From Clostridiales bacterium (GTDB lineage: Bacteria > Actinomycetota > Coriobacteriia > Anaerosomatales > SLCP01): a stretch of 64,000 bases of DNA. The notes beneath the pieces are model-generated. The model worked only from the letters and a program-made list of their open reading frames with translations. It was not told the origin of the DNA and made no database searches. The DNA lies in assembly GCA_018333995.1 (NCBI GenBank), contig JAGXSG010000031.1, positions 1-64,000 of the forward strand, given 5' to 3'. Shown here in pieces: positions 1 to 64,000 of the stretch (its first letter is position 1; every line of letters begins with the position of its first letter). The translations under genes and the position numbers were made by a program.

Positions 1-2403
1 CGCGAGGAACAAGCCGAGACCCATCCCGCCAAAACGGCGGGTGCTCGACATATCGAGCTGTGTGAAAGTCTCGAATAGACCGGGGATCCTCTCGGCAGGC
101 ATGCCGATTCCCTCGTCGGTCACGGTCACGGTCACCGACGAATCGCCACGCTCAGCCCGCACGCCAATCACTCCGCCATCAGGCGAGTACTTCGCGGCGT
201 TGTCGAGCAAGATTTCCAGCACTCGGCGAAACCGCCGAGGGTCACAGGTGACCATCGGCATGTCGTCGGCGACGTCAACCACCACCTCGTGGATCGCCGA
301 GACGGGCATCGCCGCCAGCGCCTCATCGATAAGCGCACGGATGTCAACGTTCTCGACATCAAGCGCGAGCAGTTCCGCTCGTATCTGAACCACATCAAGA
401 AGCTGTTCGACGAGTCCTCGCATGCGCTCTGCGTTGACACGTACGTGACCAATCGCCGTGCCGACGTGTTCAGGGAGATCGTGCTTGCGGTTCGCGACAT
501 CGAGCAAGTCGGCATACCCGATGATGCTCGTCAGCGGAGTGCGAAGCTCGTGGGACACCACGGCAACGAAATCGGACTTGCTCTGTTCAAGCTCGCGTCG
601 CTCGCTCACGTCCTGCTTCACGATCACCACGTGCCCAATCGCGCCATCATCATCAGGAACCCCTGAGATCGTCACCTCCTCGAGGTATGTGGTGCCGTCT
701 TTTCTCCGGTTCGTGATCTCTCCGCTCCACGCTCTGCCTTCCTTGGCCACCCTCCAAGCGTCCGCGTAGAGATGTTCACGGTATCCTTCGCCCCCGTCGG
801 CAAACAGGTCAGCTCCGACGGCCTCAAACACCGCGTATCCGGTAAGATCGGTGAAGGCGGGGTTTACCCACACGACACGACCGGCAACCGTTGCCAACGC
901 GATCGCGTTGCCCGCTGACTCCAGAGCCGCAAGCTGCATAGCCGCCTGCTCACGACCCTCGACGACGAGCAATCCCACCGCCACGCGGTCGACAAGACGC
1001 CTCAGCGCACTCTGGCGATGGACTGTGAACGCGCGACGTTCGCACGATGCCACGCCGATGGCTCCCAGGGTGATCCCGTGAGCACGCAGCGGAAACGCCG
1101 CAAGCTCACGCACTCCCGCTTCGTCGAGCACCACGTGCCTCGCGAGTTCCTCGGGACTGACGATCACTACCGTGTCATGCGCGATCGCGTCTTTCACGGG
1201 GCAGATATCAAACGGCGACACCCCTGCGCCCGCACGCGTCAACTCCCCCCTGAGCCGACCCGCGACGCTGACAACCTCGATGTCGCCTGCGATGTCATCC
1301 GAGCGTAAAGCTACAAACGCAAGTGCGAACCCGAACTCGCTCACAAGTCGTTCGCACGCCACATCAAGGATCTCTCCGCGCGGGCGATCGAGCAGTACGG
1401 CAAGATCGATCCGCCCCACGGCGCGATCAACCGATGCCGCCAACACACGTTCGGTAACGTCGATTCCAAACAGTAAGACGCCCCCCGCGTGCTCGCCTGT
1501 GTTCGACGTCGTCGTCGCCGTCCACTCGAAAGTACGCGTCTCACCGCCCGCAATCCGCACGGGTCCGAGCCGTCCCGCAAGACCCTCTCCATTCCTGATG
1601 GACACCAGGTACTGGGTGGCTAGCGCACGCTCCTCATCAGGTACAAACGTATCGACAAAGTGCCTGCCCATAACGCTTTCGAATGTGTAGCCGGACTTGC
1701 GAGCAGCCCCCGGACTGAACATCGTGATACGGAGTTCCGGGTCGAGCCCGACGATGAACACATCGGCCGTATCCATCACCCGAGACGTGAACGACCGCTC
1801 CGCACGAAGTTCTTCTTCCCGCCGATGCCGCTCCGCCACCTCAACTCGTAACTCGTCAACGAGTTGCCTCTTGACCGCCATGTCCTCGTTCAAGGCAGCC
1901 ATGGCGCTCTCAAACGCGGCGTTGCTCCGCTCGAGGTCGACGACCTTCTCCTCGAGCTTATTGACGAGCCGATCGTTGTACTCTCTGAGCACTTCGGTCT
2001 CATCGTCGAATCGCGGAGCACGAAACGAAAGATGTCCGTCCGCCGAGACCAGGCCCTCCACTGTTTCGAGCAACGCCGCCGCCTCGACCGGCTTGTGCAG
2101 GAAGCCGTTAACACCTAAGTCGAGAGCGAACTTCTTGTCCGCCGGATCGGTGTACGACGCGGTGCAGATTACGACAGGTACCGTTGAGAGCACACGATCG
2201 CTCTTCCACTCCCGCACCAACTGGTAACCGTCCATACGCGGCATGAGAATGTCACTGACCATCGCATCAGGGGTGTGCGAACGAGCCTTGACCAGCGCCT
2301 CGATTCCGTCAGCGGCCGTATCGACTTCATGACCGGCCGACACGAGCACCGCCGAGATGAGATACCTGCTCGCTTCATCGTCATCGACGATCAGCACACG
2401 CAT
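1..2403 (-). CDS. Receiver-headed multi-sensor histidine kinase, 3' end outside the window
   Basis: I read this frame directly from the minus strand; it is open from ATG 2403 to the window edge (801 codons), so the end of the ATPase domain is missing. GGGGAG lies six bases before the ATG. Order: response-regulator receiver (about 1-120, MRVLIVDDDEASRYL start, LMPRMDGY after the phosphoacceptor), a coiled coil (about 140-200), PAS, GAF, a second PAS, then HisKA with VSHELRTPLTSIIGY (His near residue 618) and an ATPase domain whose GMGLGLFLA box lies at the edge. No membrane segment is visible, so it should be cytoplasmic. It probably takes phosphate through its own receiver or passes it on. 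It is last in a set with the receiver at 2454 and the kinase at 2907. The signal sensed is unknown. Confidence 0.9.
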   Translation of the reverse strand, partial: MRVLIVDDDEASRYLISAVLVSAGHEVDTAADGIEALVKARSHTPDAMVSDILMPRMDGYQLVREWKSDRVLSTVPVVICTASYTDPADKKFALDLGVNGFLHKPVEAAALLETVEGLVSADGHLSFRAPRFDDETEVLREYNDRLVNKLEEKVVDLERSNAAFESAMAALNEDMAVKRQLVDELRVEVAERHRREEELRAERSFTSRVMDTADVFIVGLDPELRITMFSPGAARKSGYTFESVMGRHFVDTFVPDEERALATQYLVSIRNGEGLAGRLGPVRIAGGETRTFEWTATTTSNTGEHAGGVLLFGIDVTERVLAASVDRAVGRIDLAVLLDRPRGEILDVACERLVSEFGFALAFVALRSDDIAGDIEVVSVAGRLRGELTRAGAGVSPFDICPVKDAIAHDTVVIVSPEELARHVVLDEAGVRELAAFPLRAHGITLGAIGVASCERRAFTVHRQSALRRLVDRVAVGLLVVEGREQAAMQLAALESAGNAIALATVAGRVVWVNPAFTDLTGYAVFEAVGADLFADGGEGYREHLYADAWRVAKEGRAWSGEITNRRKDGTTYLEEVTISGVPDDDGAIGHVVIVKQDVSERRELEQSKSDFVAVVSHELRTPLTSIIGYADLLDVANRKHDLPEHVGTAIGHVRVNAERMRGLVEQLLDVVQIRAELLALDVENVDIRALIDEALAAMPVSAIHEVVVDVADDMPMVTCDPRRFRRVLEILLDNAAKYSPDGGVIGVRAERGDSSVTVTVTDEGIGMPAERIPGLFETFTQLDMSSTRRFGGMGLGLFLA

Positions 2404-2453
2404 GCCGCGCTCCCCGGTCGAAATGGACGGCTCGCTTTGCTCATGCGACTCAC

Positions 2454-2819
2454 CTACTTGGGCAAATACGCCTCGACCTGTCCGACGAACACCTCAGGGT
2501 CGATTGGTTTGGAGATGTAGCCGTCACAGCCCGCTCTCAAGATCGCCTCCCGGTCGCCCTTCATCGAGTATGCGGTAAGTGCGACTATCGGCATCACTGG
2601 AGCGGGATCCGATTTGAGGATGCGTGTCGCCTCATAGCCATCCATGCGCGGGAGAAGCATGTCCATAAGAACGAGATCGGGCTGCTCGGCCCGCGCAACG
2701 CTCACGGCCTCCTCACCGTCGGTTGCGACGAGCACCTCGTGCCCACTCGATTCGAGCAAGAACTTCACCAAGTAGAGGTTTTGCGGGTCGTCTTCGGTCA
2801 CGAGGATTCGTGCGCCCAT
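2454..2819 (-). CDS. Single-domain response regulator (DivK/CheY type)
   Basis: This 121-residue protein is a lone receiver domain with no output domain. The acidic pocket is E9-D10-D11, the phosphoacceptor is D53 in LVLMDMLLPRMDGY, the switch Thr is in ALTAYS and the conserved Lys is in YISKPID. The frame opens six codons earlier, but ATG 2819 has AGGAGG five bases upstream and starts directly on the fold (MGARILVTEDD). It sits between a membrane histidine kinase and a receiver-headed kinase. A phosphate-shuttle role between them is therefore likely, by analogy with DivK or Spo0F, but the partner is inferred from position only. Confidence 0.92.
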   Translation of the reverse strand: MGARILVTEDDPQNLYLVKFLLESSGHEVLVATDGEEAVSVARAEQPDLVLMDMLLPRMDGYEATRILKSDPAPVMPIVALTAYSMKGDREAILRAGCDGYISKPIDPEVFVGQVEAYLPK

Positions 2820-2906
2820 GTGCCCTCCTCTTCGCAATGCGCATACCCAGAAACACTCTACACCACTAAGACCAGCCGGACCCTGCCGTCTGTCAGGAAG
2901 CGGCCG

Positions 2907-5201
2907 CTACACACGGTTCCTAGGTAGGGTGAACGTGAAGACCGATCCCGAGCCGTGGTTGCTCGTTAAGCTCACATCCCCGCCCATGAGTCGCGCCAGC
3001 CTGCGTGATATCGTCAGCCCGAGACCGGTCCCGCTTGGTGTCGTCTGCGACACACCCGACGACTGCTGAAACTCCTCGAACACAAGTTCATGCTCGTGCG
3101 GAAGTATGCCTGGACCCGTGTCCGTCACGTGCACATCGACTGTTTCTGAGCCAGCAACTACCTTAACCTTCACTGATCCCTCATCCGTGAACTTGACGCC
3201 ATTTCCCACGAGGTTGAAGAGAATCTGCTGGGTTTTGAGTTTATCGGCGAACCCGGCGACACCGACATCGGGACAGTCGGCGTGCAGCTCAAGACCCTTA
3301 CCTTCGGCATCTGACCTCAGCGTCTCGACCACGAAGCGGACCACCTCACACAAATCGAAGGAAGCGGCCTCAAGGTGAACCTGGCCAGATTCAATCCTCG
3401 AGAGGTCGAGCACGTCGTTAATGAGCGCGAGCAGATGGTTGCCGGACCGGTTGATCATGCGGATCTGGCTCTCCTGTTCCGGCTCGAGCGCGCCGGCGAG
3501 TCCTTGCAACAGCACACCGGAAAACCCGATGATCGAATTGAGCGGTGTCCGAAGCTCGTGACTCATGCTCGCGAGGAACTGGCTCTTCACCTGTGTCGCC
3601 CGTTGCAGTTCTTCGTTCGCCAGAAGCAGTTCCCGGGTGCGCTCCTCGACAAGCTCCTCAAGATGCTGCCGATGAAGCGCGAGTTCAGCCTCGACCTTAA
3701 CGCGCTCAGTGATGTCAACGATAACCGCAACGCGCTCCTTCGGAGCTCCCGGCACGGTGTCGAGCGCCGCGGTGTGCACGACGACCTCGCGCGATTGGCC
3801 ACCCTTCGTCATCCGGCTAGCCTGGAACTGCGCAGGCGCGGCCGCCCAGTCAGGTGCCCCCAATCCGCCAACATGCTCGCTCCACTCCTCGCGCGGCACG
3901 ATTGGATTCGGTTTGCCGAGCACCTCTTCAGCGCTCCATCCAAACACTGTCTCAGCCGCCGGATTCCACACCGTGATGGCGCCGTCGGCATCACTCACGA
4001 CGATCGGCACGGGTGAGGTCTCGATGATCGTAGCCAGACGAGCGCGCGCGCGTTCAAGCGCGCGCGTCGACTCAAGCACCGCCGTGACATCGTCTGCGAC
4101 CACGAGTTCCGCCCGGCGCCACTCCCACTCAATCACATGAGACGTGATCTCAACGTCGATGACTCTTCCGTCAGAGGTCACATGTCTCCACATGCCAGCC
4201 CTTTCGAACCCCTCGCCTACCTGCGCGACGTTCGCCAAGAACCGGTCGATGTCATCCGGAGGCCGAATATCGGTGATCGCCTTTGCGAGAAACTCGTCCC
4301 TGCTGTAGCCGTACTGCGCGATGGCCGCATCGTTGACAGCGAGGAACCTTAGGGTCTCGAGGTCGTACACCCACATCGGACGTGGCGCCGAGATAAACAG
4401 GTCTCGATAACGCCGCTCACTCTCTTCGAGCCGCGCCGTCATCTCGGCCCTCTGCTGTGCAGCAGCAAGACGCTCAAGCCCGGTCGCCAGATCGGTGCCG
4501 AGGCGCTCGAGCGCAACCGTCTCCGCTGGTCCAAACGCGTTCGACTCGGCCGAAAACACACACAGCGCAAGTACCTCGGTGTCATTCCTCGAGACAGGGA
4601 TCGCCACGAGAGAGCGTACTCCCGCCTCGCTGAGAGCTTTCCATCTCGATCCGGCCGTGTGCGCCTGCACGTCGTTTTCGACGATGAGCTCCGAACCGGT
4701 GAGCACCTGCCACACCGGGCATCGCATCTCGCCACACGCATCCTGATCGGTCGATTCAAGATGCGCGATCGCCTCAGCGCGGTACGCCGCCACAACTCCG
4801 ACAGCGCCGTGTGACTCGAGAGCCCCTACCCACGCGCCCGTGAAGCCACCTACCGTCACAGCGCGCTCACACACCAACTCGAGGAGTTCCCGATCGTCCT
4901 CTACGCTGATAAGTAACGTGGCGGTCTCTCTGAGCAGCGCGTGAATCCGGTCGAGCCGTTCGCTCAGAACCCTCTCGCGCACTAACGCTGATGCCGCCCT
5001 GCCGAGAAGCCCCCTGACGATCAGGTAGAGCACTGCCGAAGTCACCGCTACGTACGCAAGTCCCTTAACCGTCTGAAGCTGCGGGAGACGATCAGCGCCG
5101 AACAGCAGGAGGGCCGCCCGGTCCGAAGCAATGATCCACACCGTGGCCACGACCGCGTAGCCTCCGGCGACCAAGAGGGCAGCCCTTCTCAGCGAGCGCA
5201 C
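2907..5201 (-). CDS. Membrane-anchored GAF/PAS sensor histidine kinase
   Basis: Predicted 764 residues from GTG 5201, with GAAGG seven bases upstream. Two N-terminal membrane helices (about 8-28 and 45-66) enclose only a short loop, so sensing is probably cytosolic or within the membrane. A GAF domain (about 95-250) and two PAS domains (about 263-385 and 390-500) follow, then a coiled linker. HisKA has SHELRTPLNSIIGF with the phospho-His near residue 548. The ATPase domain shows NLVGNGVKF (N box), DTGPGI (G1) and GTGLGLTISRRLARLMGG (G2). It is complete and is followed 87 bases on by the single-domain receiver, its likely target. No DNA-binding regulator is present, so the output may be a phosphorelay or protein contact. 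Confidence 0.92.
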   Translation of the reverse strand: MRSLRRAALLVAGGYAVVATVWIIASDRAALLLFGADRLPQLQTVKGLAYVAVTSAVLYLIVRGLLGRAASALVRERVLSERLDRIHALLRETATLLISVEDDRELLELVCERAVTVGGFTGAWVGALESHGAVGVVAAYRAEAIAHLESTDQDACGEMRCPVWQVLTGSELIVENDVQAHTAGSRWKALSEAGVRSLVAIPVSRNDTEVLALCVFSAESNAFGPAETVALERLGTDLATGLERLAAAQQRAEMTARLEESERRYRDLFISAPRPMWVYDLETLRFLAVNDAAIAQYGYSRDEFLAKAITDIRPPDDIDRFLANVAQVGEGFERAGMWRHVTSDGRVIDVEITSHVIEWEWRRAELVVADDVTAVLESTRALERARARLATIIETSPVPIVVSDADGAITVWNPAAETVFGWSAEEVLGKPNPIVPREEWSEHVGGLGAPDWAAAPAQFQASRMTKGGQSREVVVHTAALDTVPGAPKERVAVIVDITERVKVEAELALHRQHLEELVEERTRELLLANEELQRATQVKSQFLASMSHELRTPLNSIIGFSGVLLQGLAGALEPEQESQIRMINRSGNHLLALINDVLDLSRIESGQVHLEAASFDLCEVVRFVVETLRSDAEGKGLELHADCPDVGVAGFADKLKTQQILFNLVGNGVKFTDEGSVKVKVVAGSETVDVHVTDTGPGILPHEHELVFEEFQQSSGVSQTTPSGTGLGLTISRRLARLMGGDVSLTSNHGSGSVFTFTLPRNRV

Positions 5202-5246
5202 GACGCCACCTTCGCATCACCCTTCCGCAACCGCGGCACACCTCTT

Positions 5247-6269
5247 CTACCCCATACTACCCGGGTTTTTCGACGAGAGCGCCCGAAACGTCTCCTCTCC
5301 GGCGTCAGTCACTCCCATCGAATCCGGCTTGATGGCTGCGAGCACCGCGGCGAGATCGGCAGGCAACGGGTCGAGAAACTCGAGACTCTCACCTGTGACA
5401 GGGTGATCGAGGGAGAGGCGGTACGCGTGCAAGAACTGCCTGCTAAGACCCTTGTCCGCACGAGGCTTTCTGCGTCCGTAGAGCTGGTCTCCGACCACCG
5501 GATGATGCGTGTAGGCCATGTGAACACGGATCTGATGCGTGCGACCCGTGTACAGCTTGCACTCGACTAAGGTGTACCCGTCGTCGTCACGAGCGGCCAT
5601 GAATCGTTCAAGTACCCTAAACGTGGTCACTGCCTGCCGAGAGCCGGGAGACTCGACCACCGCCATCCGCATCCGGTCCTTTGAATCCCGTCCGAGCGGA
5701 GCGTCGATCAATCCGCTGTCGGGTGCGATGTATCCGTGAACGAGCGCCAGATACCGGCGATCGATCGCGCGTACCTTGATCAACTCGGAAAGCGCGGCCT
5801 GAACGGCGTCGCTCTTGGCGACCATCATGAGTCCGGTCGTGTCCTTATCGAGCCGATGCACGATTCCTGGTCTGTCATCACCTTGCAGGGTGCCCAACCC
5901 TCCTCCGCAGTGCGCGAGAAGCGCGTGCACGAGTGTGCCGGTCCAGTTGCCGTACGCCGGATGAACGACCAACCCCGCCTGCTTGGAGAGAACGATCATG
6001 TGCTCGTCCTCGTAGCGGATGTCAAGCGGGATGTCTTCCGGAATGAGGTCGCACTCCTCGGATAGCGGAACGTTCACGGCGACTCGCTCGCCCACCTCAA
6101 GAATGTGACTCTTGCGGACCGCTGTCCCGTCGACAAGAACGTGACCGTCTTCAACGAGACGGGCCGCCGCCGAGCGCGAATGCGCGTTTCCGGTCTCGCT
6201 CAGGTAAACGTCGATACGCTTCCCCGCGGCATCAGCCCCTACCACGAGCTCGCCACGGTTGAAACTCAT
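5247..6269 (-). CDS. rluD: RluD-type 23S rRNA pseudouridine synthase
   Basis: This 340-residue protein has an N-terminal S4 RNA-binding domain (about 15-70) and a RluA-family catalytic domain with the signature HRLDKDTTGL; D141 is the expected catalytic aspartate. RluD-type enzymes convert specific uridines of 23S rRNA helix 69 to pseudouridine; the exact target here is inferred from length and architecture (RluC and the YlyB group are alternatives). The start ATG at 6269 overlaps the lspA stop (ATGA), and lspA-rluD is a pairing seen in many Gram-positive genomes. About 15 extra residues follow the family core at the C terminus, where sequence is poorly conserved. Confidence 0.9.
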   Translation of the reverse strand: MSFNRGELVVGADAAGKRIDVYLSETGNAHSRSAAARLVEDGHVLVDGTAVRKSHILEVGERVAVNVPLSEECDLIPEDIPLDIRYEDEHMIVLSKQAGLVVHPAYGNWTGTLVHALLAHCGGGLGTLQGDDRPGIVHRLDKDTTGLMMVAKSDAVQAALSELIKVRAIDRRYLALVHGYIAPDSGLIDAPLGRDSKDRMRMAVVESPGSRQAVTTFRVLERFMAARDDDGYTLVECKLYTGRTHQIRVHMAYTHHPVVGDQLYGRRKPRADKGLSRQFLHAYRLSLDHPVTGESLEFLDPLPADLAAVLAAIKPDSMGVTDAGEETFRALSSKNPGSMG

Positions 6270-6859
6270 CGGTCCGGCTCCCCGGATGTCCCAGTTTCTT
6301 CCACGAGGCCGTCACCGGGGTGATCTGGGCTGCCCTGTGGCTGGTCACCCTCTGCATGGTCCTCGCGCTCATCGATCGGAGCCAATAGCGCCCACACGAA
6401 CAGCCCTGCCGCTCCCGTCACCAGCGCGGTATCGGCGATGTTGAACACCGGGAAGTTCCGGAAATCGAAGAAGTCGGTCACCCTCCCGGCTACGACCCGA
6501 TCGATCAGGTTGCCTATCGCTCCACCGGTTACGAGCGCAAGCGACGAGACGAGCACCAAGCCGGACGGCCGAGCACGCCAGCAGTACACACCAATCGCGG
6601 CAAGAACGAGCACGGTGGTCGTGATGAACAGTGAGCGTTGTCCCGGCATGAGGCCAAACGCGGCTCCTGTGTTGCGGATGTACGTGAGGTGAAACACGCC
6701 TTCGATCAACGGAATCGACTGAGCCGGGTCCAGAATGGCCCGGATCACGTACTTGGTCAGCTGATCGATGGCGAGGACGGCTGCGGCCACCGCTCCGAAG
6801 AGCGCGACCGGCCGACGGGCCTCTAGCGCGATTCCTCGGCGGATTTGCATATGATGCAC
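6266..6859 (-). CDS. lspA: Lipoprotein signal peptidase (signal peptidase II)
   Basis: LspA cleaves prolipoprotein signal peptides in the membrane after diacylglyceryl attachment. Four membrane helices are visible, with the catalytic aspartates D120 in GNLIDR and D143 in FNIADTAL. At 197 residues it is longer than the usual 150-170. The excess is a hydrophilic acidic tail of about 35 residues after the last helix, rich in Glu, Asp, Gly and Pro. Its start (ATG 6859, or ATG 6850) lies inside the end of the preceding zinc-finger gene, a 37-base overlap, and no clear ribosome site is seen, so translation is probably coupled. At least two lipoproteins that would need it lie in this window (BmpA and the DUF4349 protein). 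Confidence 0.93.
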   Translation of the reverse strand: MHHMQIRRGIALEARRPVALFGAVAAAVLAIDQLTKYVIRAILDPAQSIPLIEGVFHLTYIRNTGAAFGLMPGQRSLFITTTVLVLAAIGVYCWRARPSGLVLVSSLALVTGGAIGNLIDRVVAGRVTDFFDFRNFPVFNIADTALVTGAAGLFVWALLAPIDEREDHAEGDQPQGSPDHPGDGLVEETGTSGEPDR

Positions 6860-7191
6860 AAGGTAGCGGTGGGCATTGCTTCGAGACGTGCTCCCGGTAT
6901 CTCAACACCGCACTGTTCGCACATGCCGTAGGAGCCTTGGTCCATGCGCGCAAGCGCGTGACGCACCACCGCAAGCGAGTCGCGGACGTTTTCCTCAAGG
7001 GACAAATCGAGTTCGCGATCGAACGTGGCCGAGCCTTGGTCGGCCATATGGTCACGGTAGTTGTTCTCACCGCTCGCTTCGGAGAGCGCCTCGTGTCCCT
7101 CTCGCTCGATCGTCTCGACTTGAGTCTGCAGCCGAGCGAGTTGGGACTCGAGGTGCTCGCGTAAACTATGCCGTGTCGTCTCGTCCATCAC
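6823..7191 (-). CDS. TraR/DksA-family zinc-finger protein
   Basis: This 122-residue protein has an acidic coiled-coil N-terminal half and a C-terminal four-cysteine zinc finger, C91EQC94 and C112IIC115, typical of the TraR/DksA family (DksA itself binds the RNA polymerase secondary channel). The Glu/Asp-rich stretch near 41-70 resembles the YteA/DksA-like proteins of Gram-positives rather than E. coli DksA, and the coiled-coil-tip DxxDxA motif is not evident. A role in polymerase modulation is possible but unproven. It lies between ileS and lspA, a conserved neighbourhood in several actinobacterial and firmicute genomes. It has a 157-base upstream gap holding a hairpin, so it may be expressed separately from ileS. 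Confidence 0.85.
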   Translation of the reverse strand: MMDETTRHSLREHLESQLARLQTQVETIEREGHEALSEASGENNYRDHMADQGSATFDRELDLSLEENVRDSLAVVRHALARMDQGSYGMCEQCGVEIPGARLEAMPTATLCIICKSAEESR

Positions 7192-7223
7192 TGTACCGCT
7201 TTGCTCTCAGATCCCTATCGCAA

Positions 7224-7247
7224 GGGCGCCCGGAGCACCGGACGCCC
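7224..7247 (-). terminator. Hairpin between ileS and the zinc-finger gene
   Basis: A stem of GGGCG, one C-A mismatch and CCGG around an AGCA loop sits 102 bases past the ileS stop. There is no T-run after it on the minus strand, so it is a weak terminator or a processing/attenuation hairpin rather than a classic one. Confidence 0.35.
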
Positions 7248-7348
7248 GTCAGTCCTGCTTCAGAGTATACCATTCAGGCCCGAGCCGCCGGGTTCAGGCC
7301 GTCCCTCGCACAAAGCTCACCCGAAACGAATCGCGGCCAGAGTGCGCG

Positions 7349-10138
7349 TCATGCGATAGCGGCGAGCACCGAGGCGCACCGGGCGCAAACCTCAGGAAAG
7401 ACACCGTCCGAGCCAAGCTCCCGGTGATTCCAGCACCTCGGACACTTCTGGCCCGCGGCACGCGTGATGACCACGTGAATAGGTGCGCCCTCCTCGGCTC
7501 CGATGATCTCGACATCAGAGACTATGAACATATCGGCAAGGGACCTCTCACCGCGGCCGCGGAGCACCTCGGCGTACGTTGGCGCCACAGAAAGCGCGAC
7601 TGACGCTTCCTGGCTCTTGCCAACAACCTTCGCGTTTCGCGCGTCTTCAAGCGCCTTGGTAACCGCGTCGCGAACCTCCAGCACTACTCCGTACGCGCTA
7701 CGCAAGCCAACGGCCTCATCGGCGGGGACCGTACGCACCGGCCAGCCGGCGAGGTGCACGCTCACCGACTCGCCCCGAAGCGCCTCAGGTGTGAAACGCC
7801 AGACCTCCTCAGCGGTAAACGCGAGAATCGGCGCGACGAGGCGCACGAGGTCTACAAGCACAGCCGCAAGAACCGTCTGTGCGCTGCGGCGCGAAGGTGA
7901 GTCACTACCGTCTGAGTAGAGGCGGTCCTTTATGACGTCAAGGTAGAAAGAGGAAAGATCGGTCACACAGTACCCGTGGACCGCATGGAAGACCTGGTGA
8001 AACCTCCAAGAATCGTACGCGACAGTAACCTTCGCAACGAGATCTGAGAGCGTGACGAGCGCGTACCGGTCGATCTCGGGCATATCCGCCCACTCAACCG
8101 TCATCTCAGGTTCGAAATCATACAGGTTAGACAGGAGGAACCTGAACGTGTTCCGGATGCGGCGATACGCCTCGCTCGTTCGATCGAGGATCTCCTCAGA
8201 AACCGAGATGTCCTGACCGTAATCGGCGGAGGAGGCCCAGAGGCGGATGATGTCGGCGCCGGACTTCGCGACCACGTCGAGTGGAGAAACCACGTTGCCA
8301 AGCGACTTAGACATTTTCCTGCCGTCGCCGTCGACGATGAACCCGTGCGTGAGCACCCGCTCGTAGGGAGGTGCGTCGTACGCCCCGACGCTCGTCAGCA
8401 ACGCTGATTGGAACCAGCCCCTGTGCTGATCGGAACCCTCAAGGTAAAGTTCAGCTGGACGGTGGAGTTCGGGGCGGACGTCGAGCACGCTCGTGTGGCT
8501 CACGCCGCTCTCCCACCACACGTCGACGATGTCGTCTTCGGGCACGAGCTTCGTGCCGCCGCAGCGTCCACAGACGGTGTTCTCGGGCAGGTATTCGGCT
8601 GGGTCCTTCACGAACCACGCGTCAGCGCCCTCGTTCTCGAAGAGCGCGATGACCGCGTCGAATGTCGCTTCGGTCGCGACCGTCTCGCCGCACGAGGCGC
8701 AGGTGAAGACGGGAATCGGCACACCCCACGCACGCTGGCGGCTGATGCACCAGTCGGGGCGGTCGGAAACCATCGCTGAGATGCGATTGACCGACCAGCC
8801 CGGAATCCACTCGACCTGCCCGATCGCCTCCATCGCGCCCTCGCGGAGTGGACGGACGCCCTCAGCGGCGCTGTCCATGCTCACGAACCACTGCTCGGTC
8901 GCGCGGAAGATGACCGGCTGCTTGCAGCGCCAGCAGTGCGGATAGCTGTGCTGGACCCTGGTCGCGGCGAGCAAGGCACCGCGCCCGGTGAGCCACTCGA
9001 TGATGCGCGGGTTGGCGTCGTGCACGCTCATGCCCTCGAACGGCCCGCCGCCCGGGTCGAACACGCCGTCGTCGTCGACGGGCATCGGCATCGGAAGCCC
9101 GTGGCGCACGCCCATGAGGTAGTCCTCGTCGCCGTGACCAGGCGCGGTGTGCACGGCGCCGGTGCCCGTCGACAGGTCGACGTGCTCGCCGGTGATGATG
9201 ACGCCCTCGACACCGTCGTGGATGGGCTGCGCGTACGTCGCGCCAGCAAGCTCCGAGCCCTTCACACGCGGCCCGACGACCTCCCACGAGCCCTCAACCC
9301 AGCCAGCCACCAGCGCGACGGCCTCGACGAGCTCCTCGGCAAGCACGTAGACGCGCCCCTCGCGCTTGACACCCACGTAGTCGGCACCCTCGGCGAGCGT
9401 GACCGCGACGTTTGCGGGAAGCGTCCACGGGGTCGTCGTCCAGATGAGCGCGCTCACGTCGCCCTCCGCGTCCCAAGGCGTGGCCGAGGTCATGCGGAAC
9501 GCGACGTAGATGGAGTTCGAGGTCACGTCGGCGTACTCGATCTCCGCCTCGGCAAGCGCAGTGTGGCAGCGGATGCACCAGTGGATGGGCTTGGAGCCCT
9601 TGTAGATCATGCCACGGTTGTACATCTCCTTGAAGATACGCACGTTGCCGGCCTCGTAGGTGGGGTTGAGCGTGAGGTACGGGTTCTCGAAATCGCCCAC
9701 CACACCAAGACGGCGGAACTCCTCGGCCTGTACGCCCACAAACTTCATCGCGTAGTCGCGACAGAGCTCGCGGAGCTTGGCCTGGGAGATCTTCGCCATC
9801 TTCTCGGGGCCAAGATTCTTCTCGACCTGGTGCTCTATGGGCTGGCCGTGGCAATCCCAGCCGGGAACGTACGGCGAGTAGTATCCGCGCATCGTCTTGT
9901 ACTTCACGATGAGGTCTTTGAACACCTTGTTAAACGCCGTCCCCATATGGATGTGACCGTTAGCGTACGGGGGACCGTCATGGAGGATAAATGGCTCGCC
10001 GTCCCGGTTGGCCGCGACTGCTCGGCCGTGAAGATCGATCTCGTCCCAAAATGCGATCCACTCCGGCTCCCTTTGAGCAAGGTTCGCCCGCATCGGAAAA
10101 CCGGTCACCGGCAGATTCATCGTCTGCTTGTAATCCAC
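7349..10138 (-). CDS. ileS: Isoleucyl-tRNA synthetase
   Basis: This class I synthetase charges tRNA-Ile. The HIGH-type motif is PPYANGHIHMG (about 56-66) and the KMSKS loop is at 608-612 (HGFIVDGDGRKMSKSLGN). The CP1 editing domain lies between them. The C terminus has a zinc finger with CPRC and CARC pairs, as in the bacterial IleS type. The open frame extends 60 codons further into divIVA, but GTG 10138 gives VDYKQTMNLPVTGFPMRANL, the family's normal N terminus, with GAGGAG seven bases upstream; that makes 929 residues. It follows divIVA by 52 bases, as in many Gram-positives. No T-box leader is visible. The central part has markedly stronger third-position G/C than either end. Confidence 0.97.
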   Translation of the reverse strand: MDYKQTMNLPVTGFPMRANLAQREPEWIAFWDEIDLHGRAVAANRDGEPFILHDGPPYANGHIHMGTAFNKVFKDLIVKYKTMRGYYSPYVPGWDCHGQPIEHQVEKNLGPEKMAKISQAKLRELCRDYAMKFVGVQAEEFRRLGVVGDFENPYLTLNPTYEAGNVRIFKEMYNRGMIYKGSKPIHWCIRCHTALAEAEIEYADVTSNSIYVAFRMTSATPWDAEGDVSALIWTTTPWTLPANVAVTLAEGADYVGVKREGRVYVLAEELVEAVALVAGWVEGSWEVVGPRVKGSELAGATYAQPIHDGVEGVIITGEHVDLSTGTGAVHTAPGHGDEDYLMGVRHGLPMPMPVDDDGVFDPGGGPFEGMSVHDANPRIIEWLTGRGALLAATRVQHSYPHCWRCKQPVIFRATEQWFVSMDSAAEGVRPLREGAMEAIGQVEWIPGWSVNRISAMVSDRPDWCISRQRAWGVPIPVFTCASCGETVATEATFDAVIALFENEGADAWFVKDPAEYLPENTVCGRCGGTKLVPEDDIVDVWWESGVSHTSVLDVRPELHRPAELYLEGSDQHRGWFQSALLTSVGAYDAPPYERVLTHGFIVDGDGRKMSKSLGNVVSPLDVVAKSGADIIRLWASSADYGQDISVSEEILDRTSEAYRRIRNTFRFLLSNLYDFEPEMTVEWADMPEIDRYALVTLSDLVAKVTVAYDSWRFHQVFHAVHGYCVTDLSSFYLDVIKDRLYSDGSDSPSRRSAQTVLAAVLVDLVRLVAPILAFTAEEVWRFTPEALRGESVSVHLAGWPVRTVPADEAVGLRSAYGVVLEVRDAVTKALEDARNAKVVGKSQEASVALSVAPTYAEVLRGRGERSLADMFIVSDVEIIGAEEGAPIHVVITRAAGQKCPRCWNHRELGSDGVFPEVCARCASVLAAIA

Positions 10139-10190
10139 TTCACTCCTCGTAGTGTTCAGAAATAGTCCGCACGGAGCGGTGGCGCCTCGC

Positions 10191-11009
10191 CTAGTCGATC
10201 TCCTCGATGTCGAGGTCATCTTCCCGCTCGCCGAGCGAATCGAACGACACCATAGGATACTCGCGCGGCTCGGCAAGTTCGAGATCGGGTGGCAAGTCGG
10301 GGCTCTTAGTCTCCCCAAGCATGACGCCGCTCACGAAACCGGGCGTCGCGGCTTCTGCGGCAACGGCGGCCGCGGCCGCGGCCGGCATGGCCATGGTAGC
10401 GCCAGGACGTTCGCGCTTCCCCATCTCGGGCGCTGCCGATGGCAACGGCTCCGGCATCACTGCGCCTCGTCCGTCGAACGCCGCCGTAGCGGAGTCTGAA
10501 ACGACCTCTACCGCCGAGATTACCCCCGCCTCGGTCACACCCGCGAGCACGCTGATGTCTTCTGGGAGCGTGATCTCGGTCACGCCCCTCAAGTGGGCCT
10601 CGAGCATGGCTGTGAATCGGCTCCGGAACTCCTCCTCGGCCTGTTTGATTCGCACGAGTTCACCGGCGACACTCTGCTTGCTCGTGAGTGCGTTGTGGAT
10701 TATCTCCTTGGCCTTGACCTCCGCGTCCTTCAGGATCGCATCGGCCTCCTCGCGCGCTTTGCCCACGATGTCCTCGGCGGAACGCTGAGCCGCGAGCATC
10801 GTGTTATGGAGAGTGCGCTCCATCTCCTGGTAGGTCTTGACCTTCTCAGTCGCTGCCTCGAGTCTCTCGCTCATGTCGATGTTCTCTTTGAAGAGGCGCT
10901 CGAACTCATCGGCGACTTGATCGAGAAAGCCGTCCACCTCCTCCTCACTGTAACCGCGGAGGGAGTGCCGGAACTCCTTGTGATGGATATCAAGCGGTGT
11001 GAGCTTCAT
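10191..11009 (-). CDS. divIVA: DivIVA/Wag31 polar growth and division scaffold
   Basis: Predicted 272 residues. The N terminus (MKLTPLDIHHKEFRHSLRGYSEEEVDGFLDQV) is the DivIVA membrane-curvature-binding crossed-loop domain, followed by a first coiled coil. A second coiled coil (about 60-155) contains the actinobacterial-type AxxxAxxI heptads. The last third is low-complexity, with an alanine-rich stretch near 205-220 and an acidic end (DLDIEEID). DivIVA recruits cell-wall synthesis to poles or septa. It lies in the usual place, downstream of sepF and yggT and before ileS. The ATG at 11009 follows GGAAGG. The acidic C-terminal tail is lineage-specific and its role is unknown. Confidence 0.95.
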   Translation of the reverse strand: MKLTPLDIHHKEFRHSLRGYSEEEVDGFLDQVADEFERLFKENIDMSERLEAATEKVKTYQEMERTLHNTMLAAQRSAEDIVGKAREEADAILKDAEVKAKEIIHNALTSKQSVAGELVRIKQAEEEFRSRFTAMLEAHLRGVTEITLPEDISVLAGVTEAGVISAVEVVSDSATAAFDGRGAVMPEPLPSAAPEMGKRERPGATMAMPAAAAAAVAAEAATPGFVSGVMLGETKSPDLPPDLELAEPREYPMVSFDSLGEREDDLDIEEID

Positions 11010-11024
11010 CTGGGGCGCCCCTTC

Positions 11025-11297
11025 CTACAGGCCGAGCGTTTGCACGAGCCGGACAAGCACAGGCTGGATCAGATAGCGCAAGACGACGAGCGCTATGAGT
11101 GGTGAGAAGTCGATCGGACCCGCAGCCGGGACGATCCTGCGAAATATCCCAATGTAGGGCTCGGCGAGCGAACCGATCACGCGGTAGATGTCGGCGAACA
11201 CGCCATCGCGGATCGGAAACCACGACATGATGACGTAGATGAAGATCAGCAGTGAGTAGAAATCAAGAACGCTGCTAACAATGGACGCGAGATTCAC
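11025..11297 (-). CDS. yggT: YggT-family membrane protein
   Basis: This 90-residue protein has two hydrophobic segments: one near the N terminus containing the family motif FYSLLIFIYVIMSWFP, and one near the C terminus (LIALVVLRYLIQPVLVRLV). The loop has EPYIGIFRRIVP, also diagnostic of YggT/YlmG. The family's biochemical role is unsettled; links to division-site organisation, osmotic stress and protein insertion have been proposed. The GTG start overlaps the proC stop by four bases (GTGA), so it should be coupled to proC, and it precedes divIVA by 15 bases. Its genomic place next to sepF and divIVA supports a role around the division machinery. Confidence 0.9.
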   Translation of the reverse strand: MNLASIVSSVLDFYSLLIFIYVIMSWFPIRDGVFADIYRVIGSLAEPYIGIFRRIVPAAGPIDFSPLIALVVLRYLIQPVLVRLVQTLGL

Positions 11298-12124
11298 GTG
11301 CCCAGCTCCTTTGCGCGCACGACCGCGGCGGTGACGGCGGCTAAGACCGCGCTCCGTACCCCGCCCGATTCGAGCGCCTCGATGCCTGCAATGGTGGTGC
11401 CGCCCGGACTAGCCACCCCGTCTATCACCTGTTCAGGTTGTTGTCCGGTCGTTTCGATGAGCGCGGCGGTGCCGGCGACAGTCTTTAGCGCGAGCCGTCT
11501 GGCGACTTTAGCGGGCAATCCGTGATGTATGCCTGCCCTCGCGAGCGCGTCGATGAAGAGCGCCACGTACGCCGGTCCCGAACCAGAAAGCGCGGTGGCC
11601 GCGTCTTGATGGCGCTCATCGAGCACGACGGCGTCACCAAGCGACGAGAAGACCTCACACACCAAGCCGACTTGCTCAGGGCGTGCGCTGGAACCGCCGC
11701 TCACAACGCTCATGCCCTTGCCCACGATCGCGGGGGTGTTGGGCATGACCCGGACCACGGCCGTTCCGGGTGGCAGCAACATCTCAAGGCGCGCGCAGGA
11801 AACACCCGCGGCGATCGACACGACAAGCGCATCAGTGATGTGCGAGGCGAGCCCGGCAACAACCTCACCGATGACCTGAGGCTTGACCGCCAAGATGATG
11901 AGCTGCGCCCGGGAAAGCGTGGTGTTCGCCTCGGCCATACACACAACGCCGAGGGTGGACTCCAGGATCTCTCGGCGCGCCGCGTCCGGCTCAACCACCA
12001 TCACCTCAGCGGGGACGTAAAACCCCGCGCCGATGAAACCGGCAACGATCGCCTCGCCCATCCGTCCGCCGCCAACCACGATGAGAGGGATGCTGGTGTC
12101 GGTGCTCTTGGCCACCTGGGTCAC
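11294..12124 (-). CDS. proC: Pyrroline-5-carboxylate reductase
   Basis: ProC makes the last step of proline synthesis, reducing pyrroline-5-carboxylate with NAD(P)H. The 276-residue protein has an N-terminal Rossmann fold with VVGGGRMGEAI (about 17-27), then AVKPQ, VRVMPNTPAIVG and the substrate/dimer motif ALSGSGPAYV, ending in the all-helical dimerisation domain with VASPGGTTIAGI. Its GTG start overlaps the sepF stop (GTGA). A proC gene between sepF and yggT is a common arrangement in Gram-positives, with no known mechanistic link to division. Length and motifs are complete. Confidence 0.95.
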   Translation of the reverse strand: MTQVAKSTDTSIPLIVVGGGRMGEAIVAGFIGAGFYVPAEVMVVEPDAARREILESTLGVVCMAEANTTLSRAQLIILAVKPQVIGEVVAGLASHITDALVVSIAAGVSCARLEMLLPPGTAVVRVMPNTPAIVGKGMSVVSGGSSARPEQVGLVCEVFSSLGDAVVLDERHQDAATALSGSGPAYVALFIDALARAGIHHGLPAKVARRLALKTVAGTAALIETTGQQPEQVIDGVASPGGTTIAGIEALESGGVRSAVLAAVTAAVVRAKELGT

Positions 12125-12672
12125 TCCATCGTGAACAGGCCAGTGTCGCGCAACCGGCGCCTGTCCTCGGCGGAGACATCGACGTTGGCTGGCGTGAGCA
12201 TGAAGACCTTGTCGGAGACCTTCTGCAATCCTCCGTCGAGTCCGTACGTGAGTCCGCTCGCAAAATCGAGTACGCGCTTTGCCAGATCGGGCTTGGTCGC
12301 CGACATGTTCATTATCACAGGCGTGCCTGACTTGAACTTATCTGCGATTGCCTGCGCTTCAGTGAAGCTCTTCGGCTCCACAATCGCCATCTTGAGCTGA
12401 GGCCTCATCGCCGAGACCTCGCCTCCAGCAGGAACGCTTCGCAGCGGTGTTGCGTCACGTGCACGGCCGATGTCCGGCTCGCGCGAGAGTCGCTTGACCG
12501 ACGTGGAAGCGGGCGTCGCGTACGGGGAGCTGTAACCGTCCCGTCCGTAGGATGCGTCCGAGCGCCGCGGCTCGTCGGTTTCGCCATCGTAGTCATCGTT
12601 CTCGTCGTCGTACTCCTCGTCCCAGTCGTCCTCGAGACCGAGGCGTACCTTGATGCGTTGCCACAGGCCCAC
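12121..12672 (-). CDS. sepF: SepF, membrane anchor and organiser of FtsZ
   Basis: This 183-residue protein begins with a short amphipathic helix (MGLWQRIKVRLGL) expected to bind the membrane. A charged, Asp/Glu/Arg-rich linker of about 75 residues follows, then the SepF fold (about 95-172), including PVIMNMSATKPDLAKRVLDFASGLTYGLDGGLQKV and FMLTPANV. SepF polymerises and ties FtsZ to the membrane. Because no ftsA lies beside ftsZ here, SepF is the likely main anchor, as in other actinobacteria. GTG 12672 has AAGGAG seven bases upstream. A small hairpin (12709-12726) lies in the short gap after yggS. Confidence 0.95.
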   Translation of the reverse strand: MGLWQRIKVRLGLEDDWDEEYDDENDDYDGETDEPRRSDASYGRDGYSSPYATPASTSVKRLSREPDIGRARDATPLRSVPAGGEVSAMRPQLKMAIVEPKSFTEAQAIADKFKSGTPVIMNMSATKPDLAKRVLDFASGLTYGLDGGLQKVSDKVFMLTPANVDVSAEDRRRLRDTGLFTME

Positions 12673-12736
12673 GTCGCATCTCCTTGCCTGCCGAAACGTG
12701 CATGACAGCGCACCGCAACGGGTGCGTGCGACTCAG

Positions 12737-13414
12737 CTATCGGCCGAAGATCGCACTCCCGACGCGCACAATTGTCGCGCCCTCTTCCACCGCCACACGG
12801 AAGTCGCCCGACATGCCCATCGAAAGCTCATCTAACTCTACCCCATCGAGCCGCGTCGCGTGTAGAGAATCGCGCAGTTCGCGCAGTTCGCGAAAGACCC
12901 AGCGAACGTCCTCGGCCCGGCCGAGCGGCGCCATCGTCATCAACCCGCGCACCTCGATGAAGTCCATGCGGGAAGCCTCGGCGAGCGCCTCATGCACGTC
13001 GCAAGGGTCAAACCCGTGCTTTGAATCCTCGCCTGAGACGTTGACTTGCAGCAACACCGGCTGGACCACCCCCGCTTCAGCCGCGCGCCGGTCTATCGTC
13101 TCGAGCAACCGGTACGAATCGACCGAGTGGATGAGCGACGCACGCCCGACGATGTCTTTGACCTTGTTCGTCTGAAGTGTTCCGATGAAGTGCCAGCGCA
13201 CGTCCGGAAAGAGTCCTCGCTTGCCGAGAAACTCCTGCACACGGTTCTCGCCAAAATCGGCCACTCCCGCGGAGACCGCCTCACGGATCTCTTGCACGCC
13301 TACGGTCTTGGTAACCGCAACAATGGTGATTCCGCTCGGATCACGTCCACTCGCGTCCGCGGCGTCCGCGATGTGTCTGCGAACAGCCTCGTATCGAGCC
13401 GCAACGAAACCCAT
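12737..13414 (-). CDS. yggS: YggS/PROSC-type PLP-binding homeostasis protein
   Basis: The 225-residue protein has the alanine-racemase-like TIM barrel fold without the racemase C-terminal domain. The PLP lysine lies in ITIVAVTKTV (about residue 36). Other family signatures are FGENRVQEFLGK, WHFIGTLQTNKVKDI and, near the end, LSMGMSGDFRVAVEEGATIVRVGSAIFG. It has no known turnover reaction; the family buffers pyridoxal phosphate and keeps amino-acid pools balanced. It follows phoU by three bases and precedes sepF. The yfiH-yggS-sepF run is conserved widely, and here phoU interrupts it. Confidence 0.94.
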   Translation of the reverse strand: MGFVAARYEAVRRHIADAADASGRDPSGITIVAVTKTVGVQEIREAVSAGVADFGENRVQEFLGKRGLFPDVRWHFIGTLQTNKVKDIVGRASLIHSVDSYRLLETIDRRAAEAGVVQPVLLQVNVSGEDSKHGFDPCDVHEALAEASRMDFIEVRGLMTMAPLGRAEDVRWVFRELRELRDSLHATRLDGVELDELSMGMSGDFRVAVEEGATIVRVGSAIFGR

Positions 13415-13417
13415 GGA

Positions 13418-14086
13418 TCAGTCGGTCTCTTCGTCGATGGGTTGAAGCGCGTCGAAATCGCCCGTGATGAGATAGGCGATCCGCTCGCCGATATCGACGG
13501 CATTGTCAGCGATGCGCTCAAGATACCGGCTCGCGAGCACCATCGAAGACGCCCACTCAATATCCTCCTCGTCGTGCAGACGGGCGAGTTCGCGGAAGAA
13601 CTGCTTGTAGAGGTGATCGATGGGCTCGTCGAGATCTTGCAGCTTGCGTGCGAGTTCGAGGTCGTTCGTCTCGAGCGCCTCGCACGTCGCCTCGAGCACC
13701 CGGTAGACAAGATTTCCCTGCGCCTGGATGAGGTCGTACAGAGTCTGGGGGCCTCTGCGCCCTGCGGTCCGCTTGGCGGCTCTCGCAATGTTGACAGCAA
13801 GATCGGCCATTCGCTCAAGGTGAAGAGCGATATAGGTGAGTGAGTGCAATAGCCGCAAGTCGCGAGCTACCGGAAACTGGGTGGCTATGACTTCGAGAGC
13901 ACGTTCCTCCACAGACTGGGTGCGACGATCGATCTCCTCATCACCATCAACAACGGACTGCGCAAGATCCACATCACCCGTCACGAGTGAGCTCACCGAG
14001 TCGCGCGTGCGAGCGGTCACGGCACGTCCGATGGACAACACCTCGATCTTGAGATCTTTCAGTTCCTGCCTGAACTGCTCACGCAT
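13418..14086 (-). CDS. phoU: PhoU phosphate-signalling protein
   Basis: This 222-residue protein has two PhoU helical-bundle repeats (about 17-105 and 118-208) with the acidic metal-site stretches DEEIDRRTQSVEE and RYLERIADNAVDIGE. PhoU usually represses the Pho regulon through the PstSCAB transporter and a PhoR-type kinase. None of those partners is nearby. Instead the gene sits between yfiH and yggS inside a conserved division-linked run. Its own upstream gap of 169 bases has a TATACT -10 candidate and an imperfect direct repeat, so it may begin a transcription unit that carries yggS and sepF. GAGGAG lies 12 bases before the ATG, a long spacing. Confidence 0.93.
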   Translation of the reverse strand: MREQFRQELKDLKIEVLSIGRAVTARTRDSVSSLVTGDVDLAQSVVDGDEEIDRRTQSVEERALEVIATQFPVARDLRLLHSLTYIALHLERMADLAVNIARAAKRTAGRRGPQTLYDLIQAQGNLVYRVLEATCEALETNDLELARKLQDLDEPIDHLYKQFFRELARLHDEEDIEWASSMVLASRYLERIADNAVDIGERIAYLITGDFDALQPIDEETD

Positions 14087-14145
14087 CGCGACGAGTCAAC
14101 TCCTCACGGTTATCGGATTGGTCACTTTACTGCCGAATCTGACCC

Positions 14146-14174
14146 AGTATAGCGCTCAAGCAGCGCCAAATGAC
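14146..14174 (-). promoter_or_regulatory. Candidate phoU promoter
   Basis: On the minus strand TATACT (14146-14151) lies 60 bases before the phoU ATG, with a weak GTCATT -35 at 17 bases. Upstream, 14188-14206 holds an imperfect direct repeat of GGTT that might bind an activator. This is a pattern match only. Confidence 0.35.
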
Positions 14175-14255
14175 TCACGAAACACCGGGTTCACGAAGGT
14201 TTAACCATATCCGCGGCCATTCGTACGCGCTGCTGCTACGCAACTCCTTCGACGA

Positions 14256-15098
14256 TCACCCTTGATTCAATATCGCGAGCGCCCCATGTCGCCCCGTCGT
14301 TTCCGCGGCCCGGTACGAAAAAAACCGGGCCGGATGATGTTGCGTACACACGCCAACTCCTGAGATACACGAATCCTCGACACCGGCCGCCGTGAGACTC
14401 TCATTGACTGCGGCTCCCAAGTCGAGCCTCGTGCCATGTCCGATCTCTGACACGAAACACGCTCGGAAGCGTGCCCGCAGCGGTTCATCAACCTCGTAGC
14501 AACATCCTCCAATGTGCGGGCCGATGTAGGCGAGAAGATCGGACGTCTCACACCCGGCTTTTGCCGCGAGCAAAACGGCCGTCCGGCCGGACAAGAGCTC
14601 CAGTGTCCCCTTCCACCCCGCGTGCACGACCGCGACCATAGGCACGCGCTTGCGCGCGACCAAGATCACCGGCACACAATCGGCGTACATCATGAGAAGC
14701 GGCGTATCCGGGACGTGCGTGATGATCGCATCCGTCGCCGAGAAGGGCGGCGTGCCCGCTGACGCGCGCGCACCGGTTCCCGCGTCGCTCGGCTGGGCGT
14801 GGGCGATGACGGAGCCGTGCACCTGCTGGGCGGTCACCACACGATCCGCAAACCCCGCGCACCCAAGCGCGTCTAGCAGGCGCACCCTGTTAGCGTCGAC
14901 CGCAAGCGGATCGTCGCCTACGTGTGCCGCGAGATTGAGGGAGGCGTATGGCGGTTTGCTCACCCCTCCTGTTCGCTCGCTAAACGCGACAACGATACCG
15001 TCCGACTCCCGCAACGCCACATCCGTGTACAAGACCAGGCCGTCTCGTTCGATCCGCTCAAGCGAGGGCGCAAGGCGTGTGCCGTCATGAGGCGTCAC
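14256..15098 (-). CDS. yfiH: YfiH/PgeF-family multicopper-fold protein
   Basis: Members of this family are described as polyphenol oxidases, as purine nucleoside phosphorylase/deaminase-like enzymes (FAMIN relatives), and as the E. coli peptidoglycan editing factor PgeF. The 280-residue protein has FSERTGGVS, YASLNLAAHVGDD, QQVHG, the DAIIT.. PLLMMYADCVPV core, VHAGWKG and IGPHIGGCCYEV. These supply the Cys/His metal-site residues. The frame starts at a TTG (15104), but GTG 15098 is seven bases after AGGAGG and is the better start. Downstream gap leads to phoU. A link to wall building is suggested by the neighbourhood only. Confidence 0.9.
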   Translation of the reverse strand: MTPHDGTRLAPSLERIERDGLVLYTDVALRESDGIVVAFSERTGGVSKPPYASLNLAAHVGDDPLAVDANRVRLLDALGCAGFADRVVTAQQVHGSVIAHAQPSDAGTGARASAGTPPFSATDAIITHVPDTPLLMMYADCVPVILVARKRVPMVAVVHAGWKGTLELLSGRTAVLLAAKAGCETSDLLAYIGPHIGGCCYEVDEPLRARFRACFVSEIGHGTRLDLGAAVNESLTAAGVEDSCISGVGVCTQHHPARFFSYRAAETTGRHGALAILNQG

Positions 15099-15180
15099 AG
15101 TCAAACCTCCTCGGTGAAGTCGGGGTGAGCGCGGAATCCTCGGAAAGAAATGGTAGATGCGACCAGTTTAGGGCACACTC

Positions 15181-15186
15181 ATTGTA
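15181..15186 (-). promoter_or_regulatory. Candidate yfiH -10 element
   Basis: TACAAT on the minus strand within GGCTACAATGAG, 82 bases before the yfiH start. The preceding -35 is weak. The same CGGCTACAAT string occurs upstream of murJ at 43873, which modestly supports both. Confidence 0.3.
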
Positions 15187-15240
15187 GCCGAGCCGCCCCA
15201 TGACTCGGATCATTTCGACTGCTCTGGGAGGGGGTGAACA

Positions 15241-15744
15241 ATGAAGCGGTCGTCTATCACCGCGGCTGTGGTCGTCTTCGCAGGCACCCTAGCCGCCTCC
15301 CCGGCCCTCGCACAGGACTACTACGACGACCCGTTCGGACCGATGTTCGGCGGGTTGTTCCTGTTGTGCTGGGGCAGCATGCTGCTCATCGGTCTCACAC
15401 TGTTCGCTTTTAACGTATGGATGTTCATCGACGCGCTTTCGCGGAACGAGTACGAGTACCCTGGATCAACAGGTAGCAGCAAGACTCTTTGGGTGGTCTT
15501 GCTCGGGATCGGCTTTCTCGTCGGCTTTGGCTGGATAGTAGCCGCGGTCTACTTCTTCACGGTATATCGCAAGATCAAGCGCGGTTCCCTGGCGCCTCCG
15601 GTCGGTGGACCGCACCCCCAGGCTTATACTCCAGCCGCGCCACCTGCACCACCTGCACCGCCCGCGCCACCTGCACCACCCGAGCCGCCTGTTCCACCCG
15701 CTCCACCCGCTCCGCCCGAGCCGCCACCCAAGGACTCGGCGTAA
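15241..15744 (+). CDS. Small secreted-type membrane protein with proline-rich tail (PLDc_N-like)
   Basis: This 167-residue plus-strand gene starts eight bases after GGGAGG. An N-terminal signal sequence ends in SPALAQD (cut expected near 25). Two membrane helices follow (about 37-62 and 80-107), with FNVWMFIDALSRNEY between and VYFFTVYRKIKRG after. That pattern resembles the phospholipase D nuclease N-terminal helix-pair domain (PLDc_N), which has no catalytic activity by itself. The last 45 residues are PPAP/PPEP repeats that could cross or bind the wall. It is inserted against the flow of the operons, between ftsZ and yfiH. No function is known; a cell-envelope role is inferred. Confidence 0.8.
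   Translation: MKRSSITAAVVVFAGTLAASPALAQDYYDDPFGPMFGGLFLLCWGSMLLIGLTLFAFNVWMFIDALSRNEYEYPGSTGSSKTLWVVLLGIGFLVGFGWIVAAVYFFTVYRKIKRGSLAPPVGGPHPQAYTPAAPPAPPAPPAPPAPPEPPVPPAPPAPPEPPPKDSA
15627..15735 (+). repeat. Proline-codon tandem repeat
   Basis: Short imperfect tandem units of about 9-12 bases (variants of gcgccacctgcacca) encode the PPAP/PPEP tail of the membrane protein. Slippage here could change tail length. Confidence 0.7.
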
Positions 15745-15818
15745 GAGCAATCCGCACCGTCGAAAGGGAGGCCCGCCGAAACGCAGACGGGTCTCCTTTG
15801 ATTTCGCCGGACACGTAA

Positions 15819-15839
15819 GACCCCGGAAGCCACGGGGTC
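15819..15839. terminator. Hairpin in the convergent gap before ftsZ
   Basis: GACCCCG and CGGGGTC form a perfect seven-base stem with a seven-base loop, between the convergent stops at 15744 and 15890. T-runs are short on both sides, so it is at best a weak bidirectional terminator. Confidence 0.45.
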
Positions 15840-15852
15840 TCACCGCCGTGAC

Positions 15853-15871
15853 TCCCGGGGTCAAACCGGGA
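15853..15871. terminator. Second hairpin in the convergent gap
   Basis: TCCCGG and CCGGGA form a six-base stem with a seven-base loop, 19 bases from the ftsZ stop. With the neighbouring hairpin it may separate the two converging transcripts. Confidence 0.35.
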
Positions 15872-15889
15872 ACTGAGCCGGACAGAAAC

Positions 15890-16966
15890 CTAAAACGAAC
15901 GCTTCTTCAGAAATGCGGGAATGTCGAGCTCTTCTTCGGCGAGCGGTTCGAAGGTGGGAAGCGAGGGCCTATCGTCCAACGCGCCTTCGAACTCCATGGA
16001 TTCTTGCTTGCGGCGGCGTCCCTCAAAACCTGTCGCAATGACCGTCACCCGGATCTGATCCATCATCGAGTCGTCAATAACCGCGCCAAAGATGATGTTG
16101 GCGTCAGGATGTCCCGCAGCGGCAACCACCTCCGCGGCCTCGTTGACCTCGAACAAGCCAAGGTCTGAACCGCCTGCAATCGACAGAAGAATGCCGTGCG
16201 CGCCTTCGATGCTGGATTCCAGGAGCGGACTGGAGATCGCCGCCTTCGCCGCATCGTGGGCGCGGTTGTCGCCAGCGGCAAGACCGATCCCCATGAGCGC
16301 TGAACCAGCGTCGGCCATGATGGTGCGCACATCGGCAAAGTCAAGGTTGATGAGACCAGGCACTGTGATGAGGTCAGTGATGCCCTGGGTGCCTTGGCGC
16401 AGGATGTCGTCGGCCACCCGGAACGCGTCGAGGATCGACGTCTTTTTCTCGGCGACCTGAAGAAGACGGTCGTTGGGGATGACGATGAGTGTGTCGACGA
16501 CCTCGCGCAGGCGCTTGATGCCTTCCTCCGCCTGCAGGGCACGCTTGCGGCCTTCAAAAGCGAACGGACGTGTCACGACACCGACGGTGAGCGCGCCTAT
16601 CTCGTCTTTGGCGATCTGAGCGATGATAGGCGCTCCGCCGGTACCGGTACCGCCGCCCTCACCCGCCGTGATGAAGACCATGTCCGCGCCCTGCAAAGCT
16701 TCCTTGATCTCAGCGCGGTTCTCATCGGCGGCTTGCAGCCCGACATCAGGATCCGCACCAGCACCCAGACCCTTGGTCAGGCCCACTCCAATGTGAACCT
16801 TGTAGTCAGCGTCAGACATCAGGAGCGCTTGGGCGTCCGTGTTCACCGCGATGAACTCGACGCCCTTGACACCGGCTTCAACCATACGGTTCACGGCGTT
16901 AGTTCCGCCGCCGCCGACGCCGACGACCTTGATGACAGCGAGGTAGTTCGCGCCAGTCTCGAGCAT
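15890..16966 (-). CDS. ftsZ: FtsZ, tubulin-like division GTPase
   Basis: FtsZ polymerises with GTP into the Z ring. The 358-residue protein has [11 protein letters not shown] (about 18-28), the tubulin signature GGGTGTG at 104-110, the T7 synergy-loop residues NLDFADVR, and a conserved C-terminal peptide DIPAFLKKR that binds membrane anchors. The linker between the core (ends near 318) and that peptide is only about 28 residues, shorter than typical. ATG 16966 follows GGGAGGGGAGAC. It stands 239 bases from ftsQ, with its own candidate promoter, and no ftsA lies between them. Confidence 0.98.
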
Positions 16967-17058
16967 GTCTCCCCTCCCGGGTCGATAGTGCCGTCTTTAC
17001 TCTCAACCTATACTTTACGGTAATTGTCCAGCGATAACGCTCAATCTTCGCATAAACG

Positions 17059-17087
17059 TTATGGTATGTGCAAGTGTTGATTTCAAG
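17059..17087 (-). promoter_or_regulatory. Candidate ftsZ promoter
   Basis: On the minus strand TTGAAA (17082-17087) and CATAAC (17059-17064) are 17 bases apart, about 95 bases before the ftsZ ATG. The 239-base gap holds no gene and is less GC-rich than its surroundings. Confidence 0.35.
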
Positions 17088-17100
17088 TTGATCTCAACTG
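17087..17100. repeat. Inverted repeat upstream of ftsZ
   Basis: AGTTGA-TC-TCAACT is a perfect six-base inverted repeat touching the upstream edge of the candidate -35. It could be an operator; nothing identifies the protein. Confidence 0.35.
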
Positions 17101-17205
17101 TGGCCCCAGGCGCCTGACTCACTGCTTGCCTCACTCCGCTAACCTAAGCCGTTTCGCGCTGACGATACGCTGTGCGAGGAGCGGCGGCCATAGCGCGAAG
17201 ATCGC

Positions 17206-18159
17206 CTACCGGGGAGTCTCGAGACCGCGCCACGTGGGGCGCTCGGGGGTGCGAACATCGATGTAGACAGCAGCTCCCTGCTGCTCAAGGAGTATACGCC
17301 TCGCAACGGTGTCCTTCAGGTCGAGATCGTCAGCGGAACCGACCAAGACCTCGACATCATCTACGGTGATGAGCGCGGTCCTGTCCACCGAAGGCGCCGA
17401 TATCGCACGCACCATGCCGCGCAGTTCTGATGACAACCCCGAAAGAATGGTAAGCACGTTGACGGCCACTGGGTCAGCCAGCGTCTCTCCTGCGACAGGC
17501 TCGACTCCATCTAGATCACGGATCACAACCCGCGCATCTTCCGGGTCGGGAACGCCGGAGGAGATCACGAAACCCGACGCGTCGACAAGCCATAGCACAG
17601 CTTCACCCGTATCGACGTATGCGACCGGGGTGCGCTCAGTAATGGTGATCCTCACCGCGTCGGGAAACGAACGAGAGATTTCCACCCGCTCGATCCACGG
17701 GTTCTCAAGCAGGCGATCCTCGATTTCGTTCACGGGAAGACGGAGCAGTGTAGCGTCTTCGGGCACTCCGGCCGCAGCGTGAACCTCATCTTCACTGAGG
17801 TTCACGATTCCATCGACGAGCACGCGGTTGACCGGTAGAGCATCTGACCGGTAGATCGTTACCGCGCCAAAAGCTACCGCCCCCAGCAGCAGCACACCAC
17901 CGAGAGCGCGAATCAGGGCCGTTCGCCGTTGACGCACAAGTCGCTGCTCCCGCGCCGCTCTCTTTGGATCACGCCTGCGTGTACTGGGTTTCGACTTTTT
18001 GCCTCGATCCTCGACCTCATGTTCAGGTCGATGCTTCTTATGAGCGTTCCCCTGAGCACGCGACCCGCCGTCGCGAACTCTCTCCTGCGTGATTACGACG
18101 CGCTTACGCTTCCGTCCGTCTCCCGAGGAACCTGATCTCCGCTTCGAGTTCGATGCCAT
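17206..18159 (-). CDS. ftsQ: FtsQ/DivIB division protein
   Basis: This 317-residue bitopic protein has a long, very basic cytoplasmic tail (about 1-87, rich in Arg and Lys), one membrane helix (about 88-108) and an extracytoplasmic POTRA domain (LPVNRVLVDGIVNLSEDEV to RTPVAYV). The FtsQ-type beta domain follows. FtsQ links early and late division proteins with FtsL and FtsB. ATG 18159 lies 56 bases inside the end of murB and no shorter canonical start exists before the tail, so the overlap is probably real. It is the last gene before the gap leading to ftsZ. Confidence 0.9.
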   Translation of the reverse strand: MASNSKRRSGSSGDGRKRKRVVITQERVRDGGSRAQGNAHKKHRPEHEVEDRGKKSKPSTRRRDPKRAAREQRLVRQRRTALIRALGGVLLLGAVAFGAVTIYRSDALPVNRVLVDGIVNLSEDEVHAAAGVPEDATLLRLPVNEIEDRLLENPWIERVEISRSFPDAVRITITERTPVAYVDTGEAVLWLVDASGFVISSGVPDPEDARVVIRDLDGVEPVAGETLADPVAVNVLTILSGLSSELRGMVRAISAPSVDRTALITVDDVEVLVGSADDLDLKDTVARRILLEQQGAAVYIDVRTPERPTWRGLETPR

Positions 18160-19021
18160 ATGTCTGACTCACCGCCTCCCGGATCTCGCTGATGAGACCG
18201 AGCACGTCGGCGGCCCGGGCGTCTCCGGTGTTGATGATGAAGTTGGCGTGGATTTCCGAGACCTGCGCCCCGCCTCTGTACCTGCCTTTGAACCCACACG
18301 CCTCAATCAGTCGACCGGCAGAGTCTCCCTGAGGATTCTTAAACACACTCCCCGCGTTAGCAGTTCCGACGGGCTGAGTCGCTCTCCTTGCCGTCAGGCA
18401 CGCGTCAGTAACCCTTCTGACGGTTTCGCGGTCAGCTTCATGAAGACGAAGTTCGGACTCGACGACTACGCCTCGCGACACCAGATCCGTCGATCGGTAC
18501 CCCCACTCGATCTCGCGGTGATGAAACGAGCGCAAACCGACTCCGGGAACCCACAACGTGACCGTGTCAACGAGCGAGCCGATCCACGCGTCGCGAGAGC
18601 CTGCGTTCATCGCAAGCGCGCCTCCCACAGTCCCAGGGATTCCCGCCGCGAACTCGAGCCCGCCAAGCCCCCGCGAATATGCGTCTCTGACGATCGCCGC
18701 GAGCACGACCCCCGATCCGGTCCTGATTCGATCGCCCTCCACACGATGCCGCTTGAACTCGCGACCAAGGACTATGACCGCTCCGTCATAGCCTTCATCT
18801 GAAGCGAGCACGTTACTGCCTCTGCCCAGAACCGTCCACTCGATCCCCTCCTCGCTAAGGATATCGAGGGCCTTGCCTATTGAGGAAAGGGTGTCGCACT
18901 CGATGTATAGCGCCGCGGGTCCGCCGATTCGGTACGTCGTACGCCGAGCGAGCGGCTCATCCCTGCGGACAATGCCCGTCACAGCCGTCGAGAGACGATC
19001 GCTGGCGCGACGCACGCTCAC
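18104..19021 (-). CDS. murB: UDP-N-acetylenolpyruvoylglucosamine reductase
   Basis: MurB reduces UDP-GlcNAc-enolpyruvate to UDP-MurNAc with FAD and NADPH. The 305-residue protein has TTYRIGGPAALYIE, the FAD loop LGRGSNVLASDEGY, GLEFAAGIPGTVGGALAMNAG, and the Ser-containing catalytic motif NAGSVFKNPQ, then LIEACGFKG and HANFIIN. It is the type without the long E. coli insertion. The GTG start overlaps the murC stop (GTGA), and the end overlaps ftsQ. The murC-murB-ftsQ order is common in actinobacteria and Firmicutes. Confidence 0.96.
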   Translation of the reverse strand: MSVRRASDRLSTAVTGIVRRDEPLARRTTYRIGGPAALYIECDTLSSIGKALDILSEEGIEWTVLGRGSNVLASDEGYDGAVIVLGREFKRHRVEGDRIRTGSGVVLAAIVRDAYSRGLGGLEFAAGIPGTVGGALAMNAGSRDAWIGSLVDTVTLWVPGVGLRSFHHREIEWGYRSTDLVSRGVVVESELRLHEADRETVRRVTDACLTARRATQPVGTANAGSVFKNPQGDSAGRLIEACGFKGRYRGGAQVSEIHANFIINTGDARAADVLGLISEIREAVSQTYGIELEAEIRFLGRRTEA

Positions 19022-20403
19022 CCGCTTCCCCTCTCTACGCCGAGCGCCTCGACGATCTGCGGTCCGAGCGCCGTCACGTCACCCGCGCCGAGCGTCAACA
19101 CCAGATCGCCGGCGCGCGCTCTACCGCTCACGTACGGAACGACCTCTCGCCGATGAGGGAAGTATGCCACTCTCGGCCGATTGTCCTGATCGAGTATCGC
19201 GTCGACTATCGTCTTACCGGTGACGCCCGGTATCGGCGTCTCTCCCGCACTGTACACATCCATCATCACGACCGCGTCGGCGTCATCAAACGCACAGCCA
19301 AACTCCTCCCCGAGCGCGGCGGTCCGGGAGTATCGATGCGGCTGGAAGACCGCCCAAACCCGCCGATAGCCCAGCGATCGCGCCGCGGCGAGCGTGGCGC
19401 GAACCTCCGTCGGGTGGTGTGCGTAGTCGTCAACCACAGTCACTCCCCCGACCAAACCGACCTCGTCAAACCTTCGCTTCACACCTCGAAACTCCGCGAG
19501 CGCATCCGCGGCGGCTTGCACATCAACGCCAAGTACGTGTGCCACAGCGAGCGCGCCCGTCGCGTTTATCACGTTGTGCTCGCCGGGAACAGCGATAGAC
19601 GCATGTACCCGTACGCCAGTGGGCAACGTGAACGAGAAGCGATACCCGCGACCGGCCGCCTCAAGCGAATCACACCTCACATCGCACTCGTGACCTCGAC
19701 CGTACGTCACCATCTGAACACCTGAGCGACGCGCAATATCCATAGCACGAGGGTCATCCCCGCACACGACCACGCACCCGGCCGCCGCCGTCTTGGCGAC
19801 GAATTGCTGAAACGTCTCTTCCACAGCCGCCAAGGTCCCGTAGTGATCGAGATGATCGGCTTCAACGTTGGTGAGGAGCGAGATGAACGGGTCGAGATAG
19901 ATGAATGAGCCGTCGGACTCGTCAGCTTCTACGACGTAGTGCCGGCCTGTACCGCACGCCGCATTAGTGCCGTATGCGCACACCTCGCCACCGACGAGAA
20001 AAGTCGGGTCGAGTCCCAGCCCCGATAGCATCGTCGCAACCATCGAACTCGTCGTCGTCTTACCGTGCGTGCCGGCAACCGCGATCGTCGTGCGCTCGCC
20101 AGCGAGGTGCGCAAGCATCCGTGCTCTCGGCCAGATGTCGAGACCGCGCGTGCGGGCCGCGGCAAGCTCTGGATTCGACTCAGGTATCGCCGAGGAAACC
20201 ACTACGACTTCTGGGTCTCCAAGATTGTCGGCATGGTGACCGATGCTCACCGGGATGCCGGACTCAACCAGCGCCCGTGTATACCGCGACTCCTTAAGAT
20301 CAGAACCGCTCACACGGTTGCCGCGATCATGAAGGACTCGCGCAAGGCCACTCATCCCGGCGCCGCCGACTCCTATGAAGTGCGCGTAAACCATACGTTT
20401 CAC
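19018..20403 (-). CDS. murC: UDP-N-acetylmuramate-L-alanine ligase
   Basis: MurC adds L-Ala to UDP-MurNAc using ATP. The protein begins FIGVGGAGMSGLARVL, has the P-loop AGTHGKTTTSSM, EADESDGSF and FQPHRYSRT, all Mur-ligase markers. The open frame extends 22 codons into murG, but GTG 20403 comes two bases after the murG stop region (TGATGTG) with GGGAG seven bases upstream, and gives a normal N terminus (461 residues). It sits between murG and murB in an uninterrupted cytoplasmic precursor operon. Confidence 0.97.
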   Translation of the reverse strand: MKRMVYAHFIGVGGAGMSGLARVLHDRGNRVSGSDLKESRYTRALVESGIPVSIGHHADNLGDPEVVVVSSAIPESNPELAAARTRGLDIWPRARMLAHLAGERTTIAVAGTHGKTTTSSMVATMLSGLGLDPTFLVGGEVCAYGTNAACGTGRHYVVEADESDGSFIYLDPFISLLTNVEADHLDHYGTLAAVEETFQQFVAKTAAAGCVVVCGDDPRAMDIARRSGVQMVTYGRGHECDVRCDSLEAAGRGYRFSFTLPTGVRVHASIAVPGEHNVINATGALAVAHVLGVDVQAAADALAEFRGVKRRFDEVGLVGGVTVVDDYAHHPTEVRATLAAARSLGYRRVWAVFQPHRYSRTAALGEEFGCAFDDADAVVMMDVYSAGETPIPGVTGKTIVDAILDQDNRPRVAYFPHRREVVPYVSGRARAGDLVLTLGAGDVTALGPQIVEALGVERGSG

Positions 20404-20404
20404 A

Positions 20405-21526
20405 TCAGGCTCCCGTTCGTGCTGGGCTTGCGCACTCGCGCACAAGGGCGGCAAAGCGGTCTGCGGCATCTACACGTCCGAGTCCTCGTGACGCGCGGGC
20501 CATGCTCTCGCGAGCCTCCGCATCGTCGAGCAGGGACAAAAGCGCCGCCTCGAACACAGGAGCGTCGAGATCCGAATCCGCGATGACAATGGCGCCGCCT
20601 GCCTTGGCGACGTCCTCGGCATTCTTGGTCTGGTGATCGCCGGTCGCGTACGGATACGGCACCAACACGGCCGCCCGCCCAACTGCGGTGATCTCGGCGA
20701 TCGAGGTCGCGCCGGCACGGGCTACCACGACGTCAGCGGCGGCGAGAACCTGTCCCATGTCATCGAGGTAGGACACGACATGGTAGCGCTCACGCTCAGC
20801 TGCGGTAAGAGTATCCGCGTCTGCCGCTGAGCGCACACTCTCATACTCCGCCGCGCCGGCGACATGCACGACCCGTACCCAGGGCCGAGCGCAGATTCGT
20901 GGAGCAAGTGCGACGAGTGTTTCGTTGAGGTGGCGCGCGCCACGGCTCCCGCCAAACGCAAGAAGCAAGACATCGTCATCGGAAAGATCCATCTGGCGGC
21001 GGGCCTCGATCCTGTCCGCCGAGACTATCGCGTCCCTGACCGGGTTACCAGTCACCTCAGTGCGTCGAGATCGGCCAAGTCTTGCGCCAGTCTCGGCGTA
21101 CGTCACTCCAATTGCGCACGCAAACCGGGCAAGCACCCGGTTTGCCACGCCGGGAACCGAGTTTTGTTCATGCAAGATGAGAGGGATGCGGCGCACGGAA
21201 GCGGCAAGGCCGACCGGAAGCGAGACATAGCCGCCAAAACCCGCTACCGCGCCAGGACGAAGCCGCCCCAGTAGCGCGATCGCCCGGATCGTCGACACTG
21301 CGAGAACGCCAGCCGCGCCCACCAACGATGCTGGACGGGAGCGATCGAACCCGCGAGCAGGAAGGGCATGGAACGCCAAGCCCGCCTCACGCGCAAGACC
21401 GGCCTCGGGGCCACCGGGTGCTCCGACGAAGTGCACCTCATGTCCGTCGGCACGCAACCGCTCGGCCACCGTCAATGCCGGATAGATGTGACCGGCGGTT
21501 CCCCCGCCGCTCAGCACGATTCGCAC
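20405..21526 (-). CDS. murG: MurG, lipid II-forming GlcNAc transferase
   Basis: MurG transfers GlcNAc onto lipid I at the inner membrane face. The 373-residue GT28 protein has the N-terminal loop LSGGGTAGHIYPAL, HEQNSVPGVANR, the inter-domain GGSRGARHLNE and the UDP-binding ARAGATSIAEITAVGRAAVLVPYP. These mark both Rossmann halves. Its start lies 89 bases inside the end of ftsW, an unusually long overlap, so translation of the two is probably linked. It ends two bases before murC. Confidence 0.97.
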   Translation of the reverse strand: MRIVLSGGGTAGHIYPALTVAERLRADGHEVHFVGAPGGPEAGLAREAGLAFHALPARGFDRSRPASLVGAAGVLAVSTIRAIALLGRLRPGAVAGFGGYVSLPVGLAASVRRIPLILHEQNSVPGVANRVLARFACAIGVTYAETGARLGRSRRTEVTGNPVRDAIVSADRIEARRQMDLSDDDVLLLAFGGSRGARHLNETLVALAPRICARPWVRVVHVAGAAEYESVRSAADADTLTAAERERYHVVSYLDDMGQVLAAADVVVARAGATSIAEITAVGRAAVLVPYPYATGDHQTKNAEDVAKAGGAIVIADSDLDAPVFEAALLSLLDDAEARESMARASRGLGRVDAADRFAALVRECASPARTGA

Positions 21527-22676
21527 GCGTACTCTTCTCCTTGCTCGTATGGTTCACGCGCGCCTCAGCGCGGGCACCATAGGTGGACACGGACATGATC
21601 AGCCCGATACACAACATGGTGAGCACCAGCGACGATCCGCCAAAACTCACGAGAGGCAACGTGATTCCCTTGACGGGCATCAGTCCGGTCACCGCCGCCA
21701 TGTTCATCACGGCCTGCAGCACGATCATGCCGGTCAACCCTCCGGCAATGAGGCGACCGTACTGGTCCTTGCAGCCGAGCGCGATGCGCACTCCGGCGTA
21801 AGCGATCGCGGCAAACGCGAGCACCACTGAGAGGGTTCCGGCAAGGCCGAGTTCCTCTCCGATGATAGCGAAGATGAAGTCCGTGTGCGCGGCTGGCAGA
21901 TAGAAGAACTTCTGCCGTGACATTCCGAGGCCCACTCCTGTGATACCACCGGATCCAAACGCGTACATGGCCTGAATGCTCTGGTAGCCTGCCCCTTGAG
22001 GATCGGCCCACGGATCGAGGAACGCCGTGAATCGCGCCAATCGGTACGGCGCAATCGCGATGAGCCCCGCGATCGCGACCAGACCTCCAACGGCGACACC
22101 GCTCAACACCTTGCCGCTAGCGCCGCTTATCAGCAACACGAAGTAGACCGCAGCGCAAATCGAGATGGCTGTTCCAAGGTCGGGCTGGAACATGATCAGC
22201 GCAGACGGCGCCCCGGCGATGGTCACGATACGCAACCAGAACTGGCTGGCAGTCAGGGTTTTTTGCCGATACTGTTGCACGAGTATCGCGGCTACAAGCA
22301 CGCACCCAATCTTCGCGAGCTCAGACGGCTGTATGGTAAACGGCCCTAGGTCAATCCAGCGTGTCGCTCCCCACTTGCCCACTCCGTTCACCAAAACGAT
22401 GACGAGACCAGTTAACGATATGATCCACAAAGCTGGCCCACTCCAGCGCATCCGGCGATAATCCACAGCCATCGCCGCGGCCATGAATGTGAAACCGAGG
22501 GCAATAGCGGCGAGGTGACGCTTGAGGTGGTGGGCGCCGTCTTGAAGCCTCACGACATCCGAGGCTGACGACGCCGAGTAGACCATCAGCACTCCTCCAC
22601 ACAACAAGAAGAAAGTAGCGAACAGAAGCGTGTAACGGGCGCGAAGGCCGCCCGCGTAGCCGGTTCGTGGTGCCAT
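21438..22676 (-). CDS. ftsW: FtsW, SEDS-family septal glycan polymerase
   Basis: SEDS proteins polymerise lipid II with a cognate class B PBP, probably the one at 28017. Ten membrane segments can be traced, with MVYSAS near the start, GVGKWGATRWIDLGPFTIQPSELAK, and the conserved PAAHTDFIFAIIGEELGL loop. ATG 22676 is one base after the murD stop and nine bases after GGAGG; the ten extra codons upstream are not needed. The C terminus carries a hydrophilic tail of about 40 residues rich in Arg, encoded over the murG start. Length is 412. Confidence 0.96.
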   Translation of the reverse strand: MAPRTGYAGGLRARYTLLFATFFLLCGGVLMVYSASSASDVVRLQDGAHHLKRHLAAIALGFTFMAAAMAVDYRRMRWSGPALWIISLTGLVIVLVNGVGKWGATRWIDLGPFTIQPSELAKIGCVLVAAILVQQYRQKTLTASQFWLRIVTIAGAPSALIMFQPDLGTAISICAAVYFVLLISGASGKVLSGVAVGGLVAIAGLIAIAPYRLARFTAFLDPWADPQGAGYQSIQAMYAFGSGGITGVGLGMSRQKFFYLPAAHTDFIFAIIGEELGLAGTLSVVLAFAAIAYAGVRIALGCKDQYGRLIAGGLTGMIVLQAVMNMAAVTGLMPVKGITLPLVSFGGSSLVLTMLCIGLIMSVSTYGARAEARVNHTSKEKSTRANRAERRGNRRSHLSGIDGGRAVACRRT

Positions 22677-22677
22677 C

Positions 22678-24066
22678 TCAGCCAACCTCCCGGCCGAGCG
22701 ACGCAATCATCTCTTTGAACCGGGAGCCGCGATCCGCATATGAGGCGAACTCATCGAAAGAAGCGCAGGCCGGAGAGAGCACAACGACATCCCCCTCGCT
22801 AGCCATCCGATGCGCGATGCCCACAGCACTGCGAAGGTCAGTCGCCGCCTCGTAATCGACCCCCGCCTTCACGAGCGCAGCGGCGATCTCGTCTGCCGCC
22901 TCACCGAACACAACCGCCCGCGCCCGCCGGCCGCCTACCGCCCACGCGAGCTCATCGAATGACGCGCCTTTGTTTCGACCGCCAAGGAGCACGGTGGTCC
23001 TTCGGTCACTAAACGATTCCAGCGCCTTGATCGCCGCTCCAGGATTGGTTGCTTTCGAGTCGTTGAAGTATTCAACGCCCTCAACGATGCCGACAGGCTC
23101 GAGCCGGTGCGCGAGCGGCTCGAAGCTCTCAAGTCCATTGCGCACGTCTTCTACCGAAACCCCAAACGCGAGAGCCGCCGCGGTAGCCGCGCAAGCGTTG
23201 GCGAGATTGTGTGCGCCCCGGATGCGCAGCGCGTCCCGGTGGACAACGCGGTGAGCGACCCCGCGAACCATCGCGGTGATGTAGCCGCCGGCGCCAACGC
23301 CGACTCCGCCCTCGGGGACGCTCTTCACACTCGTGCGAACAACGCGCGCGCCCCGGCTCTCAATCACGTCGGCGAAAGGCGCCGCACCAGGGTCGTCAAC
23401 GTCGACGACGGCCGTGTCATCTTGGGTGAGGTTGGCAAACACTCGCGCCTTGTCCGCGGTGTAGGTGGCCATATCGCCGTGCCAGTCGAGGTGGTCGGGC
23501 GTGATGTTCAACAGCACAGCGACACGAGGATGGAACTGGCTCGTAAGGGCGAGCTGGAACGACGAGACCTCGGCCACGATCGCGCCTGCGGGTCCCGTCT
23601 CGGCCACGGCGCTGATCGCGGGCATCCCAATGTTGCCAGCAACTCGCACAGCCACCCCTCCGCCAAGAAGGAGTTGGCCGATGAGACTCGTCACCGTCGT
23701 CTTGCCGTTGGTTCCCGTCACCGCGATCCAGGGCGCGCTCGACCGGCGATACGCGAACTCGATCTCAGAGATGGTTTCAACCGAAGCACGATGCGCGGCA
23801 CGAAACAGCGGGGATGCGGGCGGGATCCCCGGACTCATCAAGGCCAGGTCATACTCGGCGGCTATGTCCGAGACGCCCAAGAGCACGGTCGCGCCAAGGC
23901 TCCGGATATCTGCCGCTGTGGCTTGGAGCGCCTCGGTTTCGGAACCGTCTACCACGGTCACCCGGACAGAGCACCCGGCACTTCCAGTGTCGAGCAGGTA
24001 TCGAGCGCACGCTTCGCCTGAGGTCCCGAGTCCCACCACGAGGATGTCCATGCCCTCTTTCAGCAC
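22678..24066 (-). CDS. murD: UDP-MurNAc-L-alanine-D-glutamate ligase
   Basis: MurD adds D-Glu to UDP-MurNAc-L-Ala. Markers are the N-terminal Rossmann DILVVGLGTSGEACARYL, MSPGIPP, the P-loop AVTGTNGKTTVTSL, ITPDHLDWHG and NDSKATNPGAAIKAL. The start is GTG 24066, five bases after GAGGGG and just past the mraY stop; ATG 24051 has its purine run too close. Length is 462. It is the central ligase in the mraY-murD-ftsW run. Confidence 0.97.
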   Translation of the reverse strand: MLKEGMDILVVGLGTSGEACARYLLDTGSAGCSVRVTVVDGSETEALQATAADIRSLGATVLLGVSDIAAEYDLALMSPGIPPASPLFRAAHRASVETISEIEFAYRRSSAPWIAVTGTNGKTTVTSLIGQLLLGGGVAVRVAGNIGMPAISAVAETGPAGAIVAEVSSFQLALTSQFHPRVAVLLNITPDHLDWHGDMATYTADKARVFANLTQDDTAVVDVDDPGAAPFADVIESRGARVVRTSVKSVPEGGVGVGAGGYITAMVRGVAHRVVHRDALRIRGAHNLANACAATAAALAFGVSVEDVRNGLESFEPLAHRLEPVGIVEGVEYFNDSKATNPGAAIKALESFSDRRTTVLLGGRNKGASFDELAWAVGGRRARAVVFGEAADEIAAALVKAGVDYEAATDLRSAVGIAHRMASEGDVVVLSPACASFDEFASYADRGSRFKEMIASLGREVG

Positions 24067-24067
24067 G

Positions 24068-25111
24068 TCAACCCCTCACCGATCCAACAAAGTAAAGCGC
24101 GAATCCCGCACCCGCGAGGATGCCGGTGACGATCCAGAACCTGAGCATGACCTTTGTCTCGGACCATCCCTTCATCTCAAAGTGATGGTGAAGCGGCGCC
24201 ATCAAAAAGATGCGTCTGCCGGTCAGCTTGAACGAAGCTACCTGGAGGATGACCGAGAGCGTCTCGGCTAGATATATCCCGCCGATCAGCACGAGCAGAA
24301 GCTCGGTCTTCGTAATGATGCCAAACGCGGCAATCGCCGCCCCGAGACCAAGCGAACCGGTATCTCCCATGAAGATGTCGGCAGGATAGGCGTTGTACCA
24401 CAAAAAGCCCATGCACGCTCCCGCGATCGCGGCAGCGAGAAGCGCCACCTCAAGGCGGTCCTGGCGAAACGCTATACCGGCGTACGCGAGCATAACGATC
24501 GTGACCGTACCGGCCGCAAGCCCATCAAGCCCATCCGTCAAGTTCACCGCGTTTGAGAACCCGGCGATCATGAAGAACACGAGCCCGAGATAGAGCCACG
24601 GCACCACCAATCCGGCGTCACCGACGGCCACGAGGGAGCTTACGGACCCGAGATCGAGACTCACGCCCGTAAGAGGCAAGTCGACGACGGTACTCACCCC
24701 GCCCCAGTTGACCGCGAGCAACCCAAAACTGAGCGCGACAAACGCCTGTCCCGCGATCTTCAAGCGCGGAGTGAGACCCAGTGAACGTTCGTGCACGACC
24801 TTCGCCCAGTCATCGATAAACCCGAGTAACCCGCACGCCGCCATGGCGGCGACCGCGAGCAAACTCAAGCGCCCAAAATCGCCGAGAAACACGTAGACGC
24901 CAGCGACCACCAGAAGAATCAGCACGCCACCCATGGTAGGGGTACCCTGCTTGACGAGGTGGCCTTGGGGTCCATCGGCCCGCACCTGCTGACCGATCCC
25001 GCGAAACTTCAGCAGCCGGATCCAAAATGGGAAGAGAGCCCCCGTCGCAACGAGTGCGAGCACCACGGCCATGAAGACCTGATATGACGGATACTCCGCG
25101 AAATCAAACAC
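24068..25111 (-). CDS. mraY: MraY, phospho-MurNAc-pentapeptide transferase
   Basis: MraY makes lipid I from UDP-MurNAc-pentapeptide and undecaprenyl phosphate. About ten membrane helices are seen, with the catalytic/Mg motifs FIDDWAKV, NAVNLTDGLDGLAAG and the loop DIFMGDTGSLGLG; the C-terminal LHHHFE belongs to the uridine site. The open frame begins with a TTG at 25144, but GTG 25111 is preceded by GGAG and overlaps the murF stop by eight bases, giving 347 residues, near the family norm. Confidence 0.96.
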   Translation of the reverse strand: MFDFAEYPSYQVFMAVVLALVATGALFPFWIRLLKFRGIGQQVRADGPQGHLVKQGTPTMGGVLILLVVAGVYVFLGDFGRLSLLAVAAMAACGLLGFIDDWAKVVHERSLGLTPRLKIAGQAFVALSFGLLAVNWGGVSTVVDLPLTGVSLDLGSVSSLVAVGDAGLVVPWLYLGLVFFMIAGFSNAVNLTDGLDGLAAGTVTIVMLAYAGIAFRQDRLEVALLAAAIAGACMGFLWYNAYPADIFMGDTGSLGLGAAIAAFGIITKTELLLVLIGGIYLAETLSVILQVASFKLTGRRIFLMAPLHHHFEMKGWSETKVMLRFWIVTGILAGAGFALYFVGSVRG

Positions 25112-26516
25112 GCGGCTCCACGATCCCTTCCACGACTCGCTCAAGCCGCATCACACGCGACGCTTTGACGAGCACGATATCTCCTGGTTCCAACGTGTCA
25201 TCGAGCACTTCGCTCGCTTCCTCGGCGGTCACGCAGGGACGCACCAGCGACGAATCCATGCCAACGGCGCGTGCGCCCTCGGCGACACGGCGAGCTCGCT
25301 CACCGACAGTCACCAACACACCGATTCCGGCGCGCGCGACGTGTTCGCCAAGCTGGAAATGCGCGAGTTCAGTGAGTGAGCCGAGCTCGGCCATGTCTCC
25401 CAGCACCGCTACCGTGCGTCCCTCCGCGCGCATTTCGGCGAGAGTGTCGACCGCCGCCCGCATCGATGCTGGATTGGCGTTGTATGCGTCGTTGATCACA
25501 TGGATGCCGCTCGCCGTGACGAACGCCTGCATTCGCATGTCGGCACCGGTCATCACCGAGAGACCCGCCGCTATATCGAACGGATCGAAGCCAAGGGCGT
25601 CGGCGACCGCGGCGGCGGCGAGCGCATTGTAGACGTTGTGCCTCCCGGGAACGCTAAGCTGCACCGAGACGCGGACTTGAGGAAGCACGAGCGAGAAATG
25701 AGCGAGGCTCGCCGCGTCGACCGTTATCTCTTCCGCACGAACTTCGCACGCCTCCGACAACCCGTAGCGAACGACGGGGGCCGATGATTTCGTGGCGAGG
25801 CGACTCGAAAACGCGTCATCGCCGTTGAGGAAAACCGTGCCGTCAGCTGGGATTGCCTCGATGAGTTCACCTTTAGCCGACGCAATAGCCTCCTGAGAGC
25901 CGAGAAGCTCGATGTGGCTCACGCCGATGTTGGTCACGATGCCCATCGTGGGTGACGCTATACGCGCAAGCTCCGCGATCTCTCCCGTCCCGCGCATCGC
26001 CATCTCGACCACGAGCACATCGGTATCCGCGCCCGCTTCCAACACGGTGAGGGGCACGCCAAGCTCGTTGTTGCGGTTGCCAGCCGTTGCGACAACCTTG
26101 CGGCACGTCCCCAACACCGATACGAGGTACTCTTTGGTCGTGGTCTTTCCCGTCGAGCCGGTCACGCCGATGACCGGGCAAAATAGTCTGCTTCGATGAA
26201 ACGTCGCGAGCCGCTGGATCGCCGCAAGCGTGTCGGGCACCCTGACTACGGCGACCCCGCGCCTTCGAGCCGCCTCCATCAACTCAGCAAGATCGGCGTC
26301 CGGCCGTGTCACGATCAGCGCGCGAGCGCCAGCTTCGACCGCCTCCCCGAAGTGCTCATGCCCGTCGGTGCGGCCGCCTGGCAGAGCAAAGAACGCTCCA
26401 CCGGGCTCGACCTCTCTCGAATCGATCGCGACCCCGTTGACCATCGCATCGGGAGAGCCAGCGAGAAGCTCACCGCCCACGATGGACACCAGCTTGTCGA
26501 CGGGAAGGGTCAGCAC
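25104..26516 (-). CDS. murF: UDP-MurNAc-tripeptide-D-Ala-D-Ala ligase
   Basis: MurF attaches D-Ala-D-Ala to complete the pentapeptide. The 470-residue protein has the N-terminal MurF domain (GVAIDSREVEPGGAFFALPG), P-loop GVTGSTGKTTTKEY, AGNRNNELGVPLTVL, INDAYNANPASM and AVLGDMAELG. GTG 26516 overlaps the murE stop. No D-Ala-D-Ala ligase gene (ddl) lies in the window, so the dipeptide must be made elsewhere in the genome. Confidence 0.97.
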   Translation of the reverse strand: MLTLPVDKLVSIVGGELLAGSPDAMVNGVAIDSREVEPGGAFFALPGGRTDGHEHFGEAVEAGARALIVTRPDADLAELMEAARRRGVAVVRVPDTLAAIQRLATFHRSRLFCPVIGVTGSTGKTTTKEYLVSVLGTCRKVVATAGNRNNELGVPLTVLEAGADTDVLVVEMAMRGTGEIAELARIASPTMGIVTNIGVSHIELLGSQEAIASAKGELIEAIPADGTVFLNGDDAFSSRLATKSSAPVVRYGLSEACEVRAEEITVDAASLAHFSLVLPQVRVSVQLSVPGRHNVYNALAAAAVADALGFDPFDIAAGLSVMTGADMRMQAFVTASGIHVINDAYNANPASMRAAVDTLAEMRAEGRTVAVLGDMAELGSLTELAHFQLGEHVARAGIGVLVTVGERARRVAEGARAVGMDSSLVRPCVTAEEASEVLDDTLEPGDIVLVKASRVMRLERVVEGIVEPRV

Positions 26517-27964
26517 AGCCGCTCAAGCTCCTCGCGCGCGACCTCGCGATCATCGAATCGAACCGTCCGATCGGCGAATATCTGGTAACCCTCGTGCCCC
26601 TTGCCCGCGATCAGCACCGCATCTCCTGGACCGGCTTGCTCAAACGCCCGGGCTATCGCGGAGCGCCGATCAATTACCACCTCGTAGGCCGCTCCGGTCG
26701 GCTTGATCCCGTCTTCAATCTGCAAGATGATGCCTACCGGATCCTCGGAACGGGGATTGTCGCTCGTCACGATCGTCATGTCGGCTACATGTCCCGCCGC
26801 TGCACCCATGAGCGGCCGCTTGTCCGGATCGCGATCGCCGCCACAGCCAAAAACAACGAGGACTCTCCCCGGTGTGACATCGTGAACCGCCACAAGCGCC
26901 TTTTCGAGACTGTCCGGGGTATGTGCGTAATCGACGAAGACACTGAACGGCTGACCGGCGTCGATACGCTCGAGGCGCCCCGGAACCTGCGGGGCGCCGG
27001 ATAGTCCCGCGACTATGTGTTCAAGTGGCACTCCGAGCGCGTGCGCGCAACCCGCCGCCACTAGCGCGTTGCTCACGTTGTACTCGGCGGCCAGAGGCAA
27101 CTCCACTCGCGCGGATCCGGCCGGGGTATGGAGCGTGAACTCCGCCCTGTCAGCGTAGAGGACTTCATCGGCCGCTCGTATGTCAGCCTCAGCGATCCTG
27201 CCGACACTCACGACGCCATCGAGCTCGAAAGCCATGCCGGCCCCGTATACATCGTCGATGTTGACTACGCGCATCTCAACATCAAGATCGGTGAAGAGGC
27301 GTCGCTTGACCGAGAAGTACTCCTCCACGGTGTGGTGGTAGTCGAGGTGATCCTGAGTCAAGTTTGTGAAGGCGGCGACGGAAAAGCGCACGGCGTCAAC
27401 ACGGTGAAGATCGATCGCGTGTGAAGAGACCTCCATAGCCACGCTGTCGACTCCTTCTGCTCTCATACGCGCGAGGAGCGCCTGGAGGTCGGCCGATTCA
27501 GGTGTGGTTCTCCCGGCGTCGAACCGCTGGCTGCCGATGCGCGTCTCGACGGTCCCGACGAGACCTGTCACCGCGCCCGCCGCACGCATGATCGCGTCAA
27601 CCAGATACGTGGTCGTGGTCTTGCCGTTGGTTCCGGTGATACCTACGACCTTAAGTGATCTGCTGGGATGCCCGTGAAATGCGGCGGCCGCACGGGCGAG
27701 GGCGGCACGCGTGTCTGCGACCACGACCTGCGCGCTCTCGTCAACATCGTCGAGCGTCCGCTCCACTACGAGCACGACCGCTCCACGCCGTGCCGCCTCG
27801 GCGGCATGATAGTGACCATCGGTGGAAAAGCCCGGAATACAGAAGAACGCGTCACCTTGTTGCACCTTAGTTGAACGGTACGCGATGCCAGTGACGTGAA
27901 GATCGCGGCAACCAGCCGACATGACTTCACCGCCGAGCAACTCTATGATGTCGCGTCCAGTCAC
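26510..27964 (-). CDS. murE: UDP-MurNAc-dipeptide-meso-diaminopimelate ligase
   Basis: MurE adds the third residue of the stem peptide. It has GITGTNGKTTTTYLV (P-loop), DYAHTPDSLEKAL and the substrate-selecting motif DNPRSEDP, which in characterised MurE enzymes indicates meso-diaminopimelate instead of lysine. The frame extends to an ATG at 28027, but GTG 27964 has GGAG five bases upstream and starts at the normal fold (TGRDIIELLGGEV), giving 484 residues. It follows the PBP gene by 52 bases. Confidence 0.96.
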   Translation of the reverse strand: MTGRDIIELLGGEVMSAGCRDLHVTGIAYRSTKVQQGDAFFCIPGFSTDGHYHAAEAARRGAVVLVVERTLDDVDESAQVVVADTRAALARAAAAFHGHPSRSLKVVGITGTNGKTTTTYLVDAIMRAAGAVTGLVGTVETRIGSQRFDAGRTTPESADLQALLARMRAEGVDSVAMEVSSHAIDLHRVDAVRFSVAAFTNLTQDHLDYHHTVEEYFSVKRRLFTDLDVEMRVVNIDDVYGAGMAFELDGVVSVGRIAEADIRAADEVLYADRAEFTLHTPAGSARVELPLAAEYNVSNALVAAGCAHALGVPLEHIVAGLSGAPQVPGRLERIDAGQPFSVFVDYAHTPDSLEKALVAVHDVTPGRVLVVFGCGGDRDPDKRPLMGAAAGHVADMTIVTSDNPRSEDPVGIILQIEDGIKPTGAAYEVVIDRRSAIARAFEQAGPGDAVLIAGKGHEGYQIFADRTVRFDDREVAREELERLC

Positions 27965-28016
27965 ATCTGCTCCAGGGGGAATCGGACGGTAGATTCTATC
28001 ACGCCCCGGTCCGCCT

Positions 28017-29756
28017 TCACTCCTCATCGGTATCCGGCAACACCGTGTCCGTTGCGACCTGGGAGGCAGGAACGGCCGGCGGGATCTTCAAGTGCGCGAC
28101 GGCAAACGAAGCGACCTCCCGGAACACCGGTGCGGCAACAGCCCCCCCGTAGATCGCTCCACGAGGTTCGTCAACCATGACCACGATAAGTAACTGCGGA
28201 TCATGCGCTGGCAGGAACCCGGAGAACGACGCGATGTAGGCCCCTTCCGCGTAGCCGCGCCCGTCGGTTCTCGGCTTCTGGGCGGTGCCGGTCTTACCAG
28301 CGACCTGGTGGCCCGGAACCGCGGCGGAAGCGCCAGTACCGTCACTCACCGCCGCTTCCAGCATCCGGGTAGTGGCCGCCGCCGCTTTCGCCGAGATCAC
28401 CTGCCGCACAGGCCACTCGAACTCCATGTCGCTTCTGCCTGGCACATCGAGCAGGAAGTGAGGCGAAACCATCTCCCCCCCGTTAGCAATCGCAGAAAGC
28501 GCCCTGGCGAGCTGCAATGTGGTCATCGATACGCCCTGCCCAAAGGGGATGTTTCCTATCGAAGACCCCGACCATTCGTTCACGGGCGGCACATGTCCGA
28601 GCGCTTCACCGGGAAAGTCAATGCCTGTGCGTTCCGTCAGGCCAAACCTGTCGAGATACTCCCATAGGCGTTCCGGACCAAGAGCCTGACCGAGCAACAC
28701 GGTACCGACATTCGACGACTGCGCGAGGATCTCGGTAAGACTCCAGGTCACGGTCTGTCGCGGCTCAGACTCCTTGATCGTGCGTCCACCGACTTTGATC
28801 GTGGGAGGCAACTCGAGCGTATCATCTGGTTCGTGAATGCCAGCGTCCACGACTGCCGCGGACGTTATTGACTTGAGGGTCGAACCGGGCTCATACACGT
28901 CGGTGATCGCGCGATTGCGGCGTGCTGACTCCTCTGATTGGGCAAAATCGTTTGGATCGAAGCCGGGGGCGGACGCGATCGCGAGAACTTCGCCGCTCCT
29001 GGGATCCATCACCACGATCGACGCCGACTTCGCCTGCCACTTATCAACCGCCGCCTGAAGATGGTACTGAGCAGCGAACTGAATGTCCTTGTCGATGCTG
29101 ATCACGATGTCGTGACCGTCGACCGGTTTCTCTTCATGTATGACACCACCGGGCAGTATTCGTCCGGAAGGGTCACGTTCCGCAAGCACATACCCCGCTT
29201 CTCCAGACAGCACGCTGTCGTAGTGCAGCTCAAGCCCCGCCAGTCCTTGATCATCAATCCCGACAAATCCGAGAAGCTGAGAGGCCAGGTCTCCACACGG
29301 GTAGAGCCGTCGCGAATCCTTGATCAACCCGATTCCGTCGAGGTCGAGCGCTTCTACCGCTGCGGCCTTTTCCATCTCGAGTTTCCGGGCGATATACACA
29401 AAACCGCTGTCGCGCCTAAGCTTCTCGGCGTACCCGTCGATGTCCCCGCCGAGAACCCCTGCGAGGGCCTGCGCGGTGGCGGTAGTATCCGTTACGAGAC
29501 GCGGTGTCGCGTACACTGTTCGCGCTTCAATCGAAAGCGCGAGCGGATTTCCTGAGCGGTCCAGGATCGCGCCGCGCCGGGGTGCGATCTCAAGCTCACG
29601 CGTCCGTTGCGCCTCCGCACGCTCGGCGAACGCGGGTGCGGCGTAGACCTGCAGATAGAGCACTCGAACAGTAACTGCGATCAGAAGCACCGCCAGCGCC
29701 GCGAGCATCAGGCCGTGCCGCTCGTTTCGTCTGCTCGTGCGAATGCGCGTCTTCAT
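28017..29756 (-). CDS. ftsI: Class B penicillin-binding protein (FtsI/PBP3 type)
   Basis: This division transpeptidase cross-links septal peptidoglycan. The 579-residue protein has one membrane helix (about 15-38), a PBP dimerisation domain with RGAILDRSGNPLA, and a transpeptidase domain with S292TLK, the SSN triad in AQSSNVGT and the K488TG box KTGTAQK. No PASTA repeats follow; the C terminus ends in a short acidic tail. ATG 29756 has GGGAG seven bases upstream, better than GTG 29762. Between ftsL and murE, it is the cognate partner of FtsW. Confidence 0.96.
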   Translation of the reverse strand: MKTRIRTSRRNERHGLMLAALAVLLIAVTVRVLYLQVYAAPAFAERAEAQRTRELEIAPRRGAILDRSGNPLALSIEARTVYATPRLVTDTTATAQALAGVLGGDIDGYAEKLRRDSGFVYIARKLEMEKAAAVEALDLDGIGLIKDSRRLYPCGDLASQLLGFVGIDDQGLAGLELHYDSVLSGEAGYVLAERDPSGRILPGGVIHEEKPVDGHDIVISIDKDIQFAAQYHLQAAVDKWQAKSASIVVMDPRSGEVLAIASAPGFDPNDFAQSEESARRNRAITDVYEPGSTLKSITSAAVVDAGIHEPDDTLELPPTIKVGGRTIKESEPRQTVTWSLTEILAQSSNVGTVLLGQALGPERLWEYLDRFGLTERTGIDFPGEALGHVPPVNEWSGSSIGNIPFGQGVSMTTLQLARALSAIANGGEMVSPHFLLDVPGRSDMEFEWPVRQVISAKAAAATTRMLEAAVSDGTGASAAVPGHQVAGKTGTAQKPRTDGRGYAEGAYIASFSGFLPAHDPQLLIVVMVDEPRGAIYGGAVAAPVFREVASFAVAHLKIPPAVPASQVATDTVLPDTDEE

Positions 29757-29787
29757 CGGCACGCTCCCGCCCCATCGACCAGGCCAA

Positions 29788-30345
29788 TCATCGCGACGAG
29801 GCGAGTGCTGCGTCGCCGGCGAGAAGAACCCTCGCCTCGCCCGCTGTCATCTGGATGATGGCCGAAAGCGTGTGAACGAACGTCTGTGCGCGATCGCTGA
29901 GTTGCTCGCCCTGCGGCCTAACCGCACTAACGGACTCGGCTTCGCCGCCTCCGGATAACTCGATGTAGGACACCTCTTGCGCGGCACCCATCCCCATGGA
30001 ACTCTCGGCGAGCGTCTTGATTCTTGGGGGCGCGACGAGAGCGCTCCTGTACTCTTCGAGTTGTTCCATCGCGATGCGCTCCGCCTCGATATCCTGCGCC
30101 AGAGAGTTGGCTGCCACCGCAGCTTCCGCGGCCTGGACGGTGAGGGCGACTCGGCCCATGCCCACCAGCGCTAGTATCGCCAGCACAACACACGCCGCTG
30201 CGAAGTTGCGCCGACATGAAGCGTCTGAACGCGCTGCGGTCCGGGAAACCGGACCACGACGGCGCCGACCTTCTCCCCTAATTAATCTCAGGGCAGGCGC
30301 GATAGGCCATGTATGACTGTCGTCGCGTCGAGCTGGAACCGCCAC
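29788..30345 (-). CDS. ftsL: FtsL-like septum-forming protein
   Basis: Predicted 185 residues: a basic cytoplasmic tail (about 1-57), one membrane helix (FAAACVVLAILALVGMGRVAL, about 60-80) and a coiled-coil segment with heptads (AAEAAVAANSLAQDIEAERIAMEQLEEYRSAL) ending in a long poorly conserved tail. The topology and the position between rsmH and ftsI identify it; sequence alone is weak because FtsL diverges fast. The frame extends 108 codons further over rsmH, but GTG 30345 is six bases after GGGAGG and starts after rsmH. The 80-residue C-terminal extension is longer than in most FtsL. Confidence 0.82.
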   Translation of the reverse strand: MAVPARRDDSHTWPIAPALRLIRGEGRRRRGPVSRTAARSDASCRRNFAAACVVLAILALVGMGRVALTVQAAEAAVAANSLAQDIEAERIAMEQLEEYRSALVAPPRIKTLAESSMGMGAAQEVSYIELSGGGEAESVSAVRPQGEQLSDRAQTFVHTLSAIIQMTAGEARVLLAGDAALASSR

Positions 30346-30388
30346 TTCGCACCTCCCTTCCGCCTCCGCGCCTAGCCACGCGTTGCGG

Positions 30389-31339
30389 TTACACGCGCTC
30401 AGCGGCCCGAAGCTTGGCGCTTCGGGAGCGCGGATTGCGCTCGATCTCATCGGCCGTGGGTACGACCGGACGCTTCGTGATGATGCGGAGTACCGGGGTC
30501 TGGCCGCATGAGCACACGGGCAAACCAGGAGGACACCCACACCCCGATGCCAGCTCCTTAAAGAGGTTCTTGACGAGCCGATCCTCCAGCGAGTGGTAGC
30601 TGATGACCACGATCCGGCCGCCTGGAGACAACCAGCGTACGGCGGCGCGAAGAGCTCGATCGAGTACATCCAGCTCGCGGTTGACCTCGATTCTGAGCGC
30701 CTGGAAGGTTCGGCGAGCGGGATGCGGACCGGTCCGCCTTGCGGAAGCAGGTACTGCGGCCTTCACGACCTCGACTAGATCAGTCGTCGTGAGGAGCGGC
30801 CGGCGGCCTCGCGCGGCTACGATGAATGCTGCGATGCGCGAGGCCCACCGCTCTTCGCCGTACTCACGGATCACTCTCGTGAGGTCGGTTTCGGAGTACG
30901 TGTTCACCACGTCCGCGGCGCTTGGGCCGCCTCCAGAAGGGTCCATCCTCATGTCGAGAAGCGCTTCTGCGTGATACGAGAACCCTCGCCGGGCTTCGTC
31001 GAGCTGAGGTGATGAGACCCCGAGGTCGAAGAGGAATCCGTCGGCATACGCGATCCCCGCCTCGATGAGGAGGGTGTCGAGATCGCCGAAGTTTCCCTTC
31101 TTCAGTATGATCGAAGTGGCTTGCCGGCCGAGGCGGAGTGTGGCTGCTGCTGCGTCTAGGGCTGCGTCGTCTTGGTCGATTCCCACCAGTGTCCCGGTGG
31201 GGGCGATCGAATCTGCGATCCGTTTCGCGTGTCCTGCCCCGCCTAAGGTACAGTCAACGATGATCGAACCGGGGTGCGACGAAAGGTGCGTCGTGACCTC
31301 GGCCGGCAAAACTGGGGTGTGCCGGTATTCCATTGTCAA
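30389..31339 (-). CDS. rsmH: 16S rRNA m4C1402 methyltransferase
   Basis: RsmH methylates N4 of C1402 in 16S rRNA using SAM. The 316-residue protein starts HTPVLPAEV, has the SAM loop VDCTLGGAGHAKRI, GFLFDLGVSSPQLD, RGFSYH..LDMRMD, and the C-terminal SYHSLEDRLVKNLFKE. An inserted CGCPPGLPVCSCG cysteine cluster near 280 is common in the family and may bind metal. It lies four bases after mraZ, the standard start of the dcw cluster. Confidence 0.97.
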   Translation of the reverse strand: MTMEYRHTPVLPAEVTTHLSSHPGSIIVDCTLGGAGHAKRIADSIAPTGTLVGIDQDDAALDAAAATLRLGRQATSIILKKGNFGDLDTLLIEAGIAYADGFLFDLGVSSPQLDEARRGFSYHAEALLDMRMDPSGGGPSAADVVNTYSETDLTRVIREYGEERWASRIAAFIVAARGRRPLLTTTDLVEVVKAAVPASARRTGPHPARRTFQALRIEVNRELDVLDRALRAAVRWLSPGGRIVVISYHSLEDRLVKNLFKELASGCGCPPGLPVCSCGQTPVLRIITKRPVVPTADEIERNPRSRSAKLRAAERV

Positions 31340-31343
31340 AGCC

Positions 31344-31778
31344 CTACAAGAAGCCGAGAGATAACATCTCTTCGGCGTCGTGTTCTATCGAGTCAGCCGT
31401 GTCACCGTTGTACTCGGCCCACTTCTCCAAGTCCCAGATCTCGATCCTGTCACCATTGCCGGTGATCGCAACGTCTTTTGTGAGTCCCGCATACTCGCGA
31501 AGCCCAGGCGGCAAAGTAATCCTGCCTGCCTTGTCCGACTCGGTCTCTACCGCACCGGACGTGAAAAAGCGGCGAACCTTGCGGAACTTGGGGTTAAAGT
31601 CATCCGTGCCCATTAGTCGCCGTACGAAGCCGGCGTACGTGTCTGCCGGATAGACGTAGAGACAGCCTTCGAAACCCTTAGCGATGACGATCCTGCCCGT
31701 CATCTCTCCACGGAATTTGGCGGGCAACGAGACGCGGCCTTTGGCGTCCAGCGTGTGCTGGTGATCGCCGAGGAACAT
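31344..31778 (-). CDS. mraZ: MraZ, dcw cluster transcriptional regulator
   Basis: MraZ is an AbrB-like repressor of its own operon. The 144-residue protein has two swapped-hairpin repeats marked by DAKGRVSLPAKFR (about 12-24) and DKAGRITLPPGLREY (about 82-96), each carrying the DNA-binding Arg. GGGGG lies eight bases before ATG 31778. The predicted promoter upstream carries three 10-base repeats that match known MraZ boxes, so autoregulation can be predicted from the sequence itself. Confidence 0.96.
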   Translation of the reverse strand: MFLGDHQHTLDAKGRVSLPAKFRGEMTGRIVIAKGFEGCLYVYPADTYAGFVRRLMGTDDFNPKFRKVRRFFTSGAVETESDKAGRITLPPGLREYAGLTKDVAITGNGDRIEIWDLEKWAEYNGDTADSIEHDAEEMLSLGFL

Positions 31779-31851
31779 CGTCCGTACCCCCTCCCCCGCC
31801 TTGTCACGACGTCTGGCGAAACACTCCGCCTCGCGTGGTTGGTCAGCTGCA

Positions 31852-31886
31852 TGTCACACTCTATGCCACTTGATCCCACTTTGCAA
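31852..31886 (-). promoter_or_regulatory. mraZ promoter with tandem MraZ box
   Basis: On the minus strand TTGCAA (31881-31886) and TAGAGT (31858-31863) are 17 bases apart. Within and over them are three head-to-tail 10-base units: AAGTGGGATC (31872-31881), AAGTGGCATA (31862-31871), GAGTGTGACA (31852-31861). The TGGG-centred, 10-base-spaced pattern is that of MraZ-binding boxes, and its place inside the promoter predicts repression. Confidence 0.7.
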
Positions 31887-31894
31887 CACCTATA

Positions 31895-31912
31895 TGGGAT
31901 TTCATCCCACTA
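31895..31912. promoter_or_regulatory. Upstream TGGGAT inverted pair, possible extra MraZ site
   Basis: TGGGAT-TTC-ATCCCA is a perfect inverted repeat (31895-31909), and TAGTGGGATG on the minus strand (31903-31912) matches the box unit. It lies 31 bases upstream of the tandem array, about three helical turns. Confidence 0.45.
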
Positions 31913-32081
31913 TTCCCCTCGGATTAACACTGCGGTTCCGTCGCGGGTTCAAACTGAACTCCCCCGTAAGGCTCGCTCGCGTGAACCCCGGGAGAGTCAA
32001 GAGCGTCTGAGTAAGCGAGAGGAGCACGCGCTCGCTGACAACTGGATACGCGAACCACGACTGAAGACCGCCCCGTCCGAT

Positions 32082-32109
32082 TGCGAGGAGACTGGTGAGC
32101 GGGTAGAAT
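32082..32109 (+). promoter_or_regulatory. Promoter candidate for the 44-residue membrane protein
   Basis: TTGCGA (32082-32087) and TAGAAT (32104-32109) with 16-base spacing, 41 bases before ATG 32150. Confidence 0.4.
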
Positions 32110-32149
32110 CAGTAGTGACCATTTTGGTGATTCGGAGGTGACACCCCTG

Positions 32150-32284
32150 ATGGGCGCCAATATCTCTGCCTCTGTTTTTAATACTTTCGCTCTTGCATTC
32201 TTCGTCGTCGTAGTGATTGGAGTCGCACTCGGTGCCTACGCCGCGATTCAGATGAAGAAAATGGAGGATAAGATCAAAGAATAG
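32150..32284 (+). CDS. 44-residue single-helix membrane peptide
   Basis: I found this small gene by reading the sequence: ATG 32150 to TAG 32284, with GGAGGTGA eight bases upstream. The peptide starts MGANISASVFNTFALAFF, continues with a hydrophobic helix (about 12-33, VVVVIGVALGAYAAI) and ends in a charged tail (QMKKMEDKIKE). A promoter candidate lies upstream and a nine-base-stem hairpin downstream, so it looks like an independent unit divergent from mraZ. I do not recognise the family. Its size and topology resemble small membrane regulators or assembly factors, but no function can be assigned. Confidence 0.65.
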   Translation: MGANISASVFNTFALAFFVVVVIGVALGAYAAIQMKKMEDKIKE

Positions 32285-32308
32285 CTCCTCCGTTCCGTGA
32301 GATTCGCG

Positions 32309-32342
32309 AACGCCCTCCCCACGCGTTGGATTCGAGGGCGTT
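32309..32342 (+). terminator. Terminator-like hairpin after the small membrane gene
   Basis: AACGCCCTC and GAGGGCGTT form a perfect nine-base stem with a 16-base loop, 25 bases after the stop. The trailing T-run is short (TTTGTGC-like), so strength is uncertain. Confidence 0.5.
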
Positions 32343-32382
32343 TGTGCGTTCTCGACACTTTAACCATGACAGGAGGCACGCG

Positions 32383-33432
32383 ATGTCTGGAATCAGGCAA
32401 CGAATCGGGCGCATCGTCCCCCAAGCGATCCTCGTCGTAGCCGTCGTGGCGTTTGCACTGGCGCTCACGGCATGCGGAACCGTGACGACGGAGAGCGCGG
32501 ATGCCCCGATAAATCAGGGGTTGGGGTACGGCGAGGGTGACATGGCCGTCCAAAGCTCCGACTCGATGCGTGCCGTACCTGAGATCGCTCCGGTTCCCCC
32601 GTCAGACGGAGCGGGGGTCGACGCTTCAACCGTGCCGCCAGATGAACGCATGGTAATCAGGACACTCGGTCTGCGGTTGCAAGTCGATGAGGTCGAACCC
32701 GCGGTGCAAGGCGTGCGGGACGCGGTAGATGACGCTGGCGGGATGGTCACTGCGGTGCAACTTTCGAGCGACGACGTACCCGTGTACCGATACGATGCCT
32801 CGGGCACGTTTGCGGACGGCGTCCCGCTCATGGGATACGTGACAGCCCGAGTGCCCCCCGACAACCTCGAGCGCTTCATCGAGACAGTCTCGGCGATCGG
32901 AACCGTGCTGAGGCAAGCGGAAGACGAGAGCGATGTCACCCAGGAGCACATAGACCTCAAAGCCCGACTCGAGAACTTGAGGTCGCAAGAAGCACGGTTG
33001 CGTGACCTGTTCGACCGGGGTGAGAAAATTGAAGACCTTCTCGAAGTCGAGCGTGAGCTCGGCCGAGTCCGCGGCGAGATCGAGTCGTACGAGGCTCGGG
33101 TCGCATACCTGGAGCGCCAAGCAGCGATGGCAACAGTCACCGTAGAGCTTACCGGACGGCAAGCCGTCATCGCGCCTGCGGGTGAGGACTGGGGCCTCGT
33201 GGACGCCGTGCGCGCAGGCATTCGCGGACTCGTCAGCACAATCAACGGGCTCATCTACGTGACGCTAAGCACCCTCCCGCTTATCGTGATCGCCCTTCTT
33301 GCGTGGCTGATCGCGCGGGGATTCTGGCGCAGACGCACCCGGCGGAACAGCCGTGAGAACCGTATCGGGATCGACGACGCGGCCACGCCCACTGAGGCCA
33401 CGTCCGCCGATGGCACGGACGAGACCCGGTGA
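32383..33432 (+). CDS. DUF4349-family lipoprotein
   Basis: Predicted 349 residues from ATG 32383, six bases after AGGAGG; the frame's earlier start lacks a ribosome site. An N-terminal signal ends in the lipobox ALTAC, so it should be lipidated by Lgt and cut by LspA. A charged region follows, then the DUF4349 domain (RMVIRTLGLRLQVDEVEPAVQGV, GYVTARVPPDNLERFI), a long coiled coil (about 195-260, with many Glu/Arg) and a C-terminal membrane helix (about 303-325) with a basic tail. It is thus tethered at both ends outside the membrane. The family's function is unknown. It overlaps the next gene by four bases. Confidence 0.85.
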   Translation: MSGIRQRIGRIVPQAILVVAVVAFALALTACGTVTTESADAPINQGLGYGEGDMAVQSSDSMRAVPEIAPVPPSDGAGVDASTVPPDERMVIRTLGLRLQVDEVEPAVQGVRDAVDDAGGMVTAVQLSSDDVPVYRYDASGTFADGVPLMGYVTARVPPDNLERFIETVSAIGTVLRQAEDESDVTQEHIDLKARLENLRSQEARLRDLFDRGEKIEDLLEVERELGRVRGEIESYEARVAYLERQAAMATVTVELTGRQAVIAPAGEDWGLVDAVRAGIRGLVSTINGLIYVTLSTLPLIVIALLAWLIARGFWRRRTRRNSRENRIGIDDAATPTEATSADGTDETR

Positions 33433-33692
33433 TCCGTCCGAGAATCAGATTGCCGCTGTGGGCGGCGGTGGCTCTTCCCGCCGCCGCCTACGTGGTTCGC
33501 TCACTCATCCGCGGCGACTTCTCGCCCGACGTGCCCGAGGATCTACTCGCCTACGGCCTGCTCGCCTTTGTCATCGCCGCGGTCGCGCTTGCGCGCTCGC
33601 GCACGCGCAACGCCACTGACCACGAGCCCTCCGAGAAAGTGGAGGACCGCCACAGCGAAACCGGTGCCGAGCGGCAGCACGACGAGGTCTAA
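33429..33692 (+). CDS. Small two-helix membrane protein after the DUF4349 lipoprotein
   Basis: This 87-residue protein starts with a GTG overlapping the DUF4349 stop (GTGA), so coupling is likely. Two hydrophobic segments (about 9-27 and 38-57) are followed by a charged C-terminal third. Third codon positions are strongly G/C, as in real genes here. The last 150 bases lie antisense to the end of the minus-strand gene at 33543-33836. I do not recognise the family. The clean start junction favours a real gene, but the tail over the overlap could be non-essential. Confidence 0.6.
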   Translation: MIRPRIRLPLWAAVALPAAAYVVRSLIRGDFSPDVPEDLLAYGLLAFVIAAVALARSRTRNATDHEPSEKVEDRHSETGAERQHDEV

Positions 33693-33836
33693 CCCGAGGT
33701 CGAGGGATTCCGTCCCGGGCGCACCCTGTCCACCGACTAACGTGAGCCACCCGCCGGCCGCGACACCGATCGCGACGCCAATGCCCCATGTGGACGCCCA
33801 GAAGACTCGGCGGCCCAATAAGCGCGCTTGCGTCAC
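33543..33836 (-). CDS. Small two-helix membrane protein after the ABC permease
   Basis: This 97-residue protein begins at GTG 33836, six bases past the permease stop, with AAGGGG nine bases upstream. Two hydrophobic segments (about 11-35 and 50-75, VFWASTWGIGVAIGVAAGGWL and LDLVVLPLGTGFAVAVLHFL) are followed by a very basic, then acidic tail. Codon use is G/C-rich at third positions. Its 3' half lies antisense to the plus-strand gene ending at 33692. As the last gene of the nucleoside-type ABC operon it might be an accessory membrane subunit, but no family is recognised. Confidence 0.55.
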   Translation of the reverse strand: MTQARLLGRRVFWASTWGIGVAIGVAAGGWLTLVGGQGAPGTESLDLGLDLVVLPLGTGFAVAVLHFLGGLVVSGVARARARKRDRGDDKGEQAVGE

Positions 33837-33842
33837 GGCACC

Positions 33843-34796
33843 CTACCCCTTCTCGTACGGCTTCCCGATCGCGGCCGGCGCGACCGCGCGGCCCACCACG
33901 CCCGCAAGCACTACGACCGTGAGCACGTACGGGATCATGAGGAAGAACTGTGAGGGGACCTTGATGATCTCTCGCAAGAGCTGCATCTTGATCTGGAGCG
34001 CGTCCGCGAAGCCAAACAGCAGTGATGCGCCATAGGAGCCACCAGGAGTCCACCTGCCAAAGATGTTCGCGGCAAGCGCGATGAAGCCGCGCGCGTTGGT
34101 CATGCCCTCGGTAAACGATCCGGTCTGCTCGAGGGTCAGATTCGCTCCGGCCATGCCAGCGAGCGCTCCACTCGCGATAACCGCACTGTAGCGGCCGCGA
34201 ATGACGTTAATGCCCACAGTATCAGCCGCTCTCGGATGTTCGCCGAGGGCGCGCAGCCGCAGTCCCCACCTCGTGTTAAAGAGCGCCCAGTGGCTTGCGA
34301 TGGCAAGGAGGATCGCAACGTACACGAGCGGCGTGTAACTCATAACAGCTACATCGAACCAGCGCCACGCCGTCGCGAACATTCCCTCTTGCGGTCCGGA
34401 GAAATCGAACACCGGTCCGAGCCGGGTGACCGGGTCGGTGGTTCCGGGATGACCAAAAATGACCTCCATGAGAAACCCGGTGAGCCCCAAGGCAAGGATG
34501 TTAATGGCGGTGCCGGACACCACTTGGTCTGTTCGCAGCGTGATTGACGCGAACGCGTGGACGAGAGCGAGCGCTGCGCCGGCGACCACCGCCGTCAGGA
34601 CACCGATCCACGCGCTCCCCGTGAACATCGCCCCGATGACTCCCATGAACGCCCCGAACAGCATCATGCCCTCGAGCGCGATGTTGACTACACCGGCGCG
34701 CTCACAGATCGTGCCGCCGATTGCCGCCAGCGCGATCGGAGTGGCCATGCGGATCGCTGACGCGAACAGGTCCGGCGAGATGATGTCAGCCAGCAT
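33843..34796 (-). CDS. ABC importer permease, nucleoside/BMP type (second permease)
   Basis: This 317-residue permease belongs to the BPD_transp_2 family, like B. subtilis NupQ. About eight to ten membrane helices are visible, with RAGVVNIALEGMMLFGAF near the start and the EHPRAADTVGINVIRGRY loop that contacts the ATPase. NIALEGMM is typical of the nucleoside transporters rather than ribose ones. It overlaps the first permease by 11 bases and lies upstream of a small membrane gene. With the BmpA-like lipoprotein it should import purine nucleosides or a related solute; the substrate is inferred. Confidence 0.9.
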   Translation of the reverse strand: MLADIISPDLFASAIRMATPIALAAIGGTICERAGVVNIALEGMMLFGAFMGVIGAMFTGSAWIGVLTAVVAGAALALVHAFASITLRTDQVVSGTAINILALGLTGFLMEVIFGHPGTTDPVTRLGPVFDFSGPQEGMFATAWRWFDVAVMSYTPLVYVAILLAIASHWALFNTRWGLRLRALGEHPRAADTVGINVIRGRYSAVIASGALAGMAGANLTLEQTGSFTEGMTNARGFIALAANIFGRWTPGGSYGASLLFGFADALQIKMQLLREIIKVPSQFFLMIPYVLTVVVLAGVVGRAVAPAAIGKPYEKG

Positions 34797-35886
34797 GTTC
34801 GACCCTCACTCTCCGCGTCCGGCCGATAATCCACCGTGCGAGCTGCTCGGCGGCGACCAAGAATATGATGAGCGCCTGGATGATGAAGATGACCTTCGCC
34901 GGCACCTCCGCCTCCAGCTGCATCGTGCCCGACCCGGCGGAAAGCGCTCCAAAAAGGATCGCGGCCACAATGACTCCGATCGGGTTGTTCTTCGCGAGCA
35001 GCGCGACAGCGATACCGGTGAAACCGAATCCTGCCGAGAACTGATCGAAGAGCCGGTGATGAACTCCCATCACCTCCGTGACACCAGCAAGACCAGCAAG
35101 CGCGCCTGAGATGCACAACGCCTTGATGGTGGTGGCGGACACCGAGATTCCGCCCGTCTCGGACGCCCACGGGTTGTATCCGACCGCACGTGATTCGTAA
35201 CCGAGGGTCGTGTACTTGAGCACCCACCAGATGAACAGCGCAAGAACCACCGCTACCACGAACCCAAAGTGGACGCGAGAGACCGCAAGGAAACCGAACA
35301 CCTCGTGCATCCGCGGCAGAGTCGACTCGGCCGGAAGCTGGACCGTCTGGGGGATCTGGCCAGGAGCGCGCAACGGACCCGTCACGAGCCACGACACGAT
35401 GTACTTGCCGATATAGGTGAACATCATCGTCGTGATCACCTCGTGCGCCCCGACCTTCGCCTTGAGCAACGCCGGGACAAACGCCCACGCGGCGCCGATC
35501 GCCGCACCGGCGACGAGCATCATGATGATGTTGAACGGTTGCGGAAGACCGGCGAGCACCAGACCAAGCCACGCGGCGGAAAGGCCCCCCAGGAACAGTT
35601 GCCCCTCGGCGCCGATGTTGAACAGTCCCGCTCGAAACCCATACGCGACAGCGAGACCGGTAAACATCAGCGGAGTGGCTCGCAACAGCGTCTCGCCGAT
35701 CTGCCGTCCCCCGCCAAACGCCCCTTTGAACATCGCCGCGAACGCAGCGAGCGGGTCGTAGCCGGCAACCAGCATGACAAGCGATCCGATGCCAAGCGCG
35801 AGCATCACCGAGACTACCGGCACCGCCAGCTCGCGCAACATACGAGCGAGCGGGTTTTCGGAAACCTCGACCGCAGACTCAGGCAT
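34786..35886 (-). CDS. ABC importer permease, nucleoside/BMP type (first permease)
   Basis: This 366-residue permease resembles NupP. It has about nine membrane segments, FRAGLFNIGAEGQLFLGGL near the first third, and the coupling-loop motif ESRAVGYNPWASETGGI. ATG 35886 overlaps the ATPase stop (ATGCCTGA); the frame's earlier start, 15 codons upstream, lies inside the ATPase gene and has no better ribosome site. It should pair with the permease at 33843 as a heterodimer. Confidence 0.9.
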   Translation of the reverse strand: MPESAVEVSENPLARMLRELAVPVVSVMLALGIGSLVMLVAGYDPLAAFAAMFKGAFGGGRQIGETLLRATPLMFTGLAVAYGFRAGLFNIGAEGQLFLGGLSAAWLGLVLAGLPQPFNIIMMLVAGAAIGAAWAFVPALLKAKVGAHEVITTMMFTYIGKYIVSWLVTGPLRAPGQIPQTVQLPAESTLPRMHEVFGFLAVSRVHFGFVVAVVLALFIWWVLKYTTLGYESRAVGYNPWASETGGISVSATTIKALCISGALAGLAGVTEVMGVHHRLFDQFSAGFGFTGIAVALLAKNNPIGVIVAAILFGALSAGSGTMQLEAEVPAKVIFIIQALIIFLVAAEQLARWIIGRTRRVRVEHAG

Positions 35887-37435
35887 CGGCTCCCACCGCC
35901 TCTCCCGGCTCCATGGCGAGCTTTCCGCCACCGCCGCCTGTCATGTGATAGCCCAGCTCTTCGTCGCTCGCCTCTCCGGCGAGGTACTCCTTGACGATTC
36001 TGCCTTCGAACATCAAAAGTATCCGGTCAGCTAGTGTCTGGACCTCCTCGAGTTCGAGGCTGATCAGAAGCACCGCCTTCCCGCGATCACGCTCGGCAAG
36101 GATCTGTGAGTGGACAAACTCGATCGCGCCGACGTCGAGACCGCGCGTGGGCTGTGCCGCCACCAGCAACTCCGGATCGCGGCCGAGCTCCCGTGCCAGC
36201 ACCACCTTCTGCTGATTGCCGCCCGAAAGCGCCGAAGCTCGCACCCGCTCGCTGGGTGTCCGCACGTCGTAGGCGGCGATACGTTTCGTGCTCATATCTC
36301 TGACCGCCGCATGATCGATCACGCCACGTTTCGAGTATGGTGCAGACCGGTGATCACCGAGAATCATGTTCTCCATAAGGTCAAACTCTAGCACGAGCCC
36401 TCTGCGATGACGGTCTTCTGGCACATGCGAAACGCCAGCTTCTATCGCCTCCCGTGCGGTCCCATGCGTGATGTCGTGTCCCTTAAGCGCGATTGTGCCA
36501 CTCGCCACTTTGCGTAACCCAGTGATCGCCTCGGCAAGCTCAGCTTGGCCGTTACCGCTCACCCCCGCGACAGCGACTATCTCACCTGCGCAGACCTGGA
36601 ATGAAACACCCTTGACGGCTTCGAGCTTACGTTCATCGAGCACGGTCAAGTCCCTCACATCGAGCACGGTCTCACCGCACTTCGACGGATGCTTCTCTAC
36701 TCGGAACACGACGTCCCGGCCAACCATCATTCGCGCGAGCCCGGCGGTGTCCGTCTCAAGGGTTCGGGTCTCCCCGACTACCGCGCCGTCCCTCATGACA
36801 ACCACTCGGTCCGCGACCGACATGACCTCTTCGAGTTTGTGCGTGATGAAGACGACGGACAACCCGTCAGCCACGAGGGATCGCACCACAACAAACAGCT
36901 CCCGCACTTCCTGCGGCGTCAACACGGCGGTGGGCTCGTCGAGGATCAAGACACGGGCTTTCCGGTGCAACGCCTTCAGAATCTCAGCCCGCTGCTGCAA
37001 CCCTACGGGCAGGTCACGAACGACGGAGTCAGGATCGATCGTGAGCCCGTAGCGCCGGGAGAGTTCCCGGACTGAATCGCGCGCGGCCTTAAAGTCGATC
37101 ACGCCCGCGCGGGTCGGCTCATTTCCGAGCACAATGTTCTCGGTCACTGTAAACGGGTTGAGGAGCATGAAGTGCTGGTGGACCATCCCTATGCCGAGCT
37201 CGATGGCGTGCCGGGGTGAACGGATGTGCACCTCGGAGCCGTCGACGTGAATCGATCCCTCGTCTGGTGTCAGCAGCCCGTAGACCATGTTTACGAGCGT
37301 GCTCTTGCCCGCTCCGTTCTCGCCGAGCAACGCGACAATCTCCCCGGGGCTCAAGGAGAGTGAGACACGATCGCATGCAAGCACGCCGGGAAAACGCTTT
37401 GTCAAGCCGCGTACCTCGAGCAACGGTGACGCCAT
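35879..37435 (-). CDS. ABC importer ATPase with two nucleotide-binding domains
   Basis: This 518-residue double ATPase (NupO/RbsA type) energises import. The first domain is complete: GENGAGKSTL, the LPVGLQQRAEIL signature region and LILDEPTAVL. The second is degenerate at Walker A (GVSGNGQAEL, lacking the GK) but has the good signature LSGGNQQKVVLAREL, with a modified Walker B (VAAQPTRGLDVG in place of DEPTRG). This asymmetry is normal for the family, though the altered Walker B is worth noting. ATG 37435 follows GGAGG by four bases. It is downstream of a strong hairpin after bmpA. Confidence 0.93.
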   Translation of the reverse strand: MASPLLEVRGLTKRFPGVLACDRVSLSLSPGEIVALLGENGAGKSTLVNMVYGLLTPDEGSIHVDGSEVHIRSPRHAIELGIGMVHQHFMLLNPFTVTENIVLGNEPTRAGVIDFKAARDSVRELSRRYGLTIDPDSVVRDLPVGLQQRAEILKALHRKARVLILDEPTAVLTPQEVRELFVVVRSLVADGLSVVFITHKLEEVMSVADRVVVMRDGAVVGETRTLETDTAGLARMMVGRDVVFRVEKHPSKCGETVLDVRDLTVLDERKLEAVKGVSFQVCAGEIVAVAGVSGNGQAELAEAITGLRKVASGTIALKGHDITHGTAREAIEAGVSHVPEDRHRRGLVLEFDLMENMILGDHRSAPYSKRGVIDHAAVRDMSTKRIAAYDVRTPSERVRASALSGGNQQKVVLARELGRDPELLVAAQPTRGLDVGAIEFVHSQILAERDRGKAVLLISLELEEVQTLADRILLMFEGRIVKEYLAGEASDEELGYHMTGGGGGKLAMEPGEAVGADA

Positions 37436-37474
37436 CACTCCTCCATCGCGCGAAATGTGTGAACAGCCGAAAGA

Positions 37475-37503
37475 GGGGCGGCCGGTTCGTCACCGGCCGC
37501 CCC
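37475..37503 (-). terminator. Strong hairpin between bmpA and the ABC ATPase
   Basis: An 11-base perfect stem (GGGGCGGCCGG/CCGGCCGCCCC) around a seven-base loop, 42 bases after the bmpA stop, followed by TCTTTCGG on the minus strand. Such hairpins often let the binding protein be made in excess over the transporter. Confidence 0.6.
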
Positions 37504-37544
37504 CTCGATCCATACTAGCATTGCATTGTCACGATGCAGCTGCC

Positions 37545-38627
37545 CTACAGTTCAGCCCTGGTGGCCGGTACCGTGACCGTTCCGTCGATCACGGCCGTAC
37601 GCGCTGCCTCGACAGCATCAAGAATGTCTTGCGAGATGTTGTCTTCAAACTCGTGGAACGGAGCGAGGCCGACACCATCCTCGGCAAGCCCAAAGGTCCG
37701 GTTCTCGCCGCCAACGAACGTGCCCTCGAGGGCAGCCTTAACCGTCTCGAATACCGCGACATCGAGGCGCTTGATGGCCGACGTCAGCATGACGTCGCCG
37801 GAGTCAGGAACCGTCTCGTACTGATCGACGTCAACGCCGATGAACAGCGCTCCGGCCTCCTGTGCGGCCGTGATCGAGCCGAGTCCAGTCAAGCCAGCCG
37901 CGGCAAAGACCACATCGGCGCCCTGCCCAATGGCGGAAAGCGCGAGTTCCTTGCCCTTGGCGCTGTCGTCAAACGACCCCGCGTACAAGGTGATCACTTC
38001 GACATCCGGGTTGACCGACCTGGCGCCCGCTATGAACCCAACCTCAAATCGCTCGACCGGCGGAATATCCATTCCGCCAATAAACGCAATAGTGTTCTGG
38101 TCGTTGATGCGAGGATCGAGCTCCCTGTCAAGCGTCGCAAGGCCCGCCACAACGCCCGCTAGATACGCGGCTTCTTGCTCCTTGAAGAGAAGACCGGCAA
38201 AGTTATCTCCCGGCGCCTCGAAGAACTGATCGATGCCGCCAAACGTGATATCCGGATACTCGGGAGCCTTCTTGGCTGTAGTCTCGGTCATAAGAAACCC
38301 GACCGTGAAGATGACATTGTACCCAGCCGTCGCCAGCTCGTCGATGTTGGGCTCGTAGTCAGCGATCTCATTTGACTCGAGCGCACGGACCTCTACCCCG
38401 AGCTCATCGCGTGCGCGCTCGAGTCCTGCAAATGTCCCGTCGTTGAAGGTCTTGTCACCGAGTCCGCCGACGTCAGTGACCATCGCGGCCTTGAAGTCGA
38501 CCGACGGTGCCTCAGCCTCGCCGTTGCCTGGCTCGGCGGGCTCAGCGGGTCCACAGCCTACGGTCATGACTGTGGCAAGAGCGAACACGAGCATCAACGC
38601 GAGAGCCTTCCTGAGACGTGAGTTCAC
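37545..38627 (-). CDS. bmpA: BMP/PnrA-type nucleoside-binding lipoprotein
   Basis: This is the solute-binding lipoprotein of the importer. GTG 38627 has AAGGAGG eight bases upstream; a start at ATG 38633 would be too close to it. The signal peptide ends in TVGCG, so the Cys is lipidated. A low-complexity PAEPAEPGNG linker follows. The mature domain has KAAMVTDVGGLGDKTFNDGTFAGLERA, DEL..YNVIFTVGFL and the family's IAFIGGMDIPPVERFEVGF, all BMP/PnrA markers. Length is 360. The ligand is probably a purine nucleoside by family, not proven here. Confidence 0.92.
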   Translation of the reverse strand: MNSRLRKALALMLVFALATVMTVGCGPAEPAEPGNGEAEAPSVDFKAAMVTDVGGLGDKTFNDGTFAGLERARDELGVEVRALESNEIADYEPNIDELATAGYNVIFTVGFLMTETTAKKAPEYPDITFGGIDQFFEAPGDNFAGLLFKEQEAAYLAGVVAGLATLDRELDPRINDQNTIAFIGGMDIPPVERFEVGFIAGARSVNPDVEVITLYAGSFDDSAKGKELALSAIGQGADVVFAAAGLTGLGSITAAQEAGALFIGVDVDQYETVPDSGDVMLTSAIKRLDVAVFETVKAALEGTFVGGENRTFGLAEDGVGLAPFHEFEDNISQDILDAVEAARTAVIDGTVTVPATRAEL

Positions 38628-38769
38628 ATGCATCTCCTCCTTCATACACAACATGCCTACCGGTATACATTCTACACATCCGTGACGCCGTGCACACTGA
38701 GCAGATTGTTCCCGATTGGTCCCCTTTCCAGATTGCGTGTTCGACATGTCTACGAGTGGCGGCGGTTTA

Positions 38770-39690
38770 TCACCGCAGCCGCGCTCGTGGATGAGTGGAC
38801 AGATACTCCTCCCTCAGATGTGTGATGTCCACATGAGTATAAACCTGAGTCGTCGAGATGTCCGCATGGCCAAGCATCTCCTGCAACGCGCGCAGGTCCG
38901 CGCCACCCTCGAGCAGGTGAGTCGCGAACGAATGACGGAGTGTATGAGGATGAATGTCGAACCCGGCCTGATTTCCGTAACGTTTCACGATACGAAAGAG
39001 TGCCTGACGGGTGAGACGAGTGCCTCGGACACTGAGAAACACGGCGGCAGGATCTATGCGAAGCGAGGTCTTCTTCGTCCTGAGATGCGGCCTGCCGGAA
39101 ACGAGATACGCCGACAGGGCGCGAGACGCCTCACCGGCAAGGGGCACGATTCGCTCCTTGCCCCCTTTCCCGCGCACACGGACGACGCCGCGCTCTTGGT
39201 CGAGGTCACCAAGGTCGAGTCCCACGCACTCGCTTACCCTCACTCCGCATCCGTACAAGACCTCAAGCAAAGCGCGGTCCCTCGCGCCCGCAGGTGATGC
39301 CGGAAACGGCTGGCTGAGCAAACGTTCGATCTCCTCGATTGACAGGTATCCGGGAAGCTTCAGGGGAACCTTCGGGAGCGGGACCGTCGCTGCCGGCTGG
39401 GCGTCCGCAAGGCCGTCCCGAACAAGAAAGCGATGGAAACTCTTCACCGCGGCGACCGACCTTTCGACACTCGCAGGCGCAAGCCCCCGGGTCTGCTCGG
39501 CGATGATGAACGCGGCGATGTCATCACGCGTGGCGCACGACGGATCGTCGACCCCGCGAGCGGCAAGAATCCGCTGATAGCGGCAAAGATCGCGCCGATA
39601 CGAGCTGGTCGTGTTCGCGGGCGAACCTCGCTCGAGCGCCAGATGAGCGAGGAACTCCTCGATCGATGGGTGTCCTGTGGCGGGTCGCAT
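38770..39690 (-). CDS. xerD: XerD-type tyrosine recombinase
   Basis: XerD-type recombinases resolve chromosome dimers at dif with XerC. The protein has a SAM-like N-terminal arm-binding domain and a catalytic domain with all residues: R in GCGVRVSE (about 151), K in RGKGGKE (about 175), HTLRHS (H249, R252), LGHADI (H275) and Tyr 284 in TQVYTHVD. I use ATG 39690; the frame opens two codons earlier at GTG. The single-copy, housekeeping setting and normal length (306) argue against a mobile-element integrase. XerC versus XerD cannot be settled from this alone. Confidence 0.9.
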   Translation of the reverse strand: MRPATGHPSIEEFLAHLALERGSPANTTSSYRRDLCRYQRILAARGVDDPSCATRDDIAAFIIAEQTRGLAPASVERSVAAVKSFHRFLVRDGLADAQPAATVPLPKVPLKLPGYLSIEEIERLLSQPFPASPAGARDRALLEVLYGCGVRVSECVGLDLGDLDQERGVVRVRGKGGKERIVPLAGEASRALSAYLVSGRPHLRTKKTSLRIDPAAVFLSVRGTRLTRQALFRIVKRYGNQAGFDIHPHTLRHSFATHLLEGGADLRALQEMLGHADISTTQVYTHVDITHLREEYLSTHPRARLR

Positions 39691-39717
39691 ATTCACGATG
39701 ATACACAGGCGAGCATA

Positions 39718-40845
39718 CTAGGCGTCGAGATGACCGATGATCTCCTCTAGGGGGGTGAAATCCATTCCGTGAGCCTCGGCCACGGGCCGATACGTGATCT
39801 GGCCGTCAAGCACGTTCACGCCCTTTGCGAGCGCGGGATCGTCGGCAACCGCTCGTCTCCAACCCTTGTCGGCGATGGCGAGCCCATAGCGAAGCGTGGC
39901 ATTTGTGAGCGCGAGGGTGGAGGTGTGCGGAACGGCGCCGGGCATGTTGGCAACGCCGTAGTGAAGCACGCCGTCAACAACGTAGGTGGGGTCCGCGTGC
40001 GTTGTTGGCCTCGTCGTCTCGATGCAGCCGCCCTGATCGACCGAGACGTCCACAAGCACCGCGCCGGGCTTCATGCTCGGCAACATGTCACGAGTCACCA
40101 GGAACGGCGTCTTGGCTCCTGGAAGCAGCACAGCGCCTATCACGAGGTCGGCTTCGGTCACGATCTTTTCGACGTTGTGCTTGCTCGAATACAGCGTCCT
40201 GATGCGGTTTGCCCAGATTTCATCGAGGTAACGAAGGCGATCGAGGTTCACGTCCATGATCGTCACATCCGCCCCCATGCCCATCGCCACGTACGCGGCG
40301 TTGGTTCCCACCACGCCGCCGCCGAGAACGACCACCTTCGCTGGGGGCACGCCCGGGACTCCGCCCATGAGCACGCCGCGGCCGCCGTTGGGCTTCTGCA
40401 GATACGCGGCGCCAACCTGGGCGGCCATACGTCCGGCGACTTCCGACATCGGAGCGAGTAGCGGGAGCTGATGGCTGGGCAGCTCTACGGTCTCGTACGC
40501 GATGCAAACCGCGCCAGAGGCGACGAGGCCCTCCGTCTGGGGAAGATCGGGCGCTAGATGCAAGAACGTGTACAGGATCTGACCCGGACGCAACTTCTCG
40601 ATCTCGAGAGCCTGGGGCTCCTTGACCTTGATGATCATGTCTGCACCAGCGAAGACCTCATCCGGTGTGGCGACGATCTTGGCGCCGGCTGCGGCGTACT
40701 GCTCGTCGGTGAAGGAAGAACCCATGCCCGCGCCCGACTGGACAAGCACGTCGTGCCCGTGTGCCACGAACTCAGCGACGCCTCCGGGCGTCATGCCCAC
40801 GCGAAACTCATTGTTCTTGATCTCTGCGGGGATGCCGATGATCAC
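39718..40845 (-). CDS. ald: Alanine dehydrogenase
   Basis: Ald interconverts L-alanine and pyruvate plus ammonia with NAD. The 375-residue protein starts [22 protein letters not shown], has the Rossmann [23 protein letters not shown] (NAD site), the catalytic Lys near KVKEPQ and the His in FTFLHLAPD. The frame begins 14 codons earlier, but GTG 40845 is eight bases after AAAGGA and gives the normal N terminus. A 128-base leader with a large hairpin precedes it, so it is probably transcribed separately from the peptidase gene. Confidence 0.95.
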
Positions 40846-40882
40846 AAGTCGCGTCCTTTCAGTGAACGGTAATGTGACTTTC

Positions 40883-40909
40883 CACATCCTGCCGCTCCGG
40901 CAAGATGTG
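40883..40909 (-). promoter_or_regulatory. Large leader hairpin upstream of ald
   Basis: CACATCcTGCCG and CGGCAaGATGTG form a 12-base stem with one C-A mismatch and a CTC loop, between a TACACT -10 candidate and the ald start. No T-run follows, so a leader or operator element is more likely than a terminator. Confidence 0.45.
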
Positions 40910-40924
40910 CGGTGCTCTTCGCAT

Positions 40925-40930
40925 AGTGTA
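40925..40930 (-). promoter_or_regulatory. Candidate ald -10 element
   Basis: TACACT on the minus strand, about 80 bases before GTG 40845; no convincing -35 is seen. If used, the leader would contain the hairpin at 40883-40909. Confidence 0.3.
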
Positions 40931-40973
40931 GCTCACGTCATGCATACGAAGACACCCGGCGGAGTGACCGATT

Positions 40974-42095
40974 CTATCGCGGCCGTGCGAGTCGCGAGAT
41001 AACCGCTTCGACGAGGGCCGCGAGTGCCTCCATGTCGGCGAGTGCGATCGACTCTGAGGCGGAGTGCACGTCATGCATTCCGCATGAAAGCACCAGCGTC
41101 GGCGCGCCCGAAGCCGCAAACACGCTCGCGTCGCTCCCACCGCCGGTGGTGAAGAGCCGCGGCTCGACTCCGATATCCCCGCACGCGTCGCGTACGACAG
41201 CGAGTACCGGCGCATCAGCGGGAACGGCAAACGCACCGTACTGACGCTCCCACGCGATCTCGACACGTCCCCCGTGCCGCGCTGCGGCTTCGCGCATCGC
41301 GGTGTCCATCGCTTGGCGGACCTCTTCGACTCGGACGTCATCGAGCGAGCGGCACTCCCCCGTGAGCTCTGCCGTCGCGGGTACCACGTTGGTGGCTGAA
41401 CCGCTCCTCAACGTTCCCGCGTTGGCCGTCGTCTGCAGGTCTAGCCTTCCGAGTGGCATCGCGCGCACCGCCTCAGCCGCCATCAGGAGCGCCGAAACGC
41501 CCTTCTCGGGCGCCACGCCCGCATGTGCCGCGACACCCGAGAACTTCGCGACGAAGGTGTGGTGCGTGGGGGCTCCCACAACGATACCTCCCGGCGGCCC
41601 GTCCGCGTCGAGCACAAGGCATAGATCGCCCCTCACCGCGTCAAGATCGAGCGCCTTGGCTCCGGAAAGCCCTGCCTCCTCGGCGACCGTGAGCACAACA
41701 CGAATCTCACCGTGCGCGACTCCGCGTTCCATCGCCCGTGTGACGCCTTCGATGATCGCCGCGATCCCCGCCTTGTCGTCCGCGCCGAGCACCGTCTCAC
41801 CCGCCGAGCGGATCACGCCGTCTCGCACCACCGGTTCCACACCTTCGCACGGCTGGACGCAATCGAGGTGCGCCGAGAGGACCAGGGTGGACGCGGACGC
41901 ATCGACCGCGGGAAGCGTCGCAACGATGTTGCCCGTGTCAGAACCGGTTACGCGCGCCGAATCGTCGACGCGAACGGTGAAACCAATCTCACTCAGCACC
42001 AACGCGCAGTGCCGGGCAAGTGCGCCCTCGGCAAACGACGGGCTGTCGATGCGCGCGAGCGCGAGGAATGTCTCGAGCAGCCGCTCGGCAGACAT
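40974..42095 (-). CDS. M20-family metallopeptidase, PepT-like
   Basis: This 373-residue protein has the M20 two-zinc site: SAHLDCV (His and Asp ligand), GADDKAGIAAIIE (bridging Asp), EEAGLSG (Glu-Glu base), LDADGPP and, near the end, GMHDVHSASE. The lid domain occupies about 175-285. The PepT-like group removes N-terminal residues from short peptides; exact substrate is unknown. ATG 42095 follows pyrG by two bases; the 40-codon upstream extension of the frame lies inside pyrG and is not used. It shares a transcript with pyrG. Confidence 0.9.
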   Translation of the reverse strand: MSAERLLETFLALARIDSPSFAEGALARHCALVLSEIGFTVRVDDSARVTGSDTGNIVATLPAVDASASTLVLSAHLDCVQPCEGVEPVVRDGVIRSAGETVLGADDKAGIAAIIEGVTRAMERGVAHGEIRVVLTVAEEAGLSGAKALDLDAVRGDLCLVLDADGPPGGIVVGAPTHHTFVAKFSGVAAHAGVAPEKGVSALLMAAEAVRAMPLGRLDLQTTANAGTLRSGSATNVVPATAELTGECRSLDDVRVEEVRQAMDTAMREAAARHGGRVEIAWERQYGAFAVPADAPVLAVVRDACGDIGVEPRLFTTGGGSDASVFAASGAPTLVLSCGMHDVHSASESIALADMEALAALVEAVISRLARPR

Positions 42096-42097
42096 CG

Positions 42098-43711
<1,614 letters not shown>

Positions 43712-43876
43712 GTGAGCGTGTCAGCCTCCGTCCGCCTCGGTTCTCGATGATGTCCCTCAGCCATTCTAACCGTGTGAGGACCCAAGCGGGACACCGGATC
43801 GCAGCCGTTTACGGTGATCCGTTGCGACGTGGGAGAATACCGCTTCACAAAACGCGTCCTGCACGCTCCGAACGGC

Positions 43877-43936
43877 TACAATAGCGCCCGGAGAGACTCT
43901 CGCCAGCCGTCGCGGCCACGCGGCGCATCCGAGGAG
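43877..43936 (+). promoter_or_regulatory. Candidate murJ -10 element and ribosome site
   Basis: TACAAT (43877-43882) in AACGGCTACAATAGC and GAGGAG (43931-43936). If both are real, translation begins after 43936, not at the frame's first GTG codons. Confidence 0.4.
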
Positions 43937-43942
43937 CCAGCG

Positions 43943-45532
43943 ATCGCGACACCCAGTGTAGCCCGTTCGACCGCCATCATGTCCGCCTCGACCGCGCTTT
44001 CGCGAGTGACAGGCTTCATTCGCACGTGGGCGATCGCGTACGCGCTCGGCGTGACAGCGCTCGCGGCGTCGTACAGCGTGGCCAACAACATCCCCAACAT
44101 GCTCTACGAACTCGTCGCGGGAGGCGTGATTTCGTCACTGTTCATTCCCGTCTTCCTCGAGCGCATGACCAAAGCCGGCCGGGAAGACGCGTGGCGGTTT
44201 GCTTCCTCACTCTTTAACCTCACGGTCCTCGCGCTCGCCGCCGTGTCCATCCTTGGAACGATGTTCGCGGCAGAAGTCGTCCGCACTCAAACATTCCGGG
44301 TCGCACCTGAGGAAGCAGCGCTTGCGACCGCGTTTTTCCGCTTCTTCGCGATCCAAGTGCTCGCATACGGAGCGGGAGCGGTCATCCAGGGGCTCCTCAA
44401 CGCGCAACGCCTCTTCTTGTGGCCAGCGCTCGGTCCCGTGTTCAACAACGTGGTCGTGATCGTGACATTGCTCGGCGTGTACGTCCCGCTCTACCCGCGC
44501 GACCCGGATCTCGCGTTCGTTGCGCTCGCCATCGGTACGACCCTCGGCGTGTTCGTGCAGTTTGGGGTGCAACTGCCAAGCCTCATCAAAGCGGGGGTGC
44601 GCTACACGGCAACGATCGACTTCTCGCACCCCGGAATGCGCGCGATAGGCAAGATGGCGCTTCCGGCCATCGTCTACGTGATCACCAACGTCGTCGCGGT
44701 CTCGTTTCGCCACGCGTTCGCGTTTGAGGTATCGCCGGCGGGACCGGCGACGCTGATGTACGCGTGGATGTTCTACCAGTTGCCATACGGGATCTTCGCC
44801 GTCGCGCTCGCCACCGCCATATTTACCGAACTCTCCGAGAGCGCGGGACGCGAGGAGTGGGAGCGGTTCCGCGAGCGGTTCCGTGCCGGCATGCGCACGA
44901 CAGCGCTCATCATCATCCCGATGGCCGCAATGCTCATTGCGCTCTCAGGGCCCCTCATCACGCTCTACAGGGCAGGACGCTTTACCTCGGCAGACATCCC
45001 TGTCGTAGCCGAGGTGCTCGTGTGGTGGGCAGCCGGCTTGTTCTTCTTTGCCGGATTCATGTTCGTTCTCAAAACGTTCTACTCGCTAAAGGACACCCGC
45101 ACACCCGCGATCACCAACCTTGTGCTCACGGGCGTTCAAATCGGCCTGTACGCGGTCCTCGCCGGCGGTGTCACGGGTTGGGCCGGTCTCGGTCTGATAG
45201 GGATTCCCATCGCCGACGGCATCTTCTTCGCCATAAGTCTCGCCGTGTTGCTGTTCATCTTGCGCTCGAGGGTCGGCGGGCTCGAGATGCGATCCACGGT
45301 CTGGCACATCGCGCGCGTCACCATCGCCGCGATCCTCGGCGCTGCGTGCGCATACCTACTGGCAAGCGCGATCGGCAACCCGGACAGCCGCCCCATTGTA
45401 GCGGCGCTCGCTGTCATCAGCGCCGGTGTGGCCGGACTCGGCGTCACTTACACGCTCGCGTGGCTCATGCGCGTCCATGAGGTAGCGACCGGCGTGCGCC
45501 TCGTACGCAAGCTCGTCACTCGCGGCAGCTGA
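43943..45532 (+). CDS. murJ: MurJ-type lipid II flippase
   Basis: MurJ carries lipid II across the membrane. About 14 membrane helices are visible, with ALSRVTGFIRTWAIAYALG, SYSVANNIPNMLYELVAGGVISSLFIPVF and FYSLKDTRTPAITNLVLTG. The start is unresolved. The frame is open from GTG 43814, but a -10 at 43877 and GAGGAG at 43931 suggest translation later. ATC 43943 is six bases after GAGGAG, whereas the first ATG (43979) has no ribosome site and would remove residues matching the conserved first helix. I therefore give 43943, a rare and unproven codon. It converges on recN with six bases between stops. Confidence 0.9.
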   Translation: MATPSVARSTAIMSASTALSRVTGFIRTWAIAYALGVTALAASYSVANNIPNMLYELVAGGVISSLFIPVFLERMTKAGREDAWRFASSLFNLTVLALAAVSILGTMFAAEVVRTQTFRVAPEEAALATAFFRFFAIQVLAYGAGAVIQGLLNAQRLFLWPALGPVFNNVVVIVTLLGVYVPLYPRDPDLAFVALAIGTTLGVFVQFGVQLPSLIKAGVRYTATIDFSHPGMRAIGKMALPAIVYVITNVVAVSFRHAFAFEVSPAGPATLMYAWMFYQLPYGIFAVALATAIFTELSESAGREEWERFRERFRAGMRTTALIIIPMAAMLIALSGPLITLYRAGRFTSADIPVVAEVLVWWAAGLFFFAGFMFVLKTFYSLKDTRTPAITNLVLTGVQIGLYAVLAGGVTGWAGLGLIGIPIADGIFFAISLAVLLFILRSRVGGLEMRSTVWHIARVTIAAILGAACAYLLASAIGNPDSRPIVAALAVISAGVAGLGVTYTLAWLMRVHEVATGVRLVRKLVTRGS

Positions 45533-45538
45533 CCGCGT

Positions 45539-47176
45539 TTACGCCACCCCTCGCACTTCCCGCGCCTGGCCGAGAAGCTCTTCGGCGTGAGCGCGAGACG
45601 TCTTGCCGTCTTCACCCGAGAGCATCCGGGCGATCTCAGCGATGCGCGCATCCCCCGTGACCGGCTCGACGCGCGTGACCGTACGGTCGTCCGACTCCTC
45701 TTTCCGGACGACGAGGTGATGGTCGGCGAACGCGGCCACCTGGGCCAGGTGAGTCACGACGAGCACCTGATGATTCGCGGCAAGACGAGCGAGCCGCGAT
45801 CCCACGGCAAGCGCTGTGGCGCCGCCGATACCCGCGTCGACCTCATCGAACACGAGGACGGGCACGTCATCAGCGTCGCCGAGCACCCCTTTGAGCGCGA
45901 GCATGACCCGTGAGAGTTCGCCGCCTGACGCGATCCTGGCGAGCGGCCGGGGTGTGTCCCCGCGGGCAGGCGCGAACAGGAACTCGATCCGTTGCGGGCC
46001 GTCCGGACCCCACGACTCGAACGGTCTGTCCTCCATGCCAACAGCGAATCTCGCACCGGCCATGTTGAGCTCGGCGACAGAAGCCGCAAGCTTCTCGGTG
46101 AACACCGGTACGTGAGCCGCGCGAGCCGCGGCGAGCGCCATGGCCGCAGCCTCCAGCCCCTCGCGTGTCTGTGACACACGCTCCCGGGATTGGGCTAGCC
46201 CACCTTCTCCCTCATCGAGCATCGCGAGCCGTGTAAGAGCATCGTCGCGTGCCGCTCGTACCTCAACGAGAGTGGGGCCGTACTTCTTCATCAGGCCCGC
46301 TAGCGCTGCTCGGCGGGACTGCACCGCGTCGAGCACAGCAGGGTCATGCTCGATGCCATCTGCGTACCTCATGAGCTCGAGGCCGAGATCGTCACACTCG
46401 GCGATCAGCGCTCCGAGCCTATCGGTGTGCGTGTCGAGGGCGGGATCGAGACCCGACACGCGCTGGAGCGCCGCGTACGCAGCGGAAAGCGAGTCAGACG
46501 CGCCCTCCTCCCCCCGTAGCGCCTCGCGGGCTGTCGCGCACGCCGCCGAGAGGCGATCGGCGTGCATGAGTCCGGGCAGCCGGGCTGCGAGCTCGTCGTC
46601 TTCACCGTCCGCCGGATCGACCGCGTCGATCTCATCGGCCACGAATCTCAGGTAGCTCGCGGCCTTGAGCGTCTCGGCGACCTGTGCCTCGAGGGTCTCG
46701 TACTCCCTGACCGCGGCAAGATAGGCCTCTCGCGCCTCCCGGTACTCGTCGCGGGTCCGCAGTGTGTCCGGGCCCGCGGCGCGATCGAGGTATCCGGCGT
46801 GTCGCGCGACGCGCAGAAGCGACTGGTGCTCGTGTTGTCCATGCAAGTCCACGTGGTGTCCGAGTGATTCGGCGAGTGCGCCAACAGTGGCCATCTGCCC
46901 GTCTATGACGCACCGCGAGCGCCCATCAGCAGCCACGCGCCTGCGTGCCACGATCTCGCGGCCATCCACCACGAAACGTCCCTCGACAAGGGCTTCCGCC
47001 GCGCCCTCGCGAACCATACCCGAGTCCGCACGCTCTCCCACAAGCAACTTGAGCGCGCCGAGGAGCGCGGTCTTACCCGCACCAGTCTCACCGGTAAGAA
47101 CCGTCATCCCGGGAGAGAACTCGATCCATGCTTCGTCGATAGACGCTAAACCGGCCACGTGCACTTCCTCGAGCAT
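45539..47176 (-). CDS. recN: RecN, SMC-like DNA repair ATPase
   Basis: RecN helps double-strand-break repair. The 545-residue protein has an N-terminal P-loop LTGETGAGKTALLGAL, a long central coiled coil (about 155-350) with its turn, and a C-terminal half with ASGGELSRVMLALK (ABC signature) and VLVFDEVDAGIGG (Walker B). ATG 47176 overlaps the nadK stop; the GTG one codon before it is too close to GGGGG. It is the last gene of the long minus-strand run. Confidence 0.96.
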   Translation of the reverse strand: MLEEVHVAGLASIDEAWIEFSPGMTVLTGETGAGKTALLGALKLLVGERADSGMVREGAAEALVEGRFVVDGREIVARRRVAADGRSRCVIDGQMATVGALAESLGHHVDLHGQHEHQSLLRVARHAGYLDRAAGPDTLRTRDEYREAREAYLAAVREYETLEAQVAETLKAASYLRFVADEIDAVDPADGEDDELAARLPGLMHADRLSAACATAREALRGEEGASDSLSAAYAALQRVSGLDPALDTHTDRLGALIAECDDLGLELMRYADGIEHDPAVLDAVQSRRAALAGLMKKYGPTLVEVRAARDDALTRLAMLDEGEGGLAQSRERVSQTREGLEAAAMALAAARAAHVPVFTEKLAASVAELNMAGARFAVGMEDRPFESWGPDGPQRIEFLFAPARGDTPRPLARIASGGELSRVMLALKGVLGDADDVPVLVFDEVDAGIGGATALAVGSRLARLAANHQVLVVTHLAQVAAFADHHLVVRKEESDDRTVTRVEPVTGDARIAEIARMLSGEDGKTSRAHAEELLGQAREVRGVA

Positions 47177-48027
47177 CACGGACCCCCGAGGAACTCCGCG
47201 GCAACGACACCAAAGAAGTCGCGGCCGTCGAGCTTCACTATCAACACGTCATGCGCGCCTCGCACTATCGAGACCGCGCCGATGTCACTGTCGCACGGCA
47301 TGAGTACGCCGTCGATCGCCACACGCGCCTCTCGGGTGGCCGTATCGTAGAGAACGAGCTCGACGTGGTCGCTAGCGCTCACCACGAGCGGACGGCTGCG
47401 CACCGTGTGCGGCGCCACCGGGACGACAACGGCGCACGCGACCTCAGGAGAGACGATCGGCCCGCCAGCGGAGAGTGCGTACGCGGTGGAGCCGGTGGAC
47501 GTGGCGACCACGACTCCGTCACAGCGCACGCGGGCCATCTGAGATCCGTTCACCGCGATCCCAACGTCTATTACGCGAAGGTCGGAGCCTCGACCCAAGA
47601 ACACCTCATTCAGCGCACGGTACGTGCCCGCTTCCCGGCCATCCACGCGTACCGTCGCTTCGAGTGTTCCCCGCCTCTCGATTCGCCCCTCGCCCGCAAG
47701 CGCGGCCTCTACCGATTCCATCAGCATCTCGGCGCGCGCACCGGCAAGGAACCCAAGCCTGCCGAGGTTCACGCCGAGAACCGGCACCTCCATCGTGCCG
47801 AGAAGGTGAACCGCTTTCAGAATGGTTCCGTCGCCGCCGAGCGCGACGACGAGTGACGGCGCCCCGACGTCTGAGCGCTCAACACCGTGCGCCCCCAGAT
47901 CACACGCAACGGCATCGTCTGTGACCAGAAGCGGAACCGCACCGGAGCGCGTGAGCCACGCCGCAAGCTCACGCGCGGCGTTGACTGCGGCTGTGTTAGC
48001 AATGTTTGGAACCACGAGTACCCGCAT
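47176..48027 (-). CDS. nadK: NAD kinase
   Basis: NadK phosphorylates NAD to NADP. The 283-residue protein has the catalytic GGDGTILKAV (about 63-72), the NAD-binding LNEVFLGRG and STGSTAYALSAGGPIV, and VSASDHVELVL near the C terminus. It sits four bases after tlyA and overlaps recN by two or three bases. In the Bacillus order the argR-type regulator lies near here; instead nadK takes that place, as in several actinobacteria and clostridia. Confidence 0.96.
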   Translation of the reverse strand: MRVLVVPNIANTAAVNAARELAAWLTRSGAVPLLVTDDAVACDLGAHGVERSDVGAPSLVVALGGDGTILKAVHLLGTMEVPVLGVNLGRLGFLAGARAEMLMESVEAALAGEGRIERRGTLEATVRVDGREAGTYRALNEVFLGRGSDLRVIDVGIAVNGSQMARVRCDGVVVATSTGSTAYALSAGGPIVSPEVACAVVVPVAPHTVRSRPLVVSASDHVELVLYDTATREARVAIDGVLMPCDSDIGAVSIVRGAHDVLIVKLDGRDFFGVVAAEFLGGP

Positions 48028-48030
48028 CGG

Positions 48031-48825
48031 TCACACTCCCAACTCATGATGCGCGCTTGAAACGATGGCCGCGATGTCGGCGGTTGCAGGCTCTCCGTCG
48101 CGTCCGGCCCACAACCAGAACTCAATGTTACCGTTCGGGCCCTTCAGGGGCGACCACGTCAATCCGCGCACCACGAGCCCCTCTCTCCTAGCCGCCTGTG
48201 TCGCCGCTTCGAGCACCTCTGCGTGAATCGACGGATCGCGTACCACACCCCTTTTTCCCACTCGGCCCTTACCGGCATCGAACTGAGGTTTGACCAGCGC
48301 GAGCAGTTGACCACGATCGCCGAGCAACCCAACCACATGCGGCATCACCTTGGGAAGCCCGATAAACGACACATCGACCACCGCGAGGTCGAACGGCGCG
48401 CCGATAGCGGCCGCATCGACGCTTCGGATGTTTGTGCGCTCAAACACCGTCACGCGGCTGTCAGTGCGAAGCGACCACGCGAGCTGACCGTACCCCACGT
48501 CAACAGCGGCGACCGTGGAGGCGCCACGCTGAAGCAAACAGTCGGTGAATCCGCCCGTCGACGCCCCGACATCCACCGCACGCACACCGGTCACATCGAT
48601 CCCAAAAACTTCGAGGGCGCCAACAAGCTTCTCCCCTCCCCGAGAAACAAACCGGGGAGCGCTCGTGACCTCGATTGGCGCGTCAGGATCGACCCGCTCG
48701 CCGGCCTTGGTCACCAACTGGCCATCGACCCGAACCTCACCGGCCATCACAGCCGCGCGGGCGCGCTCGCGCGAGGCAAAAATGCCTCGCTCAGCGAGGA
48801 GCGTGTCTACTCGGCGTCGTGCCAT
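48031..48825 (-). CDS. tlyA: TlyA-type rRNA 2'-O-methyltransferase
   Basis: TlyA methylates 2'-O of C1409 in 16S and C1920 in 23S rRNA. The 264-residue protein has an N-terminal S4 domain (RRVDTLLAERGIFASRERARA) and an FtsJ-like methyltransferase with VDVGASTGGFTDCLLQRGA (SAM loop), VDVGYGQLAW and LVKPQFDAGKGRVGKRGVV. The RNA positions are taken from characterised relatives. Its start lies 35 bases inside the end of dxs. The S4-plus-RrmJ layout is also shared with the YqxC family of Firmicutes. Confidence 0.94.
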   Translation of the reverse strand: MARRRVDTLLAERGIFASRERARAAVMAGEVRVDGQLVTKAGERVDPDAPIEVTSAPRFVSRGGEKLVGALEVFGIDVTGVRAVDVGASTGGFTDCLLQRGASTVAAVDVGYGQLAWSLRTDSRVTVFERTNIRSVDAAAIGAPFDLAVVDVSFIGLPKVMPHVVGLLGDRGQLLALVKPQFDAGKGRVGKRGVVRDPSIHAEVLEAATQAARREGLVVRGLTWSPLKGPNGNIEFWLWAGRDGEPATADIAAIVSSAHHELGV

Positions 48826-50752
48826 GGGTCACTGCCTCATCTCGCGTATGCGCTGTGAGCGCTGACTCCCCGAGCCGTCCATCCGCAAGCCTCCCAAGAA
48901 CCGCTGCGCGTATCCCCTCGGGGGTCAAGCCTACCTCGGCGAGAAGCGTGCCCATCGCGCCGTGAGTTACAAAACAATCCGGTACCGCCAGACGCATGAC
49001 AGGAACGTCAATCGCGAGATCTGAAAGTCCCTCAAGCACCGCCGACCCCACTCCGCCAACTCCTGTGTTCTCCTCGATCGTCACGAGCAACGGATGCGTT
49101 GCCGCAACGTCGCTCACCGTCTCAAGATCGATCGGCTTGGCCCAGCGCAAGTTGACTACGGTTGCCGCCACACCATCAGTCGCGAGCAGATCAGCGGCGG
49201 CCTCGGCCGCGCCCGTCATCCGTCCGATCGCAAGCAGGGCGACATCGCTGCCGCGCCTGCGCACCTGGGCTCGTCCGACCTCGAACACCTCGGGTTCGCT
49301 GGGAAGCGGCACACCTGTTCCGGTGCCACGAGGATAGCGGATGGCGACCGGGCCGCGCGCCGCAAGCGCGGTTCGCAACATGCAGACGAGCTCCGCCTCA
49401 TCTGCAGGCGCCAGTACGAGCAGGTTGGGCACGGACCGCAGGTACGTCAGGTCGAACACGCCATGGTGGGTCGGCCCGTCCTCTCCAACAAGTCCCGCGC
49501 GATCAAGACAGAAAACGACGTGCAGGTCTTGAAGCGCTACGTCCATGATCAGCTGGTCGTAGGCGCGCTGCATGAACGTCGAGTAGATCGCCACAACCGG
49601 CAAACGCCCGCCAACCGCGAGCCCGGCCGCAAGACCTACCGCGTGCTGCTCCGCAATGCCAACATCGAAGAAGCGTTCCGGGAAACGCGCGGCAAACGCG
49701 TCGAGACCCGTGCCTGACGGCATCGCCGCAGTGATCGCTACCACGCGCTCATCGCGCTCGCCCTCGGCAACAAGCGCTCTGCTAAAGGCCTCAGTGTAGG
49801 AGATCGGACCGGCAGAGCCGTTGACCTTGCCGGTCTCGACTACAAACGGGCTGATGCCGTGGAAGGTGTCGGGTTTGTCCTCGGCGTGCGTGTAACCGGC
49901 GCCCTTGCGGGTGACAGCATGGATGATCACCGGTCCGTCGACCTTCACCGCCCGCCGGACGGCCGACTCGACCGCGTCGATGTCATGGCCGTCGATGGGT
50001 CCGACGTACTTCAAACCAAGCTCTTCGAAGAGCATCCCAGGAACAAGCAACTGCTTGACCGACTCTTTCGCCGCCTCGCCCGCAGCCACCATCGCAGCTC
50101 CGATGCGGGTGCGAGCCAGCGCGGATTCGACGTCGTCACGGAGGCGATTGTAGCGAGGATCGAGGCGCACGCGCGCAAGGTAACTCGCAAGAGCGCCCAC
50201 GTTTTGCGCAATCGACATCTCGTTGTCGTTCAAAATGATGACGAGACGCGTGCCCAAGTGGCCGATGTGGTTGAGCGCCTCAAACGCCATCCCCCCGGTC
50301 ATCGAACCGTCTCCGATGACAGCGCACACCGTCGCGTCAACGGCCGCCGCATCGCGCGCCAGGGCCATCCCCAACGCGACCGAGAGCGAGTTTGACGCGT
50401 GGCCGGTATCAAACGAGTCGAACTCGCTTTCCGCTCGTTTCGGAAACCCGCACACCCCGCCGTACTGACGCAACGTCTCGAAATGCTCCAACCTGCCGGT
50501 GAGCAGCTTGTGGACGTAGGACTGATGACCGACATCCCACACGATCGCATCCGTGGGACATTTCAGAGCACGGTGCAAGCCGATCGTGAGTTCAACAACA
50601 CCGAGATTGGGCGCGAGATGCCCCCCTGTTTTGGCGACAGTCGAGACAAGGGTTTCGCGAATCTCACGCGCAAGTACCGCAAGCTCCTCTGCCGAGAGGC
50701 CCGCAAGATCACACGGAGCCGAAATCGTCTCCAGGATGCGCTGATCGCTCAA
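48791..50752 (-). CDS. dxs: 1-deoxy-D-xylulose-5-phosphate synthase
   Basis: Dxs joins pyruvate and glyceraldehyde-3-phosphate, the first step of the MEP isoprenoid route. The protein has GGHLAPNLGVVELTIGLH, the thiamine-binding VIGDGSMTGGMAFEALNHIG, the DRAGLVGEDGPTHHG pyrimidine domain motif and VGIAEQHAVGLAAGLA. The frame extends 31 codons upstream over xseB, but TTG 50752, 11 bases after GGAG, gives SDQRILETISAPCDLAGLSAEE, the normal N terminus; length is 653. MEP-pathway use supports the undecaprenyl-phosphate supply for the wall genes. Confidence 0.95.
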   Translation of the reverse strand: MSDQRILETISAPCDLAGLSAEELAVLAREIRETLVSTVAKTGGHLAPNLGVVELTIGLHRALKCPTDAIVWDVGHQSYVHKLLTGRLEHFETLRQYGGVCGFPKRAESEFDSFDTGHASNSLSVALGMALARDAAAVDATVCAVIGDGSMTGGMAFEALNHIGHLGTRLVIILNDNEMSIAQNVGALASYLARVRLDPRYNRLRDDVESALARTRIGAAMVAAGEAAKESVKQLLVPGMLFEELGLKYVGPIDGHDIDAVESAVRRAVKVDGPVIIHAVTRKGAGYTHAEDKPDTFHGISPFVVETGKVNGSAGPISYTEAFSRALVAEGERDERVVAITAAMPSGTGLDAFAARFPERFFDVGIAEQHAVGLAAGLAVGGRLPVVAIYSTFMQRAYDQLIMDVALQDLHVVFCLDRAGLVGEDGPTHHGVFDLTYLRSVPNLLVLAPADEAELVCMLRTALAARGPVAIRYPRGTGTGVPLPSEPEVFEVGRAQVRRRGSDVALLAIGRMTGAAEAAADLLATDGVAATVVNLRWAKPIDLETVSDVAATHPLLVTIEENTGVGGVGSAVLEGLSDLAIDVPVMRLAVPDCFVTHGAMGTLLAEVGLTPEGIRAAVLGRLADGRLGESALTAHTRDEAVTHGTTPSRHAPR

Positions 50753-50771
50753 CGATCGGTCATCTCCAAGG

Positions 50772-50975
50772 TCACGATGGTTCCTCTTCGCGCGGCTCGG
50801 CGACGGAACGCCACTCCGTGTGATCCGAGAGCTCCGTACAGACATTAGCCAACCGCACGCCCTCCTCGAGCAGATCGAGGCTCTTCTCGAGCGAGCAGTC
50901 CTTCTTGCGGACCTGGACGACGATCTCCTCGAGACGCGTCCGCGCCTGCGCGAACGTATACCGCTCGTCAGCCAC
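50772..50975 (-). CDS. xseB: Exonuclease VII small subunit
   Basis: This 67-residue helical protein matches XseB, with FAQARTRLEEIVVQVRKKDCSLEKSLDLLEEGVRLANVC. GTG 50975 lies six bases after GGAGG; the frame's earlier start lies inside nusB. XseB needs the large subunit XseA, which is normally the gene before it, but here nusB directly precedes it and no xseA is in the window. A role in DNA trimming is expected only if xseA exists elsewhere. Confidence 0.88.
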   Translation of the reverse strand: MADERYTFAQARTRLEEIVVQVRKKDCSLEKSLDLLEEGVRLANVCTELSDHTEWRSVAEPREEEPS

Positions 50976-51432
50976 CGAGATCCTCCACTCTCTGTTCACC
51001 AGGATCAACGGCGCGCTCGGCAATCTTGCCGAGAACCCCGTTCACAAAGCGCGATGAGTCCTCTCCGCCGTAGACTTTCGCCATCTCGACAGCCTCGTTG
51101 ATCGAGACCGAGGCCGGGATCGACTCGCAGAAAAGTATCTCATACGTCGCGAGACGCAAGATGTTGCGATCAACAAACGGCATCCGCGACACGACCCAAT
51201 GCTTCGACGTCGCTCCAAGCGCTGAGTCGATCTCGGAAAGGTGCTCTGCGGTACCCAGTGCGAGCTCCTTGCAGAACTCGGACGGCTCACCATCCTCGCG
51301 GCTGTACGTACCTGAATCGAAAATGTCCGCGACCTCGGACCCGGTGACATCACTCTGGTACAAAATCTGGAGCGCCTGTCGCCGACCCCTGCTCCGCTCC
51401 TGCATCCTGCCGGCCGGCCCGTCGGATCCCAT
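50968..51432 (-). CDS. nusB: NusB transcription antitermination factor
   Basis: NusB with NusE binds boxA RNA and helps rRNA transcription. The all-helical protein has RRQALQILYQSDVTG, VVSRMPFVDRNILRLATYEILF and PASVSINEAVEMAKVYGGEDSSRFVNGVLGKIA, all family markers. I use ATG 51432; the GTG at 51441 overlaps the asp23 stop and is equally possible, and a third ATG exists 15 codons downstream. Length is about 154. It lies in the asp23-nusB-xseB order known from Gram-positives. Confidence 0.94.
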   Translation of the reverse strand: MGSDGPAGRMQERSRGRRQALQILYQSDVTGSEVADIFDSGTYSREDGEPSEFCKELALGTAEHLSEIDSALGATSKHWVVSRMPFVDRNILRLATYEILFCESIPASVSINEAVEMAKVYGGEDSSRFVNGVLGKIAERAVDPGEQRVEDLGG

Positions 51433-51437
51433 CGATA

Positions 51438-51779
51438 TCACTGGGGGAACTCGATACCGTCCACGTAGACATCGACCGAGTCAACCTTGGTTCCCACCTG
51501 GCTGCGGATCGAGTCGGCGACCGCTTCCTGAACGGTGCGAGCCACGGTATGGATCGGCATGCCGTAACGCACGGTGATATGCACACTGACAGTGACCGCG
51601 CCGTCCTCTGCCGAGGAGACCTCGACGGCCTTGCCGGCCGCTCGATTCACGAGTCCGCCAAGGCCTTGCCCACTCGACGCGAACGCGACGCCTTCTACCT
51701 GGTTGACCGCCAGGGTGATGATCGTGTCGAGTACTGAAGGGGCGATCGTGAGCCCCGGTAGGCGGATCTCTTCACTCAT
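51438..51779 (-). CDS. Asp23/Gls24-family protein (YqhY type)
   Basis: The 113-residue protein has the Asp23 fold: [60 protein letters not shown] and [13 protein letters not shown]. Family members are envelope-stress or membrane-associated proteins; YqhY of Bacillus is tied to acetyl-CoA carboxylase balance. Here it overlaps accC by four bases at its start and nusB at its end, the same neighbourhood as yqhY. The function remains uncertain. Confidence 0.9.
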
Positions 51780-53155
51780 CGGCCCTTCTCGCCCCTTCCA
51801 GCACAGATCAGATCGGACATGTGCGTGTCAACAAAGTCAGTATAGACCTCGCCGCTCCTAAACGCCTCGGTCTCGATGACCGCCTGGTGAAAGGGGACCG
51901 TCGTGGGAATGCCGACGACGATGAACTCATCGAGTGCGCGACGGGCACGCGCTATCGCCTCGGCTCGCGTCTCTCCCCACACTATCAGCTTCGCAAGCAG
52001 CGAGTCGTAGTGCGGCGGAACACGATATCCCGAGTAAAGGTGGCTGTCGAAGCGCACACCAAAACCTCCAGGCGGGTTGAACACGGTTACGAGGCCAGGG
52101 GTGGGACGGAAGTCGTGCTCGGGATCCTCTGCGTTTATGCGAAACTCGATGGCGTGCCCGCGCATGACGATGTCATCCTGACGGGCGTGTTTCATCGGCT
52201 CGCCAGCGGCGATGCGTATCTGCTCTTTTATGATGTCGACGCCGGTGATCTGCTCAGTCACCGGATGCTCGACTTGCACGCGCGTATTCATCTCCATGAA
52301 GTAGAACTCGCCGTCCGTGTCGAGGAGGAACTCGACCGTGCCCGCGTTTACGTAATCAACAGCGCGCACGGCCGTGAGGGCGGCCTGACCCATGCGTTCA
52401 CGAAGTTCCGGGTTAAGAGCCGGGCTCGGCGCCTCTTCGATGAGCTTCTGGTGGCGCCTTTGCACCGAGCAGTCGCGCTCGAACAGGTAGACGGCGTTGC
52501 CGTGGGTATCAGCGAGGACCTGAATCTCGATGTGCCGCGGCCGCTTCAGGTACTTCTCGATGTAGACGGTGTCATCCCCAAATGCCGCCGCAGCCTCGTT
52601 CTTGGCGGCAATCAGGTTCTTCTCGAGCTCTCCTGCGTTCTCCGCGACGCGCATGCCCTTGCCGCCGCCACCCGCGGACGCCTTGATAAGCACAGGGAAG
52701 CCGACCTTCTCGGAGAACGCGAGGGCCTCTTCAGGCGTGTCCACCGCGCCGTCGGAACCGGGCACGCACGGTACGCCAGCCGCCGCCATCGTCTCGCGGG
52801 CGACCGACTTGTCGCCCATTTTCTCTATGGATTCAGGCGCTGGACCGATAAACGTAAGACCGCTGTCAGCAACCGCACGGGCGAACCGTGCGTTTTCAGC
52901 GAGGAAGCCGTATCCGGGGTGAATCGCTTCAGCGCCCGTGGTCAGCGCGGCCGATATGATGTTGGGCATGTTGAGGTAACTGGATACCGAAGGCGCCGGG
53001 CCGATACACACCGACTCATCGGCCATGCGGGCGTGCAGACAGTCACGGTCGGCCTCCGAGTAGACCGCGACCGTCACAACACCCATCTCCTTGCACGCCC
53101 GGATGACACGCAGCGCGACTTCGCCTCGGTTGGCTATGAGGATCTTGGAGAACAT
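51776..53155 (-). CDS. accC: Biotin carboxylase subunit
   Basis: AccC loads CO2 onto biotin using ATP and bicarbonate. The 459-residue protein begins [22 protein letters not shown], has [15 protein letters not shown] (ATP-grasp loop), [20 protein letters not shown] and [21 protein letters not shown]. The open frame extends 47 codons into the preceding gene, but ATG 53155 is the true fold start, five bases after its stop. Paired with the carboxyltransferase-biotin-carrier fusion upstream, it would form a two-subunit pyruvate carboxylase, or serve acetyl-CoA carboxylase if other subunits exist elsewhere. Confidence 0.95.
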
Positions 53156-53160
53156 CTCCG

Positions 53161-55020
53161 TCAGCTGAGGGGTTCGTAGTAACAGAGCACCGTGCCGTAC
53201 TCTACGGGATCCGCATCGGCTACCGGGATCTCGCGGACGATGCCGTCCTCCTCGATGGTGATCTCGTTCATGAGTTTCATCGCCTCGAGGATACACACCA
53301 CCTGGCCCGTCTCGACGGTGTCCCCCACGTTGACGAACGGGTCAGTCGCGGGCGATGGGGAGCGATAGAACGTGCCGACCATCGGTGCTACAAGCTGCCT
53401 CCATGTAGCGGGCCGCTCGCTCGTGTCGCGGGGTGCGGTGTCACCGGAACCCGGGGTTGACGCGGGTGTCGCGGAGGCCGGGCTTTGGGCGGGTGAATCG
53501 ACGTACGCGGACGCGCCGCCCTTACGCACTACGATCTTCGCGCCGCCTTCCTCCACGATGACCTCGCTGATGTCGCTCGCCTCGACGATCTTGATCAGTT
53601 CCCGGATCTGGTTCACGTCCACGGAATCTTCCTCCCTGACGGTTTCATACTCCTGGCTCATCATGAACACCGCGCCCTCGACACCCTCCTGGTGCGACGT
53701 GAGGTACGCACGCGCCTCGTTAGGGAAGAGGGCGTACATGAGCACGTCTTCCTCGCTGCGCGCGAGATCACCAATCTCCGCCTCGACCTCTGCGTACGTG
53801 GTAGTGGCAAAAGAGCCGGGCCTAACATCCGGCCCCAGCGGCTCTTCCTTACCGAGCACTTTCGCAACGATCTCCGCATCCATCTGACCCGGCGCCTTAC
53901 CGTACAGTCCGCGGATGTAGTCCTTCATCTCCTGGGGCACGACCGCCCACCTCTTGCCGGTGAGCACGTTGATGACGGCCTGAGTGCCAACGATCTGCGA
54001 GAGCGGGGTGACAAGCGGCGGAAAACCGACCTCGGCCCTGACCTTGGGTATCTCTTTCAGCACGTCGGTAAGGCGGTCCGCCGCTTTCTGCTGCTCAAGT
54101 TGGCTCACAAGGTTGGAAAGCATGCCGCCGGGAACCTGGTGGCTGAAAACCTCCATGTGCATGAGTGAGGTCACACCGCGCTTGAACTTGTTTTTTATCC
54201 GCACGTTCTCCCAGTACTCGGCGATCTCGAAGAGCAAGTCGAGATCGATTCCGGTATCGTACGGGCTCTCTTTGAGCGCGGCCACAATCATCTCGACAGC
54301 TGGCTGACTGTTGCCAAACGCCAACGCGACGACGGCGGTGTCGATAATGTCCGCACCCGCCTCCACCGCTTTGAGGTAGTTCATCGGAGCCATGCCGCCA
54401 ATGTAGTGACAGTGCAGGTGCACCGGAAGGCCGACCTCTTCCTTGAGCGCACGCACCATCTTCTCAGTGCGAAACGGCGTCAGCATCCCAGCCATATCCT
54501 TGATCGCGATCGTGTCGGCGCCGATGGCTTTGAGCTCAAGCGCGTACTCGATGTAGGAGTCGAGCGTGTGCACCGGTGAGACCGTGTAGCTGATCGCGCC
54601 TTCGAACACGCCTCCACACTCTTTGACGGCCGCTCCGGCCACTTCGACATTGCGGATGTCGTTCAGCGCGTCAAATACCCTGAAGACGTCGATCCCGTTA
54701 CGCTTGCTGGCATGGACAAATCTGTTAACGATCTCGTCCGAGTACAACCGGTAACCAACGAGACTCTGACCGCGCAACAGCATCTCAAGGGGCGTCCTAG
54801 GACAGTGCTTCTTGATGGCGCGAAGGCGTTCCCACGGGTTTTCGTCGAGAAAGCGCAGTGCCGCGTCGAAGGTCGCGCCGCCCCACACCTCAAGCGACCA
54901 GTACCCGACCGAGTCCATCTTGGGGAGAATCGGCAGCATGTCGGCCATGCGCATCCGTGTCGCCCACAGCGACTGGTGCGCGTCACGTAGCGTGGTATCC
55001 ATGATGTGGACTGGTCGCAT
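53161..55020 (-). CDS. Carboxyltransferase fused to a full biotin carboxyl carrier (PycB/OadA-AccB type)
   Basis: This 619-residue protein joins two modules. The first (about 1-455) is the pyruvate carboxylase/oxaloacetate decarboxylase-type carboxyltransferase barrel: [21 protein letters not shown], the metal-site [12 protein letters not shown], and the lid motif [27 protein letters not shown]. The second carries the AccB-type N-terminal segment ([25 protein letters not shown], about 460-490), a Pro/Ala/Ser linker and the biotinyl domain with EAMKLMNE, biotin on K582. No sodium-pump beta or gamma subunit is nearby, so an anaplerotic cytosolic role is likely. ATG 55020 has GGAGG ten bases upstream; the 51-codon upstream extension is not used. 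Confidence 0.9.
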
Positions 55021-55108
55021 ACCGTCATTCCCTCCGAGTTGCGGCGGGCAAGAGGAATCGGTCCCGCATGAACCGGAACCGGTCGTGATCACGATAGTAT
55101 ACCTAGGA

Positions 55109-55669
55109 CTAGACGCGGGTGATATACCGGCCGTCGCGGGTATCGATCTTGAGCACGTCGCCGGGCTCAACAAACATCGGGACCTGCACGACCGCGCCTG
55201 TCTCGAGAGTAGCGGGCTTGGTGCCCCCTTGAACGGTATCTCCCTTGAAGCCTGGATCGGTCCCGGTGACCTGAAGCTCTACGAACATCGGCGGCTCGAC
55301 GCCGATCATCTCGCCACCGGCGGTCACAATCTGCACCTCATCGTTCTCCTTGAGCCACTGTGCGCCAGCGCCAACAAAATCGCCGCCGAGCTCCACCTGC
55401 TCGTAGGTGTCTTGGTCCATGAAGTGGAACGCGGCGCCATCGTTGTACAGATACTGCATGCGCTTTGTTTCCACGCGGACGTCTTCGAGCTTCTCGCCAG
55501 CACGGAAGGTCACATCCACGACACGGCCTGTCTTGAGTTCCTTGAGCTTGGTGCGCACAAACGCCCCGCCTTTGCCCGGCTTGACGTGCTGGAACTCGAC
55601 GATGATCCACATCTTGCCATCGTGCATGACGCACATGCCGTTCTTGAGGTTGTTGGTTGAAACTGCCAC
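55109..55669 (-). CDS. efp: Translation elongation factor P
   Basis: EF-P relieves stalls at proline runs. The 186-residue protein has three beta domains, with HVKPGKGGAFVRTKLK in domain I; the loop lysine (PGKGG) is the position modified in many bacteria. GTG 55669 is eight bases after AAGG; the 25-codon longer frame runs into pepP. Several proteins here have Pro-rich parts (the PPAP-tailed membrane protein, the pilus protein at 60077, the carboxylase linker), which should depend on EF-P. Position after pepP is conserved in Gram-positives. Confidence 0.96.
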   Translation of the reverse strand: MAVSTNNLKNGMCVMHDGKMWIIVEFQHVKPGKGGAFVRTKLKELKTGRVVDVTFRAGEKLEDVRVETKRMQYLYNDGAAFHFMDQDTYEQVELGGDFVGAGAQWLKENDEVQIVTAGGEMIGVEPPMFVELQVTGTDPGFKGDTVQGGTKPATLETGAVVQVPMFVEPGDVLKIDTRDGRYITRV

Positions 55670-55695
55670 GTGAGTTACCTTCCTGCCCAGGGTGC

Positions 55696-56787
55696 CTAGT
55701 TGAGCTCTATGAGCTCCGCGGGTGAGCGTGTGAGCACCCGGCACCCCCCGTCTTCCACAACGATACAGTCCTCGATTCTAACACCGAAGCGTCCCTGCAA
55801 GTAGACGCCCGGTTCAATAGTGATGACGCTTCCCGCCTTGACAACGCGCTCACCTCGCTGGGACACGCTCGGCAGCTCATGGACGGCGAGTCCCACCCCA
55901 TGACCAAGTCCGTGGCCAAAGTGTTCCGCCAGACCAACGCGCGCTAAGGCATCGCGAGCGGCCGCGTCGATCTCGATCCCTGTCTTGCCCGCCGCAACAC
56001 CCGCGACGCCAGTGCGTTGTGCCTCGAGAACCGCAGCGTGGACGCGACGAACCTCCTCGGTTGCCGTGCCGAGAACCACCGTTCGCGTCATGTCAGAACA
56101 GTACCCGCCGATTCGCGCTCCAAAGTCCATCGTGAGCACGTCTCCCTGCTCGAGCACGCGGTGCGTAACGCCAGCGTGCGGCATCGAGGAGTGCGGACCA
56201 GATGCGACGATACTCGGGAAGGCGAGGCCCTCAGAACCGTTGCGGCGCATGAAGACCTCCAGTTCGAGCGCGACATCGATCTCGCGAAGCCCAGGCGCCA
56301 ACACACCGAGTACGTAGTCGAACGCACGATCGCCGAGCGCGCACGCCGCCTCAATCCGGGCCGTCTCTTCAGCATCTTTGACCTCGCGGAGCTGCTCGAT
56401 CACATCGTCAAGCACTTCGAGGCGACCTTCGAAACGCTCGGCGATCATGCGATAACGCCGGTATGGGAGCCCAGACTCCAGCGCAAGGGCCTTCGTGCCA
56501 GACGCCGCAATCCGCTCGAGCGCCGGCTCGAAAAGCGGGCCCGTAGCGAGTACGACCTCCCACGGTGTCCCATCGGCGGCGCTACGGACCGCCTCCACGT
56601 AGCGGCTGTCGGTGAAGAGCACGGCCTCGTCGTGCGTGACCAGCGCCGCAACCGCCGCCTCGTCATCGAACACGTCGGCAAAGCCGGTGGCGTAGCGAAC
56701 GTTAGCGACGGTGGTGACGAACATCGCATCGAGAGGTACCTGGACAAGCCGCTCGCGCAACGCCACGACTCTTGCTCCAACCGTCAC
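55696..56787 (-). CDS. pepP: M24-family Xaa-Pro aminopeptidase
   Basis: This 363-residue peptidase removes an N-terminal residue before proline. It has a creatinase N-terminal domain and a pita-bread metal domain with [15 protein letters not shown] (Asp ligands), [14 protein letters not shown] (His) and [19 protein letters not shown] (Glu ligands). GTG 56787 overlaps the aroQ stop (GTGA), seven bases after GGAGG; the longer frame lies over aroQ. PepP-efp adjacency is usual in Gram-positives. Confidence 0.95.
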
Positions 56788-57224
56788 CGGCCGCCCTCCG
56801 CAAGAGAGATCGCCGCTTCGATGCCGAGCACGTATGAGATCGGTCCAAAACCGGAGATCTGACCCGTGCACACGGAGGTGATGACACTGCGGGCGCGAAA
56901 TTCTTCGCGCGCGGCGACGTTGCTCAGGTGCACCTCGATCACTGGCACGGCAACCGACGCGATCGCGTCACGCAGCGCGTACGAGTAGTGCGTTAGCGCG
57001 CCCGGGTTGATCACGATCACGTCAACCTCGCCGACCGAGTTGTGTATCTCGTCGATGAGCTCACCCTCGTGGTTCGACTGGAAGAACGTCACGTCCACGT
57101 CGGCGGCTGACGCGCGGGAGACCACAAGTGTCTCGATATCATCAAGCGTCGCACTTCCGTACACATCAGTCTCCCGCGTGCCGAGCATGTTGAGGTTAGG
57201 ACCGTTCAAGACAAGTATCTTCAC
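56784..57224 (-). CDS. aroQ: Type II 3-dehydroquinate dehydratase
   Basis: AroQ dehydrates dehydroquinate to dehydroshikimate. The 146-residue protein starts [14 protein letters not shown], has [31 protein letters not shown] and EVHLSN; the Tyr and Arg of the mobile loop appear near the N terminus ([10 protein letters not shown]). GTG 57224 overlaps the aroB stop, about nine bases after AAAGGGG. It follows aroB in an aroC-aroK-aroB-aroQ run. Confidence 0.96.
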
Positions 57225-58339
57225 CGATCTGCGCCCCTTTCTTCGGGATTCTCCAACCACCGGGTAAGCGTACGCACAAGAAGTGTCTCATCAACCGGGA
57301 TGACGACATGGCCTCCCGGTTCGGGCACGAACACGTAGCGGACACTGCCACCACGCGCCTTCTTGTCGGAGCGCATCGCATCGACCAGCGCGACCGCGTC
57401 ACGCGGGTAGTGCGGACGCTTGATGCCGAGCGCGCCGAGAAGTCGCTCCTGAAGCGCGCCCGTCTCGAAAGACGCGCCGACGGCCTCCTCGGCGAGATAA
57501 GCGGCAAACCGCATGCCCTCCGCCACAGCCGCGCCGTGAGGTACCGCCCCGTAACCCGCCACCCGCTCAATCGCGTGCCCGAGCGTGTGCCCATAGTTCA
57601 GACTCTCGCGCTCACCCGACTCCCGCTCATCGGCCTCGACAACCGCTACTTTGAGCGCGAGGGCACCTCTCACCGCCTCGATGACCGCGCCGTTGTCGCG
57701 CTCGATCAGTGCCTCGGCGTGATCGATCAGCCATGCCACGCGCGCGTGAGACTCAAGCATCGCCGCCTTTGCGACCTCCGCGAGGCCACTCGACCACTCA
57801 GCTTCCGGTAGCGTGCGAAGCGTTTCAGTGTCCGCGAGCACGATACGCGGTTGCTTGAAGGCCCCGACGAGGTTCTTGCCTGCCGCCAGGTCGACACCCG
57901 TCTTGCCGCCAACTGAAGAGTCAACCTGCGCAAGCAGGGTCGTCGGCACCTGCACGTAGTCGACACCGCGCAGGTAGACCGCCGCTACGAAGCCAGCGAG
58001 ATCGCCGACAACACCCCCGCCGCACGCGACAATCGCGCCGGTACGGTCGATCCCCTCGGCGGCAAGGCGCTCGACGACGGCACCGGCCCGCTCCCAAGAC
58101 TTGCTCGGCTCGCCGGGAGGAATCACGATCTCGGCGACGCGAAAACCGGCCGCGGCAAGCGAGGCAGCCACGCGCTCGCCATAAAGCGGGTACACGGTCT
58201 CATCCGAGATAAGCGCAAGCGCGTGCGCGCCGGAGACCTCACGCACGCAGCGCCCGGCTTCATCGAGTACGCCGGTGCCAATCACCACGTCGTACCCGGC
58301 CCCAGGCACGTGTACCGGAACGCGGATCTCGCGAGCCAT
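57221..58339 (-). CDS. aroB: 3-dehydroquinate synthase
   Basis: AroB cyclises DAHP to dehydroquinate with NAD and a metal. The 372-residue protein has [61 protein letters not shown] (the NAD and metal core) and [13 protein letters not shown] with metal His residues. ATG 58339 is one base after the aroK stop. The remaining shikimate genes aroE, aroA and the DAHP synthase are not in this window. Confidence 0.97.
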
Positions 58340-58340
58340 T

Positions 58341-58868
58341 TCACGCGCCCCTCTCGGCGAGTAGCGCGCTCACGCACTCAACGACGCGGGCGGCCACGTC
58401 GTGCGCCGCCACACCTGAAGTGTCCACGGTAACATCAGCGACCGCTCGGTAGAGCGCCTCACGCGCGCCGAGGAGTGTCGACGCCATCGTCACGGCGTCG
58501 CCCCGCGCAAGGAGCGGCCGCCCGCTCGTGTCTCCAATACGCGCAATCGCCTCTTCAGCGCCCACGCGCAGATACACCACGACCCCCGTCTTCTGAAGCG
58601 CACGCCGGTTGGCATCGTGCAGGATAATGCCACCTCCGCACGCCACAACTGAGGGGGACTCGAAAGCGAGGGACTCGAGCGCCGCGCTTTCAGCCGCGCG
58701 GAACGCTTCTTCACCGCGCGCCTCGAACATCTCGACGACGCTCATACCAGCCGCCGTCTCGATACGAGCGTCAAGGTCAATAAACGGCATGCCGAGCTTC
58801 TCGGCCACGAAGAGCCCTACCGTCGACTTGCCCGATCCCATGAACCCGACAAGGTAGACGTGGTTCAC
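58341..58868 (-). CDS. aroK: Shikimate kinase
   Basis: AroK phosphorylates shikimate with ATP. The 175-residue protein has the P-loop VGFMGSGKSTVG (about 7-18), DLDARIE (substrate Asp), FRAAESAALESLA and VACGGGIIL (substrate loop), and GRPLLARGD of the lid. GTG 58868 overlaps the aroC stop (GTGA). It is complete and of usual length. Confidence 0.96.
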   Translation of the reverse strand: MNHVYLVGFMGSGKSTVGLFVAEKLGMPFIDLDARIETAAGMSVVEMFEARGEEAFRAAESAALESLAFESPSVVACGGGIILHDANRRALQKTGVVVYLRVGAEEAIARIGDTSGRPLLARGDAVTMASTLLGAREALYRAVADVTVDTSGVAAHDVAARVVECVSALLAERGA

Positions 58869-60016
58869 CGTGCTATCCTCTCGCGATACGCGCCGAGCGC
58901 AACGAGCATGTCGGCAAGGCAGCTCGAGGAAAACATCTCTGTGTAAGCGCGCGCGAGCACAAACGCCACTTCTGCTTCTCCAACCACAGCGGCGGCAGGC
59001 ACCGCGCAGACGTCCGAGCGCTCCGTCGAGGCGTCCACCGGCTCATGCGTGCGCAGGTCCACGCTCGCGAGTGGACGCATGAGCGTGGGGATGGGCTTCA
59101 TCGCGGCGCGCACGACGACCGGCGCTCCGTTGGTCATCCCGCCCTCGATTCCGCCAGCGCGGTTGGTGCGGCGAACGAACCCATCGTGCGGATCCCAGAC
59201 GATCTCATCGTGCACCTGAGAACCGGGACGTGCCGCGGCGGCAAACCCGTCGCCGATCTCCACGCCCTTGATCGCAGGGATCGACATGAGGGCGGCTGCA
59301 AGTTGGGCGTCAAGCCGTCCAGAGCTCTCGGCGTACGTACCAAGACCCGGGACGAGTCCTGTCACGGTCACGAAAAACGTCCCGCCGAGACTCTCACCAG
59401 CCTCGCGAGCAGCGTCGATGGCCGCGCACATCCGGCTCGTGGCCTCGGCGTCGGGGCAGCGCACGGCGCTTCTCTCCACGGCCTCGACGTCAACTGCCGC
59501 CGGATCTGTGACAGCCGGCATCTCCTCGGGTCCGATGGAGTGCACGTACGAGACAATCCGTACGCCCACCTCAGCGAGCAGGGCCTTGGCTACCCCTCCC
59601 GCCGCAACGCGCGCCGCAGTCTCCCGGGCGCTCGCACGCTCGAGCACGTCCCGGCAGTCATCCGATCCGATCTTGAGCACGCCCGGCAGATCAGCGTGCC
59701 CCGGTCTGGGAGCGGTCACCCGCGCAGCATCGGTGGGGTCTCCGTGAGGCGACATGACGTCGGTCCAGTTGTCCCAGTCGCGGTTAGCGACGGTCAAGGT
59801 GATAGGCGAGCCAATCGTACGGCCAAACCTCACGCCCGAGAGCACGAGTGCCTGGTCCCTTTCGATCGCCATCCGGCCACCACGCCCGTATCCAGCCTGC
59901 CGGCGCACGAGATCAGCGTCGATACGCGCGCGATCGATGGGTACCCCTGCGGGCACGCCGGTCACGATCGCCGTCAGCGCTCGTCCGTGGGACTCACCAG
60001 ACGTGAGATATCGCAT
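58865..60016 (-). CDS. aroC: Chorismate synthase
   Basis: AroC turns EPSP into chorismate with reduced FMN. The 383-residue protein begins MRYLTSGESHGRALTAIVTGVPAG, has RRQAGYGRGGRM, the RPGHADLPG FMN region, ASARETAARVAAGGVAKALL, and, near 285, RAGGIEGGMTNGAPVVVRAAMKPIPTL. ATG 60016 is five bases after GGAGG. It lies 60 bases after the pilus genes and probably shares their transcript. Confidence 0.97.
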   Translation of the reverse strand: MRYLTSGESHGRALTAIVTGVPAGVPIDRARIDADLVRRQAGYGRGGRMAIERDQALVLSGVRFGRTIGSPITLTVANRDWDNWTDVMSPHGDPTDAARVTAPRPGHADLPGVLKIGSDDCRDVLERASARETAARVAAGGVAKALLAEVGVRIVSYVHSIGPEEMPAVTDPAAVDVEAVERSAVRCPDAEATSRMCAAIDAAREAGESLGGTFFVTVTGLVPGLGTYAESSGRLDAQLAAALMSIPAIKGVEIGDGFAAAARPGSQVHDEIVWDPHDGFVRRTNRAGGIEGGMTNGAPVVVRAAMKPIPTLMRPLASVDLRTHEPVDASTERSDVCAVPAAAVVGEAEVAFVLARAYTEMFSSSCLADMLVALGAYRERIAR

Positions 60017-60076
60017 GCTCGCCTCCGGTATGCGGGTCGGGTGTACGATTCTACCACCGGATTCCCCGCGAGGCGG

Positions 60077-60703
60077 CTACTTGGCGGCGCTTACGACCCC
60101 TTGTCCCACCGTAAGTGTCACCCGCACGTCACCGAAGAGCATCACAACGGAGCTGCCCGAGATGCTCTGTACCTTCCACGGCGTCCCAGATATCTCTCCT
60201 CCAGCCGCCAGCGTGTACGAGGCGCCGTCGAGGAAGAGAACCGCTGCGGTCACCCCATCGACGGTCACAATATCACGCAGGAAGAGCGTACCGTCGGGCA
60301 AGGTGACGCCAGGATCGTCAGGAGCGCCCGGCTGACCGGGAGCGACCGTCTGGTCGGCTGAGGGCTCGGGTATCGGCAGGATGAGCGGCGCGAAAATGTC
60401 CCTAAACGTGAACACGCGCTTGAGGTCCACCGGAGCCGGTTCCGCCGGTTGCTCCTCCTCGACAGGCTGAGGAGCGCCCGGTTGGACGACGGGATCGGGT
60501 GTCGGCACATCACCGGGGGCACCGCCCAGAGCGAACAGAAAGACCGCGGCGGCGGCGAGTCCAGCAACGGCGAGTAGGCCCAGGACCGCGCCCGCAATCA
60601 ACATCGTACGCCGCGAGCCACCCGTCCGGGAAGCCGCAGAACCACTCTGCGCCGAAGCGCCAGGCACCTGTTCTTCGATGTTATAGCCCATCTCGTTTGC
60701 CAC
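60077..60703 (-). CDS. PilP/GspC-like inner-membrane pilus protein
   Basis: This 208-residue protein has a short cytoplasmic start, one membrane helix (about 35-58, IAGAVLGLLAVAGLAAAAVFLFAL), a Pro/Glu linker (about 60-100), FTFRDIFAPLILP, and a C-terminal beta-domain (about 138-205: LFLRDIVTVDGVTAAVLFLDG to FGDVRVTLTVGQ) resembling the HR domain of GspC/PilP. Its place after pilO fits PilP. A true PilP is a lipoprotein contacting a secretin, whereas this one has a plain helix and the organism is probably monoderm. Identity is therefore by analogy. GTG 60703 is six bases after GGGAGG. Confidence 0.6.
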   Translation of the reverse strand: MANEMGYNIEEQVPGASAQSGSAASRTGGSRRTMLIAGAVLGLLAVAGLAAAAVFLFALGGAPGDVPTPDPVVQPGAPQPVEEEQPAEPAPVDLKRVFTFRDIFAPLILPIPEPSADQTVAPGQPGAPDDPGVTLPDGTLFLRDIVTVDGVTAAVLFLDGASYTLAAGGEISGTPWKVQSISGSSVVMLFGDVRVTLTVGQGVVSAAK

Positions 60704-60719
60704 AGTTCGCCTCCCCTCT

Positions 60720-61334
60720 CTACTGGGTTGTCTCGGCCCCAGGCTCCACCGGCGGCGCTACAGGGACAATCTCGGCCGGCATTGTATACACCACGAGGCC
60801 GATCGCGGTCTCCACAAGAGCAGGTTCGTCGGTCTCGGTTTCAGTCTGTTCTTCGAAGCGCGTGACCGAGAAGCTCTCGACTCGGACCTGCCGCGTCAGC
60901 GTACGAAGACGTCGCAGCAAATCCACCGTGTCCTGCCACGTTCCGCGCACGACGACGTCTATGCTGATCGTGCTGTATGGAACCCCCTCAGCCTGCGCCG
61001 GTACGTTGGGAGCAATCGACGCGAACTCAAGACCCGAGGCGTTGACCGTGTCCTGCAACTCGACGATCAACGCGGGAAGCTCGGGCGTCTCGGGAATCTG
61101 GTTGGCGAGACGAAGCCGCATGGCCTCTGTCTCCGCCGAGCGCGCCTTAATCGACTGCCGCTGCTCGAGAAGCGCTTGTGCCTGCGACACGCCCGCATCC
61201 GAATCACTGATCTGGGTGCTGAGCTCATCGACTACGCCAAATTGAGGCACGATGAAAAGTGCGGTCACGAGTACCGCGATTATCGTGATAACCGCGATGG
61301 CGATGATCAACTGATAGCGATACGAAAGCTTCAC
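60720..61334 (-). CDS. pilO: PilO-type pilus alignment protein
   Basis: This 204-residue bitopic protein has one membrane helix (about 9-30, LIIAIAVITIIAVLVTALFIV), a coiled coil (about 35-75) and a ferredoxin-like C-terminal domain typical of PilO/GspM. It forms a heterodimer with PilN on the outer face of the membrane. GTG 61334 starts 19 bases past pilN. Sequence in the coil is divergent; the operon order pilM-pilN-pilO supports the call. Confidence 0.82.
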   Translation of the reverse strand: MKLSYRYQLIIAIAVITIIAVLVTALFIVPQFGVVDELSTQISDSDAGVSQAQALLEQRQSIKARSAETEAMRLRLANQIPETPELPALIVELQDTVNASGLEFASIAPNVPAQAEGVPYSTISIDVVVRGTWQDTVDLLRRLRTLTRQVRVESFSVTRFEEQTETETDEPALVETAIGLVVYTMPAEIVPVAPPVEPGAETTQ

Positions 61335-61353
61335 GATGACCTATCGCCCCCTC

Positions 61354-61977
61354 TCACTGTGCCGACTCTGGCGGGGCAGGCACGCTGGATTCTTGAGCTT
61401 CCTCAGACCCAGGTTTCGTGACCCCGGTCGAGATTTCGAACTGAATCGCGGGCTGGTCGAGGAAGGGCGCCTTCGCCGAGGTGTTCAACCATACGCTCGT
61501 GATCTGTTCGAGGTCAGCGAGGCGCACGAGTGTCTTCGCGACCGCCTTGTGACCCACGTCAGGAACGTCGTCACGACTGTCAACGGCTATCGCGCTGAGA
61601 GTGAGGCCATCGATCTCGCTGCACTGCAGGCCGGTAAGCCATACTTCGGCAGGGAGGACGAGGGATATCTCGTTAGCGAGACGACCCCAGTTGACTCTCC
61701 CCGCGAGTGCGGCGTTCGCGGCTTCCTGGCGAGCTATAAGCTCGCTTTCCTTCTGCTCGAAGACAGCGAACGCTTCCGCCTGTGACCTGAGCTCCGCTTC
61801 GAGCTGCTGGCGATCTTGAAGCTCACCGCGCTTTGCGTTGACCTGAAGCATCAGCAGTGAGTAGGCGCCGGCGAGGACTACGAGCACGAGTGCCCCGCCA
61901 AGCAGCACGTAGCGGATCTGCCGCTCGAATCGCCGCTTCTCCAATATCTCCGCGGGGAGGAGGTTGATCCGCACCAT
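61354..61977 (-). CDS. pilN: PilN-type pilus assembly protein
   Basis: This 207-residue protein starts MVRINLLPAEILEKRR, the diagnostic PilN cytoplasmic motif that binds the PilM groove. One membrane helix follows (about 23-45), then a coiled coil and a ferredoxin-like domain. ATG 61977 overlaps nothing and follows the pilM stop by one base; the frame's longer start lies inside pilM. The C terminus ends in a short Pro/Ser tail. Confidence 0.88.
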   Translation of the reverse strand: MVRINLLPAEILEKRRFERQIRYVLLGGALVLVVLAGAYSLLMLQVNAKRGELQDRQQLEAELRSQAEAFAVFEQKESELIARQEAANAALAGRVNWGRLANEISLVLPAEVWLTGLQCSEIDGLTLSAIAVDSRDDVPDVGHKAVAKTLVRLADLEQITSVWLNTSAKAPFLDQPAIQFEISTGVTKPGSEEAQESSVPAPPESAQ

Positions 61978-61978
61978 G

Positions 61979-63115
61979 CTACAACACCCCCCCGAGGGCA
62001 AGACCGATGGCGGGCGCGGCACCCATCCGGTCGCTCATGACCGCCTGCTGGGCGGATCCGCTCACCTGAACGAATCGAAGGGGATCGCTGAGGCTGACCT
62101 CGGCCTGCAATCCCTTCTCTAGATAGGCGGCCATGTTAGCGAGCTGCGCGGCGCTGCCCGTCATGAGGATGCGTCTGATCGTGCGCACCTGTGTTGTTTG
62201 CGTCAGGTAGTAGTCAAGCGAGCGGCGCACCTCTGCGATGAACTTGTTGGCCTCCCGCTCGAGCGCGTCCTGGGCGACCTGGCGACGCTGCGTTTCCTCG
62301 TCGCCGTGGCCTGATGCCTGTTCGATGTACTCACCGGAGATATCCGGCAGACCGGCGTCGATCTTGAGCTTCTCCGCCTCCGAGAACGGCAAGTTAAGCA
62401 CGTTGGCGACCGCCTGCGTGAACTGGTTGCCAGAAAGTGCGGAGACGCGGGTGAACCGCGGAACGCCCTTCTCGACGACCGCTATGTTGGTGAGGCCGGA
62501 ACCGATATGGATAATTGCCACCGCCTCACCGGGCCCCTCATCGGAGTCCGGCACCACGTCGAGTCCGCCACCGAGGACAGCCCGAGTGATCGCAAATGTG
62601 GTGACATCGATGGCGCTCAGCCGCAACCCAGCCGATTCGACCGCAGCGACGGACGCCGCAATCATATCGCGCTGCGCGGCCACGAGAAGCACCTCCATCA
62701 TGTGCTCGTCGGCCGGGGTCATGTAGTCGCCGATGATCTGGAAGTCGAGGATGGCGTCCTCGATGGGGATCGGGATGTAGTCTTGCGCCTGGTACTGGAT
62801 CGCGCCTTCGAGTTCCGCGCGCTCCATGTAGGGCAGGTCTATCAGGCGGACAACAACCTTTTGGTTGGACACGCCGATGATGACGTCTTTGCCCTTGATC
62901 CCCGGCTGACGCCACAGGTCACGGATCGCGGAAGCTACGAGTTCGCTGTCGACGATCTCACCGTCGACGATGGCGCCCATGGGCATCGGCACGTGCGCGT
63001 ACCCGGCAAGAGTGATGCCGGAACCGGAGGGTTTGAGAATAGCGGCGCGAACCCGGTCGGTCCCGATATCGAGTCCGATCTGCGGTGCGCCCGAGCCCAT
63101 CGAGACGAGGCCCAC
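61979..63115 (-). CDS. pilM: PilM actin-like pilus assembly ATPase
   Basis: PilM is a cytoplasmic FtsA-like protein that binds PilN. The 378-residue protein has PQIGLDIGTDRVRAAIL (phosphate-1), a SHS2-type insertion, AVAIIHIGSGLTNIAVVEKG (phosphate-2) and ILMTGSAAQLANMAAYLEKGL (adenosine). GTG 63115 lies five bases after GGGAGG. It heads the pil run, with a 160-base gap upstream that holds no recognisable gene. Confidence 0.92.
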   Translation of the reverse strand: MGLVSMGSGAPQIGLDIGTDRVRAAILKPSGSGITLAGYAHVPMPMGAIVDGEIVDSELVASAIRDLWRQPGIKGKDVIIGVSNQKVVVRLIDLPYMERAELEGAIQYQAQDYIPIPIEDAILDFQIIGDYMTPADEHMMEVLLVAAQRDMIAASVAAVESAGLRLSAIDVTTFAITRAVLGGGLDVVPDSDEGPGEAVAIIHIGSGLTNIAVVEKGVPRFTRVSALSGNQFTQAVANVLNLPFSEAEKLKIDAGLPDISGEYIEQASGHGDEETQRRQVAQDALEREANKFIAEVRRSLDYYLTQTTQVRTIRRILMTGSAAQLANMAAYLEKGLQAEVSLSDPLRFVQVSGSAQQAVMSDRMGAAPAIGLALGGVL

Positions 63116-63275
63116 GGAGTCCTCCCTGCCACGTTGCTACGTCACGTTCTGCTGCGATACTGCTACATTGGCTCCGTTGGATTCCAAACGCCTACTGCAA
63201 GCTGTGCTTCCTTTGCGTTCGAAACCCCTTGCACATCAAAGCGCATATCGCCGCGCAATGCAAGTGAGCCCGGTC

Positions 63276-64000
63276 TCACTGTCGTGCCCACCCTCCGATG
63301 CTCACCACGTTCAGTCCAAACCCAGGCATCGCGTTGGACACCACATCGCCGAGGTTCGGGCTCGTCCTTAAGTCCATGTTGTTGTTCCCGCTAACATCGA
63401 TTCCTTGAGAGATGACCGAGCCGACCATCATCACGCGCGCTTCGATGATTATCTGCTGGTCAGCGAAGAACGCTCCCGCGTGTGTCGGCGCGCCATCGGG
63501 GTTCTGCTCGTTCCCTCCGGACGACTTGCCTAAACGAATGGTCCCCGGCGTGGCGATCCCGACCACCTGATCCGAGCGAAACGTCTGGTTGTTGAGTGTC
63601 TGCCCTGTTGGCACCACGCCTGGAAGCAGTCCGTGGAGGGGGACGAAGTCACTGTTCACGAACCTCACATTGCCGTTCGCGACGATGGTGCCGTTTCCGA
63701 CGTAATTGATATGGCCGGTGAAATCGAGGGGCCCATCGATGAACACGGTACCCCACACGGTAAGCGTGCGAGTGCTAGGGTTCCATGCGAAATCATGTCC
63801 AGGGTCGCCAAACGACTGGTTGTCACCGATCACAAACGCGGTCGCACGGCTCTGGTCCCTTACCGAGTTATTGTCGATCACTTTGTACGCATCCGCCCTC
63901 GCTCCGGTGGCCGCGGCCCCTTTGTACTGGAGCGGACCGTCAGGGAACGGAACCGGCCCCCACTCGTTGTTGGGCACGTCCGGATCGCGAGTTTCATCTC
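63276..64000 (-). CDS. Pilus-associated surface protein, C-terminal part (5' end outside the window)
   Basis: The frame is open to the window edge: codons before the apparent GTG at 63977 continue in phase (DETRDPDVPNN), so the start lies beyond 64000. The visible 241 residues are mostly short beta-strand repeats (VWGTVFIDGPLDFTGHINYV, GTIVANGNVRFVNSDF) like the beta-helical end of PilX-N or DUF7305-type proteins. The end has VVSIGGWARQ. A secreted or pilus-tip role is inferred from position before pilM. I cannot tell the N-terminal prepilin signal because it is missing. Confidence 0.7.
   Translation of the reverse strand, partial: DETRDPDVPNNEWGPVPFPDGPLQYKGAAATGARADAYKVIDNNSVRDQSRATAFVIGDNQSFGDPGHDFAWNPSTRTLTVWGTVFIDGPLDFTGHINYVGNGTIVANGNVRFVNSDFVPLHGLLPGVVPTGQTLNNQTFRSDQVVGIATPGTIRLGKSSGGNEQNPDGAPTHAGAFFADQQIIIEARVMMVGSVISQGIDVSGNNNMDLRTSPNLGDVVSNAMPGFGLNVVSIGGWARQ

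Follow-up and report, generated by a model that had tools for sequence, protein, structure and literature searches.

A predicted MraZ operator with one flipped box at the promoter of the dcw cluster

In the stretch of DNA analyzed here (64,000 nucleotides, hereafter the window), GTGG/GTGT boxes at 10- to 11-base steps lie over both the -35 and the -10 element of the mraZ promoter and are conserved across the order. The array is most probably a MraZ box, the autoregulatory operator of the dcw cluster and as such of a known kind present in many bacteria, here of unusual length and predicted to include one flipped box, itself conserved in evolution. Four direct GTGG/TGGG-type units at ~10-base steps were found (31889, 31879, 31869, and 31859), located at the promoter of mraZ, the first dcw gene, and conserved in relatives, both in the order and in the wider class and phylum.

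The mraZ gene, its promoter, and the box array

The gene downstream of the array (31344-31778, minus strand) encodes a protein of 144 aa with two similar halves that matches Pfam family PF02381 in two stretches (1.3e-32), and the best solved relative is the MraZ of PDB entry 1n0e (75 bits). An earlier sequence-only reading of the window had proposed that the promoter reads mraZ, and the Pfam match bears this out. The gene is the sole MraZ gene in the 1.95-Mb draft genome, the named close relatives of which are Coriobacteriia MAGs. It is followed on the same strand by a codirectional dcw cluster comprising rsmH, ftsI, Mur ligases, mraY, ftsW, murG, murB, and ftsQ and extending to ftsZ at 15890. 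The ORF in the ftsL position (29788-30669, minus strand) had no Pfam match and overlaps rsmH as called; its true start is probably further downstream than the called one. Divergent from mraZ is an ORF of 44 residues with one hydrophobic stretch and no Pfam match (32150-32284, plus strand). A promoter-like TTGCGA-17-TAGAAT (32081-32109) lies before this ORF and a gene for a DUF4349 protein (32326-33432) after it. A second MraZ-like gene, ~40% identical to the window MraZ, was observed in two genomes of the order (G040:C36:102047-102400 and G054:C2:37522-37875), and the upstream regions of these second genes (L110 and L111) were alike and without the box array.

The mraZ promoter, TTGCAA-17-TAGAGT, lies on the minus strand ~79 bases 5' of the mraZ start codon. 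A simple promoter scanner did not call it (8/12 consensus matches), although both hexamers are conserved across the order. Direct reading of the minus strand at 31850-31879 gave three 10-base units, GTGGGATCAA, GTGGCATAGA, and GTGTGACATG, in which the G of GTG falls at 31879, 31869, and 31859, the exact 10-base steps that had been claimed. The units had also been placed exactly over the -35/-10 spacer, which is true of the first two, as they fill the spacer, but not of the third, which overlaps the end of the -10 element and the start-site region. The description of the site as three units was incomplete, as a fourth direct unit, GTGTTGCAAA, covers the -35 element (box 3) and boxes further upstream are part of the same array. 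The inverted pair reported 31 bases upstream was found there (GTGGGAT...ATCCCAT, 31893-31910) but is really direct box 1 plus one reversed box of the same array, in register. A 22-base repeat at a spacing of 31 was found as well, and an Rfam search of 31300-32700 gave no match. Up to eight slots occupy 81 bases, from 31850 to 31930, and the direct-box starts follow one another at steps of 10, 10, 21 (with the flipped box between), 10, 10, and 10. The features are as follows, with rows referring to the order alignment described below.

31881-31886, minus strand: -35 element TTGCAA; C and A at 90% of rows, the TTG being conserved by construction because rows were anchored on it
31858-31863, minus strand: -10 element TAGAGT; first T, A, and last T the same in all 61 rows
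31852-31859, minus strand: direct box 6, GTGTGACA (third unit of the sequence-only reading); 30% of rows exceed the 99% control score
31862-31869, minus strand: direct box 5, GTGGCATA; above the 99% control score in 98% of rows
31872-31879, minus strand: direct box 4, GTGGGATC; GGAT after GTG conserved at 98, 98, 92, and 79%, the GTG being part of the alignment anchor and the GGAT lying outside it
31882-31889, minus strand: direct box 3, GTGTTGCA; overlaps the -35 element; G, T, and G at -3 to -1 in 100, 85, and 90% of rows
31893-31900, plus strand: flipped box 2, plus-strand reading TATGGGAT; roughly one helical turn away from both box 1 and box 3
31903-31910, minus strand: direct box 1, GTGGGATG; the 99% control score is exceeded at -24 in 61% of rows and at -23 in 33%
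31913-31920, minus strand: possible further direct box at about -34, GAGGGGAA; weak in the window, where its GTGG has one mismatch; slot forward in 23/61 rows versus reverse in 3/61
31923-31930, minus strand: possible further direct box at about -44, GTGTTAAT; slot forward in 32/61 rows versus reverse in 3/61

From this arrangement, we predict with high confidence that the MraZ encoded in the cluster occupies direct boxes 3 to 6, excludes RNA polymerase, and holds the dcw cluster down as it accumulates. Judging by position, occupation of these four boxes would block both promoter elements.

Conservation of the array in the family, order, class, and phylum

The pattern AGTGG-N5-AGTGG-N5-AGTG (14 specified bases) had one mismatch-free match in the 1.95-Mb genome, at mraZ. 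A 20-base pattern of the two spacer units, searched with up to 2 mismatches, gave one match per genome in 9/9 family genomes, always just upstream of mraZ, while its reversed control had no match in the same nine genomes, indicating that the array is not due to chance. The 20-base pattern thus pointed to no other MraZ targets in the nine family genomes.

Upstream regions of mraZ were gathered from the order, class, and phylum. For the order, 61 distinct regions were aligned on the anchor TTG-N4-GTG[GT], which was present in 67/68 regions and the letters of which (TTG and GTG[GT]) are therefore conserved by construction. Conservation spans positions -24 to +28, and the consensus reads GTGGGATGAA, then TTCCCAT/C, then GTGTTGCAAA, GTGGGATGAA, GTGGCATAGA, and GT. 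The GTG-box adjoining the -10 element was kept in 60 of the 61 regions. The sequence-only reading had named absence of the repeats from close relatives as grounds for abandoning it, and it survived this comparison, the 10-base units being conserved. In many order relatives direct boxes continue upstream to about -55; the slots at about -34, -44, and -55 held direct boxes in 23, 32, and 18 of the 61 regions versus reverse boxes in 3, 3, and 1. Beyond the order, under a strict rule of three or more boxes at 10- to 11-base steps, direct arrays preceded mraZ in 70 of the 107 class and phylum upstream regions versus 0.25 expected from Markov shuffles. MraZ itself was found in 144/149 sampled genomes of the phylum. 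The uniqueness of the array at mraZ in the family genomes, the retention of the GTG-box in the order, and the excess of direct arrays in the class and phylum together identify it as a probable MraZ box.

Some phylum relatives also carry GTGG boxes on the opposite strand at 10- to 11-base steps, ~70 to 260 bases upstream of the promoter-side array (L131, L133, L139, L141, L147, L151-L153, L156, L157, L185, L186, L190, L196, L198, L199, L201, L204, L208, and L227). Such pairs occurred in 20 of at most 77 genomes versus 1.66 expected (36 pairs versus 1.74), and other CCAC spacings were also enriched, to a lesser degree (20 versus 5.0 and 37 versus 6.7), suggesting that the enrichment is partly one of local composition. 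In L133 and L151 the opposite-strand set does not mark a divergent promoter, since the upstream gene there is codirectional with mraZ. A looping partner site is one possible role for it.

The flipped box

A box matrix was built from boxes 1, 4, and 5, with slot 2 left out, and the best matrix site in slot 2 was then on the reverse strand in 51/61 order regions, mostly at one position. The flipped box matched the matrix less well than the direct boxes did, as it mostly lacks the initial G of GTGGG. As computed from the order alignment, the core of the reversed box lies within about half a base of the position that a direct core would have midway between boxes 1 and 3, which places it on the same helix face. 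In 44 of the 45 rows with a CCC core, that core lay 12 bases from where box 1 starts. Boxes 1 and 3 were 21 bases apart in 38 rows and 20 bases apart in 21; the flipped box thus keeps a fixed distance to box 1 and varies by one base relative to box 3. A-rich DNA follows it.

The orientation of slot 2 differs between lineages. In one genus of the order (L024, L025, L052, and L058) the slot contains TTGGGTGAAAA, a direct reading. For the class, orientations were read by eye and grouped by family labels: a direct GG-type unit fills slot 2 in genomes L112, L113, and L118-L121 of sister families, where box 1 persists; the slot is reversed in L114, L122, L123, and L171 and ambiguous in others. The ATGGTAAA of L112/L113 is the exact reverse complement of the TTTACCAT of L114.

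Whether MraZ also binds the upstream module, which consists of direct box 1, flipped box 2, and at least one direct box beyond them, is in our view an even call; if it does, a second ring is the probable form. One ring would then sit over the four slots of the promoter and the second on the upstream module, a proposal made by analogy with known four-repeat sites and the octameric MraZ ring, the latter as cited in PMC7761207. The flipped box may be readable owing to the two similar halves of the MraZ subunit, with which each subunit could approach a box from either side. That MraZ reads the flipped box is suggested by the register of this box, its retained TGGG core, the direct boxes of sister lineages, the lack of covariation with box 1, and the lack of recurrence elsewhere. 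More speculatively, the MraZ operators of the order, and partly of the class, might be two-ring sites of about eight slots with one regularly reversed. In such a site MraZ would recognize boxes of either orientation, and the reversed slot would serve to separate or to couple the rings across the promoter.

The main rival holds that only boxes 3 to 6 are the MraZ operator and that box 1 and the reversed box form a palindromic operator (type GTGGGAT-N3-ATCCCAT) at which another regulator, a dimer, acts from immediately 5' of the -35 element. In the window the two arms do resemble an inverted repeat, and their constant offset of 12 bases, against a one-base slip in the distance to box 3, fits a two-part site. 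The weaker matrix match of the flipped box and the description of MraZ sites as direct repeats only in the published accounts consulted also speak against binding of this box by MraZ. However, the half-sites do not change together: box 1 may be GTGG or GTGT, a variation shared with box 5 and with MraZ boxes generally, whereas the reversed arm stays CCCA, and complementary pairs between box 1 and the flipped box showed no clear excess over shuffles once a 1-base shift was allowed for. An apparent symmetric pairing of the two boxes was an artifact of that shift in some rows and vanished on realignment. Sister families, moreover, keep box 1 where slot 2 is a direct box. The palindrome was mismatch-free in the genome only at mraZ, and its matches with 1 or 2 mismatches were scattered (the only one-mismatch match lying inside an unrelated ORF), which gives no sign of a palindrome regulon, in a recurrence test that is blind to the regulator of a single operon. 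The inverted pair was accordingly rejected as the operator of a separate regulon, and we regard a separate dimeric regulator as rather unlikely overall.

Slightly less likely still is that the flipped box is an unbound boundary or bending element that sets the end of the promoter-side MraZ ring. It divides the four-box direct run (boxes 3 to 6) from the upstream run, and the A-rich DNA behind it would suit such a role, but the retention of a TGGG core is more than mere spacing would call for, and some lineages have a direct box in its place. That the units are merely a well-conserved promoter with no operator role is very improbable. The overlap of boxes 3, 5, and 6 with the -35 and -10 elements would fit this view, but promoter function alone leaves the strong conservation of the 17-base spacer and of the stretch upstream of the -35 (block -24 to -4, 61 order regions) unexplained. 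Moreover, GTGG repeats of this kind stand before mraZ in other classes too, where their distance to the start codon takes many other values, and in E. coli they lie downstream of the promoter.

Comparison with known MraZ systems

Few bacterial regulators are as widespread as MraZ. An operator family in which most lineages have one box reversed and the others have it direct provides ready-made sequences for testing whether the ring reads a box in both orientations and for the number of boxes per ring. Autorepression of the cluster by MraZ is documented for E. coli and M. genitalium, as is the binding of MraZ to series of GTG-type repeats (PMC8475190, PMC7761207, and PMC5138195), and in an M. 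genitalium mraZ mutant the mraW, MG_223, and ftsZ transcripts were raised (PMC8475190 and PMC7761207). The MraZ box itself is thus already known. A regularly reversed box and a run of about eight slots were not found in the published accounts consulted and may tentatively be regarded as a variant.

In E. coli K-12, read directly as a control, three direct units (GTGGGAAATT, GTGGGGCAAA, and GTGGGAATAA) precede mraZ. As in the window, these are direct GTGGGN units at 10-base steps, but in E. coli they lie downstream of the apparent TTGACA...TAAACT promoter, whereas the window boxes cover the -35 and -10 elements, extend upstream, and include a reversed one. The Mollicutes site consists of direct AAAGTG[T/G] repeats (PMC8475190, citing Fisunov et al. 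2016) and shares with the window the GTG[G/T] core, direct repetition at the mraZ promoter, and, in the M. genitalium chromosome, occurrence as a single site; in the available portion of PMC8475190, it is described as direct repeats, with no mention of a reversed unit. The dcw MraZ site of Burkholderia cenocepacia has four 7-base repeats with 3-base spacers, carries the GTG motif as the window array does, and was bound as a B. cenocepacia fragment in a gel shift; it differs in lying downstream of the -10 element, over the start site, and in having four direct units (PMC7761207).
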